From assembly GCA_017871115.1 (NCBI GenBank), contig JAFCIZ010000005.1, positions 5,015,501-5,079,500 of the forward strand: a DNA stretch of 64,000 nt. Direction: 5' to 3'. This DNA comes from Cunninghamella blakesleeana. Its lineage: Eukaryota; Mucoromycota; Mucoromycetes; Mucorales; Cunninghamellaceae. Below the pieces are notes generated by a model. The model did not search any database. It worked only from the letters and a program-made list of their open reading frames with translations, and was not told where the DNA came from. This document shows, piece after piece, positions 1 to 64,000 of the stretch (positions are counted from its first letter, which is position 1; the number at the start of each line of letters is the position of its first letter). The translations under genes and the position numbers were made by a program.

Positions 1-2893
1 AATGCTTATACAAGATATTGGGGGAATCCTTGTAATGATCCTTCATATGATCCTGACTTTTTACTTGCTGAAGCCGAACAAGATCAGCGTCTTCGTGCAT
101 TAAGCTGGTCGGCTGCAAGCTCAATTCTACAACAACAACAGCGAAAAAAAAATCAAAACAATCCAGCAATAATATCAACTTCTCCTTCTTCCTCTTTAAC
201 CTCTTCAATCTCCTCTTTAAAATCGGATGATGAAGATGAAGATGACAACAATAGTGAAAATGAAGACGATATTAGACAGCCATTATTACCAACACATAAT
301 CACCATCATCAGCATTCGAAATTAAAACAAAAACAACATAAATTATTTTCTAAAATGAAAAAAAAGGCAAAGGAACCGCTGAGACCTCTGGCAAAAGATG
401 GGTTTTTAGGCATGGTTGGAAAAAATGTAGATGCTATTGAATATTTTACTGAAAAATATAATCAATTGGATACTAAAGTCTTTAAAGCTCGTCGATATGG
501 CAAGTTCTTACCTACTAGCGTTGGATTTGTCACTTTTGAAGAACCTATGAGTGCTGTAAGTATAAATGATATTAGTTATAATGATTTTTATTATTATTTA
601 TTAAAAAAAGTTGAAACGTTTATTTATCTAAATGCTAATAATATTCTTTTTCTTAATATTTTAATCCCTATTCGCATGTGTATATATATATTAGACTATC
701 ACCTCTCAAGTATTAATTGATTCTACTCCATTTAGATTAAATGCTCAACAAGCGCCCGAACCTCGAGATGTTCTTTGGGAAAATATTGCTATGCATGGTA
801 GAGAACGATTGATTCGTAAAGGGTTAATTTTTGGTATTCAAATTCTTTTAGTGTTCTTTTGGGTCATTCCTATCTCTTTCTTTTCAGCTCTTACAAGTGA
901 AAATTCTTTAAAATATTATTTCCCCTGGCTTATGGATTTGGCTTCTAAAAATAAAATTTTACAGCAAGTTATACAATCTTTCTTACCAACCCTTGGTGTT
1001 GTCATTTTTACGGCTTTTCTTCCTATGATTCTTCATGGTAATCCTAATAATAATACTAACAATAATAATATATAAATGAATAATGAATTATAATGCTGAT
1101 ACTCATATTGCCATTCTTTTTTATTTTTATTTATTATATATATATATAAATATAGCATTAAGTATTATAGAAGGTTTTCCTACACGAAGTGAAGCTGAAG
1201 AATCAACATTTAGCAAGTAAGGATAATGATATTAATAATGCTGTTTTACTTTCATTTTTTCATAACTAACAACAATTGTATAATCACATTATGTAGGCAC
1301 TTTTTCTTTTTACTATTTAATGTATTGCTTGTATTTACGCTTTCAAGTACTTTATTCAAGACACTCCATGACATATTGGAAGATCCTACTCAATTGGCAA
1401 ATATTTTAGCTATTAACCTACCTAAGGTTGCTCCTTTTTTTGTGAATTATATTGTAATGCATGGAATGATGTTGTAAGTGCTTATTTTTATTTTTAAGGT
1501 TTTTATTCTTTTTTAAAAAAACAGTTTAATTATGTTACTAAGCAAACTAAAATCAATTTTTCTTTTTTCTTTTTTCTATTATATATAGATTACCTATTCA
1601 ACTTTTACAAATTGGTCCAGTTATATTACAGTTGTTCCATCGTGTTTTTACTTGTAGGACACCACGTGATTATGCTGAAGTGTTAGCTCCTCGTATGTAT
1701 AATTATGGATGGGGATACCCAATACCAGTATTTGTCTTTGTAGTTCTTTTAGTATATTCAACAATCACTCCTCTTATATTGGTCTTTGGAGCTTTATATT
1801 TTTGTTTATCTTATCTAGTATTCAAATATCAATTACTTTATGGTAAAAACATGGCTGAATAATATGCTATTTTTTTTTTTTTTTTTTTTTTACAAGAGTA
1901 TCTAGTTAATCACTCATCAATTTATTTATTTCATTTCTATGATTAGTTTATTTCCATCCTTATGAAGTAGCAGGACGTATGTGGCCATTAGTATTTTCAA
2001 GAATTATTGTTGGGTTACTTATTTTTGAAGTATTAGCAGCAGGCTTATTTGTATTGAACAAAGCATATACTTTGGCAGTACTTTGTACACCATTAGTAGG
2101 ATTAACAATTCTATTTAATTTTGGTATGGATAGAGCTTATCAAAGCAGCACACAGCATATACCTATAAAATTACTATCTCAACGATTTGGACCACTTAAA
2201 TCAACAGTAACAAGACCTCCTTCACCTGTATTTGCTAATGAAACAAATCCAGAGCAACCCATTACAACAACAGCAACATCAATGAATAATAATAATGCAG
2301 CATATGTTTCCATTGGTCGTAGACGAAGAGCTGTGTTGGATGAAGATGATTTTGAAGCAGAAGGAAGAAAATACACTAATTTTAAAGAACCACCTATGAC
2401 ATTATTGGATGGTATATTAAATACTGGTATGAAACGTTATGCTCACCCTGCTTTTCTTGGAGTACTTCCCTCATTATGGTTACCAAATAAAGCAAAAAAA
2501 AAGAATTCATTCGTTGATGCAAATGACCAAGCACCTCTTCATATCGATCCAAATGGAGTTATTCAACCTACAGAAGATGCAAATGAACCAACTATAGTCA
2601 GCAGTCCCATAGAAAATACGAATAGAGATTTATTAGCCATTAAAGAAGAAGAAGAACATGAAGAAATGGAAAGTCAACAAAATAAAGCATCGTCTAGTAC
2701 TAGTCCTACTACAAAGAATCAACCTATACCCACCAGAAATATATCTCAACAACGACATGGCTCTATTAATGACATGCCTTCTGATGATGATGAGGATGAT
2801 AGTTTAGAAGATGGCTTAACTTACTATCATCATCCTGAAAGAAAGTTATCTAGATCAGTAAGTAAATCGTATGGTTCTACTGGTAAACCTTAA
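1..2893 (+). CDS. CSC1: CSC1/OSCA-type stress-gated cation channel, 5' end missing
   Basis: C-terminal 778 codons of a protein that begins before the window. Exons: 1-555, 695-1037, 1156-1216, 1297-1473, 1589-1842, 1947-2893; all junctions keep the frame. The segment after the first intron reads FRLNAQQAPEPRDVLWENI, followed by a multi-pass block with PTLGVVIFTAFLPMIL, EGFPTRSEAE and QIGPVILQLFHRVFTCRTPRD. These are landmarks of the RSN1/DUF221 core of osmosensitive Ca2+-permeable channels in the plasma or internal membrane. The part before residue 120 is a low-complexity cytosolic loop with Ser, Asp/Glu and His runs. The last 220 residues are a long, charged, disordered tail with acidic clusters, probably regulatory. 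Family assignment is firm; which paralogue is unknown. Confidence 0.9.
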
Positions 2894-3529
2894 AGAATAG
2901 TTTAATTCATAATTTATATTAATTTATATAAATGATTTTTTTTTTTTTTTTTGTTAATTTTATTTATTTTCATATAAAAAAAAAATAAAATAAAATCGTG
3001 TATTATTACCATTAATAATCATTTTATTTTTACAACTCCTTATGACCCTTATTTTATTTTTTTTTACTAAACAATATATATTTTAACCAAGTGTCATATG
3101 GAACTGTATTGACATTTTTGCTGTTTTTCCTTTTCCTTTTTTAAAAAATTTTCCCGTACGTATCCTTATTTTTAATTTTGTTTTCCTATTTAATATGATA
3201 TTTTATTTTATTTCTTTTGATTTCTTTTGATTTCTTTTGATTTTCGGTTTTTTTTTTTTTTCATTTCATTTTTATTATTGTTGTTTTTGAACTATATTAC
3301 CATTATTATTATTATTATTATTATTATTTACCCCTTTCTTTTTATGTTCTATTAGAATTTATTATATTATATTATTATTATTATTTATTTATTTATTTTC
3401 ATTTCTCCTTTTCCTTTTTCTCTTATTTTCTTTTGGTATTTAATATCTTTTTTATTTTTTAACCTCTCTCATTTTTTATTTTTATTATTATTTTTGTAAA
3501 AAAAAGATAAAAAAAAAAACACATATACC
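2894..3529. other. Intergenic: CSC1 3' region and SH3/RA gene promoter
   Basis: No coding potential seen. It holds poly-T runs, a perfect threefold tandem repeat of TTTCTTTTGA at 3211-3240, and trinucleotide (TTA)n stretches near 3301-3330 and 3362-3385. A CT-rich strand bias just upstream of 3530 resembles a fungal promoter or leader. Confidence 0.6.
3211..3240. repeat. Tandem repeat, 3 x 10 bp
   Basis: TTTCTTTTGA repeated three times without a mismatch, in the promoter region of the SH3/RA gene. Confidence 0.9.
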
Positions 3530-3973
3530 ATGACTCAAGATATATACTGTCCCAGTAAACACGACGAAAACAGTATTACTGAGCAAATTATTCATAAAGA
3601 ATACGATCATTATTTAAATAATAATAAAAATAATGAAGACCAAGAAGATATTCCAACAGATGATGATGATGATAATGATGATGAAGAAGATGAAGGAGAA
3701 GAAGACGAAGAAGAAGAAGAAGAGGATGATATCGAAAGTATTATTTCATCTCCACCTAGTATTATTGACGAAAATATCGATTTTGATTTAGTTTACGCTT
3801 TACATACATTCATTGCTGTGGTAGAAGGCCAAGCTACCGTTTTTAAAGGGGATGCCTTAATATTAATGGATGATTCAAATTCTTATTGGTGGCTCATTGA
3901 AGTACTTAAAACTAGAGAATTAGGCTATATTCCTGCAGAAAATATTGAGGTATGTAAAAAAAATTAAACACCG

Positions 3974-4006
<33 letters not shown>

Positions 4007-5040
4007 GTTAAAAAACTTAATTTTTTTATACTCTCTCTTCATTCTTTTTTTTTATTAAACATATCTCGCACATATATAATAGACACCATTTGAACGACTA
4101 GCAAGATTAAATAAACACCGTAATGTTGAAATATCGGCACCTGGATCGAACGATCTATTACAGTCATTTAAACAAAAGAAGAATCCCAGCAAATCAGTTA
4201 CTTTAGGCCCTGAAGATGAATATATGATTATGACTTTTGAAACGGAAAGCACTTCATCATACGAGGACAATGCATTCTTTATGGATTCTTTAGCAATTGA
4301 TTTAATAAACTCTTCTGATCATGAGTATACAAATGATGATGATAGTAATAGTGACGATATTATTGAACAAATAACTAAAACCTCAGTCAATAATAATAAT
4401 ATACTTGATAGCGATGAAGAGGATGAAATGGATCATATTACAAATGAAGAACACGCGGAAATAGATGAATTTGAAGACGCCAAACCGGATTTGGATGATC
4501 ATCACTTTCAACAACGACAATCTAATACAATGCACCATGATAATTTTAATCAACGTGATATGATTCATCCTACAGCAATGAATAGAGCAGCTCTCAATGA
4601 TTCTAACAATATACCTATAAATAATAATAATTATGATAACAATAATAGTAATAACACTAATACTAATACTAATAATAATAATAATTATAATAATGTAAAT
4701 ATGGATTCAGAAACAGCAAATATAAATTATAACACAATAACAACACTCGGTAAAAGTAAACAAACCTCAGATATGGAAGAAATACGTGTATTTAAAGGCA
4801 ATATACCTCATAGTTCAGAATATATGACATTTGAAATTGGAGTATCTACTACGGCAAATGAATTATTACAATTGGCAACAAAACGATTTGGTCTTGATAT
4901 AGATTCTGAGACAATGGAATATTATATCAGTGTACAAGGCCCAGATGGAGGTAATGTACAAGCCTATTATTTCTATTTTTGAATGAATGTATTTATTTAT
5001 AACAATATAAAGAATGATTAAATTAAGCATTCCTCTTTAC

Positions 5041-5122
<82 letters not shown>

Positions 5123-8100
5123 AATATATATATATATTTCATAGATGTCTACATTTTACTTTCTCAAGATAAACCGGTTCCAATTTTCCGTACACTTACA
5201 GCATCATTAACAACACCTTTACCACGATCCTCAATGGAACAACAGCAACAAATAGCAGTTACTAAAAAACGATCTAGCAACAGAAGACGATCAAGTAGTT
5301 TTAGCAGTTTTGATCAATCTTATTACAATGAAGACGCCGTGACACGTTTTTATTTACATCAAAGGATGAAACGAGGAAGAGAAGGGTTGGTCTATATTAA
5401 GGTTTGTTTATGTCCTAAAGGATCTCTCTCGCAACAAAAGGCAAAAAAGAAGAAGAAGGGAAAAGAAGTAGATCGGATGGATAAAATTATGGCAATTCAG
5501 GCTGATATGCAAGTAGGCACAGTGATCAATAATGCTTTAGAAAAGTTTCATGTACCCAATGCAACGGCTGAACACTTTTTTGGTGGCCTTGGCGATGTAC
5601 GTACATTTACAAAGTATAGAATGTCTGTGCGTATTAATTATAATGATTTAGGTAAAAATGACAGATAATGAAATAAAGTATTAAAATCTTAATTGTATAA
5701 ATAAAAATAAACTCAAATCGATTGCTAATAATAATGCATCCTGTACCTTATTTTTTTTTTCCTATATATAAATAGAAATGCCTTTACAAGCAACTCAAGA
5801 TATATCCTCTATATTTAATGAATTACAACTTAATTGGTCTGGTGATGGTACACTCTTAATTAGTGATTTACTATTTTTACTATACCCTTCAAGTCGTAAG
5901 AAAAAGCAACGGCATATGGCTCCTATATTACACCGAAAGAATTCATCCAACCTTTCATCATTAGAGACTTTCCAACAACAGCAACAGCAACAACGAAGAC
6001 CCAGTATTCTGGATATTTTAATGGATGCACCAAGTAATAATGATCAATTCTCTAATAATCATTCTCAGCAACAAGATTATCATAGTCAAGGTAAAATATT
6101 AAATATATAAAAATATGAATATAAATTCCTTTTTATTTTATTTTATTTAAATATAAATATATATAAATATATATTTAATTAATTATACATTTTAATTATA
6201 TATTTTTCATATTTTACTCGTATATTTTTTATTTCTATTTTTTAACTATGTATTACTATTTGTAGATGAAGGAGTAGGAATCCTTAAACCACCCCCTAAT
6301 TCAGGACAAAAAAGTTCAAGTGGTATCAAAAATGATTCCATTTTAGCTTCTTCTTCTTTAGATTCATTTCAAAATCATCAAACTTCAATTGATTCCTCTG
6401 AAAGCAATTCTTATAAACCAGCCGAAGATAAAGTGGATGATTATCTAGCCATGGATAGTACTAAAGCACATATGTATCATCATAACAAACCTAATTCTAT
6501 CAAACAACAGTTCAAACGATGGGTTGGATGGGGATCTTCATCATCAAAACCAACTAAAAGAAATCAAGTTGAAAATCAAAATTACTTTTTTGCCATCCCA
6601 ACAATTGAAGATGCCATTAATAAAGATTCATCCATCGTTGTCACTAAATGCAATCATGTCAATGGCACTTGCCCTATTGTTAAAAACAATCAATTAATGC
6701 ATGGCTATCCTGCCACTGTTAATAGTAATGAAGCATCATCTTCTAATCATTACAGTTCTAATTTTGTAACTGAAGATTTGCCAAATGCTTCCAGTGTTGA
6801 TTCTGCCATCGACAAACATACTTTACAAAAAGAAACTATACCAAGAAAAGCTTCTATTAATACGGTTGATTCCATTATCACACAACGTTCTTCTAGTATA
6901 ACAAATCAAAATGAAATGGTAGTCCCATTAACCTCATCGTTATCTTCATCGTCAACTTCTACTCATTCTTCAAATAATAAAATGGTCGTAATAGATCATT
7001 CACAATCTCATCAAGAATTAAATATCAATGAAACTACTTCAAACTCAAGTTTAAAGACATCATCTATACAAACCAATATTATTACTACTAGAAGTATTGA
7101 TAAAACTGAAAAGTTGGACACAATGACATCGTTTGTATCAGCATTAGATCAAGATTTTCAAAATAATGATTTGCGTACTTTATCAAATATATCGGATAAA
7201 TCCTCTTTAGTTGACGGTTCTGAAACTTCCTCTATCAACAGTGAAATTGAGCATGCTATTGTTAATCAAATGGAATCGCTTGGCTGTGTTGATGATGATG
7301 ATGACAGTACTACTGAAAGCGAATATGAAGGTTTGACTAATATTGGTTATCAAGCGCTAAAAAATATATCTGAAAAGAACATGAGGGAAGTATATAATAC
7401 ATCTAATGAATTAGATAATAATAATAATAACAGTAACAATGCCAGTGAAAATGATAACGCTATAATGGATTCAAAATCGACGGTTCATCACCATTCACCT
7501 ACTACTACGTGGCAGCCTAATCACCAATCTTCTTCTTCAACATCATCAACAGAGCTTTATGTACATACATCATTGAATAATAATAATAATAATATTAATT
7601 ATAATAATAATATTGAAGCCAATTATTTAGGACAACATCAACAACAACAACAACAACAACAAAAGCAAGTTCTTAATGGCAATCATGATAATCCTATTCG
7701 ATCCTCCTTTCAATTACGTTCATCGCTTGATATGGATACTCTTTTATTATTAACCCATGGTGTAGAATATTTAAATCATTTGGAAAATTCTAATTGGGAA
7801 GAAAATGAATCACTTTTTAATAGTATTCATCATAACGACCCTTATGTTATTCATCCATGGAACAGTAATAAATCACATCAAAAACAAGACGATTCATTAC
7901 AATTACAAAGCTCAGATCTTGATACAATAAATGAAGGTAATAATTAAAAAAAAAGAATTGTTATTATTTTTTATTTTCTCTGCTATTGATATAATAATTA
8001 ATTTACTAAATTATTGTATATATTATATTTTTTTTTTTTTTTTTTATTTCTCTTCAGAAAAAGAAAAAAATAATCCTGTAATTAATACTGATGAAGTTCA

Positions 8101-8309
8101 AAATCAACCAAATATAAAGCAAGTAACTAAAATATCCGAGCAAAATGATACAAAGGATGGTATAGATGAGGTAAATAATAAATAAAAATCATGATGTTAA
8201 GGGGATTTATATATATTTAATTATAAGCATTATTTTTCTCATTTATTAATCCTGATTTTTATTTTAATAGGAACTGCATAGAATAATCACTACACATATT
8301 GTTTTTTAA
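3530..8309 (+). CDS. SH3 and Ras-association-like domain protein (cell-polarity type)
   Basis: Seven exons: 3530-3949, 4083-4950, 5145-5651, 5776-6090, 6266-7936, 8058-8170, 8271-8309, giving 1310 residues. After an acidic head (long Asp/Glu run, residues 40-70) comes an SH3 domain at about 86-140, with ALHTF, DSNSYWWLIEV and LGYIPAENIE. It continues into ETPFERLARLNKHRN, a combination known from fungal polarity and cell-end SH3 proteins (Bud14/Tea4-like). From about residue 371, EIRVFKGNIP onward has the ubiquitin-fold pattern of a Ras-association domain; a second similar segment lies near 500-640. The rest is Ser/Asn/Gln-rich and disordered. Inference: an adaptor between small GTPase signalling and the cortex or actin. 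If the last intron is retained, translation ends at 8185 instead. Exact orthology is not certain. Confidence 0.75.
5047..5115. repeat. (TC)n followed by a long T run inside an intron
   Basis: A CT dinucleotide run is followed by more than 40 T in the second intron (4951-5144) of the SH3/RA gene. It extends the polypyrimidine tract before the acceptor at 5143-5144. Slippage-prone, so its true length may differ. Confidence 0.85.
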
Positions 8310-8633
8310 TAAATGAAATAATACAATATAATAATAATACCAACAACAACAGCAACAAATATCAAAATAATTATAATATTAAAAAAATTTTAATAACATG
8401 AATTAAATAATACATTAATATATTAAATAATACATTAATCTATTAAATAATAAAAGCCTTAATATAAAAAAATGATCTATTGATAAAAAAAATTGAAAAA
8501 TTGAGGTCTAAAGATGAAATAGAGATAGTAAAATGCAAAAATGAAAATAATAATGATAATAATAGCAATAAATGCTTAAAAATATAATAACAACAGTAAA
8601 AATACAAACATCAAATACAAATATGTCATCCAT
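8310..8633. other. Convergent intergenic spacer with tandem repeat
   Basis: AT-rich spacer between two convergent genes. A near-perfect repeat of TATTAAATAATACATTAA occurs at about 8402-8451. No gene or RNA seen. Confidence 0.5.
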
Positions 8634-9247
8634 CTATATCGGTCTTAACACATGAGCTTCAATATCATCATTGTCGCTATTTAAATCTTCAAAATCATCC
8701 ATTAAAGCCCTTTGATCCTTAGCTATTTTTGTTCCACCCTGTCTTCTTATACGTTCTTTTCTCGTTGTCCATGCATAATCCATTAAAAATGCTATAAGTA
8801 ATCCAATACTACTTCCACTTATATTAGCCAAGATGTCATACCAATCGAATGTACGATACTATATTTATAAATGAATATTTATAGAATTAAATAAATAAAT
8901 AAATAAACAAATCGATCATTTATATGCATATATGCTATTGTGTTATTATGCCATTATTGCTTATATTATCACTTTATATATGTATTTATTTCTACTATAC
9001 TTACTGGTAATAATCCTTGTACAAATTCACTACCAAAACTTATAACAAAGAGAATAGCAGAAGCTAAAATAAAATTCCTTCGATATGAAAGATTCCATAA
9101 ATAATATAGACAGATCCCAAGTATGCAAAAAGTTGAGAAATGAAGCAATTTATCATTGATATATTCATGAACACTAATAGGCGCAAACCCAAGTATGCCC
9201 ATTATACATAGTAAAAAGAAGAGTACAATAAGTACACCTACTCTCAT
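8634..9247 (-). CDS. VanZ-like family membrane protein
   Basis: Two exons on the minus strand, 9005-9247 and 8634-8858, encode 155 residues. Four hydrophobic segments are visible. The VanZ-type signature is present: DKLLHFSTFCILG, then FGSEFVQGLLPYRTFDWYDI, then ANISGSSIGLL. The tail is hydrophilic, with an acidic DDFEDLNSDNDD stretch. VanZ-like proteins are small integral membrane proteins of mostly unknown role in fungi; the name comes from a bacterial teicoplanin-resistance protein and no such role is implied. The gene is divergent from SEC22 with only 232 bp between start codons, so they probably share a promoter. Confidence 0.85.
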
Positions 9248-9479
9248 AAAAATATATAAAAATGTGAAAGGAAATAAAAAAAAAATTCTACATAGTAGAA
9301 AGAAAAAGAAATAAGAGCCAATTAAAAATAAAAGAATATTTTAAAAAATGTAAACTCCGCATTACTTTTTTTTTCAATAACATATGATTTAAATTTTTTT
9401 TCTCTCTTTTACTTTTATTTTTTTTTTTTTCCCCTCTTAATTTTTTTTATCATATACTCTTAAGAAATATACTATCAAT
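9248..9479. promoter_or_regulatory. Divergent promoter region, VanZ-like gene and SEC22
   Basis: 232 bp between two divergent start codons. The plus strand is very pyrimidine-rich in the last 100 bp before SEC22 (TTTTTCTCTC, CCCCTC), as is usual for fungal core promoters. No specific factor site was recognised. Confidence 0.5.
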
Positions 9480-9842
9480 ATGGTGAAAACAACTATTATT
9501 GCACGTGTATCAGATGGTTTACCGTTAGCTGCTAGTATGGATGATGAACAAGTAATATGAATATGGATATATAATTGTATACAAATTTTAAGAAGGTAGA
9601 ATAAACCGAATAACCTTTTTATTAACATTTTTTCATCGTGGTTGTTTTTTACAGGTTGAAATGGAATTGGTTGAATATAAAAGTCATGCCAAAACTTTAT
9701 TTAAAAAACTTAATTTTAATTCTGAACCAAGATGTTCTATTGAATCAGGAAACTATGTATTCCAGTAAGTTTAATATACAAATGTTATTTTAGTCGAGTC
9801 TTTTATTATTATTATTATTGTTGTTGTTATTAACCTTGCATT

Positions 9843-9873
<31 letters not shown>

Positions 9874-10135
9874 TTTTACTATTTTTTTCAAGTTATATTA
9901 TAGAGGGAAGTGTATGTTACCTGTGTATTTGTGATAGATCATATCCACGAAAACTTGCATTCAGTTATTTGGAAGAACTTTCAAAGGAATTCAATGTTAG
10001 TTATGGAAACGAAGTAGATAAACCTGGATTAAGACCTTATGCTTTTGTTAAATTTGGTAAGTTAAAGAGGGAAAAATGAAAATAATGTAAATAACAATAG
10101 TAATAATAATGAAACGATCATATTAAATGGATGAG

Positions 10136-10174
<39 letters not shown>

Positions 10175-10604
10175 ATTGAATAGACACTTTTATGCAAAAA
10201 ACAAAGCGAATTTATCAAGATACTCGAACTCAAAGTAATTTGACAAAGTTGAATGAAGATTTACAGGATGTTACACGTATTATGACAAAAAATATGGAAG
10301 ATTTATTATGGCGAGGGGACAGTTTAGACAGTAAGTGAAAATAAAATTCAAAAAGCTTTTATTACATTCTATTTAATATGTATGTTTTTCATTAAACTTG
10401 CATTATTATTATTATTATGATTACTTTTTGGTTTTTATTTTAGAAATGAGTCATATTTCAAGCGAATTAAAGGATAGCGCTCAAATATATAAAGATAAAG
10501 CTCGTTATCTTAACTTACAAGCATTATATCGAAAATATGGACCACCCGTTGCCATTGCTTCAGTGATATTATTTGTTATTTTATTACGTTATTATTATTT
10601 TTAA
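9480..10604 (+). CDS. SEC22: R-SNARE Sec22 (ER-Golgi vesicle fusion)
   Basis: Five exons: 9480-9551, 9655-9764, 9893-10056, 10184-10330, 10444-10604; 217 residues, the normal Sec22 length. The N-terminal longin domain (1-120) starts MVKTTIIARVSDGLPLAASM. The SNARE motif contains NMEDLLWRGDSLDKM, with the arginine that makes the zero layer of R-SNAREs. A single C-terminal membrane anchor (VAIASVILFVILLRYYYF) ends the protein. Sec22 pairs with Ufe1, Sec20 and Use1 in retrograde Golgi-to-ER fusion and with Sed5, Bos1 and Bet1 in anterograde fusion. A (TG)n run sits in intron 2 and a (TA)n run in intron 3. Confidence 0.96.
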
Positions 10605-10941
10605 ATAAAGTAAATAAAGTAAAATAAAATGATTATAAAAATAAAAAAAGTATAATAAAGTATATTTATTATGATTTTTTTTATTTCTTTTTTAAATGTA
10701 TTTTATTTTATTTAGTATTTGAAACAAGTCAACCAAGAATTTACCAATGATTTTCGCCCAATTCATGCAATTTATTAAACTCCTATAAATTTTTATAAAC
10801 CCTTCCCACATTTTTTTAACCTTCCCACCATTTTTTTTTTCTCTCTCTTTTTCTCTCTCTTTTCTCACTTTTATTTTATATATATATATATATTTTATAT
10901 ACTACCCATTTTTTTTTATTATACACTTACTCTTTTTTCCC
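10605..10941. other. Intergenic: SEC22 terminator and YAK1 promoter
   Basis: Same-direction spacer. A CCAAT pentamer lies at 10744-10748. CT-rich runs at 10840-10870 and a (TA)n stretch at 10878-10892 precede the YAK1 start. Confidence 0.4.
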
Positions 10942-13228
10942 ATGGACTATAATTATGGAGATTATTTGGAACAACAAAATTATACAAGCGACGATTGTAA
11001 TTCTATAGGTGAAAATACAAAATATAATAGTTATCATACAGTACCATTTCATAAAATAAAATCTCGTTTTAAATATGACCACCAACAACGTGAACCTTCC
11101 ATGTCTTCTTCTTGTTCACCAAAACCTATTATGGATTATAGACAAAGGAAACCCTCAAAAAATATACCTCTCACCCCACCCCACCATTCTATCTCGCCTT
11201 TACTACCTGACTCTCCTTCTCCAAGTCAACATGTATATAAAATATATTTATATATCTACTTTTTATTTAAATATAAAATAAACTATTTCTTTTTTTTAAA
11301 ATTAACTTTATTTTTTTTTTGTTATCTTATCTTTCTATTTTTTATAGTTATTACAAAAAATGACCAAAAACATCTGTCAAACTTATGAAAACTGCAATTC
11401 AAACTTTCAATATGATGCAAATAATAATCCAAAAAGAGTATTAACTAAACCAAGTAGTCCAGTAAAAAATGGTGGTTTTGATAATGAAAATTCCGATTAT
11501 ATATTATATGTAAATGGTGAAATTGGTGGCAAGTAAGTTTATTATTATTTTTATTTTAAAAAATAAATAAATAAATAAAATTTAAATTATTTAATGATCA
11601 TATCATCACTAAAATACTTTATTTTAACCTCCCTTTTTTATATTTTCTATTTTGTTTCATTTTTTTTTTTTTTTTTTTTCTAGGTATAGAGTAATTGAAT
11701 TGTTAGGAAGTGGTACTTTCGGTCAAGTTGCAAAATGTAAAAACGTATTAACCGGGGAGCTTGTTGCTATTAAAGTCATTAAAAATAAACCTGCCTATTT
11801 AAAGCAAAGTTCAATTGAAGTGGAAATTCTTAAATTGGTATGTAAACTCTAAAAAAATAATATATAAATATAAAATATATACAATAATAATAATACTATT
11901 AATAATAATGGTAATTTAAACTTGTTTTTCTTTTTTCTTTTCTTTTTTTCTTTTTTTCTTTTTTTATTCATAGTTAAATAGAGATTATGACCCTAATGAT
12001 GAACATCATATCTTAAGGTTATTGGAATATTTTATGCACAAGCATCATCTATGCCTCGTCTTTGAATTATTATCTGTTAACTTATACGACTTGATCAAAC
12101 AAAACTCGTTCAAAGGCCTCTCAACAAAGTTAATTCACACTTTTACAATACAAATTTTGGATGTTTTGGCCCTTTTAAAGGAAGCTAATATTATTCATTG
12201 TGACCTAAAGCCTGAAAATATTTTATTATTAAAGTACGAGTATACATTTATATATAATTCTTTATTTAAAAAAACTACAAATGTTGATAAAAATATACTT
12301 TTTCTAAATATAAATTTTGATGAATATACACTTCTTTTTTATTTATTCATCTCCTATTTAATTGACTAGCATTGATTCCCCTGTCATAAAAGTAGTGGAC
12401 TTTGGTTCAGCTTGTAAAATATCACATAAAATGTATTCCTATATTCAATCAAGATTTTATCGATCACCAGAAGTTTTAATTGGGTTAAATTATACAGCAG
12501 ATATTGATATGTGGTCACTGGGATGTATTGTTGCTGAGCTATTTCTTGGTCTACCTATATTTCCTGGCTCATCAGAATACAACCAATTATCGAGAATAAT
12601 AGATACTTGTGGGTAAAGCTTTAATTTTTCTTTCTTAGTATATATATATTAAAGATATGCACTACACAATATACAAAAGTGATTAAAAAGAATATCATTT
12701 TTTTATTATCGTTTTTTTAATATTATAGAATGCCTCCAGATTATATGATTGACCAAGGAAAAAATGGGAATCGTTATTTTAATATAACAACAAATGAAAA
12801 CAATGGGCACATGATCTATACATTAAAATCAAGACGACAATATGCCTCAGAACAAAGAAGACAAGAAAAACCTGGAAAACAATACTTCAAAACGAACGAT
12901 TTAGATGATCTTATTTTGAATTATCGTATGCCAAAAGATGATATGAGCAAAGAAGATATTGATATTGGTAAAATTGATATAAATATAAACTATCTTTTAT
13001 TTATTTATTTATTTGTAAATTGAACATTTTATTTATGTTTTTATTTTTTATTTTTTTATAGAAAAGGAAAATCGAATATTGCTTTTAGATTTTTTAAAAC
13101 ATGTATTAACGGTTGATCCAAATGAAAGACTTACACCTGAAGAAGCGTTACAACACCCGTTTATAACGCAATGTAAAGATCAAAAGCAGGATCAAGAGCA
13201 ACTGCTTAAACTAGAAAAATTGTTATAA
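10942..13228 (+). CDS. YAK1: DYRK-family protein kinase, YAK1 type
   Basis: Seven exons: 10942-11232, 11348-11532, 11684-11837, 11974-12233, 12370-12612, 12729-12967, 13062-13228; 512 residues. The first 158 residues are low-complexity. The kinase domain runs from about 159: GSGTFGQV glycine loop, VAIKVIK with the catalytic lysine, HCDLKPENI catalytic loop, VVDFGSA for magnesium binding, and [16 protein letters not shown]. The YxY there is the DYRK autophosphorylation site, and the [10 protein letters not shown] form is typical of Yak1. [20 protein letters not shown] follows. Yak1 restrains growth and promotes stress responses downstream of PKA/TOR. The head is much shorter than in budding yeast (about 800 residues in total there), so a longer isoform from an upstream exon cannot be excluded. 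Confidence 0.93.
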
Positions 13229-13621
13229 TCTATATTCCATATTTAACAATAGCATCATATTCTTTCTTTTTCCCTTTTTTTCTCTCTCTATCTTTCTGTC
13301 TGTACATTATATATATAGTATTTCATAAAACATTCATAGCATTATTTATTTATTCATTTTTAATATTACCTCATGTTTTTTTATTAAGTTCAAAAATAAA
13401 TACTTGCGAGGTGATATAATTTATAGCTCAGTTATTTTCTCTCACGGTATTTAGCCAATCAGATACTTTTTTATTTTAATTATCTGATTTATTAAGAAAA
13501 AAAGAAAGGTTTTTTTATTTCTTTCTTTCTTTTTTTTTTATTTCACCCATTTATATATATTTATTCATTCGTAATAGAATTATTTATTATTAATTAAAAT
13601 TAACGCATAATAGAGTCGACC
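13229..13621. other. Intergenic: GDH2 promoter region
   Basis: 393 bp with YAK1 3' flank and GDH2 promoter. Apart from the CCAAT box reported separately, it holds CT-rich runs and TA-rich segments. No gene seen. Confidence 0.5.
13455..13461 (+). promoter_or_regulatory. CCAAT box upstream of GDH2
   Basis: CCAATCA lies about 165 bp before the GDH2 start codon, within a locally less AT-rich patch (13425-13465). It matches the core for the HAP/NF-Y complex, which controls respiratory and nitrogen genes in fungi. The match is exact, but the factor assignment is inference. Confidence 0.45.
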
Positions 13622-16600
13622 ATGGAAAGTCAATCAACACATGGCAGCGGTTATGGATATGTCAAAAATGTTTATGCAGAAAAAAATGAACAAATGATTA
13701 AAGTTTGTGCTTATCTTGAGCAACTTGGGTTTCTTCCAAAAGAATTGGTGAAAAATGAAGTTCAGTGGTTCTACAGGTAAATATTGTTTTTTATATACTT
13801 AATATTATTAATACTCTTACTATTAAGCACTTATTTTCATTGATTAATTTTTTATTGCTATTTTTATATATCTTTTTACAAAAAATTATTATTGCTTTTA
13901 TTATTATTATCGCTATTAATGTTAATATAGTAACTTGAATATAGATGATTATTATTTCGCGTTGGAATCTGTTGAAACTATTGCCAATCATATTATGTCT
14001 CTCTATGGTGCAAAAATAACGGCATACACTAATAATGATAAAGTATTAAATATTAATCTTCAAAAAGAAGCTGAGGATTCATCTGTATTTATCCACTCTT
14101 CACTTCCCGGTATATCCCAAGTTAAAGGCCCAGAACATGAAAGAAGGTAATTTTTATTATTGATGTTAGTAAAAATAATAGTTGATAAACGGCACTTTTT
14201 TTTAATATTATTATTTTTCATGGGGATATATATATTTACTTAGAATCGATGAACTTTATTTAGACGGATCAACCCCTGCTAAAGCATATCGAGTAGAATC
14301 TTTTCGATCTTCTGGGTCAACCGACCAAACTCACTCACCACCTCTTCGTAGTTATTTTATCACTAAATGTCAATTTGTCAACCCAAAACCTTCAGCTTCG
14401 GAAGAAATGGATATTCATCAAGTTTCAGACCAAATTTTCCTCAAAAAGGCCACTGAGCATACTTTAACTATTTATTCTAATGTGATGCGTAGTGCTTTAC
14501 AAAGAACCGGTCCTGTCATTGAAATGTTTCAAGTTCAAGGTAGTCGCGAATGCAGACTTATTATTGGATATCGTCAAAGAAGTACAAAAAGCTTCTTTAG
14601 TGCAATGTCTGATTTGTATCATTATTATGATCTTTATTCTGTACGAAAATATGTCGGTATGTAAAAAAAAAAAAAAAAAAAAAAAGTATTTTTTCCCCTC
14701 TCTTTCGCATTATTTTATTATTTTTATTATTACTACAATTATATTATTTGTTGTCATTCTTTTTATGAAGATGTTTACAATATATTATTTATTAATATTA
14801 CTATTAATATCAATATAAATTGCTTATTATATAGAACAATTTTCAAACGGCTGCACTATTATGAGTTTCTATCTTAAAGAAGTTCCAAACACAAGAACTA
14901 TCCCTATTGAACGATCCATTTATCAAGTTATTAAAGAAATGTCTTTATTATACTGTTTGCCTCAGACACCTTTGCAACACTTTTTCCAAACTGGGAAATT
15001 ATCTGTACAGGAAACCATTTACAGTTATGTAGTTTGGATATTTGCTCAACACTTTTTAAATCGTCTTGGAAAAGAGTACCTTAGTCTAACAGATATTTTG
15101 GATACAAGTAACCCAATTCATGAAGAAGTGTTGACCAAAATGAAGAAAAGGCTTCGTCAAGAAACATTCACACGTGAATATATCTTAGATATCATTAAAC
15201 AATATCCTGACCTTATTAAACTATTATATGCCAATTTTGCTCATCATCACTATGTCAATCAACGAGAAGCCACCTTACAACCCACTATCTCTTTTCAACG
15301 TTTAGTCAATCAAGAAAATTTATCAGAGGATGAATTATATAAAAAAATAACCAACGTTACCTCCAATGCTCATGAACAACTTGTCTTTGAATCATTTTTA
15401 ACGTTTAACAAACATGTACTGAAAACAAATTTTTATCAATCCACTAAAGTTGCCCTTTCTTTCCGTTTGGATCCAAAATTTTTACCTGAAATTGAATATC
15501 CTAATAAACTTTATGGTATGTTCCTTGTGGTTGGTTCTGAATTTAGGTAATTATATTTTATTATTTTTATGTATATTAAAAAAAATAGAGATAATAATAA
15601 TCATTTATTTATACATACATTTACTCAATATTTATCTTCCTTTCTTTCCTTTTCCTTTCTTTTTTTTTTTTTTTTAAAAAAATAAATAAATAAATAGAGG
15701 ATTTCATCTTCGTTTTCGTGATGTAGCTCGCGGTGGTATTCGTATTATACGTTCCCGTAACCGTGAAGCTTACTCTATCAATCAACGTACACTTTTTGAT
15801 GAAAATTATGCATTAGCAGCTACTCAGCAACGTAAAAATAAAGATATTCCTGAAGGTGGGTCAAAGGGAACTATTTTATTAGATATTGATCAACAAGATA
15901 AGCCATTAGTCGCTTTTGAAAAATATGTGGATAGTATTTTAGATTTATTAATCGTTGGAGAAACACCAGGTATTAAAGAAAAGTTGGTGGATCGGGTAGG
16001 AAAACGTGAAATATTATTCTTTGGCCCTGATGAAGGCACAGCAGATTATATGGATTGGGCCTCTCAACATGCACGTAGAAGAGGTGCTACATTTTGGAAG
16101 GCTTTCACTACTGGTAAGAGTCAATCCCTTGGTGGTATTCCTCATGATACATATGGTATGACAACGCGATCCGTTCATCAATACGTACTTGGTATTTATC
16201 GATCGTTTGGATTAAAAGAAGAAGAATGTACAAAATTACAAACTGGTGGTCCTGATGGTGATTTAGGCTCAAATGAAATCAAAATCTCGAAAGATAAAAC
16301 AATTGCTATTGTGGACGGTTCAGGTGTACTTTATGATCCAATTGGAATTGATCGTAGCGAATTAACACGTTTGGCAAACCAACGTTTGATGATCAGTAAT
16401 TTTAATATGTCATTTTTATCCCCCTCTGGATTTAGAATTTTGGTTGATGAAAATAGTGTTCGTCTTCCAAATGGTACTTTTGTCGAAAATGGTTTACAGT
16501 TCCGTAATACATTCCATACAAATCCATTAGCGGCTTCAACAGTCTTTGTTCCATGTGGCGGCCGACCTGAATCAGTAGACTTAACCAATGTACATAAATT

Positions 16601-17243
16601 AATATTAGAAGATGGATCACCTTTATTCCAATATATTGTTGAAGGTGCCAATTTATTCTTTACACAAGAAGCCCGATTACGATTAGAAAAACAAGGAATT
16701 GTGATTTTTAAAGATGCATCAGCAAATAAAGGTGGTGTAACCTCTTCCTCATTGGAAGTACTGGCAGCTTTAGCATTTAATGACGAAGAATTTGATCAGC
16801 ATATGTGTGTGAAAGGAGATCAAGTACCTGAATTTTATGAAGCTTATGTGAAAGAAGTTCAAGAAATCATTGAAAGAAATGCTCGAATAGAATTTGAAGC
16901 TTTATGGCGTGAACATAAAAAGACAAACCAACCTATATCTATTTTATCTGATGAGCTTTCCATTGCTATTGTACAACTCCAAGAACAATTACAAGAAGCA
17001 GGGTTATGGTCCAATCATTCTTTACGTCAATCTGTTCTACTTCGTGCTTTCCCTAAATTATTATTAGAAAAACTCGGGCTAGAAACTTTATTAAAACGTA
17101 TTCCAGAAAATTATGTAAAGGCTATCTTTGGTGCTTATCTATCTTCTCAATTTGTTTATAAATATGGTGCTCAACCAGATCATTTTGCTTTCTTTGAATT
17201 TATGCGTCAAAACTATTATCAAAACTCAAACGATTCTAAATAA
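13622..17243 (+). CDS. GDH2: NAD-specific glutamate dehydrogenase (large type)
   Basis: Five exons: 13622-13776, 13931-14146, 14244-14656, 14835-15546, 15698-17243; 1013 residues, the usual size of fungal NAD-GDH (about 1000-1090). It oxidises glutamate to 2-oxoglutarate and ammonia with NAD+, the catabolic direction, feeding carbon to the TCA cycle. The N-terminal half is the family-specific helical region. The catalytic part from about residue 490 has HLRFRDVARGGIRIIRSR, EGGSKGTILL, FFGPDEGTADYMDWA, TGKSQSLGGIPHDTYGMTTR and LQTGGPDGDLGSNE. The nucleotide fold follows, with VEGANLFFT and ANKGGVTSSSLEVLAALAF. The final exon carries most of the catalytic domain uninterrupted. No classical mitochondrial presequence is visible. 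Confidence 0.97.
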
Positions 17244-17928
17244 AATAAAATAAAAAAAGTGAACATTTTTTTATAGTTCGTATATATTTTATAATAAATT
17301 TTATTATTTTTATTATTGCTTTTATTACTATTTTGTTCAAAATATTAATCTATTTTTTAGTCTATTTTATTTTTTTTAATTATTACTGTTGGTTTTATTA
17401 TACTAGTTTTCCATTTTAGGATTGATATCTAAGTTCTATTGTACAAATGGGTGATTCAAATTTGGATAATATATCAAAAAAAAAAAGAAAAAAAAAACTG
17501 TAATTTTTTTCATACTTTCATTTAAATACTATAAAAAATAGAATGCAATTGGATAGCATATTATTTATAGTATTCTATTCACTCATTTTATGTTCTCACA
17601 ACGAAATTTATGAAAAAAAGATTAAGAGCTGTGTTGCACTTTTTTTTTTTTTTTAAAAAAAAAAAATTAAATTTCTGAGATTCTCCACTACTCTTTCACC
17701 ATACCGATTTCTCTTTTTGAATGGAGGTTAATTATATGAAGTTTCCATTATAAGTATCATGTTTGATATACACCAATTGTATATTTATATATATATATGT
17801 ATATAATTACACTGATTACGTTTTTAATATTAACAAAAAAAATTTAATTACACTTTTATTTTATTTTTATAAATAATTTTATTTTTTCTTTATTTTTATT
17901 TTAATTATGATTATTTTTTTATTTTCTT
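17244..17928. other. Convergent spacer between GDH2 and DAHP synthase
   Basis: About 685 bp holding the 3' flanks of two convergent genes. It is AT-rich, with a T14/A12 palindrome-like run near 17641-17666 and TA-rich stretches. No gene seen. Confidence 0.5.
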
Positions 17929-19958
<2,030 letters not shown>

Positions 19959-20196
19959 GTTTTGTTATATAGATATAAAATATTTTTTTAAAAATAAAAA
20001 AAAGAGAGAGGAGAAACCGTGAATTTGGGTTTCATTGGAAACTTTTTTCTTTTTTTAGCGAATGGCGGAGATTGAGTTTAATCATGACTCACTTTGATAT
20101 ATATTTTTTTTTTTTTCAATAGGCCTTAATTTTTTTTTTTCATTCCAATTCTTTTTTTTTATTAAACTTTTTTTTTTTGTACTATATTAAAAAATT
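19959..20196. promoter_or_regulatory. Shared divergent promoter of DAHP synthase and HIS2
   Basis: 238 bp between start codons of two amino-acid biosynthesis genes. Poly-T and CT-rich tracts face both ways. It contains a single TGACTCA. Confidence 0.75.
20085..20091. promoter_or_regulatory. Gcn4/CPC1-type site TGACTCA
   Basis: Exact TGACTCA (context ATGACTCAC), 106 bp from the HIS2 start and about 127 bp from the upstream DAHP synthase start. This is the core of the general amino-acid control element bound by Gcn4/Cpc1 bZIP factors. Both flanking genes are classic targets of that response in other fungi. Confidence 0.75.
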
Positions 20197-21357
20197 ATGC
20201 CATATTCTTTTCATAGTCATTCAGGACAGTTTTGTCATCATGGATATGGTGAATTAGAACAAGTGGTACAACAAGCTATTAAAAAAGGATTTAAAATATA
20301 CGGTTTAACAGAACATATGCCACGCTATGAATATAAAGAACTTTATCCCGAAGAAATCGAAGTATAAATATATACATATTAATAAATATATATTTATATA
20401 CATAAAAAAAAAATAAGGTGCTAAACTCCTTATTACCTTTTAACTCAGCTATAATTTTTATTACTATTTACTTTACATAATAAATGAATCTTTCCTTTTA
20501 TAGGCTCAATGTACACCAACCACTTTGACCGAAACATTTGATGATTATATAAAAGAAGCCAACAGGTTAAAAACCAAATACCAAGACCAAATCCAAATCA
20601 TTATAGGAAGTGAATTAGAGTTTATTCATCCAGAATACAAAACTTATATTCAACAATTAAAAAAGAAATGGCAATTGGATTATGTGATTGGATCATTACA
20701 TCATACTGGAGGTATACCTATAGATTATTCCCCTGAATTATATCAACAAGCTTTAACCGATCTGGCTCAAGATAATATTATTACTTTATTTGAATTATAC
20801 TTTGATGAACAATGGAAAATGTTACAAACTGTACAACCTCAAGTTATTGGCCATTTTGATTTGATTCGCATTTTTGCCACCAAAGATCAATCTTTGCTAG
20901 CTTTTCAATCTTCTACTGTTTGGCAGAGAATCGAACGAAATATAGATTACATTATTGAATATGGTGGTTTATTTGAATTAAATTCAAGAGCTTGGAAAAA
21001 AGGTTTATTAGATGCTTATCCCCAACGTGATATTATCAAGGTGCATGTTTATTTACTTTTTAAAAAAATTAAAAAAATTATACATAAAGGGATTGATTTG
21101 TTATATTTATGGTTATTAATATCATTATTATTATTTATACGTAGATGATTCTTGAAAAAGGTGGAAAATTAACTTTGTCGGATGATTGTCATGGACCTAA
21201 TGATGTTGGTATGCATTATGATAAATTATATGGTTATTTAAAAGAATTAAATATCCAATCTATTTATTATTTAACAATGGATAACAATAATCAATTAATT
21301 GTAAAAGAACATCAAAATATATTGAATGATTCATTTTGGGATCAATTTAAAAAATAA
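20197..21357 (+). CDS. HIS2: Histidinol-phosphatase, PHP family
   Basis: Three exons: 20197-20361, 20504-21040, 21145-21357; 304 residues, matching fungal His2. It removes phosphate from L-histidinol phosphate, the penultimate stage of histidine synthesis. PHP-domain metal ligands are visible in order: FHSHSGQF near the start, TEHMPR, IIIGSELEFIHP, DYVIGSLHH, QVIGHFDLIRIF, FELNSRAWKKGL and LTLSDDCHGPNDVG. The gene is divergent from DAHP synthase and convergent with the MFS transporter. Confidence 0.95.
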
Positions 21358-22064
21358 AAAAATATTTATTTATTTTTATTTAATATATATGTAATAAATA
21401 GAATAGATAATCATAACATTAATAAAAAAAAATATCACATCATTTAAAAAAGCGAATGGGCATCCCTTTAATTTTTTTCATGCGGTTATAGTTACATCCT
21501 ATTTTTCGACGTTGACCTTTTTTTTTTCCCTCCAATATCCAAACTTCACTATTATCCAAAGAAAGTGATATTCCAAATACATATATAAATCCAATAGTTC
21601 TTCATAAACCTATAATAACTATAAATAAAAGAAAAAGAAAAAAAAGAGCATACACATAATACTAACACACTCATCCAACACACATGCATATTCAACTATT
21701 TATTATTTTTTACTTTAATCACTCCATATCACTTTCTTTTATGTTTTTTCCTCTCCCTTCCTTTTTTATTTTTTATTTTTTTAAAGGTCATTTATTTATT
21801 GTCGAGGGTATTTTCACGTCGCAGGTACTAACCTTATCCGCTATTGAGGGTATGATCTCAGCCTGGTAATGCTTTACCTGGCACCCCTTTATTCCTCAGA
21901 CAAAAATATGGCCTTTTTTACATTATTTAATTATTCTTTTATTATTATTATTTCACCTATCTTTACCTTTTTTATATGTTGTTATAAATAAATTAATAAA
22001 TTACCTAGGATTAGTGATTAAAAAAAGTACACGTATATAATAAATAGTTGTTGATTCCTTTTCT
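21358..22064. other. Convergent spacer holding a TPP riboswitch
   Basis: 707 bp between the HIS2 stop and the transporter stop. It contains the TPP aptamer (21801-21901, minus), a second small GC-richer patch at about 21451-21520, and otherwise poly-T/A sequence. Small open frames here look like non-coding low-complexity sequence. Confidence 0.7.
21801..21901 (-). promoter_or_regulatory. Thiamine pyrophosphate (TPP) riboswitch aptamer
   Basis: Read on the minus strand, a complete TPP aptamer can be drawn. P1: GTC-T-GAGG (21901-21894) with CCTCGAC (21807-21801), seven pairs and one bulge. Then the conserved GGGGTGCC (21887-21880). P3 hairpin: GGTAA/TTACC, loop AGCA (21878-21865). The pyrimidine-sensing strand GGCTGAGATCATACCC (21863-21848) is essentially consensus. 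In the pyrophosphate arm, P4 is GCG (21841-21839) with CGT (21818-21816). Its internal loop has GATA opposite GCGA, which keeps the canonical GAU and GCG. P5 is AGG/CCT with loop TTAGTA. P5 differs from the common UGG/CCA by compensating changes, which supports a real fold. It starts 163 nt after the stop of the MFS transporter on the same strand, so it probably lies in that gene's 3' UTR. No minus-strand gene is evident downstream of it. Confidence 0.93.
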
Positions 22065-23865
22065 TCAAACGGCTAATTTGTTATCATCGTAAGAAGGATT
22101 GCCCAATTTATCAGAGACAAAACCGACTTTGGAATTAAATAAACTATCAATTTCTTCCAAAGAACGACCTTTAGTTTCGGGCAACATGACGAGTGTTCCA
22201 ATCAAGAGAATGGTACAGGTTCCACCAAAGAAATAATAACCACCATAAATTGTGTTATTCATAAAGATAGGCATGACAAAAGTCATAAAGATAGAAATAG
22301 CCCAATTTAAACCATAAGCCAAAGATAACCCTTTTGAACGTGTGCGTTGATTTAAAATTTCAGCAGGATAAATATATCCAATAGGGCCAAAACTATAATA
22401 ATAGGCAAATTGGAAAATAAAAACCATAGCAATTACGGTATTTCGAGCATTAGTATTAGATAAGCCGAGTGTTCCTTCATCATCCATAATAGTATGATAA
22501 CCTTGAAAGAGACCACCACATATGAACATACTAGCCGCCATGAAAAATGCGCCACTACTTAATGCAAGTTTACGCCCAATATGATCAATATAGATTAGTG
22601 TAAAAATACTGGCCACTAAGGATACTATATTTGAAGCGCCACTAGCTACTAAAGATACCCCGGTATCATTTAATCCTGCTTGTTTCATGATAAGTGGGGA
22701 ATAATAGGTGATGGCAGTAGTTCCTATATAATGTATATATATAAAAAAATGAATATATTAATGAGTAGATATTCTCTTTTATTATTATTATTATAATTGC
22801 TTTATATATATAATTACCTGTAAAAGCGGCGCCATTGCCTACAAAAAGGGCATAAAAAGTACGACGACAGTTTGTTCCTTTAAATAATTCCATATATGTT
22901 CTATTTCCAAAAGAGCGTTCATGTTCTAATTCAGAAACAATAACATTATATTCTTCTTCTACAATAGGATCATCTAAAGATGAGCATTGATATAATTGAG
23001 CCAAGACTTGACGTGCTTCCTTCGTACGACCTTTATCAATTAACCATCTTGGACTAAAAGGCAACCAAACGGTTGTCAAGACAATCAAACAGAATCCCAA
23101 ATGAATTAAAAAGGGAGCTCTCCAACTCCAATCATTTACAAGATAATTAGTACCAAATGTAACAAAATATCCTATAATGACACCAATTCCAGCTGCAACA
23201 CTAAATGTAGTAATCAATCTTCCTCGAATAGCAGGTGGAGAAATTTCTGTATGCTAATGAGGAAAAAAAAAAAAAAAAAAACATGTATATGTATCTATAT
23301 TAGTCATCTATAAATGATGTTTATTTATATATCATTTTATTATTGAAATTCTTACATATAAAGGGATTGCGTTTGTTAAAAAACCTTCTCCAAATCCAAC
23401 AAATAATCTTCCAGCTAACATCATACCAAAATTATACCCAATTGTTTCGAGTAAACAGCCAATAGCAAATAAAGCAGCGCCTAATAAAATAGTATACTTT
23501 CTACTTATCTTATCTATTAAATAAAAATATATTTCTATCTGGTTAGATCATCCATGTAAAAATAATAATAATAAAGAGACTAATGATGTGCATATGATAT
23601 AAAAATATATGTGTATATATTTACCACAAACATCTCCAGAAAATAAACCACCCAATGTAGCAGTTAATAACATTAAAGATACCAACAGACTAGAACGGTA
23701 AGTGCTATCAACGTATAAAAAACGATCAATAAAAGGCTGGACCATCATAGCAGAACTAACAGCGCCAAAATCATACCCAATACTAACAGCCCCAACAGCC
23801 GCTAAAGTAGAATACCAATATAATCCTTTGTTCATTTTAAACTTTTTAGGATCGGTTGTAGACAT
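22065..23865 (-). CDS. MFS transporter, sugar-porter family; TPP riboswitch downstream
   Basis: Minus-strand exons: 23625-23865, 23356-23513, 22818-23253, 22065-22723; 497 residues and about 12 membrane segments, a normal size. Sugar-porter landmarks: GYDFGAVSSAMM in TM1, AGRLFVGFGEGF, SPRWLIDKGRTKEA, an IDHIGRK loop, the FGPIGYIYPAEI region and LPETKGRSLEEIDSLF at the end. Sequence alone would give 'hexose or related transporter'. The TPP aptamer on the same strand 163 nt past the stop suggests thiamine control, so thiamine or a precursor is a possible substrate; that part is inference. A possible 5' splice site (CCTAG then GTAATT) lies at 22004, between stop codon and aptamer. Confidence 0.93.
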
Positions 23866-24746
23866 ATTTTTTAATATGTGTATATATATATAAATATATT
23901 GAATAAAAAAAGTGAAAGAAAGAAAGAAAAATTAAATACAAGAAAAAAAAAATCATCTAAAAAATCATTTTTAAATCCAGTCCCGAGATTGCTTTTTTTT
24001 TTTTGTATTACCTTTGATTGATCGATCAATTGTGATCTCATTTTATACATTTTCTTAAATAAATCTACCTTTCCGTATCCTATACAATTCATTTATATGA
24101 CTATATATATAAAATTACCCATACTATAAAGTAACATATGACCTTTATTGTTATCATTATTCCTTTTTAAAATAAGAAATGAATAACATATGGTTTTTTT
24201 TTTTTTTTTACAAGATCAATAATTGTTACACATCTATACTGAGATATAATGTTATCATCTATTTTTTTTTTTTTGTTTATGATATATATGACTGTTTAAG
24301 GACAACAATATATAATATTTAAGAATAAAAAAGATAAATTATACCCTCGAATATAAAATAACATTAATAAAAAGTGTTTTGGAGAATAATCTTTTTTTTT
24401 TTTAAAAAAAAAATGCTTCCTTTTTTTTAAAGTATTACTATTGTTATTATCATTATTACTTTTTTTTTTTAAAAAAAAAAAAAAAACCAAGTATCAAGCG
24501 AGTAGGCAGAGCGAAAAAAGAAACAGGTTTGTATGGGTGGGTTTAGAGCATAAAAAAAGTATGAGTGGCAAATAACGTAAGAAAAAGCCGTCAAAATTCT
24601 CAAGGTTCAAAAAGCGGAGTTTTATTACTATTTATTTTTTTAAAAAAATAAAATTAGCGTGTTTTTTTTTTCCTACTCTTTTATTTTTTCTCTTATATTT
24701 TTTTTTCTCTTATATATATATACACAAAATCAATTTATAAAACAAT
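23866..24746. other. Divergent spacer between MFS transporter and TOM22
   Basis: 881 bp without a convincing gene. It contains several poly-T runs and two T(n)A(n) blocks (about 24389-24412 and 24461-24486). A modestly GC-richer stretch lies at 24487-24620. TA repeats flank both start codons. No tRNA fold was found in the GC-richer stretch. Confidence 0.5.
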
Positions 24747-25281
24747 ATGGTAAAACTTGAAGAAGTATCCGTTGACCAATACGAAGAAAAGATTGAAGAT
24801 ATTGTCAGTGATAATGAATCTGAATACAGTGATGAAGATGATTTCGATGAAGATGACGAAGACGAATCCATTTTAGATCGTCTTGCTGCTTTAAAAGATA
24901 TCATTCCTTTAAAGCATCGTAACAACTTTTCTTCCGGTGTCCAATCTTTAACTTCCTGGGGAAAAACAGGAGCTACCTTTGTCGGTAAAAGTGCTTGGGT
25001 ATTAACTACATCCATGTTATTATTGGTATTGCCTCTTGCTTTGGAAATTGAAAAAGAACAAGCTTTGGTGGCTTATGAACAAGAAGCTATGCAACAACAA
25101 CAAGGTGCTCAACAAGTAAGTGAGATTATCGATGATGAAAAGAAAAAGTAATAATGATGAAAAAACAAACTGAATATGTAATTTTTAATTTTATTTTTTA
25201 AAAAAATAGATGATGGGTTCTCCTATGTATCCAACTGGTCAATTACCTCAACAACCTCAACAACCTCAACAAAAACAATAA
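24747..25281 (+). CDS. TOM22: Mitochondrial import receptor subunit Tom22
   Basis: Two exons, 24747-25115 and 25210-25281; 146 residues. An acidic cytosolic head (residues 20-41) is followed by SILDRLAALKDIIPLKHR and SLTSWGKTGATFVGKSAWVL. One membrane span lies at about 83-100, and the intermembrane-space tail is Gln-rich. This order, with the W-containing amphipathic stretch before the span and the LPLALEIEKEQ exit, is the Tom22 pattern. Tom22 receives presequence proteins and organises the TOM complex in the outer membrane. The small last exon encodes only a Met/Pro/Gln tail; without splicing, the frame would end at 25151. Confidence 0.92.
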
Positions 25282-25951
25282 ACAATCATAATAATAATAA
25301 AAAAAAATAACAACATGTATGATTTTTTATTTTTTGTATATTCCAATATGAACTCCACCAATCCCAACACATATTTACTTGAAAAAATAAATAAAAAGAA
25401 TAATAATCAACAAATGTTTATATAACACTCCAAGTCATCACCAGCATCATCATCCTATTCCGGTCTTTCTTCCTCTCTCTATATATTTATATATAAAAAG
25501 AACAATGTATATTTGATATTTATTATAATTCCTTTTTATTAGTATTATTATTATTATTTTTTAAATTAGATGAAAATAAAAGAAGACAAAAAAAAAAAAA
25601 GAATAATGAATGCATTCGTATTTATTATATATATTTTATTAAATGATGTCAAATGATTAAGAATAAAAGATAATATAAATAGGTATATTATATAATTATA
25701 TTTACAAAAGAAAATTATTTATGACAAATGATTGTAAAAAGAAGAGATAGCACAATAGATAAGGAAACGGAATAAAATACGGAACTATGTGAAAAAAGTA
25801 AAAAGAGAAAGGAGGAAGAGAGGAAAGAAGGAGAAGTGGGGGGAGAGAGAGAGAGAGGAGAGAGTTACAAAAAAGAAAATAATAATAATAATTAAAGGGG
25901 GGGGGGAGAGGGATGAATGAACGGTGCTAATATATATATTAATTATTTAAA
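25282..25951. other. Convergent spacer with purine-rich block
   Basis: 670 bp. The last 160 bp on the plus strand (about 25740-25915) are almost pure purine, with GA repeats and a G8 run at about 25898. No gene seen. Confidence 0.5.
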
Positions 25952-26728
25952 CTAAATACAGTATTTTAAAGGGCTTGGTTGACAAGGTAAAAATGGGTCA
26001 TTTCTTTCTAATAAAACAGCCCTAGGGCGTAAAGGTGAAATGATTTTATTAGCACGCATCATATTAACTTCAGCAACAATCATACGTAAATGATCTGGAT
26101 TGGCACGTAAAGAGCGAACATGATAAGGTGGTGGTGGGAAATATATATCGTTAGTATTCGCCGTAGGTAAAGTTATTGTATCATCAACCTCAGGTGGAGT
26201 CATCCATGTTAAAGAGTTAGTAGAGGTATCTACAAGAAAGGACTGGAACTGTCGGAAAGTTTCTAATAGGCTATTTTTTTTATTATTATGTTGTATTATT
26301 TCTTCTTCTATGGATGTAGCTAATTCTAATTTGGATGATAAAGATTCAATTAATTCGTCATTAACGATGGTATCAGTTGGAGATATAGGTGATAGTATAT
26401 CTGAAAAACAAGAAGAAGAAGAAGATGTGGAAGATGTGGAGGATGATAAAGATAGAGAAGAAGAAGTGGAAAGCGGTGATGCACATTCAAAGAAGGTATG
26501 ACTTAAACTATCCAGAGATGATGAGGAAGTGTAGGTGTTTTTAGATGCGTCATACCGTGAAGGTGGCACACTAATAGGCGATGTAATGATTAATGGAGAT
26601 AGAGGTTCGACGTCAGATGATGTAGTAATAGATACTGGTAAAGAGCCTTGTATAGATGATTTTCTTCTTTGTGGTTGATGATGATTTTTTTGCTGTAATT
26701 TAAAAATATCTAATATTGACGTAAGCAT
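25952..26728 (-). CDS. Uncharacterised fungal protein with conserved-looking C-terminal motif
   Basis: Single-exon frame of 258 residues. The middle is Ser/Thr-rich and disordered. The last 60 residues differ in character: YHVRSLRANPDHLRMIVAEV, NMMRANKIISPLRPRA and LLERNDPFLPCQPSPLKY. I recall similar 'HLRM..E.NMMR..K...PLRPR...R.DPF' endings in fungal proteins of unknown function but cannot name a family. The balanced composition and lack of stops argue for a real gene. It starts MLTSILDIFKLQQK, with no signal peptide or membrane span. Confidence 0.7.
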   Translation of the reverse strand: MLTSILDIFKLQQKNHHQPQRRKSSIQGSLPVSITTSSDVEPLSPLIITSPISVPPSRYDASKNTYTSSSSLDSLSHTFFECASPLSTSSSLSLSSSTSSTSSSSSCFSDILSPISPTDTIVNDELIESLSSKLELATSIEEEIIQHNNKKNSLLETFRQFQSFLVDTSTNSLTWMTPPEVDDTITLPTANTNDIYFPPPPYHVRSLRANPDHLRMIVAEVNMMRANKIISPLRPRAVLLERNDPFLPCQPSPLKYCI

Positions 26729-29157
26729 TATAATTATGATTAAGTATATAAATTATATATATATATATATATATAGTTATATTTTAAAAAGAAAAATGAA
26801 TAAACGAATAAATGTACTTTTTTTTTACAAGAGTAAATGTAAAGAGGTTAATTTTTTTTAATGTAAAAAAAATTAAACAATTAAAAATAAGCAGTAAAGT
26901 AATATAAAAAAAAAGAAAAGAAAGAAAGAAAAGGAAGAGAAGGAAAAAAAAAAAAAAAAAAATCAGAACAATGGAAAAAAGAGATGCTATATATATAAAA
27001 AAGAGAAAAAAAAAAAAGCACGGGTATATAATTTTGGGATTACTTAAAAAGGCAAACTTTTCTGTTATCAAAACCAATGACTTTCATTATCTCATCCTGA
27101 AAAAGTAAAATAATTCTATCAAAAAAGCTTTTTTTTATCAACAGATAGAATTTCCTTTCATTCCCCCCCTTTTTTTTAAATCTCCATCGTTATATAAACA
27201 CCACTTTTTACTAAAGCCGACATTTTTTACCTTTTTTTGTGATTTTATTTTATTTACTTTCCTTATTTGAAGTATTTTTCACACGAAAGGAAATACCATC
27301 TTTATTATACTTGTTTATAATAATTTGATAATAAATAAATAAAATAACCATTCTGTCGTACAAAAAATAATGAAGAATATAATAACTAATGTTAAAGATT
27401 AAACAAGCATATAAGTCAAGAATGATCATATATGATTTTGTAATTTATTTTTTTAGTACGTAACTGAAATATCAAGGTTTTTTTTTTTTTTATATTATTA
27501 TTTGGAATAATGATTATTAGAGGTTATGATGTCATGAATGAGATCAGATGTACAAAAAAAAAAAAAAGGTTCTTGAATTCTAATTGACAAGCTATTAATG
27601 AAAAAAAAAAAAGAATGAATAAATGGTGGTGGATGATCTCAGTTACCGTTATTATATTCTATTTAGATAATTGATCATTTATTTTTCTTTTTCTTTTCCC
27701 ACAAATATGCCAGAGATGCCGACGGTAAAAGCCACACCACCCCATAATTTGATTTTTCGGTTTTTTCAATCATTATTTTTTTCTTTCTTTCCTTATTCTC
27801 TTTCTTTCCCTTTTCCCTTTTTATATATAAAACATCATTTTTTCTTTTATTTTTTAAAAAATAGTATACATATAATAATATGCAAAGTTAAATTGAATTA
27901 GTATAAGAATTCAATTCAGATAAAGTATTCAACCCCGCATTTTTTTTTTTTTTTTGATATAGTTAAAGGCATAAATGAGTTTCATCTTTTTTTTTTCTTT
28001 TTTTTCTTTCATCTTTTTTTTTTTTTTTTTTTTTTGATGGGGGTACTGGACGGGAAGGGTATTGCATTATTATTATTATTATTATTTAAAAGTAAAAACC
28101 TTAAACATCAAAACCAAAGTTTATAAAGAATGTTTGTTGATAAAGAAACCTATATAGTGCTTTTAGTACTGAGGTAGGGGGAAAAAACACATTTTTCGTT
28201 TTTTTTTTTAAAAAAATCACATAGTCAGTAGTATAAAGTAATATATAAAGTTTGAATAAAAAAGTATGTGCAAGTGTATGGGAAAATAAATAGAGTTCTC
28301 TATTTTATTTTAACATGTTTTTTATTAATCAAAATATTTTAAAATTGGGTGAGAGAAAATAAAAAAAATAACCTTGGGTGAATTAAATATTCTTTTAGTA
28401 AAAAATGGATTTATTAACCAATCAAATTAAAAGAAAAGAACAGAAAAAAAAAATCTTGCTCAAATATATAAACTATCAAAATAAATGATTAGTTTATATT
28501 ATATTAGAATGTCTTTTTTATTGGTGAATATAAAGTAATAACAACATTATAAAAATGTTTCAAATAGGTGCATACATGTTGAGAGTATGTATTTATATAT
28601 ATTTTAGACATGTCAAATTTTCTACTTGGCCGGCACGTGAGCCGTTCTGACACACTTTCTGGATAATTTTTTAAAACTCCTCCGCCGTCATATTTTTGAA
28701 TTTTTTTCGTCATTGTTATTTTTTCCTTTTTCTTTCTTTTCCTTTTCTTTTTCTATAAACAAAAAAAAGTTGGAACTTTTACATCAAGCTCACTTACATT
28801 CATCCATACACTTTATAATATAGTTATAATTATAAATATTTTTTTATTTATAAATATATTATAAATAAAAAATAAGTTATATATTATAATAAAAAGGAAA
28901 TAGTTTATTTTAAAGACAAGTTAAAAAAAAAAAAAGCAACCTCTTCTTTTTTTTAAATTCTTTATATTTTGCAAGCCCATCTATCCACTTTACTTTCTTT
29001 TTTTCTAGTTGTTTAGGGCGTTTTTAGGTATTTATCTATTTATATACTATGAAATCATTTTTATTTTCATTTAATCAATCAATCAATCAATCAATCGATA
29101 TATTTATTCATACTCTATATTATATTATTATTATTATTATTATTAATAATAATAATT
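26729..29157. other. Long non-coding stretch with one GC-rich island
   Basis: About 2.4 kb. Mostly AT-rich with poly-A/poly-T runs, and no convincing gene on either strand. Distinct points: a TA repeat at 26754-26775, a short ATG-containing GC-richer patch at 27708-27750, a G-rich patch at 28037-28062, the GC-rich palindromic island at 28605-28690, and a CAAT repeat at about 29073-29096. The right end probably includes the antizyme promoter and leader. Confidence 0.5.
28605..28690. other. GC-rich palindromic island (unknown)
   Basis: Stands out from its surroundings. It contains the palindrome GACATGTC, then GGCCGGCACGTGAGCC with the E-box CACGTG (about 28635-28640) inside the inverted repeat CGGC/GCCG, then CTCCTCCGCCGTC. 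A minus-strand frame 28504-28713 crosses it with protein-like text (YPESVSERLTCRPSRKFDMS), but its ends are low-complexity. It could be a regulatory cluster, a small RNA, or a relic of coding DNA. Confidence 0.4.
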
Positions 29158-29289
29158 ATGATTTTTTTTTATTCTAGAAAAAAACGCTCGCTGGAAAATA
29201 TATTAGCACTGGACAATACACTCATAATCTTTCTTTTCTCTTCCAACTCCATCTTATCCAAGGCTACCAAGGAAAGCAATTTCGCTTTT

Positions 29290-29360
29290 AGTAGTAGTAG
29301 TAGTAGTATAAATAGTAGTAGTAGTAGTAGTAGTAATAACAATAATAATAGTAATAATAG
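29290..29360. repeat. AGT/AAT trinucleotide repeat
   Basis: Repeats of AGT then AAT, encoding Ser and Asn in the frame that starts at 29158. Lies just upstream of the antizyme start codon. Confidence 0.85.
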
Positions 29361-29375
29361 TAATATAATTTCACC

Positions 29376-30259
29376 ATGATTATTGTCAAACAACTTAAAA
29401 AGAATATATCCATACCTCTTGAAACTTTCCCTATCGGCTTGAATGGTAACAAGACTTCTTCTTCTCCTTCTATTTCATCCACTTTACCACCGTCTAGTGA
29501 AACCGACATTAAAGATGCAAATTCAATCACTTTATCTAAAAGATCTGGTAAGTTGAGATGGAAATTAATTATTAAATCTAATAATAGAAAGTAACCATGT
29601 AGATATATTAGTATTAATAATAATCATCACCATTCCCCTTTTCTATTATTATTATTATTATTATTAGATGGTGATTTTATTAATACTGTGTTTCCTACAA
29701 ACTCTAATATAAACAAGATTGATGAAATTCTCTCCATTGTTACTACTACTTCACCTGGTCTTACTTATCAGCAACGAACTCTTCAATGTCAAGCATTTAT
29801 TTACAATGAAACCATTTTTCTTTCTTCCCCTTTTATAGGTAATCATTCGGGTCGTTCGGTAAATTGGAGATCAGGCGAATTTCAAGCATGGTAAATATAT
29901 AAATCTTTTATATATGAAATTTGATGGTTTACTATTATATGATGATTAATATTTTTTTATTTTTATTTTAAAAAAAAACTCTAGTATTAATCACTTGATT
30001 GAAATGGCAGAAAGTAAAGCAAATTGCAATGCAATGATTGTAGCTATTGACAAACAAGATACTAATGAATGTAAGTCTTTTTTTTTTTTTGTATCATTTC
30101 ATTGATATTGATGTAATATATAATTAACTCGATATATACATATTTATATTTATAGTAAATACTATTTTACGTGCTTTTATGTATCTTGGTTTTGAAATGG
30201 TGAATCCTTCTATTTATAATCACGATTCTTCTTATATCTTAGTTGGTTATGAATTTTAA
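29376..30259 (+). CDS. OAZ: Ornithine decarboxylase antizyme (candidate)
   Basis: Exons: 29376-29547, 29668-29890, 29985-30070, 30156-30259; 194 residues from the ATG at 29376. The C-terminal half has the antizyme pattern: an AFIYNETIFLSSPF strand pair, CINHLIEMAESKANCNAMIV, then NTILRAFMYLGFEMVNP and YILVGYEF. Antizyme binds ornithine decarboxylase, sends it to the proteasome and limits polyamine uptake. Known antizymes are decoded by +1 frameshifting at the end of ORF1. Here the whole conserved part is open, in one frame, from the AUG at 29376 (context CACCATG). An upstream frame from 29158 (Ser/Asn-rich) stops at 29377-29379, overlapping that AUG as AUGA. Candidate +1 sites are listed in the findings. 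Family call good; start and decoding unresolved. Confidence 0.7.
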
Positions 30260-30548
30260 TATTTATATAAATACTTTTGTATTTATATAAATATATTAAT
30301 TTTATTTAATATCATGTATAAATTTATACATAATATATTTATTTATTATAATTTTTTTTTTAATCTCGATTTTTTTTTGTATTTAAAAAAATAAATATTA
30401 ATAAAAATCAACTTTATTGCTTTGTCAACAGAATAGATAAAAAATCAGACACCTAAAAAAACAACTTTTGGGGGAGTTTCAAGTGTGTTTATTTAATTTT
30501 TTTTTCGCAATTTTTTTTTTTTTTTCTTCTTTCTCTTTACCACTCCTT

Positions 30549-30580
<32 letters not shown>

Positions 30581-30689
30581 TAACTCCTTTCTACTTATAA
30601 GACCTATTTTGGTTTTTATTTTTATTTTATCCTATTCTTTTATTTCTTTTCTTTTGAATCTTTCTTTTAAAAATAAATAAATATATATC
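30260..30689. other. Intergenic: antizyme 3' flank and TSC13 promoter
   Basis: 430 bp, AT-rich, with a (TA)n run at 30550-30574 and CT-rich sequence before the TSC13 start. No gene seen. Confidence 0.45.
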
Positions 30690-32063
30690 ATGAAGATTAC
30701 TATTACTTCGCGTAATCCTAAATCCACAAAGTTTCCTCTTACTTTAGAATTAAACGGAGACCCCAGCTCTTTAAAGTTAAGTGATATTAACGCGGCTATT
30801 CATAAAAAGTTCCCAACCTATACACCTGAAAGACAACGTATTACTACCGAAGATAAAAAGTCTTTGGATAGTGAAAAAACTTTGGCTGAATTAGGTTTAG
30901 TTGACGGTGCTACTCTTCAATTCAAAGATCTTGGTAAGAAAAAAAAGAAAAAAACATACATGGAAAATAAAAAAGATATATATACATATAAATATAAAGA
31001 AAGAGAAAGAGAAAGAGAATAGATAAAAAGATAATATATAGTTAAAACAATAACGGAATATTATTATTCTTTTATTTATTTATTTTTCTTTTCGTTTCAT
31101 ATATATCCAACTGTTTATTTATTTATAATTTATTTTTATATATACATAGGTCCTCAAATTGGCTGGCGTACTGTCTTTTTAATTGAATATGCTGGTCCTA
31201 TTTTAATCCATCCACTCTTTTATTTCTTTCAACATACAATTTATCGTGGTGGAAGTTTTGAACATTCTCCTATGCAAAAATGGACTTTTGCTTTGGTGAT
31301 TCTTCATTTCTTGAAACGTGAATTGGAAACCCTCTTTGTTCATCGTTTCTCTCATGGTACCATGCCTTTCTTTAATGTCTTTAAAAACTCTGCTCATTAT
31401 TGGTTCTTATCTGGTATTAATTTAGCCTTTTGGGTTTATGGTCCTTGGTTTTCTCAAGGTCAAAAATTATCTGTTCGTAGTGATGTCTGGCTTTATGGAT
31501 GTGTTGCTGTTTGGGCTGTAAGTATATAGTATATATATATAAAGGATTTTTTATTTTTATTTTTTTAAATAATAATAATCATATTAATATGAGAATAATA
31601 TTATATACATATATCAAACTCACTATTCATTTTTAAATATATATATATATATTTATATATATTATAGTGGGCTGAATTTTCTAATTTACTTACTCATATC
31701 ACTTTACGTAATTTAAGACCTGCTGGTACACGTCGTCGTGCTATCCCTTATGGTTATGGCTTTGATTTAGTCTCTTGCCCTAACTATTTCTTTGAAACCA
31801 TGGCTTGGACTGCTGTATGCTTTTTAACTACAAGTTGGAGTGGTAAGTAGATGATAATGATAATCATACGTATTAAAAAGATTAATAGTTTGATGGGTTT
31901 ATAATAACCATTATTACTTCTTTATGATCTTTTAGCTTTCCTCTTCAATATTGTTGCTACTGGTCAAATGTACTTATGGGCTGTTAAAAAACATAAGAAT
32001 TACAGAAAAGAATTCACCAACTATCCTCGTAACAGAAGAGCTATGTTCCCTTTTGTTGCTTAA
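30690..32063 (+). CDS. TSC13: Very-long-chain trans-2,3-enoyl-CoA reductase
   Basis: Four exons: 30690-30933, 31150-31517, 31668-31842, 31936-32063; 304 residues. It carries out the last step of each fatty-acid elongation cycle in the ER membrane (NADPH-dependent reduction of enoyl-CoA) and supplies very long chains for sphingolipids. An N-terminal ubiquitin-like region (1-80, with LAELGLVDGATLQFKDLGPQ) precedes a steroid-reductase-type membrane domain. That domain has YAGPILIHPLFYF, LHFLKRELETLFVHRFSHGT, LRNLRPAGTRRRAIPYGYGF and DLVSCPNYFFETMAW. It ends in the basic, lysine-containing KKHKNYRKEF and FPFVA. All are hallmarks of the TECR/Tsc13 family. Confidence 0.95.
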
Positions 32064-32623
32064 TTTCAGTTTTTTAAATATATTTTACGTATATTTCAAT
32101 TTCTCTTTACTGCTTAATAAAATCTGCATTATTCTTTTTTTTTAAAAAAAAAAACTTTTAAATTCCGAAAATAAACCAAAATCTTATTGATTATGTTTTT
32201 AACTATTTTCATGTATACTGTTTATTCATATTATTATTTAATAGAACGTAATAAAGGCATAAATATATTACGCGTATTAATACTGTTGATTTTTTATAAT
32301 TACATTTGCTATTGGTAATTTTTACAAAAATAACATAATCCATCCAGAACATAAATAATAATCTTTTTCTTTTTGAAAAATAATTCAAAATATACATAAG
32401 AATATAGAACATATATTAATAATAATAAAATATAAAAAGAATGAATAGCCAAAGTATAACTTATAAAATAGTATAAAAGTCTGTATATGATAATATCCTA
32501 CTTTTTATTCAGGCAAAAAAAATCGGAACTTGAAATATATATATAAATATATATTTTGTTAATTTTTTTTTTTTCTTTTTCATTCTTTTACTTTATTTAT
32601 TAAAACAGAATTGGTCATTCATA
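32064..32623. other. Intergenic: TSC13 3' flank and UGGT promoter
   Basis: 560 bp of AT-rich sequence. A T/A palindromic run near 32132-32156 probably belongs to the TSC13 3' end. No gene seen. Confidence 0.45.
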
Positions 32624-35331
32624 ATGGTTAGAGCAATTTCTATTGCTCTTTCTATTATTGCTACTGCTGCCTTAGTAAAAAGTAATGAACATCCCTCTCC
32701 TCCCGTGGAATTAAGTTTGATTACGCCTTGGGTCGCTTCCGATTCTCTTATAGAAATCGCGTAAGTTCTTAAAATAATATATATGTATACCATTAAAAAA
32801 AAAAAAAAAAAGTATATACAAGAAAATAATTATAGAGATGAACCGTTAATTTATTTATAAATATATCCTTACACATATCCTTTTCTTTTAGAGAAACTTT
32901 TGGAAAACAACATGATAATGTTATTGAATATATATCAGACCTTCTTACTATTACATCTTCAGAACCCCATCTTCAATATAAAGAAGCTTTAGAATTAGCA
33001 AAGAAATATTTAGATACAGAACAGCTAGACATTTTAAAGTTACAGCTTTCCACTCATTCAGCTGCACCTATTATAGAAGCACATCATCAATACTACAATC
33101 AAATTGTTCTTCCTACTATTACCAACTATGATCCCGACTGTAAAGTATGGGCACAAGTAGGTTCTTATCAAGCTTGTACTTTAAATGATCTTCAACACTA
33201 TTTGGCATCCATGAATTTTGAAAAAAAACAAGGCCATACCAAATTAGAACATATCTATTGTCCTCAGTCTTGCCACCAAGATCTACCACAGGTTAATGTT
33301 TATACTTCTTCGATCGGTCCTGAATTTAATGCTTTTCATCAATATCTTTTGAATACAATTCAAGAACAAGGATCACTTAAATATTCACTTCGTTTTAAAC
33401 CTTCTTCTTCTCATCAACAACAGCAACATGGTCATCCACTTTATCTGACAGGTTATGGGGTAGAGTTGACATTGAAAAATACGGATTATCTTGTCATTGA
33501 TGATCGAACAACAAAGGAAAATATAGAAGATAAAACTAAAGCCGATTCATCACCCATTTCTAATCAATCATTGAAATATAATAATAAAAAAGGAAATCAA
33601 GTATTATTTGAATCGAATCAAGTGCCAACTATTGAACCTTTAACACAGGATGAAATTAAACGTAAGTAAGCCATGTATTAAAATACTAACAATGGGATTA
33701 AGACTATGAATAAGAATAAAAATAATAATTAGGATAATAAAATTAACATATGTGTTTATTTCCTATTAAAAAATATAGCACTTGGCTTGCAAGCGACTCA
33801 GTTCATTGTATCGTCAGAAAATCCATTGTCAGCATTAACTCATTTATCTCAAGATTTTCCAAAATATGCTAAAAAAATGACGACTATTGAAATAGATAAA
33901 GATTTGGAACAAGAAATAGCCTTCAACCAACATCATTATGTACAAGCTGGTACTAATGTTTTATGGATAAATGGGATCAAATTAGAAGACGATGAAGTGA
34001 ATCCATTTTTGTAAGCCTATATAAAAAGAAAAATAGTATGAAGAAATGGGATTTTTTTTTTCTTGACCAAGCTCATAAATATATTCCTCCTATTCCTCTT
34101 TTTTTTTTTTTTTTCTTGTAATTATAATCATTATTATATAGCTTATCCCGTGCTTTACAAAAAGAAAAATCTCTATTAAAATCATTAGTTCAGCTTGGTG
34201 GCAATAGAAAACAAGCGTTAGACTTATTATCTAGTAATTTACTTGCAGCTGATTCATCAAACAAAGAGCAAGAAGCTATACAAGGAGTGTATGATGTACG
34301 TGATAAATCGGACGAACCTTCAGTTATATGGTGGAATGATATTGAAACTGATTCTAAATATAAACAATGGAGTTCTGATTTAACAGGTGTAAGTAACAGA
34401 AATATTGTTAGTTCTTAAAGATTAGATACTAATTTTTAATGTACATCTTCTTTTCTTTTTATATAGTTATTAAGACCAACCTATCCTGGACAACTACGAC
34501 CTATTCGACGAAACTTATTTAATCTTATTTTTGTAGAAGATTTAGCAAATCTCAAATCGCTTCAGCGTCTAACTAACGATGTAAAAAATATGGTAAGACA
34601 AGGTACACCTCTTCGATTTGGTCTACTTACGTATCTTGGTGAATACAATAGCCCTTGTAAGTATTTGATATAGCTACTATTTTTTTATATAATTGTATGC
34701 TTATAGAATACACCTTCATTTTTTACTCATTTTATATTTTAGCTTCACTTGCATCAAAGGCTTTAAGGTATTTTGAAAATCAACACGGAAAGCTTACAGC
34801 TATGACATTTTTGGAAGAGGTAAAATAAAAATAAATATAAAAAGTAAATATTTTTGATGATCTTATACTAAAAAAAATGTATTATTTTTTATTTTAATAG
34901 ATTGCGAATGAATTATCCTCTAAAGGTGAAAGTTATGCAACAGAAGAAATTATATCAACAGCTTTTAATAATGCACAAGCATCTATAACAAAATCCAAGA
35001 CTCATGAAAAATTACAATGGTCAGATATTAAAGAATTAAAACATTCAACTAGCGTAGAAGATTTATTAAAACGTATGGGATTACAACAATTAAATAAAGA
35101 TGATGGCGTTCTTTTCCTTAATGGTCAATATTTGGAATACAATGATGAAAATGTAAGCAATCATATTTGTAATAATAGCTTTTTTTTAGAAAAAAAAATT
35201 CAAAATTATAACGCTAATTATGTATATATATATCATTTTTTAATAGCCATGGAGTCGTGTTTTAATGGGAGCTATAAACTTACAAACTCATATTTTAGCT
35301 AAAAGTGTAGGTTTTTATCGTTATATATGCA

Positions 35332-35374
<43 letters not shown>

Positions 35375-36379
35375 TCATTTATATATGTAAATTTATATCC
35401 TAACTCTCTATCTTTATATATATTAGGTATATATGGGAGAACTTCATGACAATGATAATGTTTACGACTTCCTTTTAAATCAAAATTATGTATCTTCATC
35501 AAGAAATCCTTACATTGCTATTACTGAAAACAAACCTTTAACAATGCTTGATTTTAGTAATGAAATTAACAGTGATATCTCTAATCAAATTCCATACTAT
35601 CACAATGGTAATATATATATATATAAACTAATATAATAAAATACTGAATCATTGAAATATTATTATATATAAATAATACAGTATGTTTATATCTAACCCA
35701 TATTTATATGCATATACTATAGGTAAAAACAGTACAATTACCACAAATTTATGGGTTGTTGGAAACATGAATGCTCCTTCTGGTATTAAGTTGGCTTTAA
35801 ATGCTATAGAATATATTGTAAGTTTGGAAATGTATTCACTTATATAAATATAATTTTATAATATTAAAGAATGACTGGTCTCTTAATTATTTTTTATTTT
35901 TTTTTGCTACTCTTTGCCTTTATAGGAAAGTAATGAAGAAGTTCGTTTATCTATTATTCACTCTCCTTCAAATGAACCTCCTGTAGAAAATCAATCTCAA
36001 TTTTCAGAAATACTTTATCAAGCCCTATATGTAAACAACGTTGATTTAGAAACTTTAAAATCCATTTTAAATGCAGAATTACAACATTGGCAAGATTATA
36101 AAAATGAGAATATTCAATTCAATAAAAATTCAGAAATTAAACCATTAGCACCAGGCTCACCTATTGTTGAATCCAGTACAAAAAAAAATGCAGAAAATCA
36201 ATGGATCTCATTATCAAGTGTATTTTATTATGAAGAAAATGATCAAAAGTTAAGACATCTTTCAAGTGGAAATGGTCTAGTCATTAACGGACGGGTAATA
36301 TAAATAAAACTGTTATATACATCTAAACTGTATATACTAACTATTGCTATTATTATATTTATTCATATATTTATTTCCA

Positions 36380-36413
<34 letters not shown>

Positions 36414-39078
36414 TAGGTAATTGGACCATTTGATGACGATGTTGAATTTAATTTTGATGATTTTACTCAATTATGGGAATTAGAAAATGAGGACCGTATA
36501 ACACCAATGGTAGAAGCTTTAAAACAAGTTAATTGGCCAATCTCTTCTAATGTCAAAGATAACAGTCTTCCTAATATCATTACCAATATTAGATCTATCT
36601 TAGAAAAAAATAAAAGCAACAATGAACGCAATATTTTATTAAGTCAAGAGAGCGATCCTACTCGTGAAAAATATTATGAAAAGTTAATTGATAAACATAG
36701 TCGTATTCATATTGATAAACATAGCAGCAGTGATAGTGATGGTGCATATGCTGAAGTCGTTGTTTTACTTGATCCTCTCAGCGAGAAAGCACAAAAATGG
36801 TCGGTAATATTGAATGTCTTATCTGAATTGAAAGGTGTAACAGTAGATATTTATTTAAATCCTCAACCTCGTCTTGAAGAGCTTCCTCTTAAACGATTTT
36901 ACAGATATGTTTTAGATTTTGGATGGCAATTTGATGAAGAAGAATATGATCATCGTCAACGTATTCCAACAGCTTATTTTGATGATTTACCCGTTGATGT
37001 ACTTTATACCCTTGGTGTAGAAACAATTGAACCATGGCATGTTACCGTTAGAGAAGCTAACGTAGATCTTGATAATATTCAACTTGCCTCATTAATGAAA
37101 AAAGATCCATTATTTATACAAAAAGGTGGTGTTTCAGCTGTATATGAGTTGGAAAGAATATTAATAGAAGGGCATTGTGTAGATGGGCAACATCCTCCAC
37201 GTGGACTACAATTTGTTCTTGGTACGGAATCACAACCTGCTACTACTGATACCATTGTCATGGCCAATCTCGGTTATTTTCAATTGAAAGCCCAGCCTGG
37301 TATTTGGCAATTACAATTACGACCTGGACGATCAAGTGAAGTTTATAAAGTTGAAAGCATTGGTTTGGAAGGAAAATGGGTCAAGTCATCACCATCTGAA
37401 AAAGTAGGAAATGAAAAGGCTACCACTTCTACTAGTCAAATTATTTTAGATAGCTTTGAAGGATTAAGATTATTTGTTTCTGTCAAAAAGAATCATGATA
37501 TGGAAAATGAAGATGTGCTAGAAACTGGTTCTACTCAAGATCATGGAAAAGAAGGTATCTTTTCAGCCATTACACAAAAGTAAGTAATTAGTATAAATAC
37601 AAATTATATATCTTTTTTTTAGAAAAAAAAATTTTGCGTTCAATTTTATTCATTCCTTCTCTTTTTCTATTTTTTTTCTTTCTTTCAAATTTTCTAATTA
37701 GAATATTCGGCAAAAAAGATGATAGCTCAAAACCATTAATCACTAAAAAACCTCAAGCTGATATCAATATTTTTTCAGTTGCTTCTGGACATTTATATGA
37801 ACGCTTTTTAGCAATTATGATGGCTTCTGTTATGGAACATACAGATAGCTCAGTCAAGTTTTGGTTCATTGAAAACTTTTTATCACCATCGTTCAAGGTA
37901 AATATTCACAAATATACATATACCATTAATGCAATAAAAGGTATACTTTTTAACAAACTAATTTTAACATAATATATATATATATATAATTAGGATTTCG
38001 TACCAGAATTATCAAAGAAATTTGGTTTTGAATATGAAATGGTTACATATAAATGGCCCTCATGGTTGAATGCGCAAAAAGAAAAGCAACGTACTATATG
38101 GGGCTATAAAATTTTATTTTTGGATGTACTTTTCCCATTGGATTTAGACAAAGTCATATTTGTTGATGCTGATCAGGTAAATTAAATTAAATTAAATTAA
38201 ATTTAAATAAATAAATAAATAAAATAAAAATATATTTATAATTAATCAATTTAATTTTTTTTATTTGGTTATTAAAAAAAATAGATTGTGCGTACTGATT
38301 TACAAGAGTTAGTAGATCTTGATTTACATGGAGCACCATATGGTTATACACCATTCTGTAGTGATCGGCATGAAATGGATGGGTTCCGATTTTGGAATCA
38401 AGGCTATTGGAAAGAGCATTTAAGAGGAAGACCTTACCATATTAGGTATAGTAGTAAATAATTATCATTGTTAGTTTTAAAGAAGTATAATGATAAAAAA
38501 AAAAAGGTTTTAACCATATATATTTTTTTAGTGCATTATATGTAGTTGACTTAGTACGATTTAGACAATTAGCAGCAGGTGATCGTCTACGTGCTCAATA
38601 CCAACAACTTAGTGCTGATCCACATTCTTTAGCCAATTTAGATCAAGATTTACCTAACAATATGATTCATTCAGTGCCTATTTATTCTTTACCTCAAGAA
38701 TGGTTATGGTGTGAAACTTGGTGTAGCGATGAAAGCTTGAAAAAAGCCAAAACTATTGACTTGGTAATAATTAAAATAAACTAATTAAAAAAAAGATTAT
38801 CATTTTACATTTTTTTGACAATGAATTAATTAAAAAATAATGCTTTATTTTATTTTAAAAAAAATATATAGTGTAACAATCCATTAACAAAAGAACCAAA
38901 ATTAGATCGAGCTCGCCGACAAGTACCAGAATGGGAAGCATATGATACGAAAATTGAAACCATTCGACAGCAATTTATACATAATCAACAACAAAAACAC
39001 GATGAACAAAAAGATGATACAATTAAAACACCAACACCAGAACCTTCCAATTTTGAACATATAAAGGATGAATTATAA
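32624..39078 (+). CDS. UGGT: UDP-glucose:glycoprotein glucosyltransferase
   Basis: Seventeen exons: 32624-32760, 32892-33661, 33779-34010, 34142-34388, 34467-34656, 34743-34819, 34901-35152, 35247-35306, 35427-35607, 35723-35817, 35926-36294, 36417-37579, 37702-37897, 37994-38176, 38285-38445, 38532-38763, 38872-39078; 1583 residues. This ER-lumen folding sensor re-glucosylates misfolded N-glycoproteins so that they return to calnexin. A signal peptide ([20 protein letters not shown]) starts it. The long N-terminal part holds the thioredoxin-like folding-sensor domains. The GT24 catalytic domain starts near 1275 ([20 protein letters not shown]). It has FVDADQIVRTDL with the metal-binding DxD at about 1381, then [14 protein letters not shown] and [10 protein letters not shown]. 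The protein ends HIKDEL, a KDEL retrieval signal. Length and domain order are those of a full UGGT. Confidence 0.97.
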
Positions 39079-39326
39079 TATACTTTTAAATAATTTTTTT
39101 TCTTTTTCTTTTTTTTTTTTGTTTTATTAAATTTATTTATTTATTTTTGAACAATAAAAAACAAATTTAGTTTAAACTTTTCCCAATGCATGGATTTAAA
39201 CATACAAAATAACGAGTAAATAAAAAGGGTACCGCACTAGCAACTAATGTTTGCATTTATTAAAAATAAAAATAAAAATGGAATCAGAAAGATATACTCG
39301 CCATAAAAATAAAACATAATAGCATG

Positions 39327-41337
39327 TTATACAAAGTTTAATACAAGAGCAGATGAGGGTACTAAGTCTAAAAAATAAAAAACAGAAAAAATATTAAACA
39401 AATGATATTTATCATATTAATCACATTATTTGGCTATATATTTGTATAGTTATCTTACTTAATTCTTTTAGTGTTTTTTGTTGATCATCATCACCAAAGG
39501 TTTTTCTAATTATTGATTGAAAAATAAATATTTAGATAACTATTATTTTGAAAAGAAAAAAAAAATATCCACTAACATCTTAAAATTTTTTTAAAAAAAC
39601 TTTTTACCTTGGAAAAGTAGTAGAAAGTGTAAATGGATTAATACAACCTGAATTATTTTTCAAATAATCCACGACATCAGCCAAAGTTGAATCTGCTGGG
39701 AAGGTATTTGTAACGGGTGCTACACCTGGAATACGAATCTAAAAAATAGTTGAATATAAATACAATAATTGAATAAAGATTAACAATGACATATGATTCT
39801 TGTTTATTGTTTTGTATTATTTAAGAGAAACATACCTGTAATCGAGCATCGGTATAATCCGAAGATTTAATTGGTTTATTGACACTAGCAGCAGAAGTAG
39901 CTGTAGTATTAGGTATTGATGATTGACCTTCAGCTTGTCTTTTAGCAGCTTCACGCTAGAATAAGTAAATTAATAATGTGAATAACTACCATCAAATACT
40001 ACTTTTTCTATTTTTTTTATTATACCATTATTTATAATATTATATTTTAATTACCTTAGCTTGGCGTTCCAATTTATCTTGTTCAATTTGAGCTTTAATT
40101 TTAGCTTTAGCTATACGATCCATTTCTTTTTCCTTTTTTTTTGCTTCAAATGCCTTTTTAATTTCTTTAGATTCCAATTCTTCTTTTACTGCAGTCAAGT
40201 CTTGGCCAGCTTTACGACGAATTCTTTCCGCTTGTTTTTGTTCTTCTATACTTTCTTTGGCTTGGAGGGCTCTTTTTTCTGCTAATCTTGCTTTAAGTTC
40301 TGCCAATTTTTGTTTTTTTTCTTCTTCTGTCAAAGGTTTAATCACTTCAGTACTTTCAGAAAAATCCTGATGTTCAGTTTTCATAGCATGTCGTTGAGCA
40401 GAAGCAGCTTTATATGTATTATATAAATAATAGTAGTAAAAAATTAAAATAAAATAAGGGATGATCAGTTTTTTTTTTTTCTCATACACCCTTTTTTTTA
40501 TCTAACCAATATGTCTCATCATCATTCACATTATTATTATTATTATTATTATTATCCTTTATCTAGTTTAATTCCCTCTGTCAACTTACCATCTCTAAAT
40601 AACTTTTTACACTCATTACATATTAAACTTTGAGCTGTTTGTTCACCATCCTTAATTTCACCTAAATCATAAAATAGATATATTTGTTTTTTTATTAATA
40701 ATGCTAATTATAGTAAATTTATGCACCACAATCCCTTTTTTTTTTTTACCCTCTTCATTCTCTGTTTTCATAGTTGCTGTTGCTGTTGTATCAGCTAAAG
40801 ATTGTCCCTTATTTTCTTCTTCTTCAGGTTCATCAGTGACTTCGGGATGATTAAGAAGCCTATTAGATTATTATCATCATCGATGATTAAATCAGAATAC
40901 CAAGAGAAAAAAATAATAATGATAATATAAGAAAAGTAGAACAGCCAAGAATTTTTTTATTTTTGTGATATGACGCGTCGTTTGAAAATAATAATAATAA
41001 CCAAAAAAGTAGAAAAGTATCCGTTTTTTTCTATATCTTACCAATCCATTGCAGGTTGAAGGCCAGCTCCATTGACGGCTTTCCAGGCTTTTAAACTATT
41101 CAAAAAGAGAAAAAAAAAGAAAGAAAAAAGTAGTTTGATGAGTTTAGTGACATGAGGATAAAATAAAAATGTAAAATGAACATAAAAAAAACTTGATCAG
41201 TTTATTAATCTATTATATATATATATACATATATTTATAAATAATGAGTATAATGGTATAATAAAATAAATATATTAAATTTACACTTTGCCACGAGAAA
41301 ATCCCATTTCCACTAAAGTATCAATATCACCGGACAT
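39327..41337 (-). CDS. UBXN1: UBA/zinc-finger/UBX protein, UBXN1 (SAKS1) type
   Basis: Nine minus-strand exons: 41285-41337, 41042-41095, 40750-40859, 40590-40661, 40055-40407, 39836-39955, 39608-39738, 39459-39505, 39327-39367; 326 residues. The N-terminal UBA-like domain (MSGDIDTLVEMGFSRGKV to MDWLLNHPEV) binds ubiquitin. A C2H2-type finger (CNECKKLFRDAASAQRHAMK then TEH) follows near 90-115. A long charged coiled coil (LTEEEKKQKLAELKARLAEK onward) leads to the C-terminal UBX domain. The UBX has LQIRIPGVAP, the FPR p97-binding loop in STTFPRKTF, and LVPSSALVLNF at the end. Role by family: adaptor of the Cdc48/p97 segregase for ubiquitinated clients, including ER-associated degradation. The last exons are tiny (47 and 41 nt). 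Confidence 0.93.
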
Positions 41338-41879
41338 TATAAATTATTATTATTATTATTATTAAAGTTTTACGTATAATTTTTCAACTACGTAAAAAAA
41401 AGAAAGAAAAAGGGTTTTTATTTTTAAAAAAATTTGACTTAATATAAAAAGAAAGCTCCGATTTCTAATTCTTTTTTTAGATTTTGAGAATAATAATATA
41501 ATAAAATAAATATCTTATAACAATAGTGTTAAAAATTATAGTAAAGAAATTAAAATCAATAAACCATTATTTTTAAAGTTTTAGGATAAAAGTTAAGTTT
41601 AACTATATAATGATAAAACTAGTACAACTACTACGTAGTTTATTACGTCGTTTTTTTTTTTTATGGATGTCATATTTTTAGTAAATGCTGATTTTAAAAT
41701 ACCGATCAAAAAAAATTAAAATTTAAAAAGGCATATGAATATTTAAGTTTTTTTTTTTTTTCTTTCTTCCTTCTATCTTTTTTTTTTGTTTTTCTTTTTT
41801 TTTTAATAAAAAAAAATAATAATAAAAATAATATAGATATATATTATATGAACATAAAAAAGAAATATTTATATTAATA
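41338..41879. promoter_or_regulatory. Divergent promoter region, UBXN1-like gene and unknown gene
   Basis: 542 bp, AT-rich, with CT-rich tracts at 41747-41805 towards the right-hand gene. No recognised factor site and no other gene. Confidence 0.4.
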
Positions 41880-43604
41880 ATGTCACAAAAACCACCACCA
41901 TCATCTACTAATACAAGTAGTAAATCTATACCAACTTCATCTCAAGAAAAGAAACTACGAACGATACCACCACTTGTTTTATTATCCTTTGCTCTACTAC
42001 ATTCACAAGTGTATTGGTTATATTCTGTTATTTATCATATATGCAATAATATACCTGATCGTCCTTTAGACTTGTCTTTTGATGATTCTTTTTTACCTTC
42101 TTTACAGTCTGGTAGAGCTCGTGCTCTTTCTGAACCTCAATCTTCTTCTTCTGCTGTTGTTCAACATCGCCATCAAAGTGTAACAACAGTAACAAAGCAA
42201 TCAGACAATAATAATAACAATAATCAATCAATAAAAAGAAGACCTAGAAGTAAGTATTTGTATAAATGTGTAAATATGTATATGTCCCCTCAAAAAATCA
42301 ACAAAAAAAAAAAAAGTTGTGGTATTTCTCCTAAATTTATTTTTCAAATTCAAATTCAAACTCTTTTATTTATATTAATTTAATATCTAATTTTTTTTTT
42401 TTTTTTGTAACGATTTTATTAAGGTACAACTATTAGTGCAACCACCGTTGATGCTGATTATCCACTCCGACGACAACAATGGGTTAAACAATTATATGAT
42501 TGCCTTGATGATGAACAAAAAAAAGTAGACAACAATATAGATTTGGCAATGATGAAAAGACAACTACCATTGACGAATAGTCCTTCTCCCCCATCTTATA
42601 TTCTAGATGAAAAATTAGGTAGAACTAAACCTCCACGTTGGTGGCAAATAACAAAAAAACATTTGGTCCGTACCATTCATTCTCATCATGATCAGGATAT
42701 CACTTCTTCAACTTCTTCATCAGACAATGATGATTTAGTATATAATCATCACCAACCTTCGTCTTCTGGTAGTGGAGTTTTATCAGCTATTACTTTACCA
42801 ACACATCATTCAAAAAAATTAATAGAATCCATCACTACCCCATCTTCATCCACCACTACTTCAACCACTGTTTCTTCCTCTACTAATAACAATAACAAAA
42901 GTAATAATAATACAAAACTCTCTACTACCATCACAAATCATCTTCCTTTTGTACTACCATCATCCTCAAACTTAAAATCAAATGACCAATCGTCTCAAAA
43001 ATTAATTACAGAAGATAAAACATCAACAAAGAAATTAATACCGATGATAAAATCATTATCTACTTCTACAACGCATTCATCCTCTTCCTCTACAAATAAC
43101 CATCATCAAAATGAAAACAAGATTTCCTTAAAAAAAGTATTATCAAATGATAAACAACATGAAACTGTCCCTGATAATGCCATCTCCGCTACCAACACTG
43201 TTGCTACGACAAATGAAGATTTATTGAATACCAACATTAAACAAAAAAGAGCTTTAAATAGAATTAAATCTGTCTTTGTTAAATCTCAAATAGAGTCTGA
43301 ATTATCACATCAAGATCAACAACATCGTGATTTATCACCAAAAAGAAAAACAATTCTTGGTATTCCATCACGCTGGAAATCTCAAGTTTCATCCACCACA
43401 TCTTTATCACAACAAGAAAAAGAAGGTGAAAATGAAAATCAAGAAAATGAATCGTTCACTCAACCCATCGCGCCATCATCTAAAATTCAAAATCCTCCAT
43501 GTATCAATGAACCTATCATGACTGATTCTGATTTAACTTTAACAAATACCAAAAAACGTATGTTTAATTCATTACCGGTATGGAAACGTAAATCGTATCG
43601 ATAG
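41880..43604 (+). CDS. Uncharacterised Ser/Thr/Asn-rich protein with one hydrophobic segment
   Basis: Two exons, 41880-42249 and 42424-43604; 516 residues. After a Ser/Pro-rich head, residues about 30-56 are hydrophobic and aromatic (PPLVLLSFALLHSQVYWLYS), long enough for a membrane or hairpin anchor. A short conserved-looking block at about 137-190 includes DADYPLRRQQWVKQLYDCLD and TKPPRWWQITKKHLVRTIHS. The remaining C-terminal part is disordered, with basic patches, ending LPVWKRKSYR. I do not recognise a family. The frame-preserving intron and 1.5 kb of open sequence make it a real gene. Confidence 0.75.
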
Positions 43605-43803
43605 TTTTTTATTTATATTTATATTTACCTATGATTTTTAACCCTAATTTGGGATATATCTTTTTTGTACATAATTTTTATTATTATTATTATTATTCTT
43701 TTTTTTTTTTAATAATAATAATAATAATAACCATATCCAACCTATAGATTTTTTCATGCACTACGTTTATCATTTATTTATTTTTTTCATTTTTGCCATT
43801 TAC

Positions 43804-43837
<34 letters not shown>

Positions 43838-44264
43838 CAAACAAAAACTTTATATAAATATATGTTATCATTCTTTTATAAATTATTTGTATTAATATTT
43901 AATTGATGTATAATTTTCCAAAGTGTATAATTAAATTATTATATATATATATATATATATATAAAGATATAGATTAATTGATCAAAATATTAAAGTTATA
44001 ATTAAAAAAAAAAAAAGTGAGAGAAAGAAAGCGTTAAGCTGAATAAAAAGAAAAAAAATTATTGAATTATTGAGAAATAATAATAAAAATAAAAAAAATA
44101 TAGATAAGAAAATAGTGGTTACAAATAAAAATAAAAAAAGGAAAGGATATAATGTATAGGTAATGATAATAATGTGAATAATTATACTAAAAATAATAAA
44201 TGATAATGATAATAAAAGTAATAAAAAAAATAATAGTAATAATAATAAAAATAAATATTGAATA

Positions 44265-44302
<38 letters not shown>

Positions 44303-44427
44303 GTGTATATATGTATATGTATATCATTAAAATAAGAAAAAAAGAAAGGGTAGAAAATAAATAGGGATCTATTGATAAAAAGGGATCATTTTTTCTTTTT
44401 TAATCAGTGATTACTACACATATACGC

Positions 44428-44458
<31 letters not shown>

Positions 44459-44486
44459 AATATATAAAATATATAAAATATATAAA
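43605..44486. other. Convergent spacer rich in simple repeats
   Basis: About 880 bp with a T31 run (about 43806-43836), TA repeats (43941-43963, 44266-44290, 44428-44452) and AAT/ATA repeats. No gene seen. Confidence 0.5.
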
Positions 44487-45608
44487 TTATTTTTGCCCTT
44501 TTCCTTTTTTAATAAGCCATTGTAAAGTAACATCGATATTCACTTGATTTTTTGCTGAAATAGAATAACAAGATACTTCACGGTTGGTAATAGATTTCAA
44601 TTTTCTAATATATACATATATAAAAAAGGAAAAAGAAAGGGATCAATATCTATACCATTTTATTTTATTTATTCGTTCTAAATATCCATACATCACAATA
44701 TCTTTACATTTTCACTTATTTACTCTATATTTTATTTGATACTTACAATACATCAATCAACTGTTCTGCTGTTAAAGCATCGTCCAAATCATTTTTATTT
44801 CCAAGTACAAGCATAGGAATATTAGCTAACTGAGGTTTTTCTAATAAAGCTTTTAATTCACTATAAGCTGCATCTAATTTTGAATGGTCAGCTGCATCCA
44901 CTACGAACCTATTTTTATAAGACATGATAATATTAATAAACCAATATATGTAAATTTACTAGGATTTTTTTTATTTTATCAAACTATAAACCATCATCAT
45001 CTATTAATATTATATTTATTATCACTTACACAATAGCATTCACACCTCGACAATATCTTTCCCACATACTTCTAAAACGAGGTTGTCCTCCGATATCCCA
45101 TAATTTCATTGTTACGTTGCCTTTTGTTACTTTTCTCATATTAAATCCGACTGTTGGAATAGTGTCTTCTACAAATTGTCCAGACTAATGTACATGTATA
45201 AACATAAAAAAGAAAAAAATAAAAAAAAAGAAAACAATAAAGTAAGTTATTTTAGTTCGTACACTATTATTATTTTTTAGTTGTCTTAGTATAATTTTAA
45301 TATTTAAAATATTTCATTTTTTTTTTTCATCTTGCAACTCCTCAATTGTAATAAACTAGTTTTTTTATTTATTTATTATTATTGTCAATATATAAATCAA
45401 ATTACCGCAATCACATTAACCAAGGTTGTTTTTCCACTATTTTGAAGTCCAACAAGTGTCAATTCCATTTCAGTCTTTAAAAAAAAAAATTATTATTAAT
45501 ATTGTAAATAAAATAAATAATATATCTAATGATAAAGTTCAGTATTAGTTTTACCTTAAAGAAAAGACTACGCAACCATTCAAGGATTGAATTAATAATA
45601 CTAGCCAT
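44487..45608 (-). CDS. ARL8: Small GTPase Arl8
   Basis: Five minus-strand exons: 45555-45608, 45406-45474, 45030-45184, 44747-44908, 44487-44604; 185 residues, the Arl8 length. Motifs: P-loop GLQNSGKTT, switch I region [15 protein letters not shown], switch [18 protein letters not shown], guanine-specificity NKND, and SAKNQVNID. The N-terminal [17 protein letters not shown] is the amphipathic helix by which Arl8 binds lysosome or vacuole membranes, acetylated at the initiator Met rather than myristoylated (no Gly2 here). By family it links lysosomes and vacuoles to kinesin transport and tethering. Confidence 0.96.
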
Positions 45609-47459
45609 TTTAGAATAAAAAATAAACTATGAAAGTAATATTATAATACTCGAAATATATATGTATATATAATAATTTAATTTATAAATAGGAAGGAGAG
45701 AAAAAAAATTTTAAAAAAAGGTAGAAAGAGAAGTGAAAAAATAAAAAAATAGAAGGAGAGGAAAATAAAATAAAAAAAATGTGAGTCCAAATAGAGAAAA
45801 GCTCACATGACGTTGCCTCATTTTTTATATGGATACTCTCTCGCTCTCGCTCTTTATTTTGAATAAACACTATTATTCCAGCTTGATTATTTTTTTATTT
45901 ATGTTTATTTATTTAATATTCTTTTCAAAAAGTTAAATATAGTATCATTATTTTATCTATTAACTAATAAATAACATAGTTTTCCTTTTTTATAATGTAT
46001 ATATAAATATGATTGCACCATTCCCAACAATGACCTCACTCTTGATTAATTTCTGCTAATTTATAATTCAAACCCTATGAACAATTCACAAAAAAAAGAA
46101 AAAAACATTCTCTTCCGAGAACTATTCTTAATATATATGTATGCGCTCTTCCTTTTTTATATATACATATTTATATATAGTTAATATATAAAATAAGCTT
46201 ATATTTAGTGTAAATAAACGCGACTTTCCTAAGGATAAAAAAAAACTGGGAAAGGATCTAACTTGTACATAAGACGTTGTACATACATATAATAGTTTGG
46301 TTATTGGGTTGTTATATTCGATAATATTGTAGGACGAATATTATATTCTTTAATAAGCACTGAGTTAAAAAAAAAAAAAAAAAGAAAGAGAGAGAAAAAA
46401 ATGGAAATAAAGATATTGAAGTTGAAAATAAATATTTATAAATTCAAATTTTCTTCCTTTTTTAACAAGTATACTCTATAGTAGTAATATACTTTTTTTA
46501 TTTCCATTATATTGAACCTTTCATATTATATATGAATTACTACTTTTTTTCTTTTCTTTACACCAATTTAATGCGGTTATTTAAAATAATGTAACGCTCC
46601 ACTTTTTCCATGCTTTGAATTATACCTTTTTTTAGTAAAACGTTGATCTTTAATTATTTATCTATTTAATATACTTTTTTTTCCATTTTTAAATTTTATA
46701 CCGGTCGTTTTATGTTATATATATAAAAGATCATCTTTCATATTTGGAAATAACAATTAAAATTGATAGCTACGCATTCTTTTTTTTTTTAAAAAAAAAA
46801 AAAAAGAAAAATAAAAGGGTACAAAGCTTAGAATTAATATATTTTAACTGGTTTAATATAACTATGGTTCGGACGTGCTTTAGAATTTTTTATTTTCCCA
46901 AGCTGTAGTTAGAGTATATGCTATTAATATATATATTTTATTACTTGAGCGTTTTCTTTTTGTTAAACTACTTTGTTTCATTTTTTTTATTTTGCAAATA
47001 TCTTGATATTTTACTATGAAATTCTATGTCAATTTTTTTTATCAGCTTAAAAGCAAATAATAAGCTACAAGAAAGAAAACTATCATTCAGTTAGAATTGT
47101 TATTATTCTATAGTGTGATCATCTGACTTGGAAAAAAAAGTTGTCAAATTGCTTTTCAAAGATAAAATTATTTACTGTTGACATTTTTTTTTTGTTTCTC
47201 TTTCTTTTAATTATTTTTATTATATAACGGTAACCATTGAAATAAAAAATAAAAGTTTTATTTTATAAAATTTATATTTTCTAGTTTATTTAAAAAAAAA
47301 GAGGCTGAATAGTATTTCATTTATTTATTTAATTTTTTATTAAAAAGCATAATAATAATAATAATAATTCCTCGTATTTATTCATCACCTTAATATTGGT
47401 TCTTTATTTTTAAAGGCTATATTCAGGTATTCCATAAACAGAATAAATTCCTCTTTACC

Positions 47460-47490
<31 letters not shown>

Positions 47491-48527
47491 ATATGTATGC
47501 ATTTCAATTTTTTTGAAATTAATACATCGTTATTCCCGGCACAAAAAATAAATGTCAACGCATTATTCATCCAATTGTATAATAATTAAACATCCTATGT
47601 TACTTGGCTTTCTTTTTCACATAATATTTATAATGCTTATTTGCCAGTTTATCTGTTTATGCTATTAATTTGGAAAAGTTGTTTCAATACTATGATAAAA
47701 TGAAAATATTACCAATAAAAGAAAATATAAATTGGCTAGATTTCGAAAGAATAACTTCTATTTCATAAAATTAAACGAAATAAATTTCTGATATCGAGCG
47801 AATATTATATTTATTATTAAATATGATTTATGGAGTTCATCCTTTTCATTTTTTTTTTTTTTTTTTTTTTTGAAAAACGGGTGGCAAATTTATAAAAATG
47901 GAAATTAAGATTTTGTGTGCAACCAAGTACCAATAAGAAAATGAAATTTGAATATTCATGAATGACGACCTTTTATTTTATTCTTATTCTATTTAGTTTA
48001 ATGTATTAAAAATGTTTTTCTCTAACTTTATAAAAATAGAGACTTTTTACACAGTATGAATGTTAAACTTACTATTAATTTTTTTTAATTTATGGCAGAA
48101 GATAGTCATAATAGTTGTTTTAGTTTAGTTTTAAAAAAAGGTAAATATTACTATAAATGAAATTTTTTTTTATGCAAGAATAAAAAATACTCCCTGATAA
48201 TTTTAATCTTGGACTGGTAATTTTATAAAATGATTTCATCTGGTTACTTTTTATAATTTTAAAAACAATAGTAATGAAAAGGGTGGATATACACTTTTTC
48301 ATCTAGACGACAACTTGGCTGAAATGATGATATTTTTTCTTAATGGAACCAATATTTTTAAAGTTTCGGTATATTGGTGGTAATCTTTAAAGGCATAATA
48401 TATGATAAATAAAAATGAAAGGATGAAAAAAAAAAAAAAACAACTATTTAACTATTCTGATTTTCTTTTTTTCTTTTCTTTTTTTCCTTTTCCTTTTTAT
48501 TTTTTGTTATAGAACCGAAAATATATA
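45609..48527. other. Gene desert, about 2.9 kb
   Basis: No frame longer than about 60 codons with convincing composition on either strand, and no splice-linked exon chain that I could build. It contains T(n)A(n) runs (46781-46804), a 27-nt A run (47461-47487) and a T run (47850-47871). A conserved or structured RNA could be missed by eye. The right end is the promoter of the permease gene, with a CT-rich run at 48464-48500. Confidence 0.5.
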
Positions 48528-51164
48528 ATGACAGAAAAGCCAAATAGCCAAAACGATGCGGACGTACCAGATGGAATAGCACCTATGGCAGTAGGAGGTA
48601 TATATATATATATATATATATTATAGAAAAGCTGTGTTATTACAACATTTTTATTAATTAAAAAAATAAATCGCTTTTTTCTATTTTATTTGTTAGATCA
48701 AAAAATGTCTCGACATATTACATTCTTTGGTGGTACCATGTTTACTAGTAAGCAACATTCTTATTTTATTTTTGTTTTTTATTCAATATAAATACTTGCT
48801 AGCATAAAGCTAACTTTTAACTATCTGTTTTCTATATCCTTATAAAAACAGTTGGAGGTATTATTGGGACGGGTATTTTTAGTAACTCATCATATATATT
48901 ACAAAGTACTGGATCAGGCGGTATGATGTTATTAATGTGGGCTATTGGTGCTTTATTTGCATGCTGTGGATTAGCTACTTATTTAGAATTAGGAACAATG
49001 GTAAAGATAAGAAAACAGTAAAAAAGAAAAAACGTATAAGCTCTTCATTTATTAATATAACTACCATTATTATTAATGCTTTGTTATATATTTATAGCTT
49101 CCAAGAAGTGGTAAATAGAAAAGGAATATGAATGTTACTTTAAAATATTATTATATATATCTGGTAAAAATAATTCATATTTATCTACTATATCTATATA
49201 TAAATAGGAGCGGAAAAGGAATATCTTAGTTATATATACCCTCATCCTCGTCAATTAGTTCCATTTATTTATATGATTATCTGTGGTGTATTAGTTCGTT
49301 GTGGAGAATTAGCCCAAGCGTCTATAGTATTTGGTGAAAATATTATTTATTCAATGCATAATGGTCAACAAATGAATCAATGGGCAGCTCAGGGATTTGG
49401 TGGTAAATAAAATAATATAATACAGGAATTAAAATGTTTATTTTTTTAGTCATTTTCTCACCATCTCTTTAATTTTTTTGCTCTTTTTTCTTATATTAAT
49501 GTAGTTTTTTGTATAACGTTTTGGATTACTGTTAATATTTTTTCTTACAAAGTAATTAAAATAATATAAATATTTGAATAAATACTGATACACACACACA
49601 CTTATATATATATATATATATATATACAAACTAATAGTAGTAACTAATAAATGTATTAATTACTTTATTTTATTTGTAATGTTGTGATAGTGTGCCGTTC
49701 GTTTTAACAATTTTTTTTCCATGTTAAAAATTGCTCTACTTGTTTTATTAGTCTGCATTGGTTTTGCTGGTTTAGCAGGAAGACTACCTAAACAACCTAA
49801 TTTAAAAGAAAACTTTTCATTCAATGGTACTTTGACCAACTTGGGCTCATACGCTAATGGTATATATTTTGTGATCTTTTCTTATAGCGGTTATTATTCT
49901 GTCCAAACTGTCACTGATGAATTAAAGGATCCTATTCGAAATTTACCCCGTATTGGTGTTACTTCTATTTTTTTTGTCACTGTTATTTATATTTTGGCTA
50001 ACGTTGCTTACCTTGCAGTCTTACCTTTAGATGTTATTCGTGAATCAAAATTAACTGTGGCTGCTGACTTGTAAGTATAATAATAATTATATCGATCATC
50101 ACTAAATAAATAATTATATAAAGAAAAAATATAATATTAATCACCATTTTTTAATATATAGGTTTAGCGCTGCCTTTGGTGGTGTTTTTGGAACTCGTGT
50201 CTTACCTATCTTTGTAGGGTTATCATCTTTTGGATTTGTTGGTATTAGTACTTATGCTGGGTCAAGAGTAGTTTTAGAATTTTCAAGACAAGGGCATCTA
50301 CCTTTTGACCGGTTTTTTTCAAAATTACATCCTACTTTACAAACTCCTATCCGGTCTTTAATGCTTATATATGTCATCACATTGATTTTTATGCTTGGTC
50401 TTCCACCAGGCACTGCTTTTGAATTTATCATGTCTTTTGTTATCTATGGTGAACATATTTTCGGTAAATTATTATTATTATCAATATATATAAGAATTGA
50501 ACCAAACATAAAACTAAGCAAATTTGTTATTTACTTTTTATTTTATTAATCAATAGCTACTTTATGTGCCATTGGTGTATTAATTCTTCGTCGTCGTGAG
50601 CCAAATACAAAAAGACCTATACGCGCACCTGTTATTGCTGTTTTAGTTTATAGTGGTATTTGTATTTTCACCAATGTATTTGTATTTATCACTCCAAAAA
50701 CATTACCACCTTATCCTTATTATGGTAAATCAATATACATAAATACATATGTATATGTTTATACTATTTTTTATATATTAATTTATAGTAAATGTTAATT
50801 ATTTTTTTTTAATTCTATTTTAATTACCATTTTTATTATTTATAGCTCCATATCTTTGTACAGTTGGATTTATATTTATTTGTGTTGGTTTATGGGTATG
50901 TAACAGCATATATATACAAAAAACAAAAAAGAGCATAAATTTATTTATTTATTGTGCTTTTTATTATTATTATTATAGTATATTAAAATGTATCGCTATA
51001 ATGGCTTGGAAAATTCATACAATAATTCCATCAAAAAGGAAGGTCAGCTTCAACTTGCAAATGAACTCAAACAAAATAACTCAATGGATACATTATCAGC
51101 TTCTGAATCACAAGCCAGATATGATTTGGATAAGTTGAATTCTACTACAACTATAGTAACTTAA
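48528..51164 (+). CDS. Amino-acid permease, LAT type (APC superfamily)
   Basis: Eleven exons: 48528-48597, 48697-48747, 48852-49000, 49098-49110, 49208-49402, 49505-49551, 49691-50070, 50162-50463, 50557-50724, 50846-50895, 50979-51164; 536 residues. Landmarks: ITFFGGTMFTIGGIIGTGIF in TM1, LPRSGAEKEYLSYIYPHPRQ, GSYANGIYFVIFSYSGYYSV, VTDELKDPIRNLPR in the TM6-7 loop, and AGSRVVLEFSRQGHLPFDRF. These match the L-type amino-acid transporter branch, which in fungi includes the Mup1 methionine permeases. Substrate cannot be read directly. About 12 spans with cytosolic ends are expected at the plasma membrane. The fourth exon is only 13 nt, and splicing it in is needed to read LPRSG. Confidence 0.92.
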
Positions 51165-51471
51165 AATCCGACCTTCTTGTTGTTATCTTACGGCTATATC
51201 CTTTTAAATATGTAATATCATTTTATTGTTTATTTTTTTAACAAAACATTTTTTAATTTAATTGACATATTTTTATATGCACCTTAATATCAATTACTAT
51301 TCTATTTCACTAAAGCAATAAAACTTTTCGCATAATTTATTACTTTTTTTAAAAAAGAAAAAAAATTAACTCAGCTCTCTTTTTCTATTATTTGAAAAAT
51401 ATTTTTTTTTTTTGTTCACTCTTTCTATACTTTTTAAGAACAAAATAATTAAAATAATAAATAATAAAGAT
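51165..51471. other. Intergenic: permease 3' flank and METTL25-type promoter
   Basis: 307 bp, AT-rich, T(n)A(n) run near 51343-51364. An in-frame upstream ATG at 51412 would add 20 residues of Ile/Asn/Lys-rich sequence; I favour the start at 51472. Confidence 0.4.
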
Positions 51472-51951
51472 ATGCCAATTTTACACAGTTACCCTGATTT
51501 TGAATTACCAAAGGGATATTCAGACATACCAACTTATATAAATGATTTATGTTCATTTATAAATAAATATAAATTTATGATTGATATTCACATTGTTGAT
51601 TTTTTAACAAAAGATCAGTGGACTTTAATCGATCCAGAATGGAGACAAGCTTTATTACCTGATAATATTGATAATGAAGACAAATGGTGGTCTACTTTAA
51701 TTCATATATCTACGGCTGCTGATATATCAAAAGTAATATATAAATTCTTATATTACTTTTATTTTATTCTTTTACTTATTATATATATATTATCCTATTT
51801 ATTTATATAAAACTGTCAAAACAAGGATTTTGAAGTACAAGCTCACTGGCCACATTCTTTATGTGAATATATTCAAACCACGCGTTCATTATCTATAGCA
51901 AGATATTCTGACCTTGGAGGTAAATAATATATGTATTTATATGTATCATGA

Positions 51952-51982
<31 letters not shown>

Positions 51983-52159
51983 TTTTATTTAAGTCTATTT
52001 TTTTTTTTTTTACATTATATATTATAGAAAATATAAAACAGCCCATTGATGTGCATATTAAGCCAGGAATGACAGAAAAAAAAATACATGAGGTACTATG
52101 ATTTTTATATGTATTTATATCTATTTATGTATGCATATATATGTTTATATAAATATTCA

Positions 52160-52199
<40 letters not shown>

Positions 52200-53451
52200 G
52201 TAGAAAGAATGGGTGCATTGATTTCGAATATAGGAAAAGATGAAGATATAAACTCAGTAATTGATTTAGGGGCAGGACAAGGTTATTTATCACGTACAAT
52301 GGCTTACCAGTATGATTTTCAAGTAATTGCAGTGGATGAATCTGAAGTACAAACATGTGGAGCAAAAAGGTTTGATAATATTGCTGTTAAAGGATATAAG
52401 CATAAAGAAACTTTATTACATCATGTCAAGGATCGATTTACAAACGAAAATGCTGCTATGATTTTATCGGGTTTACAGCAAAAACAACACTCATTTTGTT
52501 CAGTATCATCAAAATCCATATCAAGTAAAGAAAATAAAGAAGACGAAAAAGAGAATGAAAAAAATCAGCCTTGGTTAATATGTGGATTACATGCATGCGG
52601 AGATCTTTCATCAATTATGTTACGACTATTTATCCAACAGCCTGATATTCAAGCCATTGTGAATGTAGGGTGTTGTTATCATTTTTTAACTCATGATGAT
52701 GTATTACCTGGTTTTCCAATGAGTCAAACTGTTCAAGTGCTTGATTTTAAACTTGGTTCAATTGCTTCCATGTTGGCTTGTCAAACACCTTCTAGATGGT
52801 TAGATCAAAGAGATTCTAGCATTAAGGCTTTTGAACACCATTTTTTTAGAGCTTTACTTCAAGTAATATACATATATGTAAATAAATACTCACATTACTT
52901 ACTTTTATTTAATATAATTTTTTATATTTATTTTATCAGTGGATCATGGTTAAAAAGGGACTGATATCAGCAACTGAAAAAGCTCCTATTATTGGAAGGT
53001 TAAATAAGAAAAAGGATTTTGATTCATTTCCTATATATGTAAAAGCAGCACTTCATAAGTTAAAAATGGACCCTGATGTAATTTCAATGGAAGAATCAAA
53101 AAGCTATTATGAGCGATTTAAATCAAAATCTAAAATAGACAAAAGAATAGGCGTTCTATGGACAATAAGAGGTAAAACTATACTTTTTTGGGATTTATTA
53201 TTATTTATGGTCAAATGATTCTTATTAAACCGGATTTTTTTTTATTCTCAACTCTTCCCCCCCTCCTTTTTTTTTACGTATTTTAAATAATAGCACTACT
53301 GGGTCCAGTTATTGAAAGTTTAATTCTTGTAGATAGATACCTTTATTTATATGAAAATATACCTTCAAGTAATACAAAAAAAGTATGGCTACAACCTTTA
53401 TTTGATCCTATTTTATCACCTCGAAATATGGTCATTATGGCAACTAAATGA
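51472..53451 (+). CDS. METTL25: METTL25/RRNAD1-type methyltransferase-like protein
   Basis: Six exons: 51472-51732, 51826-51919, 52028-52092, 52200-52862, 52940-53171, 53294-53451; 490 residues. The class I methyltransferase SAM-binding motif NSVIDLGAGQGYLSRTMAYQ lies at about 158-177. VIAVDESE follows as motif II. Family-specific blocks are WLICGLHACGDLSSIMLRLF, VNVGCCYHFL, FPMSQTVQVL and SIASMLACQT. The family has been described as related to ribosomal-RNA dimethylases; substrate is not established here. A Ser/Lys/Glu-rich insertion sits at about 235-255. It ends LQPLFDPILSPRNMVIMATK. Confidence 0.9.
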
Positions 53452-54545
53452 AGAACAAGTGTTAACAAATAAAATAGATCTTTCTAGTACTCATATATAT
53501 TCTTTTTACTTCATTTTGTTTTGTTTTTTTTAAAAAAAGAGATCAACATACCCTATTTTTTTTTTTAATTTAGATAAAAGTATCCCATAATTTTGAAAGC
53601 TGTCAATTATTAATTATATATAGTGATCTGCCTGAAAATGTACAAAATAAAAATAAAAATATAAAATAATGACAAAGTAAAAAGAAAAAAAGGAGAAAGG
53701 TTACAAACTTTTGGGTCCAAGTATGGATCAAATGATTGTTACCCAGAGTTTGGAACGCTCTATGTAATTCATATCTGTTGAACACCCCTCTATTTTTTTT
53801 ATTATTACTATAAGCAGTAAACTTTGTTTTGTTTATTTGACCCTAAAAAAAGTGTATATCATTAAAAATATGATTTACATTTGACATTCTAAAAAATTAT
53901 TGGTCAATGAGAACAAAAGAGCAAAAATTACATAGTCTATAAAAGAAGGATCTTGTATAATTTTCTGGTTTAAGTAGTTATTTATTAAATATTATATATT
54001 TATGCATAGTTAGGTTTAAATAGTTGTTAAAATAAACATAAAAATTTTGGCTTGTTACCAGTTTTGGATTTTTTTTTAATATATATATTAAAATCCCAGG
54101 AGTTTATCAAAACTAATATTAAATTGATAAAAAAAAAAAATCATGGTATTATTATAAAATGATAATTATATAAATATATAAAAGGAGAAATAAAGATAAA
54201 ATAAACTAAAATAATAATAAAAATAATAAAAATAATAATAAAAAGAGCCTATATAATATAGAAATAAATAAACGTATTTATATTTTATATTTATAATTAT
54301 ATATATATATATATATATAATACTAATCAATAAATCAAGAACAAAAAATAAAAAAATTGTGTAAATTATATATATAAAAGAAATAGGAAAAGAAAAAAAG
54401 AGAGTGAAAGGGAAAGAGAGAGTAAAAGGGAATGAGAAGGTGAGTAATTAAATGAATGAATATATGAATAAAAATAAAAAAAAAAAAAGAATAATAAAAA
54501 AAAGAGAAAAGACTAAGAGTTTAATAATACTACACCTATTGCTTC
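53452..54545. other. Convergent spacer
   Basis: About 1.1 kb between two convergent stop codons. AT-rich, a TA repeat near 54298-54320, and a purine-rich plus strand in the right third (54380-54515) that mirrors the 3' flank of the HSF gene. No gene seen. Confidence 0.5.
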
Positions 54546-56694
54546 TCATCGATTAAATTGTAAATCTCTTTCCAGTTTTTCAGTTCTTAAACGTTGTTCT
54601 TCAATTATTTTTTTCGCTTTGTTTAATTCAGCTGTATAATAGGTATGCATTTGGCGATAAGAGTACTGTAACCGAAGAATTTGAGCTTTAAGCTCGTCTT
54701 CCATAAAAGATGAATTTGTTGATGTAATGGATCCTTGTCTTTGTTGTTGTTGATGGTGATGAGGATGAGAATGTTGTTGTTGTTGGTGATCTAACATTGG
54801 GTGATATATTGATGATGAATTTTGACCGAAAGAATGCATCGTAGATGGAGATTGTGAATTACCTGCAAATTCCATTAATATTGAATTATTACTGTTATTA
54901 TTATTGTTGTTATTGTTATGTGCATCGTTATTATTTTCATTGTTGACATTGGTGTTGTTATTTCCAATTAATAAATTGGTGGGTAATTCAGATTGATCGA
55001 TTTTTATTGGCATTATACTATTATTGTTATTGTTATTGGTGGTGTTATTACTATTGCCCATTAATAAATTAGTAGATAATTCGGGTTGATTTTCTATTTT
55101 TATAGGTCCCATATTGTTATTGCTATTATTGTTATTATTATTATTATCATGATGATGGTGATGGTGGTGATGATGATGATGGTGATTAGATTGTTGTTGA
55201 TCATTTTGCAATGATATCTGTTGATATGGGTGATTATGATACGGCTGCTGTAGTTGAGAAGGGGAAATAACAGTTGGTGTATGATCTAGTAAACTATGAT
55301 CAGAACCTATCAGATCTTGAATAGGTGAAAATAATGAATGATTTGTAGTCATAGTAGTAGTTGTAGGAAAAGTAGATATAGTTGTATTCATTGTTGCTTC
55401 TGGAGATGTGGAATGAGAAAATTGATCACTATTATTATCCTCATTGTCGTGATCCGATTCATCATTTGATACTTGAGTGCTTTCATTTTCAACATCCAGT
55501 TTAGTCTGTCGTTTCCTTGAATATCTTGGTGCTCTACGTCTTATTAAATGAAACAGATCACGTCGTTCAGGTCGAAAATATTCATGATACCACCTACATG
55601 TTGATCTATCTCTACTGTCTTTAGATTTTCTTGCGTCTGTATCACGTTGGAATCCATAGATCTATTTTTATAAAATAAAATAAAATAAAAAAGAGGTATA
55701 TTTTAAATAAATGATTATTGATTTCCTTATTAATAAAATATTACTTTATATTCAAACAAACTTACATTAAGCTGACGTACGAAGGATGCAAATTTAGAGT
55801 GTTTAAAAAGCTTAGGCAAAACAAGTTGAGCAAATTCTAAAAAAAAAAAAGGTAAAAAATTAAATAAATATTACACACAATAAATATTGAAGTACACACA
55901 TAATATATAATTATAAATAAGCAATTAATTATATAACTTTTTCCTGAGTTTTTATTTATTTATTTATTTATTATTTTACTTACTTGGTATACAATCAATT
56001 ACAAACATGTCTTTCCCATTATGCTTACACCATCGTGCATATTTTTCATTTATATCATTATCCTCCAAATACCTATTTTATATACATACATATATTAGAG
56101 TGGTTGCGGAGAAAGAATCGTATATAAATATAAAAAAAAAAGGGGGGGGAGGTAAGACATCTGCTTATTTTATATTATTTTATATTATATTTATATGTAT
56201 ATATTGAAAAAAGATACTTACTGATATAATTTACATACAAATCCAGCAACACCGCGTTCAGGTAAAGGAGAGAACAAATCGTCTTCACTTGGCAAGAGAG
56301 GATAGCTATTCATGGGATGTAATAAAGAAGTAGTAGTGGCGGTAGTTGCGGAGGTAGAAGAAGGTGTATTTTGGTTATTATGCCATGAAGTAAATTGCAG
56401 TGAATGGTTCAAAGTCATATCGGATGAAGGATCACGTTGTTGTTGTATAGGATGGGTTGTATCTAAGGGGTAAGTATCAATAATAGTTGTTGTCGTGTCC
56501 GATGCATTATTAGAATATACTATTACGGAAGGTGTAGTACCGTTGGAATAATAAGTTACCGGATTTCCTGATGTGGTCGCTGGAGCGGACATCATATTTT
56601 GTTGCTGCTGATGGTGTGGATGAAAATAAGTTGGATGATTTATTGTTGAATTAGCTTGAGTAGAAGTAGTAGTAGAGTATGGATGATAATTCAT
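54546..56694 (-). CDS. HSF-type transcription factor
   Basis: Four minus-strand exons: 56222-56694, 55984-56072, 55766-55836, 54546-55661; 582 residues. The heat-shock-factor DNA-binding domain occupies about 148-245: GVAGFVCKLYQYLEDND, FVIDCIPKFAQLVLPKLFKH, the recognition-helix text KFASFVRQLNIYGFQRD, and CRWYHEYFRPERRDLFHLIR. It is split over all four exons, as is usual. The rest is disordered, with long Asn, His and Gln runs. A C-terminal helix (LKAQILRLQYSYRQMHTYYT onward) could be a coiled coil; the usual HR-A/B trimerisation block right after the DNA-binding domain is not obvious. It may therefore be an Sfl1/Hsf-like regulator rather than the classical Hsf1. Confidence 0.92.
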
Positions 56695-57328
56695 AGTAAT
56701 AATTGTAATAGTAGAATTTTATATATATATATATATTTTAAATAATTATTAGTTTAAAAAAGGATTGTTGGTTTTTTTTTAATATAAATAAATAAAAAAA
56801 AAGTTGAACTCAGCTGTGAGGTAGAAAAAGAAGAAGAATATATAAAACAATTACATAAAAAGAATAAAATGTTATATATAATACAATAAATAAATTAAAA
56901 TCACCAAGTATCAATAAAGAAGTTGAATAATTTTAACTTTTTTAAAAAAGAATTATATATAAAATATTATATAGATGTATAAGGGGTGATTGTGTATTAT
57001 TATTATTATTATTTGGCTTGGTTGCTTTTTATAAATTAAAAGCGGGAATATGAAAAGAAAGAAAAAAAGAATACAAAAGAAATGGGTATTTAATAAGTGA
57101 AAAAAAAAAAAAAAAAAAAAAGAGAAAGAAGGAAAGAAAGAAAAAAAAAAGGGAAAAAGTACTTTTCTATTAAATGGTACTTTATATATATTAAAATGAG
57201 GAAAAAAAAAAGGTGAAAGAAAAAAAATATGGAGGAGTAAGAAAGGGAAGAGAATAAAAAAAAAAAAAAAAAGGGAGTGAAATTATTTTTATGGGATTAA
57301 TCGGAGATATAAAATATATATTTTTTAT
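56695..57328. other. Intergenic: HSF-type gene promoter
   Basis: About 630 bp upstream of the HSF gene and downstream of the P5B ATPase, both on the minus strand. Purine-rich plus strand with A/G runs (57035-57280), i.e. CT-rich on the coding strand. No gene seen. Confidence 0.45.
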
Positions 57329-60300
57329 TCAATCGTGTGTCATTTCATCAAAAATACGTTTAAACTTCTTTTTACTTGTTCTGATTTGGTTATAACCATT
57401 GCCTTGATGATGCCGCCCTTTTTTAAATAAATAAGTAATTTGACTAGCAAGTGGTATACATATAAATTTTTCATATATCCAACCAATACTAAAGTTAATG
57501 GTGACCAAAAAGAGAAGACATACTCTAAATCCAAATGGTAAAAGTTCAAGCTCTAACATATCCATTAGAAAATCATTGGGAAATAATAAACATAACGTTG
57601 TAAACATAACTAAAATAACAAGAGTCAACATGAACCGTCCTAAAAAAAATAAAAATAAAAATAAAGTTAATAATTTTTTTATTTTTTTGCTTTTGTGATA
57701 CCATTATTATATAATATTTTTAAATATAAATAACGATAAAAATTTATATATAATATATAAATCCACATTACCATTTGTATATAAAGGTTGACGATAAGGT
57801 GGCCCAACACTAAAAACAACTGCAACAAGTATATATTGGTAACTAGATATTAAAAACAGAACAGTATTTTCGTAACATGATATATTTTCACCGTCGGGAT
57901 CAAATTCAGGGGGAGTATACCTGTATATATAAAATAATATAATAAATAATAAATAATAAATATAATCGATTCATATGAAAATACCCTGCTTTTCTTTTCT
58001 TTTTTGCTCTATTTTTTATTTTTTTTGTATATATTATTTGATTTTACCATGATTGTTGATGTACTACCCAATAACCAATGAGTTGGAATCCTGAATTAAT
58101 AATAATATGACCAAATAAGGATGTTAAAACCTTTTTTGAAACAAGGCTCGCTGTAGGGCGTTTATGATAAAGATGAGGCCATGCTTCCGTGTAACCCACT
58201 ATTAAAAAATTTAAAAAAAAACAAGAAAATGTTAGATGCTTTTTTTAGGAGAATCAAAAAGGCAGGATATTATTAAAAAAATTAAGAGAGACTTACTATA
58301 AACGGCAATAGGTAAAATTAAGAATAAATCAATGTATAAAAATTGGAAATCACCAAGATTACTACCAAAAGCATACAGTAATGTAACAGAAGTGAACTGA
58401 ATTAAACTATATAAAGCCATATATTTAAAACAACTAAAACTAGTGACCAAAGCAGCTCTACCTTCTTTGATAACATCTATAACACATTCGATATCCATGG
58501 TATTACTTGTGAATGGTGCAGCAACAGATGCTTCCGCTTCAGATAAAGAGATACCAATATCGCCAGCCTTAAGAGCACCACAATCATTTGCACCATCACC
58601 ACAAAATCCAACACAATAATCAATTTCTTGTAATGCTACAACTAATTCTTGTTTTTCATCAGGTGACATTCTGGCGTATATACCTCCTTTTATAAGCATA
58701 CGACCAAGTAACTCTGTTGATGCGTAATCAATCATCCAACGAAAAGCTTCACCTGTAACGGCAAGATAATATTGTGAATGACCACCAAAAGGGTGATCAT
58801 AATAACCTGATTCATTTTGTATTGGCTATTCAAAAAATAAAAAGTAAAAAATAAATACTCATATAAATTAAAGTGGGATAGTTTTTTTTAAAAAAAACTT
58901 CTTTCATTAGCGTTTTTTAAAAAATAATATAAAATGACTCACCATTAATGTGTTTGGATCTAACTTTTGACCTTCATTGACTACACTTTCCCATGATAAT
59001 ATAGAATTAGGTTCAGTAGATGATCCTTGTATAAATTTAGGTATATATATTTCAGCATGTTGCTCTACAAGTCCACATTCTCTTGATACGCTAACTGCGG
59101 TTAAAACATTATCGCCTATTTTGAAACAAACACAACATCCATGTTTTAATTAATTAATAATAATGATAAAAATGACAAAAACATAAACATTAACATTACC
59201 TGTACACATGATTTGACGGATATTTGCATTTCTCAATGTTGTTAATGCTGATGTTGTTCTTAACTTTAATTTATTTTCAAAGATAATAAACCCAAGAAAA
59301 GTCAAATTACATTCTACTTCATTTCTATATAAATACAAATTTATATGATACATTCCCATTAGTCCATAGTTATATATATACATTTATTTATTATTTATTT
59401 ATTTATTTAGTTGTTGCTTATTTATTCTACGCACCTTTTTAATTTATGGAGTTTATGCCATTTAATATCATTTAATTTTCTAGAAGCACAAGCAATAACC
59501 CTATATCCACGATGTGTATACCAATAGAGCTGTTCTTGATAATCCCTAGGTACTATTTTTTTTTTTTTTTTTGTAAAAAAAAAAAAAACCCAAAAAATGA
59601 ATAAATATCCGTGCTTACCATAAAAAATTAAATTGTGATATAATATATCTTTATTTTTCCTTTTTTTTTTTTAAAAAAAAAAATTATCCTTAACAATATA
59701 ACCCCTTTACTTTATTTTAATGTACATAATAAACTTTAATACTCCTTTTTATTATTATTTCTCTATAACTTACAAGATTCAGGTAGACATATATCCATCA
59801 TCACTTCTGGTGCACCTTTTACGAAGACTTCCATATAGGCGTTTGTTAATTGTCGTACAATAACACTCATTCTTCTTAAAGACGACACAAATTCAAATGA
59901 ATGTATTATACCAAATTCAATAGGAGTTTCTTGACCCTATAGATACATATCACATAATTTTTTAAAAGTTAAAAAAAAAGATAAATTAATAATGAGTACC
60001 TATTAATTAACACGTGTATATACAAAAAAATAAATATATAAAAAGAGGTATTACTGATTGTAATGAAAGGAGATCTTGTTTATTTCCACCAGGAGGCCTT
60101 ACTACAGTTGGCATGATCCCAACTTTGGCACTTTTTTTAACTTGAGAAGCAACAAGATCATTATTTGATTTCAATCCAATGGAAGAGACACCACTACTTT
60201 CTTCAAGTTCCCATTTCGTAAATTCAAACATTTTAAGATCTAATGGGTCACCGACTAATTCATTATTAACGATTTTAAGAGCATGGCAGGTAGTCATGGC

Positions 60301-63180
60301 ACATAACATTTTAGAATCCGTTGAAGTTGGTTCAATATCATCATCATGTTGATGTAATGTAGGAACTTGTAATGATTCTGATCCAAATACATTGATACCA
60401 TCTTCATTTGTATTCACCATTCTTATGCCATGTATATCAAGCCCATCTTCAGTTAATGTTCCAGTTTTATCAAAACACATACAATCTACTTTTCCCCCAA
60501 TAATAACTCTTGGTGGGGAAATACAAAATATACCTATACGTTTTAATCTATGAATTGCAAAACTAGTTCCAATAGACATGGTTGCTGGAAGGGCTGGTGG
60601 TACTACAATAGTAATTAAATCTAGGGCACGAAGAATCATTGTTGAAGTATCAATACCCAGACGAATAAAATTAACAGAAGAGATTAAAAATCCAAAGATA
60701 GCTATATATTATGCATTTATATATATATATTAAATAAAATAGAAAAAATATTAAAAAAATTAGATTAGTAAATGGTGAATATTTATTATTTTAGCTTTAA
60801 TTTTTAAGAAAAAAATAAAGAGTTATAACAATACCTATAATAGACAAAACACCAATAAATCTAAAAGAGTCACGATAGAATTTAAAGTTATTTGGTTTAG
60901 GAAAAAGCATACTGCGGACTAAAGCACCTTTGGCAGTATTGAACCCAGTTCTGACAACGATAGCTGTTGCGGAGATATTATTATCACTACGAACGCGAAC
61001 GACCTTTGTACCATTAAAAAGAAAGTATTTACTTACTTCAGAAGGGATTGTAGGTTCAGAAAGGTTTAACATACGAAGTGTTGCATCATTTAAAGCTTGC
61101 TTCGATACGGGCACAGATTCACCAGTAAGCATGGATTCATTTAAAATACAATCACCAGATATTAACATTGCATCACATGGAACGGTATGTAAGTCACCAA
61201 TATCAATAAGATCTCCAGGAACAAGGTCTACAGAGCTAATCACTCTCCCTATTAAATTAAAGTTTAAATATACTATTAGTTATTGTTTTTTTTTTATGTC
61301 TTTTTTTTCTCATATTAAAAAAAAATAGTATATTACTATTTATTACTTACATGAGCCATTCCTAAAAGTACGTACCATGCATTCAAACCTAGACATATCC
61401 CTCATACGTTTCATTGTCTAAAAAAAGATTGTTTATACCATGTTAATTATTACTACTTTTAAATTTTTTTAAATGAATAAATGACGCACTTTTCATATTT
61501 TACCTGCTTTGTTTCAATTAGGGTACTTATGATACTGAATGCACTAATCAAGAAGATACAAAATGCATAATAATAGTAATCATCCAAACTCCATAATATA
61601 ATACTGCCAATTTGAAAGACATAGAATGGGTTAAGCACCTATTGTATGTGATATTATATAATAAATAGTTGATTCATTTAATAAAATATCTACATTTTAT
61701 CTACATATATATATTGTGTCTATTTTAGTTTTATTTACCTCTTCTGTTAATAATTTTGTTATTGGCTTTTCATGAATATTGATAAGGTTGGGTCCAAATA
61801 CTGATAATCGTTCAATATACTTTCCTGTTGACAATCCTAATTTAAGGTTTTTAATAGATACCCATTGGTGATCTTTCCAAAAACTAAAAAAAAAAAGAAA
61901 GAAAAATGAACAAATCATCATCATTTTATGCATTGCAATACATTTTTTTTATCCTAAAAAAAATTACCCAATAATAAGGTACTTATCAAATAAAGGATGA
62001 TAAGCAAGTCGGACATAACGATATTCCACTAATGTCAGGTGCTGCAGCTGTGAATTCATATCTAAAAAGGTTATACATGACTGTGGGTCTATATTCGATT
62101 TTAGTAATTCATTTTTAATTTGTTGTAAAGAAAAGATTGAACCAATGGATCCATTATAAAATTCTCTTTGAGGTCGTATGATTTCAATTTGGTTATATTG
62201 ATTCTATTTGTATAGAGATAGTAATAATAATAACAATAATAGTAAAGAATAGGGCTATTATTAGATACATAGTTGATCATTGCTGTTTTTTAAATATTAA
62301 TATCTGTACCATTTTATTTTCATCTTTATTTTTTATATTATTTTTTATATATTTTTTACCTTGAAAACCAACCAATTAGCATCTTTAAGAGGAACTGGTT
62401 CACCGATCCAACGTATCCACCATTCTGGCACCCATCGGCCAATTAACCATACTATCCCCAAAGTCAAAACACATAAAGTTCTATATATTAAATAACGTAA
62501 ACCATTGTATCGATAACCATATAGGTTAACCTCCACATCCTCTTCTTCCAAATGCAAAAGTTGTTGAAATCGATACCCATGTGATGATTGTTCGTCTATG
62601 TTGTCTATATTTACATGATGATGCTGTGTCCCATTATTGTTATTATTATTATTATTAATATATATATTGCCATTATTATTGCTATGTAAACCTTGATAAT
62701 CAATAAATGCATGTTCGTCATATTCTTCTTCATCTTCATCGTCCGAAGATCCACTTTCATCACTAGTATTTACTTCCATATCGGTTTTTTTATTTTTATT
62801 GTTGTTATCTTTATTATTAGATAAATCTTGTAGAGGCTTTCTTCTCTGATGTAGTTGTTGCTATGTAAGTAATAATAATAAAGAATTGGTTTGATTTAAA
62901 TAAATAAAATACTATTACCATTATCAACAAAATATATTTTCATTTTTTTTTTTTTCAGGCTGTTACATATTTTACTTACTGAATAATTTCTAGAAGAGTT
63001 TTGTGTAGTTGAAGAGGAAGGAGAAGGGATAGGTGGTGTATGAATTAAAGGCGCAGTGGAATCACGTCTTTGTTTGGAAGCATTGCCATTATTATTATCT
63101 TGTGTTAAGGATGAATTTGAAAGCGAAGAGGCGGAGGTACCATAGATTGCGCGTGACTTCGTCGATGATAAATTCGACAT
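57329..63180 (-). CDS. YPK9: P5B-type ATPase (YPK9/ATP13A family)
   Basis: Sixteen minus-strand exons: 62980-63180, 62360-62860, 61968-62203, 61739-61883, 61504-61638, 61351-61417, 60835-61248, 60055-60701, 59774-59936, 59435-59552, 59200-59324, 58943-59115, 58297-58825, 58048-58198, 57772-57920, 57329-57639; 1354 residues. Landmarks: [11 protein letters not shown] in the actuator domain (about 470), membrane motif [10 protein letters not shown] (about 600), phosphorylation site [12 protein letters not shown] (about 644) and [14 protein letters not shown] (about 1050). PPALP separates P5B from the P5A (PPELP) branch. P5B pumps sit in vacuole, lysosome or endosome membranes; mammalian ATP13A2 exports polyamines. 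The first 180 residues are a low-complexity head with acidic and Asn runs, before the hydrophobic [20 protein letters not shown]. An upstream in-frame ATG (63312) would add a Phe-rich stretch that I read as leader, so I start at 63180. Confidence 0.96.
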
Positions 63181-63839
63181 TCGTGTACACAAGGATGCAT
63201 ATAAAAAGGGAAAGGGAAATAAAAAAAAAAATGAAAGAGAAAAAAAAAAAGTTTTAAAAAAAAGAAAAGAAAAAGAAAGAAAAAGGAAATAATCTACAAA
63301 AAAAGGTCGCATTTATAAAAAATTTTTTGTCGGACTTGAACCCTCATTCTATTTTTTTTACTAGCTTCACTTTATATTTTAAACTATTGATTTAATTTAT
63401 TATATTAAATATGATATTTGTACGTATATAATATAGGTATGATTGTATATATGTATGTATAACATTAATTGAATTAGTTTATTAATAATTAAATAAATTC
63501 AAAAGAATATACTATGATTATCTTCTAAAATGAAATTCTCAAATAAAGAGAGATAATACTGCGACAGTTCAAAAGACAAATATAAACATATAAATATATA
63601 AATATAGCAATTGCTTTGTAATATTGTGATCTATTTAAGTACTAATTTGTAGATCTTTTATTATAAAACAAAATAGTGTTGTACAACTTTAAAATTTTAA
63701 CCCGTTCGTTTTATTTTATCTTTTTCCCTTCCTTTCTCTCAAAAAAGTAAATATGCATTGAACCTCTTTTTTTTTTTATCAAAAAAACGGTAATATATTT
63801 TTATTACATAGCATGCATTTTATTATTTTTTTTATAACA
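63181..63839. other. Intergenic: YPK9 promoter and UFE1 3' flank
   Basis: About 660 bp. On the minus strand the first 120 bp upstream of the ATPase start are CT-rich. A T-arm-like string near 63329-63345 (minus) is rejected as a tRNA. No other gene seen. Confidence 0.45.
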
Positions 63840-64000
63840 CTATGAATACCAATCCAAAAATAAAAGTACAAAACTGGCACCCAATAAAAAGGCCAGCATG
63901 AATTTCCGAGTACCACGATTTCTTTCTCTTGCTTGTTGTAATTGTAAATTCCCTTGTTCTACCTTTTCATTTGTTGCTAATGAATCACCATATAATTGAT
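63840..64000 (-). CDS. UFE1: Syntaxin-18/Ufe1-type SNARE, C-terminal end only
   Basis: The gene runs off the right edge; only the last 53 codons and the stop (63840-63842) are inside. They read EKVEQGNLQLQQARERNRGT, then a tail anchor FMLAFLLGASFVLLFLDWYS. The ...N..L..A....G..R....F.L....LLFLDWY ending is characteristic of the ER Q-SNARE syntaxin 18/Ufe1. It mediates Golgi-to-ER fusion together with Sec20, Use1 and Sec22, the last of which is also in this window. The SNARE zero layer is outside, so the call rests on the anchor region. Confidence 0.75.
   Translation of the reverse strand, partial: QLYGDSLATNEKVEQGNLQLQQARERNRGTRKFMLAFLLGASFVLLFLDWYS

Follow-up and report, generated by a model that had tools for sequence, protein, structure and literature searches.

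A TPP aptamer 3' of a candidate thiamine-carrier gene of Cunninghamella blakesleeana, one of four found downstream of stop codons

Results

A TPP Aptamer Downstream of SUG1

The window, a 64,000-nt stretch of a Cunninghamella blakesleeana contig (JAFCIZ010000005.1), carries on its minus strand an MFS transporter gene, here called SUG1 (table 1). The Pfam assignment of SUG1 was made on its best relative among the matches listed, Cunninghamella echinulata P0001, which shows 99% identity to it over 98% and shares its C-terminus, DDNKLAV. Head to head with SUG1 lies an acidic 134-aa ORF (24747-25151, plus strand) with a single hydrophobic stretch, by eye similar to Tom22, an import receptor of mitochondria. 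Beyond the 3' end of SUG1, the neighboring gene on the opposite strand encodes a PHP domain, consistent with the histidinol phosphatase HIS2 proposed in the initial annotation, and no minus-strand gene intervenes, as that annotation also held, given that no same-strand ORF of at least 70 aa occurs for about 1.8 kb.

It is in this 3' region, 163 nt past the stop codon of the transporter, that the initial annotation had recognized a complete TPP aptamer on the minus strand. Its reading is borne out by the sequence and by a full-length alignment to the Rfam TPP model RF00059: all the parts that it had named are present, the element is closed by a seven-pair P1 with one bulged T (nine pairs with the next two), and P4 and P5, whose letters deviate from the RF00059 family consensus, nonetheless remain paired. 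As a whole, the element is more stable than most shuffled versions of itself (131-nt fold, z = -2.31, with equally good folds in 5/200 shuffles). In a 601-nt scan by E-value, this was the sole match to any family (RF00059, 41.1 bits, E = 1.2e-6, model positions 1-105 of 105). The default Rfam scan of the window, at the gathering score of 54.3 bits, returned no match because 41.1 bits falls under this threshold, which serves curation and is not a feature of the RNA. The initial annotation would have counted the lack of a hit above threshold as a refutation, which, taken literally, is the outcome here. We give this shortfall less weight than the setting of the matches: in 32 Mb four were found (see below), and all adjoin thiamine-type genes. 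In this regard, fungal-specific TPP models are described as superior to the generic one in the accessible text of PMC11683625. We are highly confident that the SUG1 element is a genuine TPP aptamer in a 3' position.

Table 1. Features of the SUG1 locus, in window coordinates
Feature	Position	Strand	Basis
SUG1, MFS transporter gene (PF00083), 497 aa; exons 23865-23625, 23513-23356, 23253-22818, 22723-22065; stop 22067-22065	22065..23865	-	exons joined and translated
Stop codon to P1, 163 nt, taken as 3' UTR (putative)	21902..22064	-	sequence
Splice-donor-like TAG/GTAATT, GT at 22004-22003 (stop+61)	21999..22007	-	donor scoring
Second donor-like site, AAG/GTAAAG (stop+99)	GT at 21966-21965	-	donor scoring
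RF00059 match	21797-21898	-	601-nt scan by E-value
P1 5' strand, TTGTC-T-GAGG, one bulge	21894..21903	-	sequence, folding
P1, seven pairs, GTC-GAGG/CCTC-GAC	21901-21894/21807-21801	-	sequence
Aptamer core	21816..21887	-	RF00059 alignments, sequence
GGGGTGCC	21887-21880	-	sequence
P2 5' strand, within GGGG	21887-21884	-	part of aptamer core
P3 hairpin	about 21881-21862	-	part of aptamer core
GGCTGAGATCATACCC	21863-21848	-	sequence
Pyrimidine-sensing CTGAGA	21861-21856	-	part of aptamer core
P2 3' strand, CCC	21850-21848	-	part of aptamer core
P4, GCG/CGT	21841-21839 with 21818-21816	-	sequence
Internal loop, GAT	21838-21836	-	sequence
P5, AGG/CCT	21834-21832 with 21825-21823	-	sequence
Internal loop, pyrophosphate-sensing GCG	21822-21820	-	part of aptamer core
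P1 3' strand, CCTCGACAA	21799..21807	-	sequence, P1 folding
AATAAATAAA, similar to a poly(A) signal; overlaps P1 at its 3' end, inside the fold-predicted extended P1	21791..21800	-	folding, signal scan
Intergenic stretch, from the element to the end of the convergent HIS2-type gene	21358..21796	.	no same-strand ORF >=70 aa

Four Elements Share One Layout

A genome-wide RF00059 search (31.9 Mb, 12 contigs, E <= 0.001) uncovered at least four matches in the Cunninghamella genome; scoring covered 49 of the 695 candidates from the first look, and a weak fifth element could have escaped. They score 41.1-52.2 bits (genome E-values 2.7e-8 to 1.5e-5), the SUG1 element being the lowest and none of the four reaching 54.3, and every one of them aligns over the full length of the model (1-105) and contains the CTGAGA and GCG motifs. 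A pattern search independent of P3 yielded nine rows, made up of the same four aptamers and of five rows at four other places devoid of an RF00059 match, against four rows for its reversed control pattern.

The four aptamers are borne by NMT1/THI5, by THI4, and by two MFS genes, SUG1 and SUG2 (table 2). According to the flanks, which were read and translated, each of them sits on the coding strand, 163-230 nt downstream of the stop codon, and none lies in an intron, whether of the 5' UTR or internal, or elsewhere in a 5' UTR. NMT1 is present as a single gene in the genome (two exon matches) and THI4 as one strong match, and both carry an aptamer; the four further Thi4-model matches of the genome search, at 24-27 bits and in two cases with a flag for exceeding the cut-off, are presumably other FAD enzymes. 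As for sugar porters, whose matches in the genome amount to 39 exons or pieces, an aptamer lies beside two, namely SUG1 and its best-scoring paralogue SUG2, which is 50% identical to it when the next paralogue by score reaches 36%. With four loci displaying the same layout, 3' placement is an arrangement of several genes and no lone oddity, and we accordingly abandoned the view that one element had been misplaced: the initial annotation knew one TPP aptamer 3' of a same-strand transporter, and the genome has this layout at all four of the elements found. Strand, position, and the four-of-four pattern are computational results that hold for this one genome.

Table 2. The four aptamer-bearing genes and their 3' regions. 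P1 was assessed by pairing the 30 nt before P2 with the 34 nt after P4; the random control pairs are 30-mers, slightly shorter than the real pair. Flank and AGGTA-site controls are described in the text
Property	NMT1/THI5 (356 aa)	THI4 (312 aa)	SUG2 (MFS gene)	SUG1 (MFS gene of the window)
Pfam	NMT1	Thi4	Sugar_tr (PF00083)	PF00083 via P0001
Strand of aptamer	coding	coding	coding	coding
Stop to anchor motif (P1/P2), nt	230	212	195	166 (163 to P1)
P1 pairs, with gaps	16	15	19	21
P1 energy, kcal/mol	-17.2	-12.8	-11.4	-18.2
Shuffles equalling P1, of 1000	0	0	5	0
Random control pairs equalling P1, of 2000	3	27	66	2
Control flanks matching or beating best donor, of 97	17	39	3	9
Control AGGTA sites pairing with P4/P5 as well as donor, of 21	0	15	17	3 (first donor), 20 (second donor)
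Control flanks with as good a best pairing anywhere in 3' region, of 97	20	67	92	44
Start of P2	TAG	no AG	AAG	AAG

The layout also bears on whether each element is part of the upstream gene, as it might instead start a different RNA or serve as 5' leader to the same-strand gene that comes next. There is most room for such a leader at SUG2, whose element precedes a same-strand PHO4-family phosphate transporter gene by about 1 kb. By contrast, the next recognizable same-strand gene is DAHP-synthase-like (by eye) and about 1.8-2 kb off at SUG1, beyond the opposite-strand PHP-domain gene; it is catalase-like (by eye) and more than 2 kb off at NMT1, with two unrecognizable frames (87 and 70 aa) in between; and none occurs within about 4.9 kb at THI4. 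Moreover, the upstream genes are consistent partners, all four being thiamine-type genes or their MFS partners, which makes a leader or separate RNA very improbable.

Two further observations concern the surroundings of these elements. On the strand opposite NMT1 and 3' of it, there is what appears by eye to be a broken hexapeptide-type acetyltransferase gene, interrupted by stops (L001, about 1000-1310, plus strand), and viral contigs, when scanned for relatives that come with flanking DNA, yielded none.

A Long P1 at All Four Loci

The P1 helix is long at all four loci, and its stability is seldom equalled by shuffles or by random control pairs (table 2). Since the letters of P1 differ among the four helices, it is the pairing that has been kept and not the sequence. 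At SUG1, the extended helix includes AATAAATAAA, which resembles a poly(A) signal.

These features must be weighed against the possibility that the aptamers are vestigial or unresponsive, that is, that the fold is kept and perhaps still binds TPP, when control of the gene has been lost, as is reported for diatom THIC. Diatom TPP aptamers, all of which are located in 3' UTRs, are well conserved and yet showed no response to thiamine in the tests reported, and one diatom P1 overlaps a predicted poly(A) site (accessible text of PMC9544697), which parallels both the position of the Cunninghamella elements and the overlap seen at SUG1. The low RF00059 scores of the four elements point the same way. 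On the other hand, four diverged copies at four genes have retained CTGAGA, GCG, and a long P1, which suggests selection, even if the diatom copies are conserved too. By analogy, the diatom aptamers constitute the main caution for a functional reading of those of Cunninghamella, although we consider loss of control unlikely here.

Splice Sites and Poly(A) Signals in the 3' Regions

In plants, the TPP aptamer masks, within the 3' UTR, a 5' splice site when TPP is low, and high TPP frees this site (PMC10226581, accessible text); in plants and green algae, the acceptor AG is described as lying within the AGGG of P2 (PMC9544697, accessible text). Comparable signals were looked for against control flanks, defined as the 200 nt that follow frames of at least 150 aa (possibly not all true gene ends), of which 97 of the original 100 were retained once three target genes had been removed. 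A donor-like AGGTA, a motif picked after viewing the sequences, occurs upstream of the aptamer at 4/4 loci versus 17/97 controls (20/100 before the targets were removed). Under a donor model built from 113 automatically predicted introns (median score 7.7), the two SUG1 donors score 8.0 (stop+61) and 8.2 (stop+99), the better of which is matched by 9/97 control flanks; the corresponding numbers at the other loci range widely (table 2), and support for an upstream splice donor appears modest. Two more donor-like sites fall within the SUG1 aptamer itself, CAG/GTAAAG in P3 (21877-21872, minus strand, score 7.2) and AAG/GTTAGT in P5/L5 (21832-21827, minus strand, score 7.6).

Pairing of the donor with P4/P5 was not upheld as a general rule when compared with control AGGTA sites: no control site does as well at NMT1, most do at THI4 and SUG2, and at SUG1 the first donor is middling and the second poor. 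When the whole 3' region is considered, the best pairing is unremarkable at each of the four loci. As to acceptors, the introns predicted in this genome end with TAG (101/113) or CAG (12), the only two endings that the prediction allowed, and the TAG with which P2 begins at NMT1 would close a putative intron some 190 nt long. We looked for an acceptor position common to all four 3' regions, and for a common intron that would end at the aptamer or span it, and found neither at the four loci. On these sequence grounds, the combination of donor pairing and acceptor appears convincing at NMT1 only, the element of which looks THIC-like.

The same regions were considered for poly(A) signals, given that a P1 stabilized by TPP could hide or expose such signals and thereby govern polyadenylation or stability without any splicing, a sub-route of the feedback reading preferred below. 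At three of the four loci (SUG1, NMT1, and THI4), AATAAA is found inside the extended P1 or no more than about 20 nt downstream of P1, P1 is long at all four, and the lack of an acceptor common to the four loci also fits this scheme. However, AATAAA is frequent anyway (51/100 control flanks) in such sequence, the GC content of which is 27% over the four loci with their flanks, and near the 3' side of the SUG2 P1 none is present. We hold this P1-gated formation of 3' ends only tentatively, as nearly as likely as the splicing route. The SUG1 aptamer, for its part, holds a poly(A)-signal-like hexamer, since another AATAAA (21893-21888, minus strand, stop+172) forms the 5' side of its P1/P2 joint.

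SUG1 Belongs to a Clade That Lacks Most Sugar-Binding Residues

Both MFS genes match a sugar-porter family, and the most direct reading would be that TPP controls sugar uptake, with SUG1 as a true sugar carrier, as implied by the name TPPsw-SUGAR. The PF00083 match, the solved structures nearest to P0001 by sequence, which are sugar porters, and this published annotation (PMC11683625, accessible text) all agree with it. We compared the residues of the sugar site across the best 120 of 1156 matches (7999 scored candidates), aligned together with the C-terminal part of SUG2 (n = 121). In STP10, the residues contacting the sugar are Q177, Q295, Q296, N301, W410, and N433. Five of these six are changed in both paralogues and the last is kept, the series Gln/Gln/Gln/Asn/Trp/Asn becoming S/A/A/T/Y/N in SUG1 and T/T/A/V/Y/N in SUG2. 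Among the matches listed, the 40 closest relatives of SUG1 (>=57% identity) have Ser for the TM5 Gln in 39/40 and Ala for each of the two TM7 Gln in 39/40, the TM7 Asn and the TM10 Trp are present in 0/40, and the TM11 Asn is kept in 39/40, this last point being in favor of a sugar carrier. Middling relatives (42-56%, n = 16 among those aligned, SUG2 included) mostly have Thr, Thr, Ser, Val, and Tyr, and the Gln residues are kept in three of the four listed matches at 36-41%. The contrast is tempered by the distant relatives listed (n = 61), in which the TM5 Gln (33) and the first TM7 Gln (32) are variable too, the only nearly constant residues being the second TM7 Gln (60) and the TM10 Trp (51).

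The transporter repertoire of the genome argues in the same direction as the clade. DUR31 is an SSF protein, and a search of the genome for an SSF-type gene gave no match. The genome has one NCS1-type (PF02133) gene (G000:C1:6699762-6701386), with no RF00059 match beside it. DUR31 being the thiamin transporter of Candida (PMC5997356, accessible text), a thiamine carrier would thus be otherwise wanting in Cunninghamella, or else be the NCS1 gene. With most of the sugar-binding residues of sugar porters absent from its clade, SUG1 is probably not a sugar carrier and is more likely, as we infer from these residues, a carrier of thiamine or of a precursor; control of sugar uptake by TPP appears quite unlikely. 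One homologue, P0007 of Gongronella sp. w5, is named a hexose transporter by its source, and the words "hexose transporter" are absent from the text of PMC7874188.

Discussion

We propose, with a probability of roughly 0.65, that SUG1 encodes a carrier of thiamine (or of a precursor), that its mRNA includes in the 3' region the TPP aptamer described above, one of four such aptamers found in this genome, and that this aptamer mediates TPP feedback through splicing or 3' processing. Taken by itself, feedback by TPP on the upstream gene, exerted through the aptamer, is likely. The mechanism would presumably start with transcription through the element: TPP binding would close the core and the long P1 during synthesis of the 3' region, the closed aptamer would alter splicing or cleavage/polyadenylation of that region, and plentiful TPP would thereby leave a less stable or less active mRNA, a negative feedback comparable with that of plant THIC. 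Within this feedback reading, THIC-like splicing coupled to a choice of 3' end is a possibility, suggested by analogy, to which we give somewhat less than even odds.

The Cunninghamella elements recall Arabidopsis THIC in that a TPP aptamer follows the stop codon of a thiamine gene, with a possible donor upstream in the 3' region; at NMT1 only, this donor can pair with P4/P5 and P2 opens with TAG. They differ from it by the kingdom, by their targets (NMT1, THI4, and two transporters), and by donor pairing and acceptors that are inconsistent over the four loci. With respect to fungi, TPP riboswitches have been sorted into types I-IV (Mukherjee 2018, PMC5882874), of which, in the accessible text, type I occupies 5'-UTR introns, type III internal introns, and type IV 5' UTRs. 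The aptamer class and two of the targets, NMT1 and THI4, are the same in Cunninghamella, whereas unlike types I, III, and IV all four elements come after the stop codon. The same text mentions a Mucor NMT1 element and reports fungal elements in 3' UTRs as well; the one case that it shows is eIF5B of Postia placenta, with two copies for which validation by energy minimization failed (PMC5882874).

Closer to SUG1, the name TPPsw-SUGAR has been given to TPP elements, known chiefly from Mucoromycota, that accompany genes with a sugar-transporter annotation (Vargas-Junior 2024, PMC11683625). The gene family is probably the same, both Cunninghamella MFS genes matching PF00083, but TPPsw-SUGAR elements are placed "consistently" or mostly in the 5' UTR according to the accessible text, unlike the two MFS-linked elements found here, which are both 3' of the gene; Cunninghamella does not appear by name in the main text of that study (PMC11683625). 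The published claim of 5'-UTR elements that control sugar transport in Mucoromycota thus misfits this genome as regards placement, and its sugar reading seems doubtful.

The aptamer class is known, and it is its 3' place in a fungus that is unusual. In the open-access literature searched, we came across no fungal NMT1, THI4, or transporter gene described as having a 3' TPP element; 3' elements may be covered in Moldovan 2018 (Fungal Genet Biol). Riboswitches at the 3' end of eukaryotic genes are established in plants, and a whole fungal set would provide a second, genetically separate system in which to ask how RNA past the stop codon controls a gene. A broader and more tentative hypothesis, which we would not put at even odds, is that TPP control has moved wholesale to mRNA 3' ends in Cunninghamella, and perhaps in other Mucorales, across NMT1, THI4, and uptake genes. 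In such a scenario, the aptamers would choose splice or poly(A) sites, would have arisen independently of plant THIC, and would serve a thiamine carrier derived from sugar porters and replacing the DUR31 type.

At any rate, the SUG1 family offers a concrete candidate for a thiamine carrier. With regard to its distribution, two proteins of Basidiobolus, a genus outside Mucorales, are as close to SUG1 as are several of its Mucorales relatives (P0011 and P0013, 61-62% identical), a likeness that could reflect either transfer between fungi or deep conservation.
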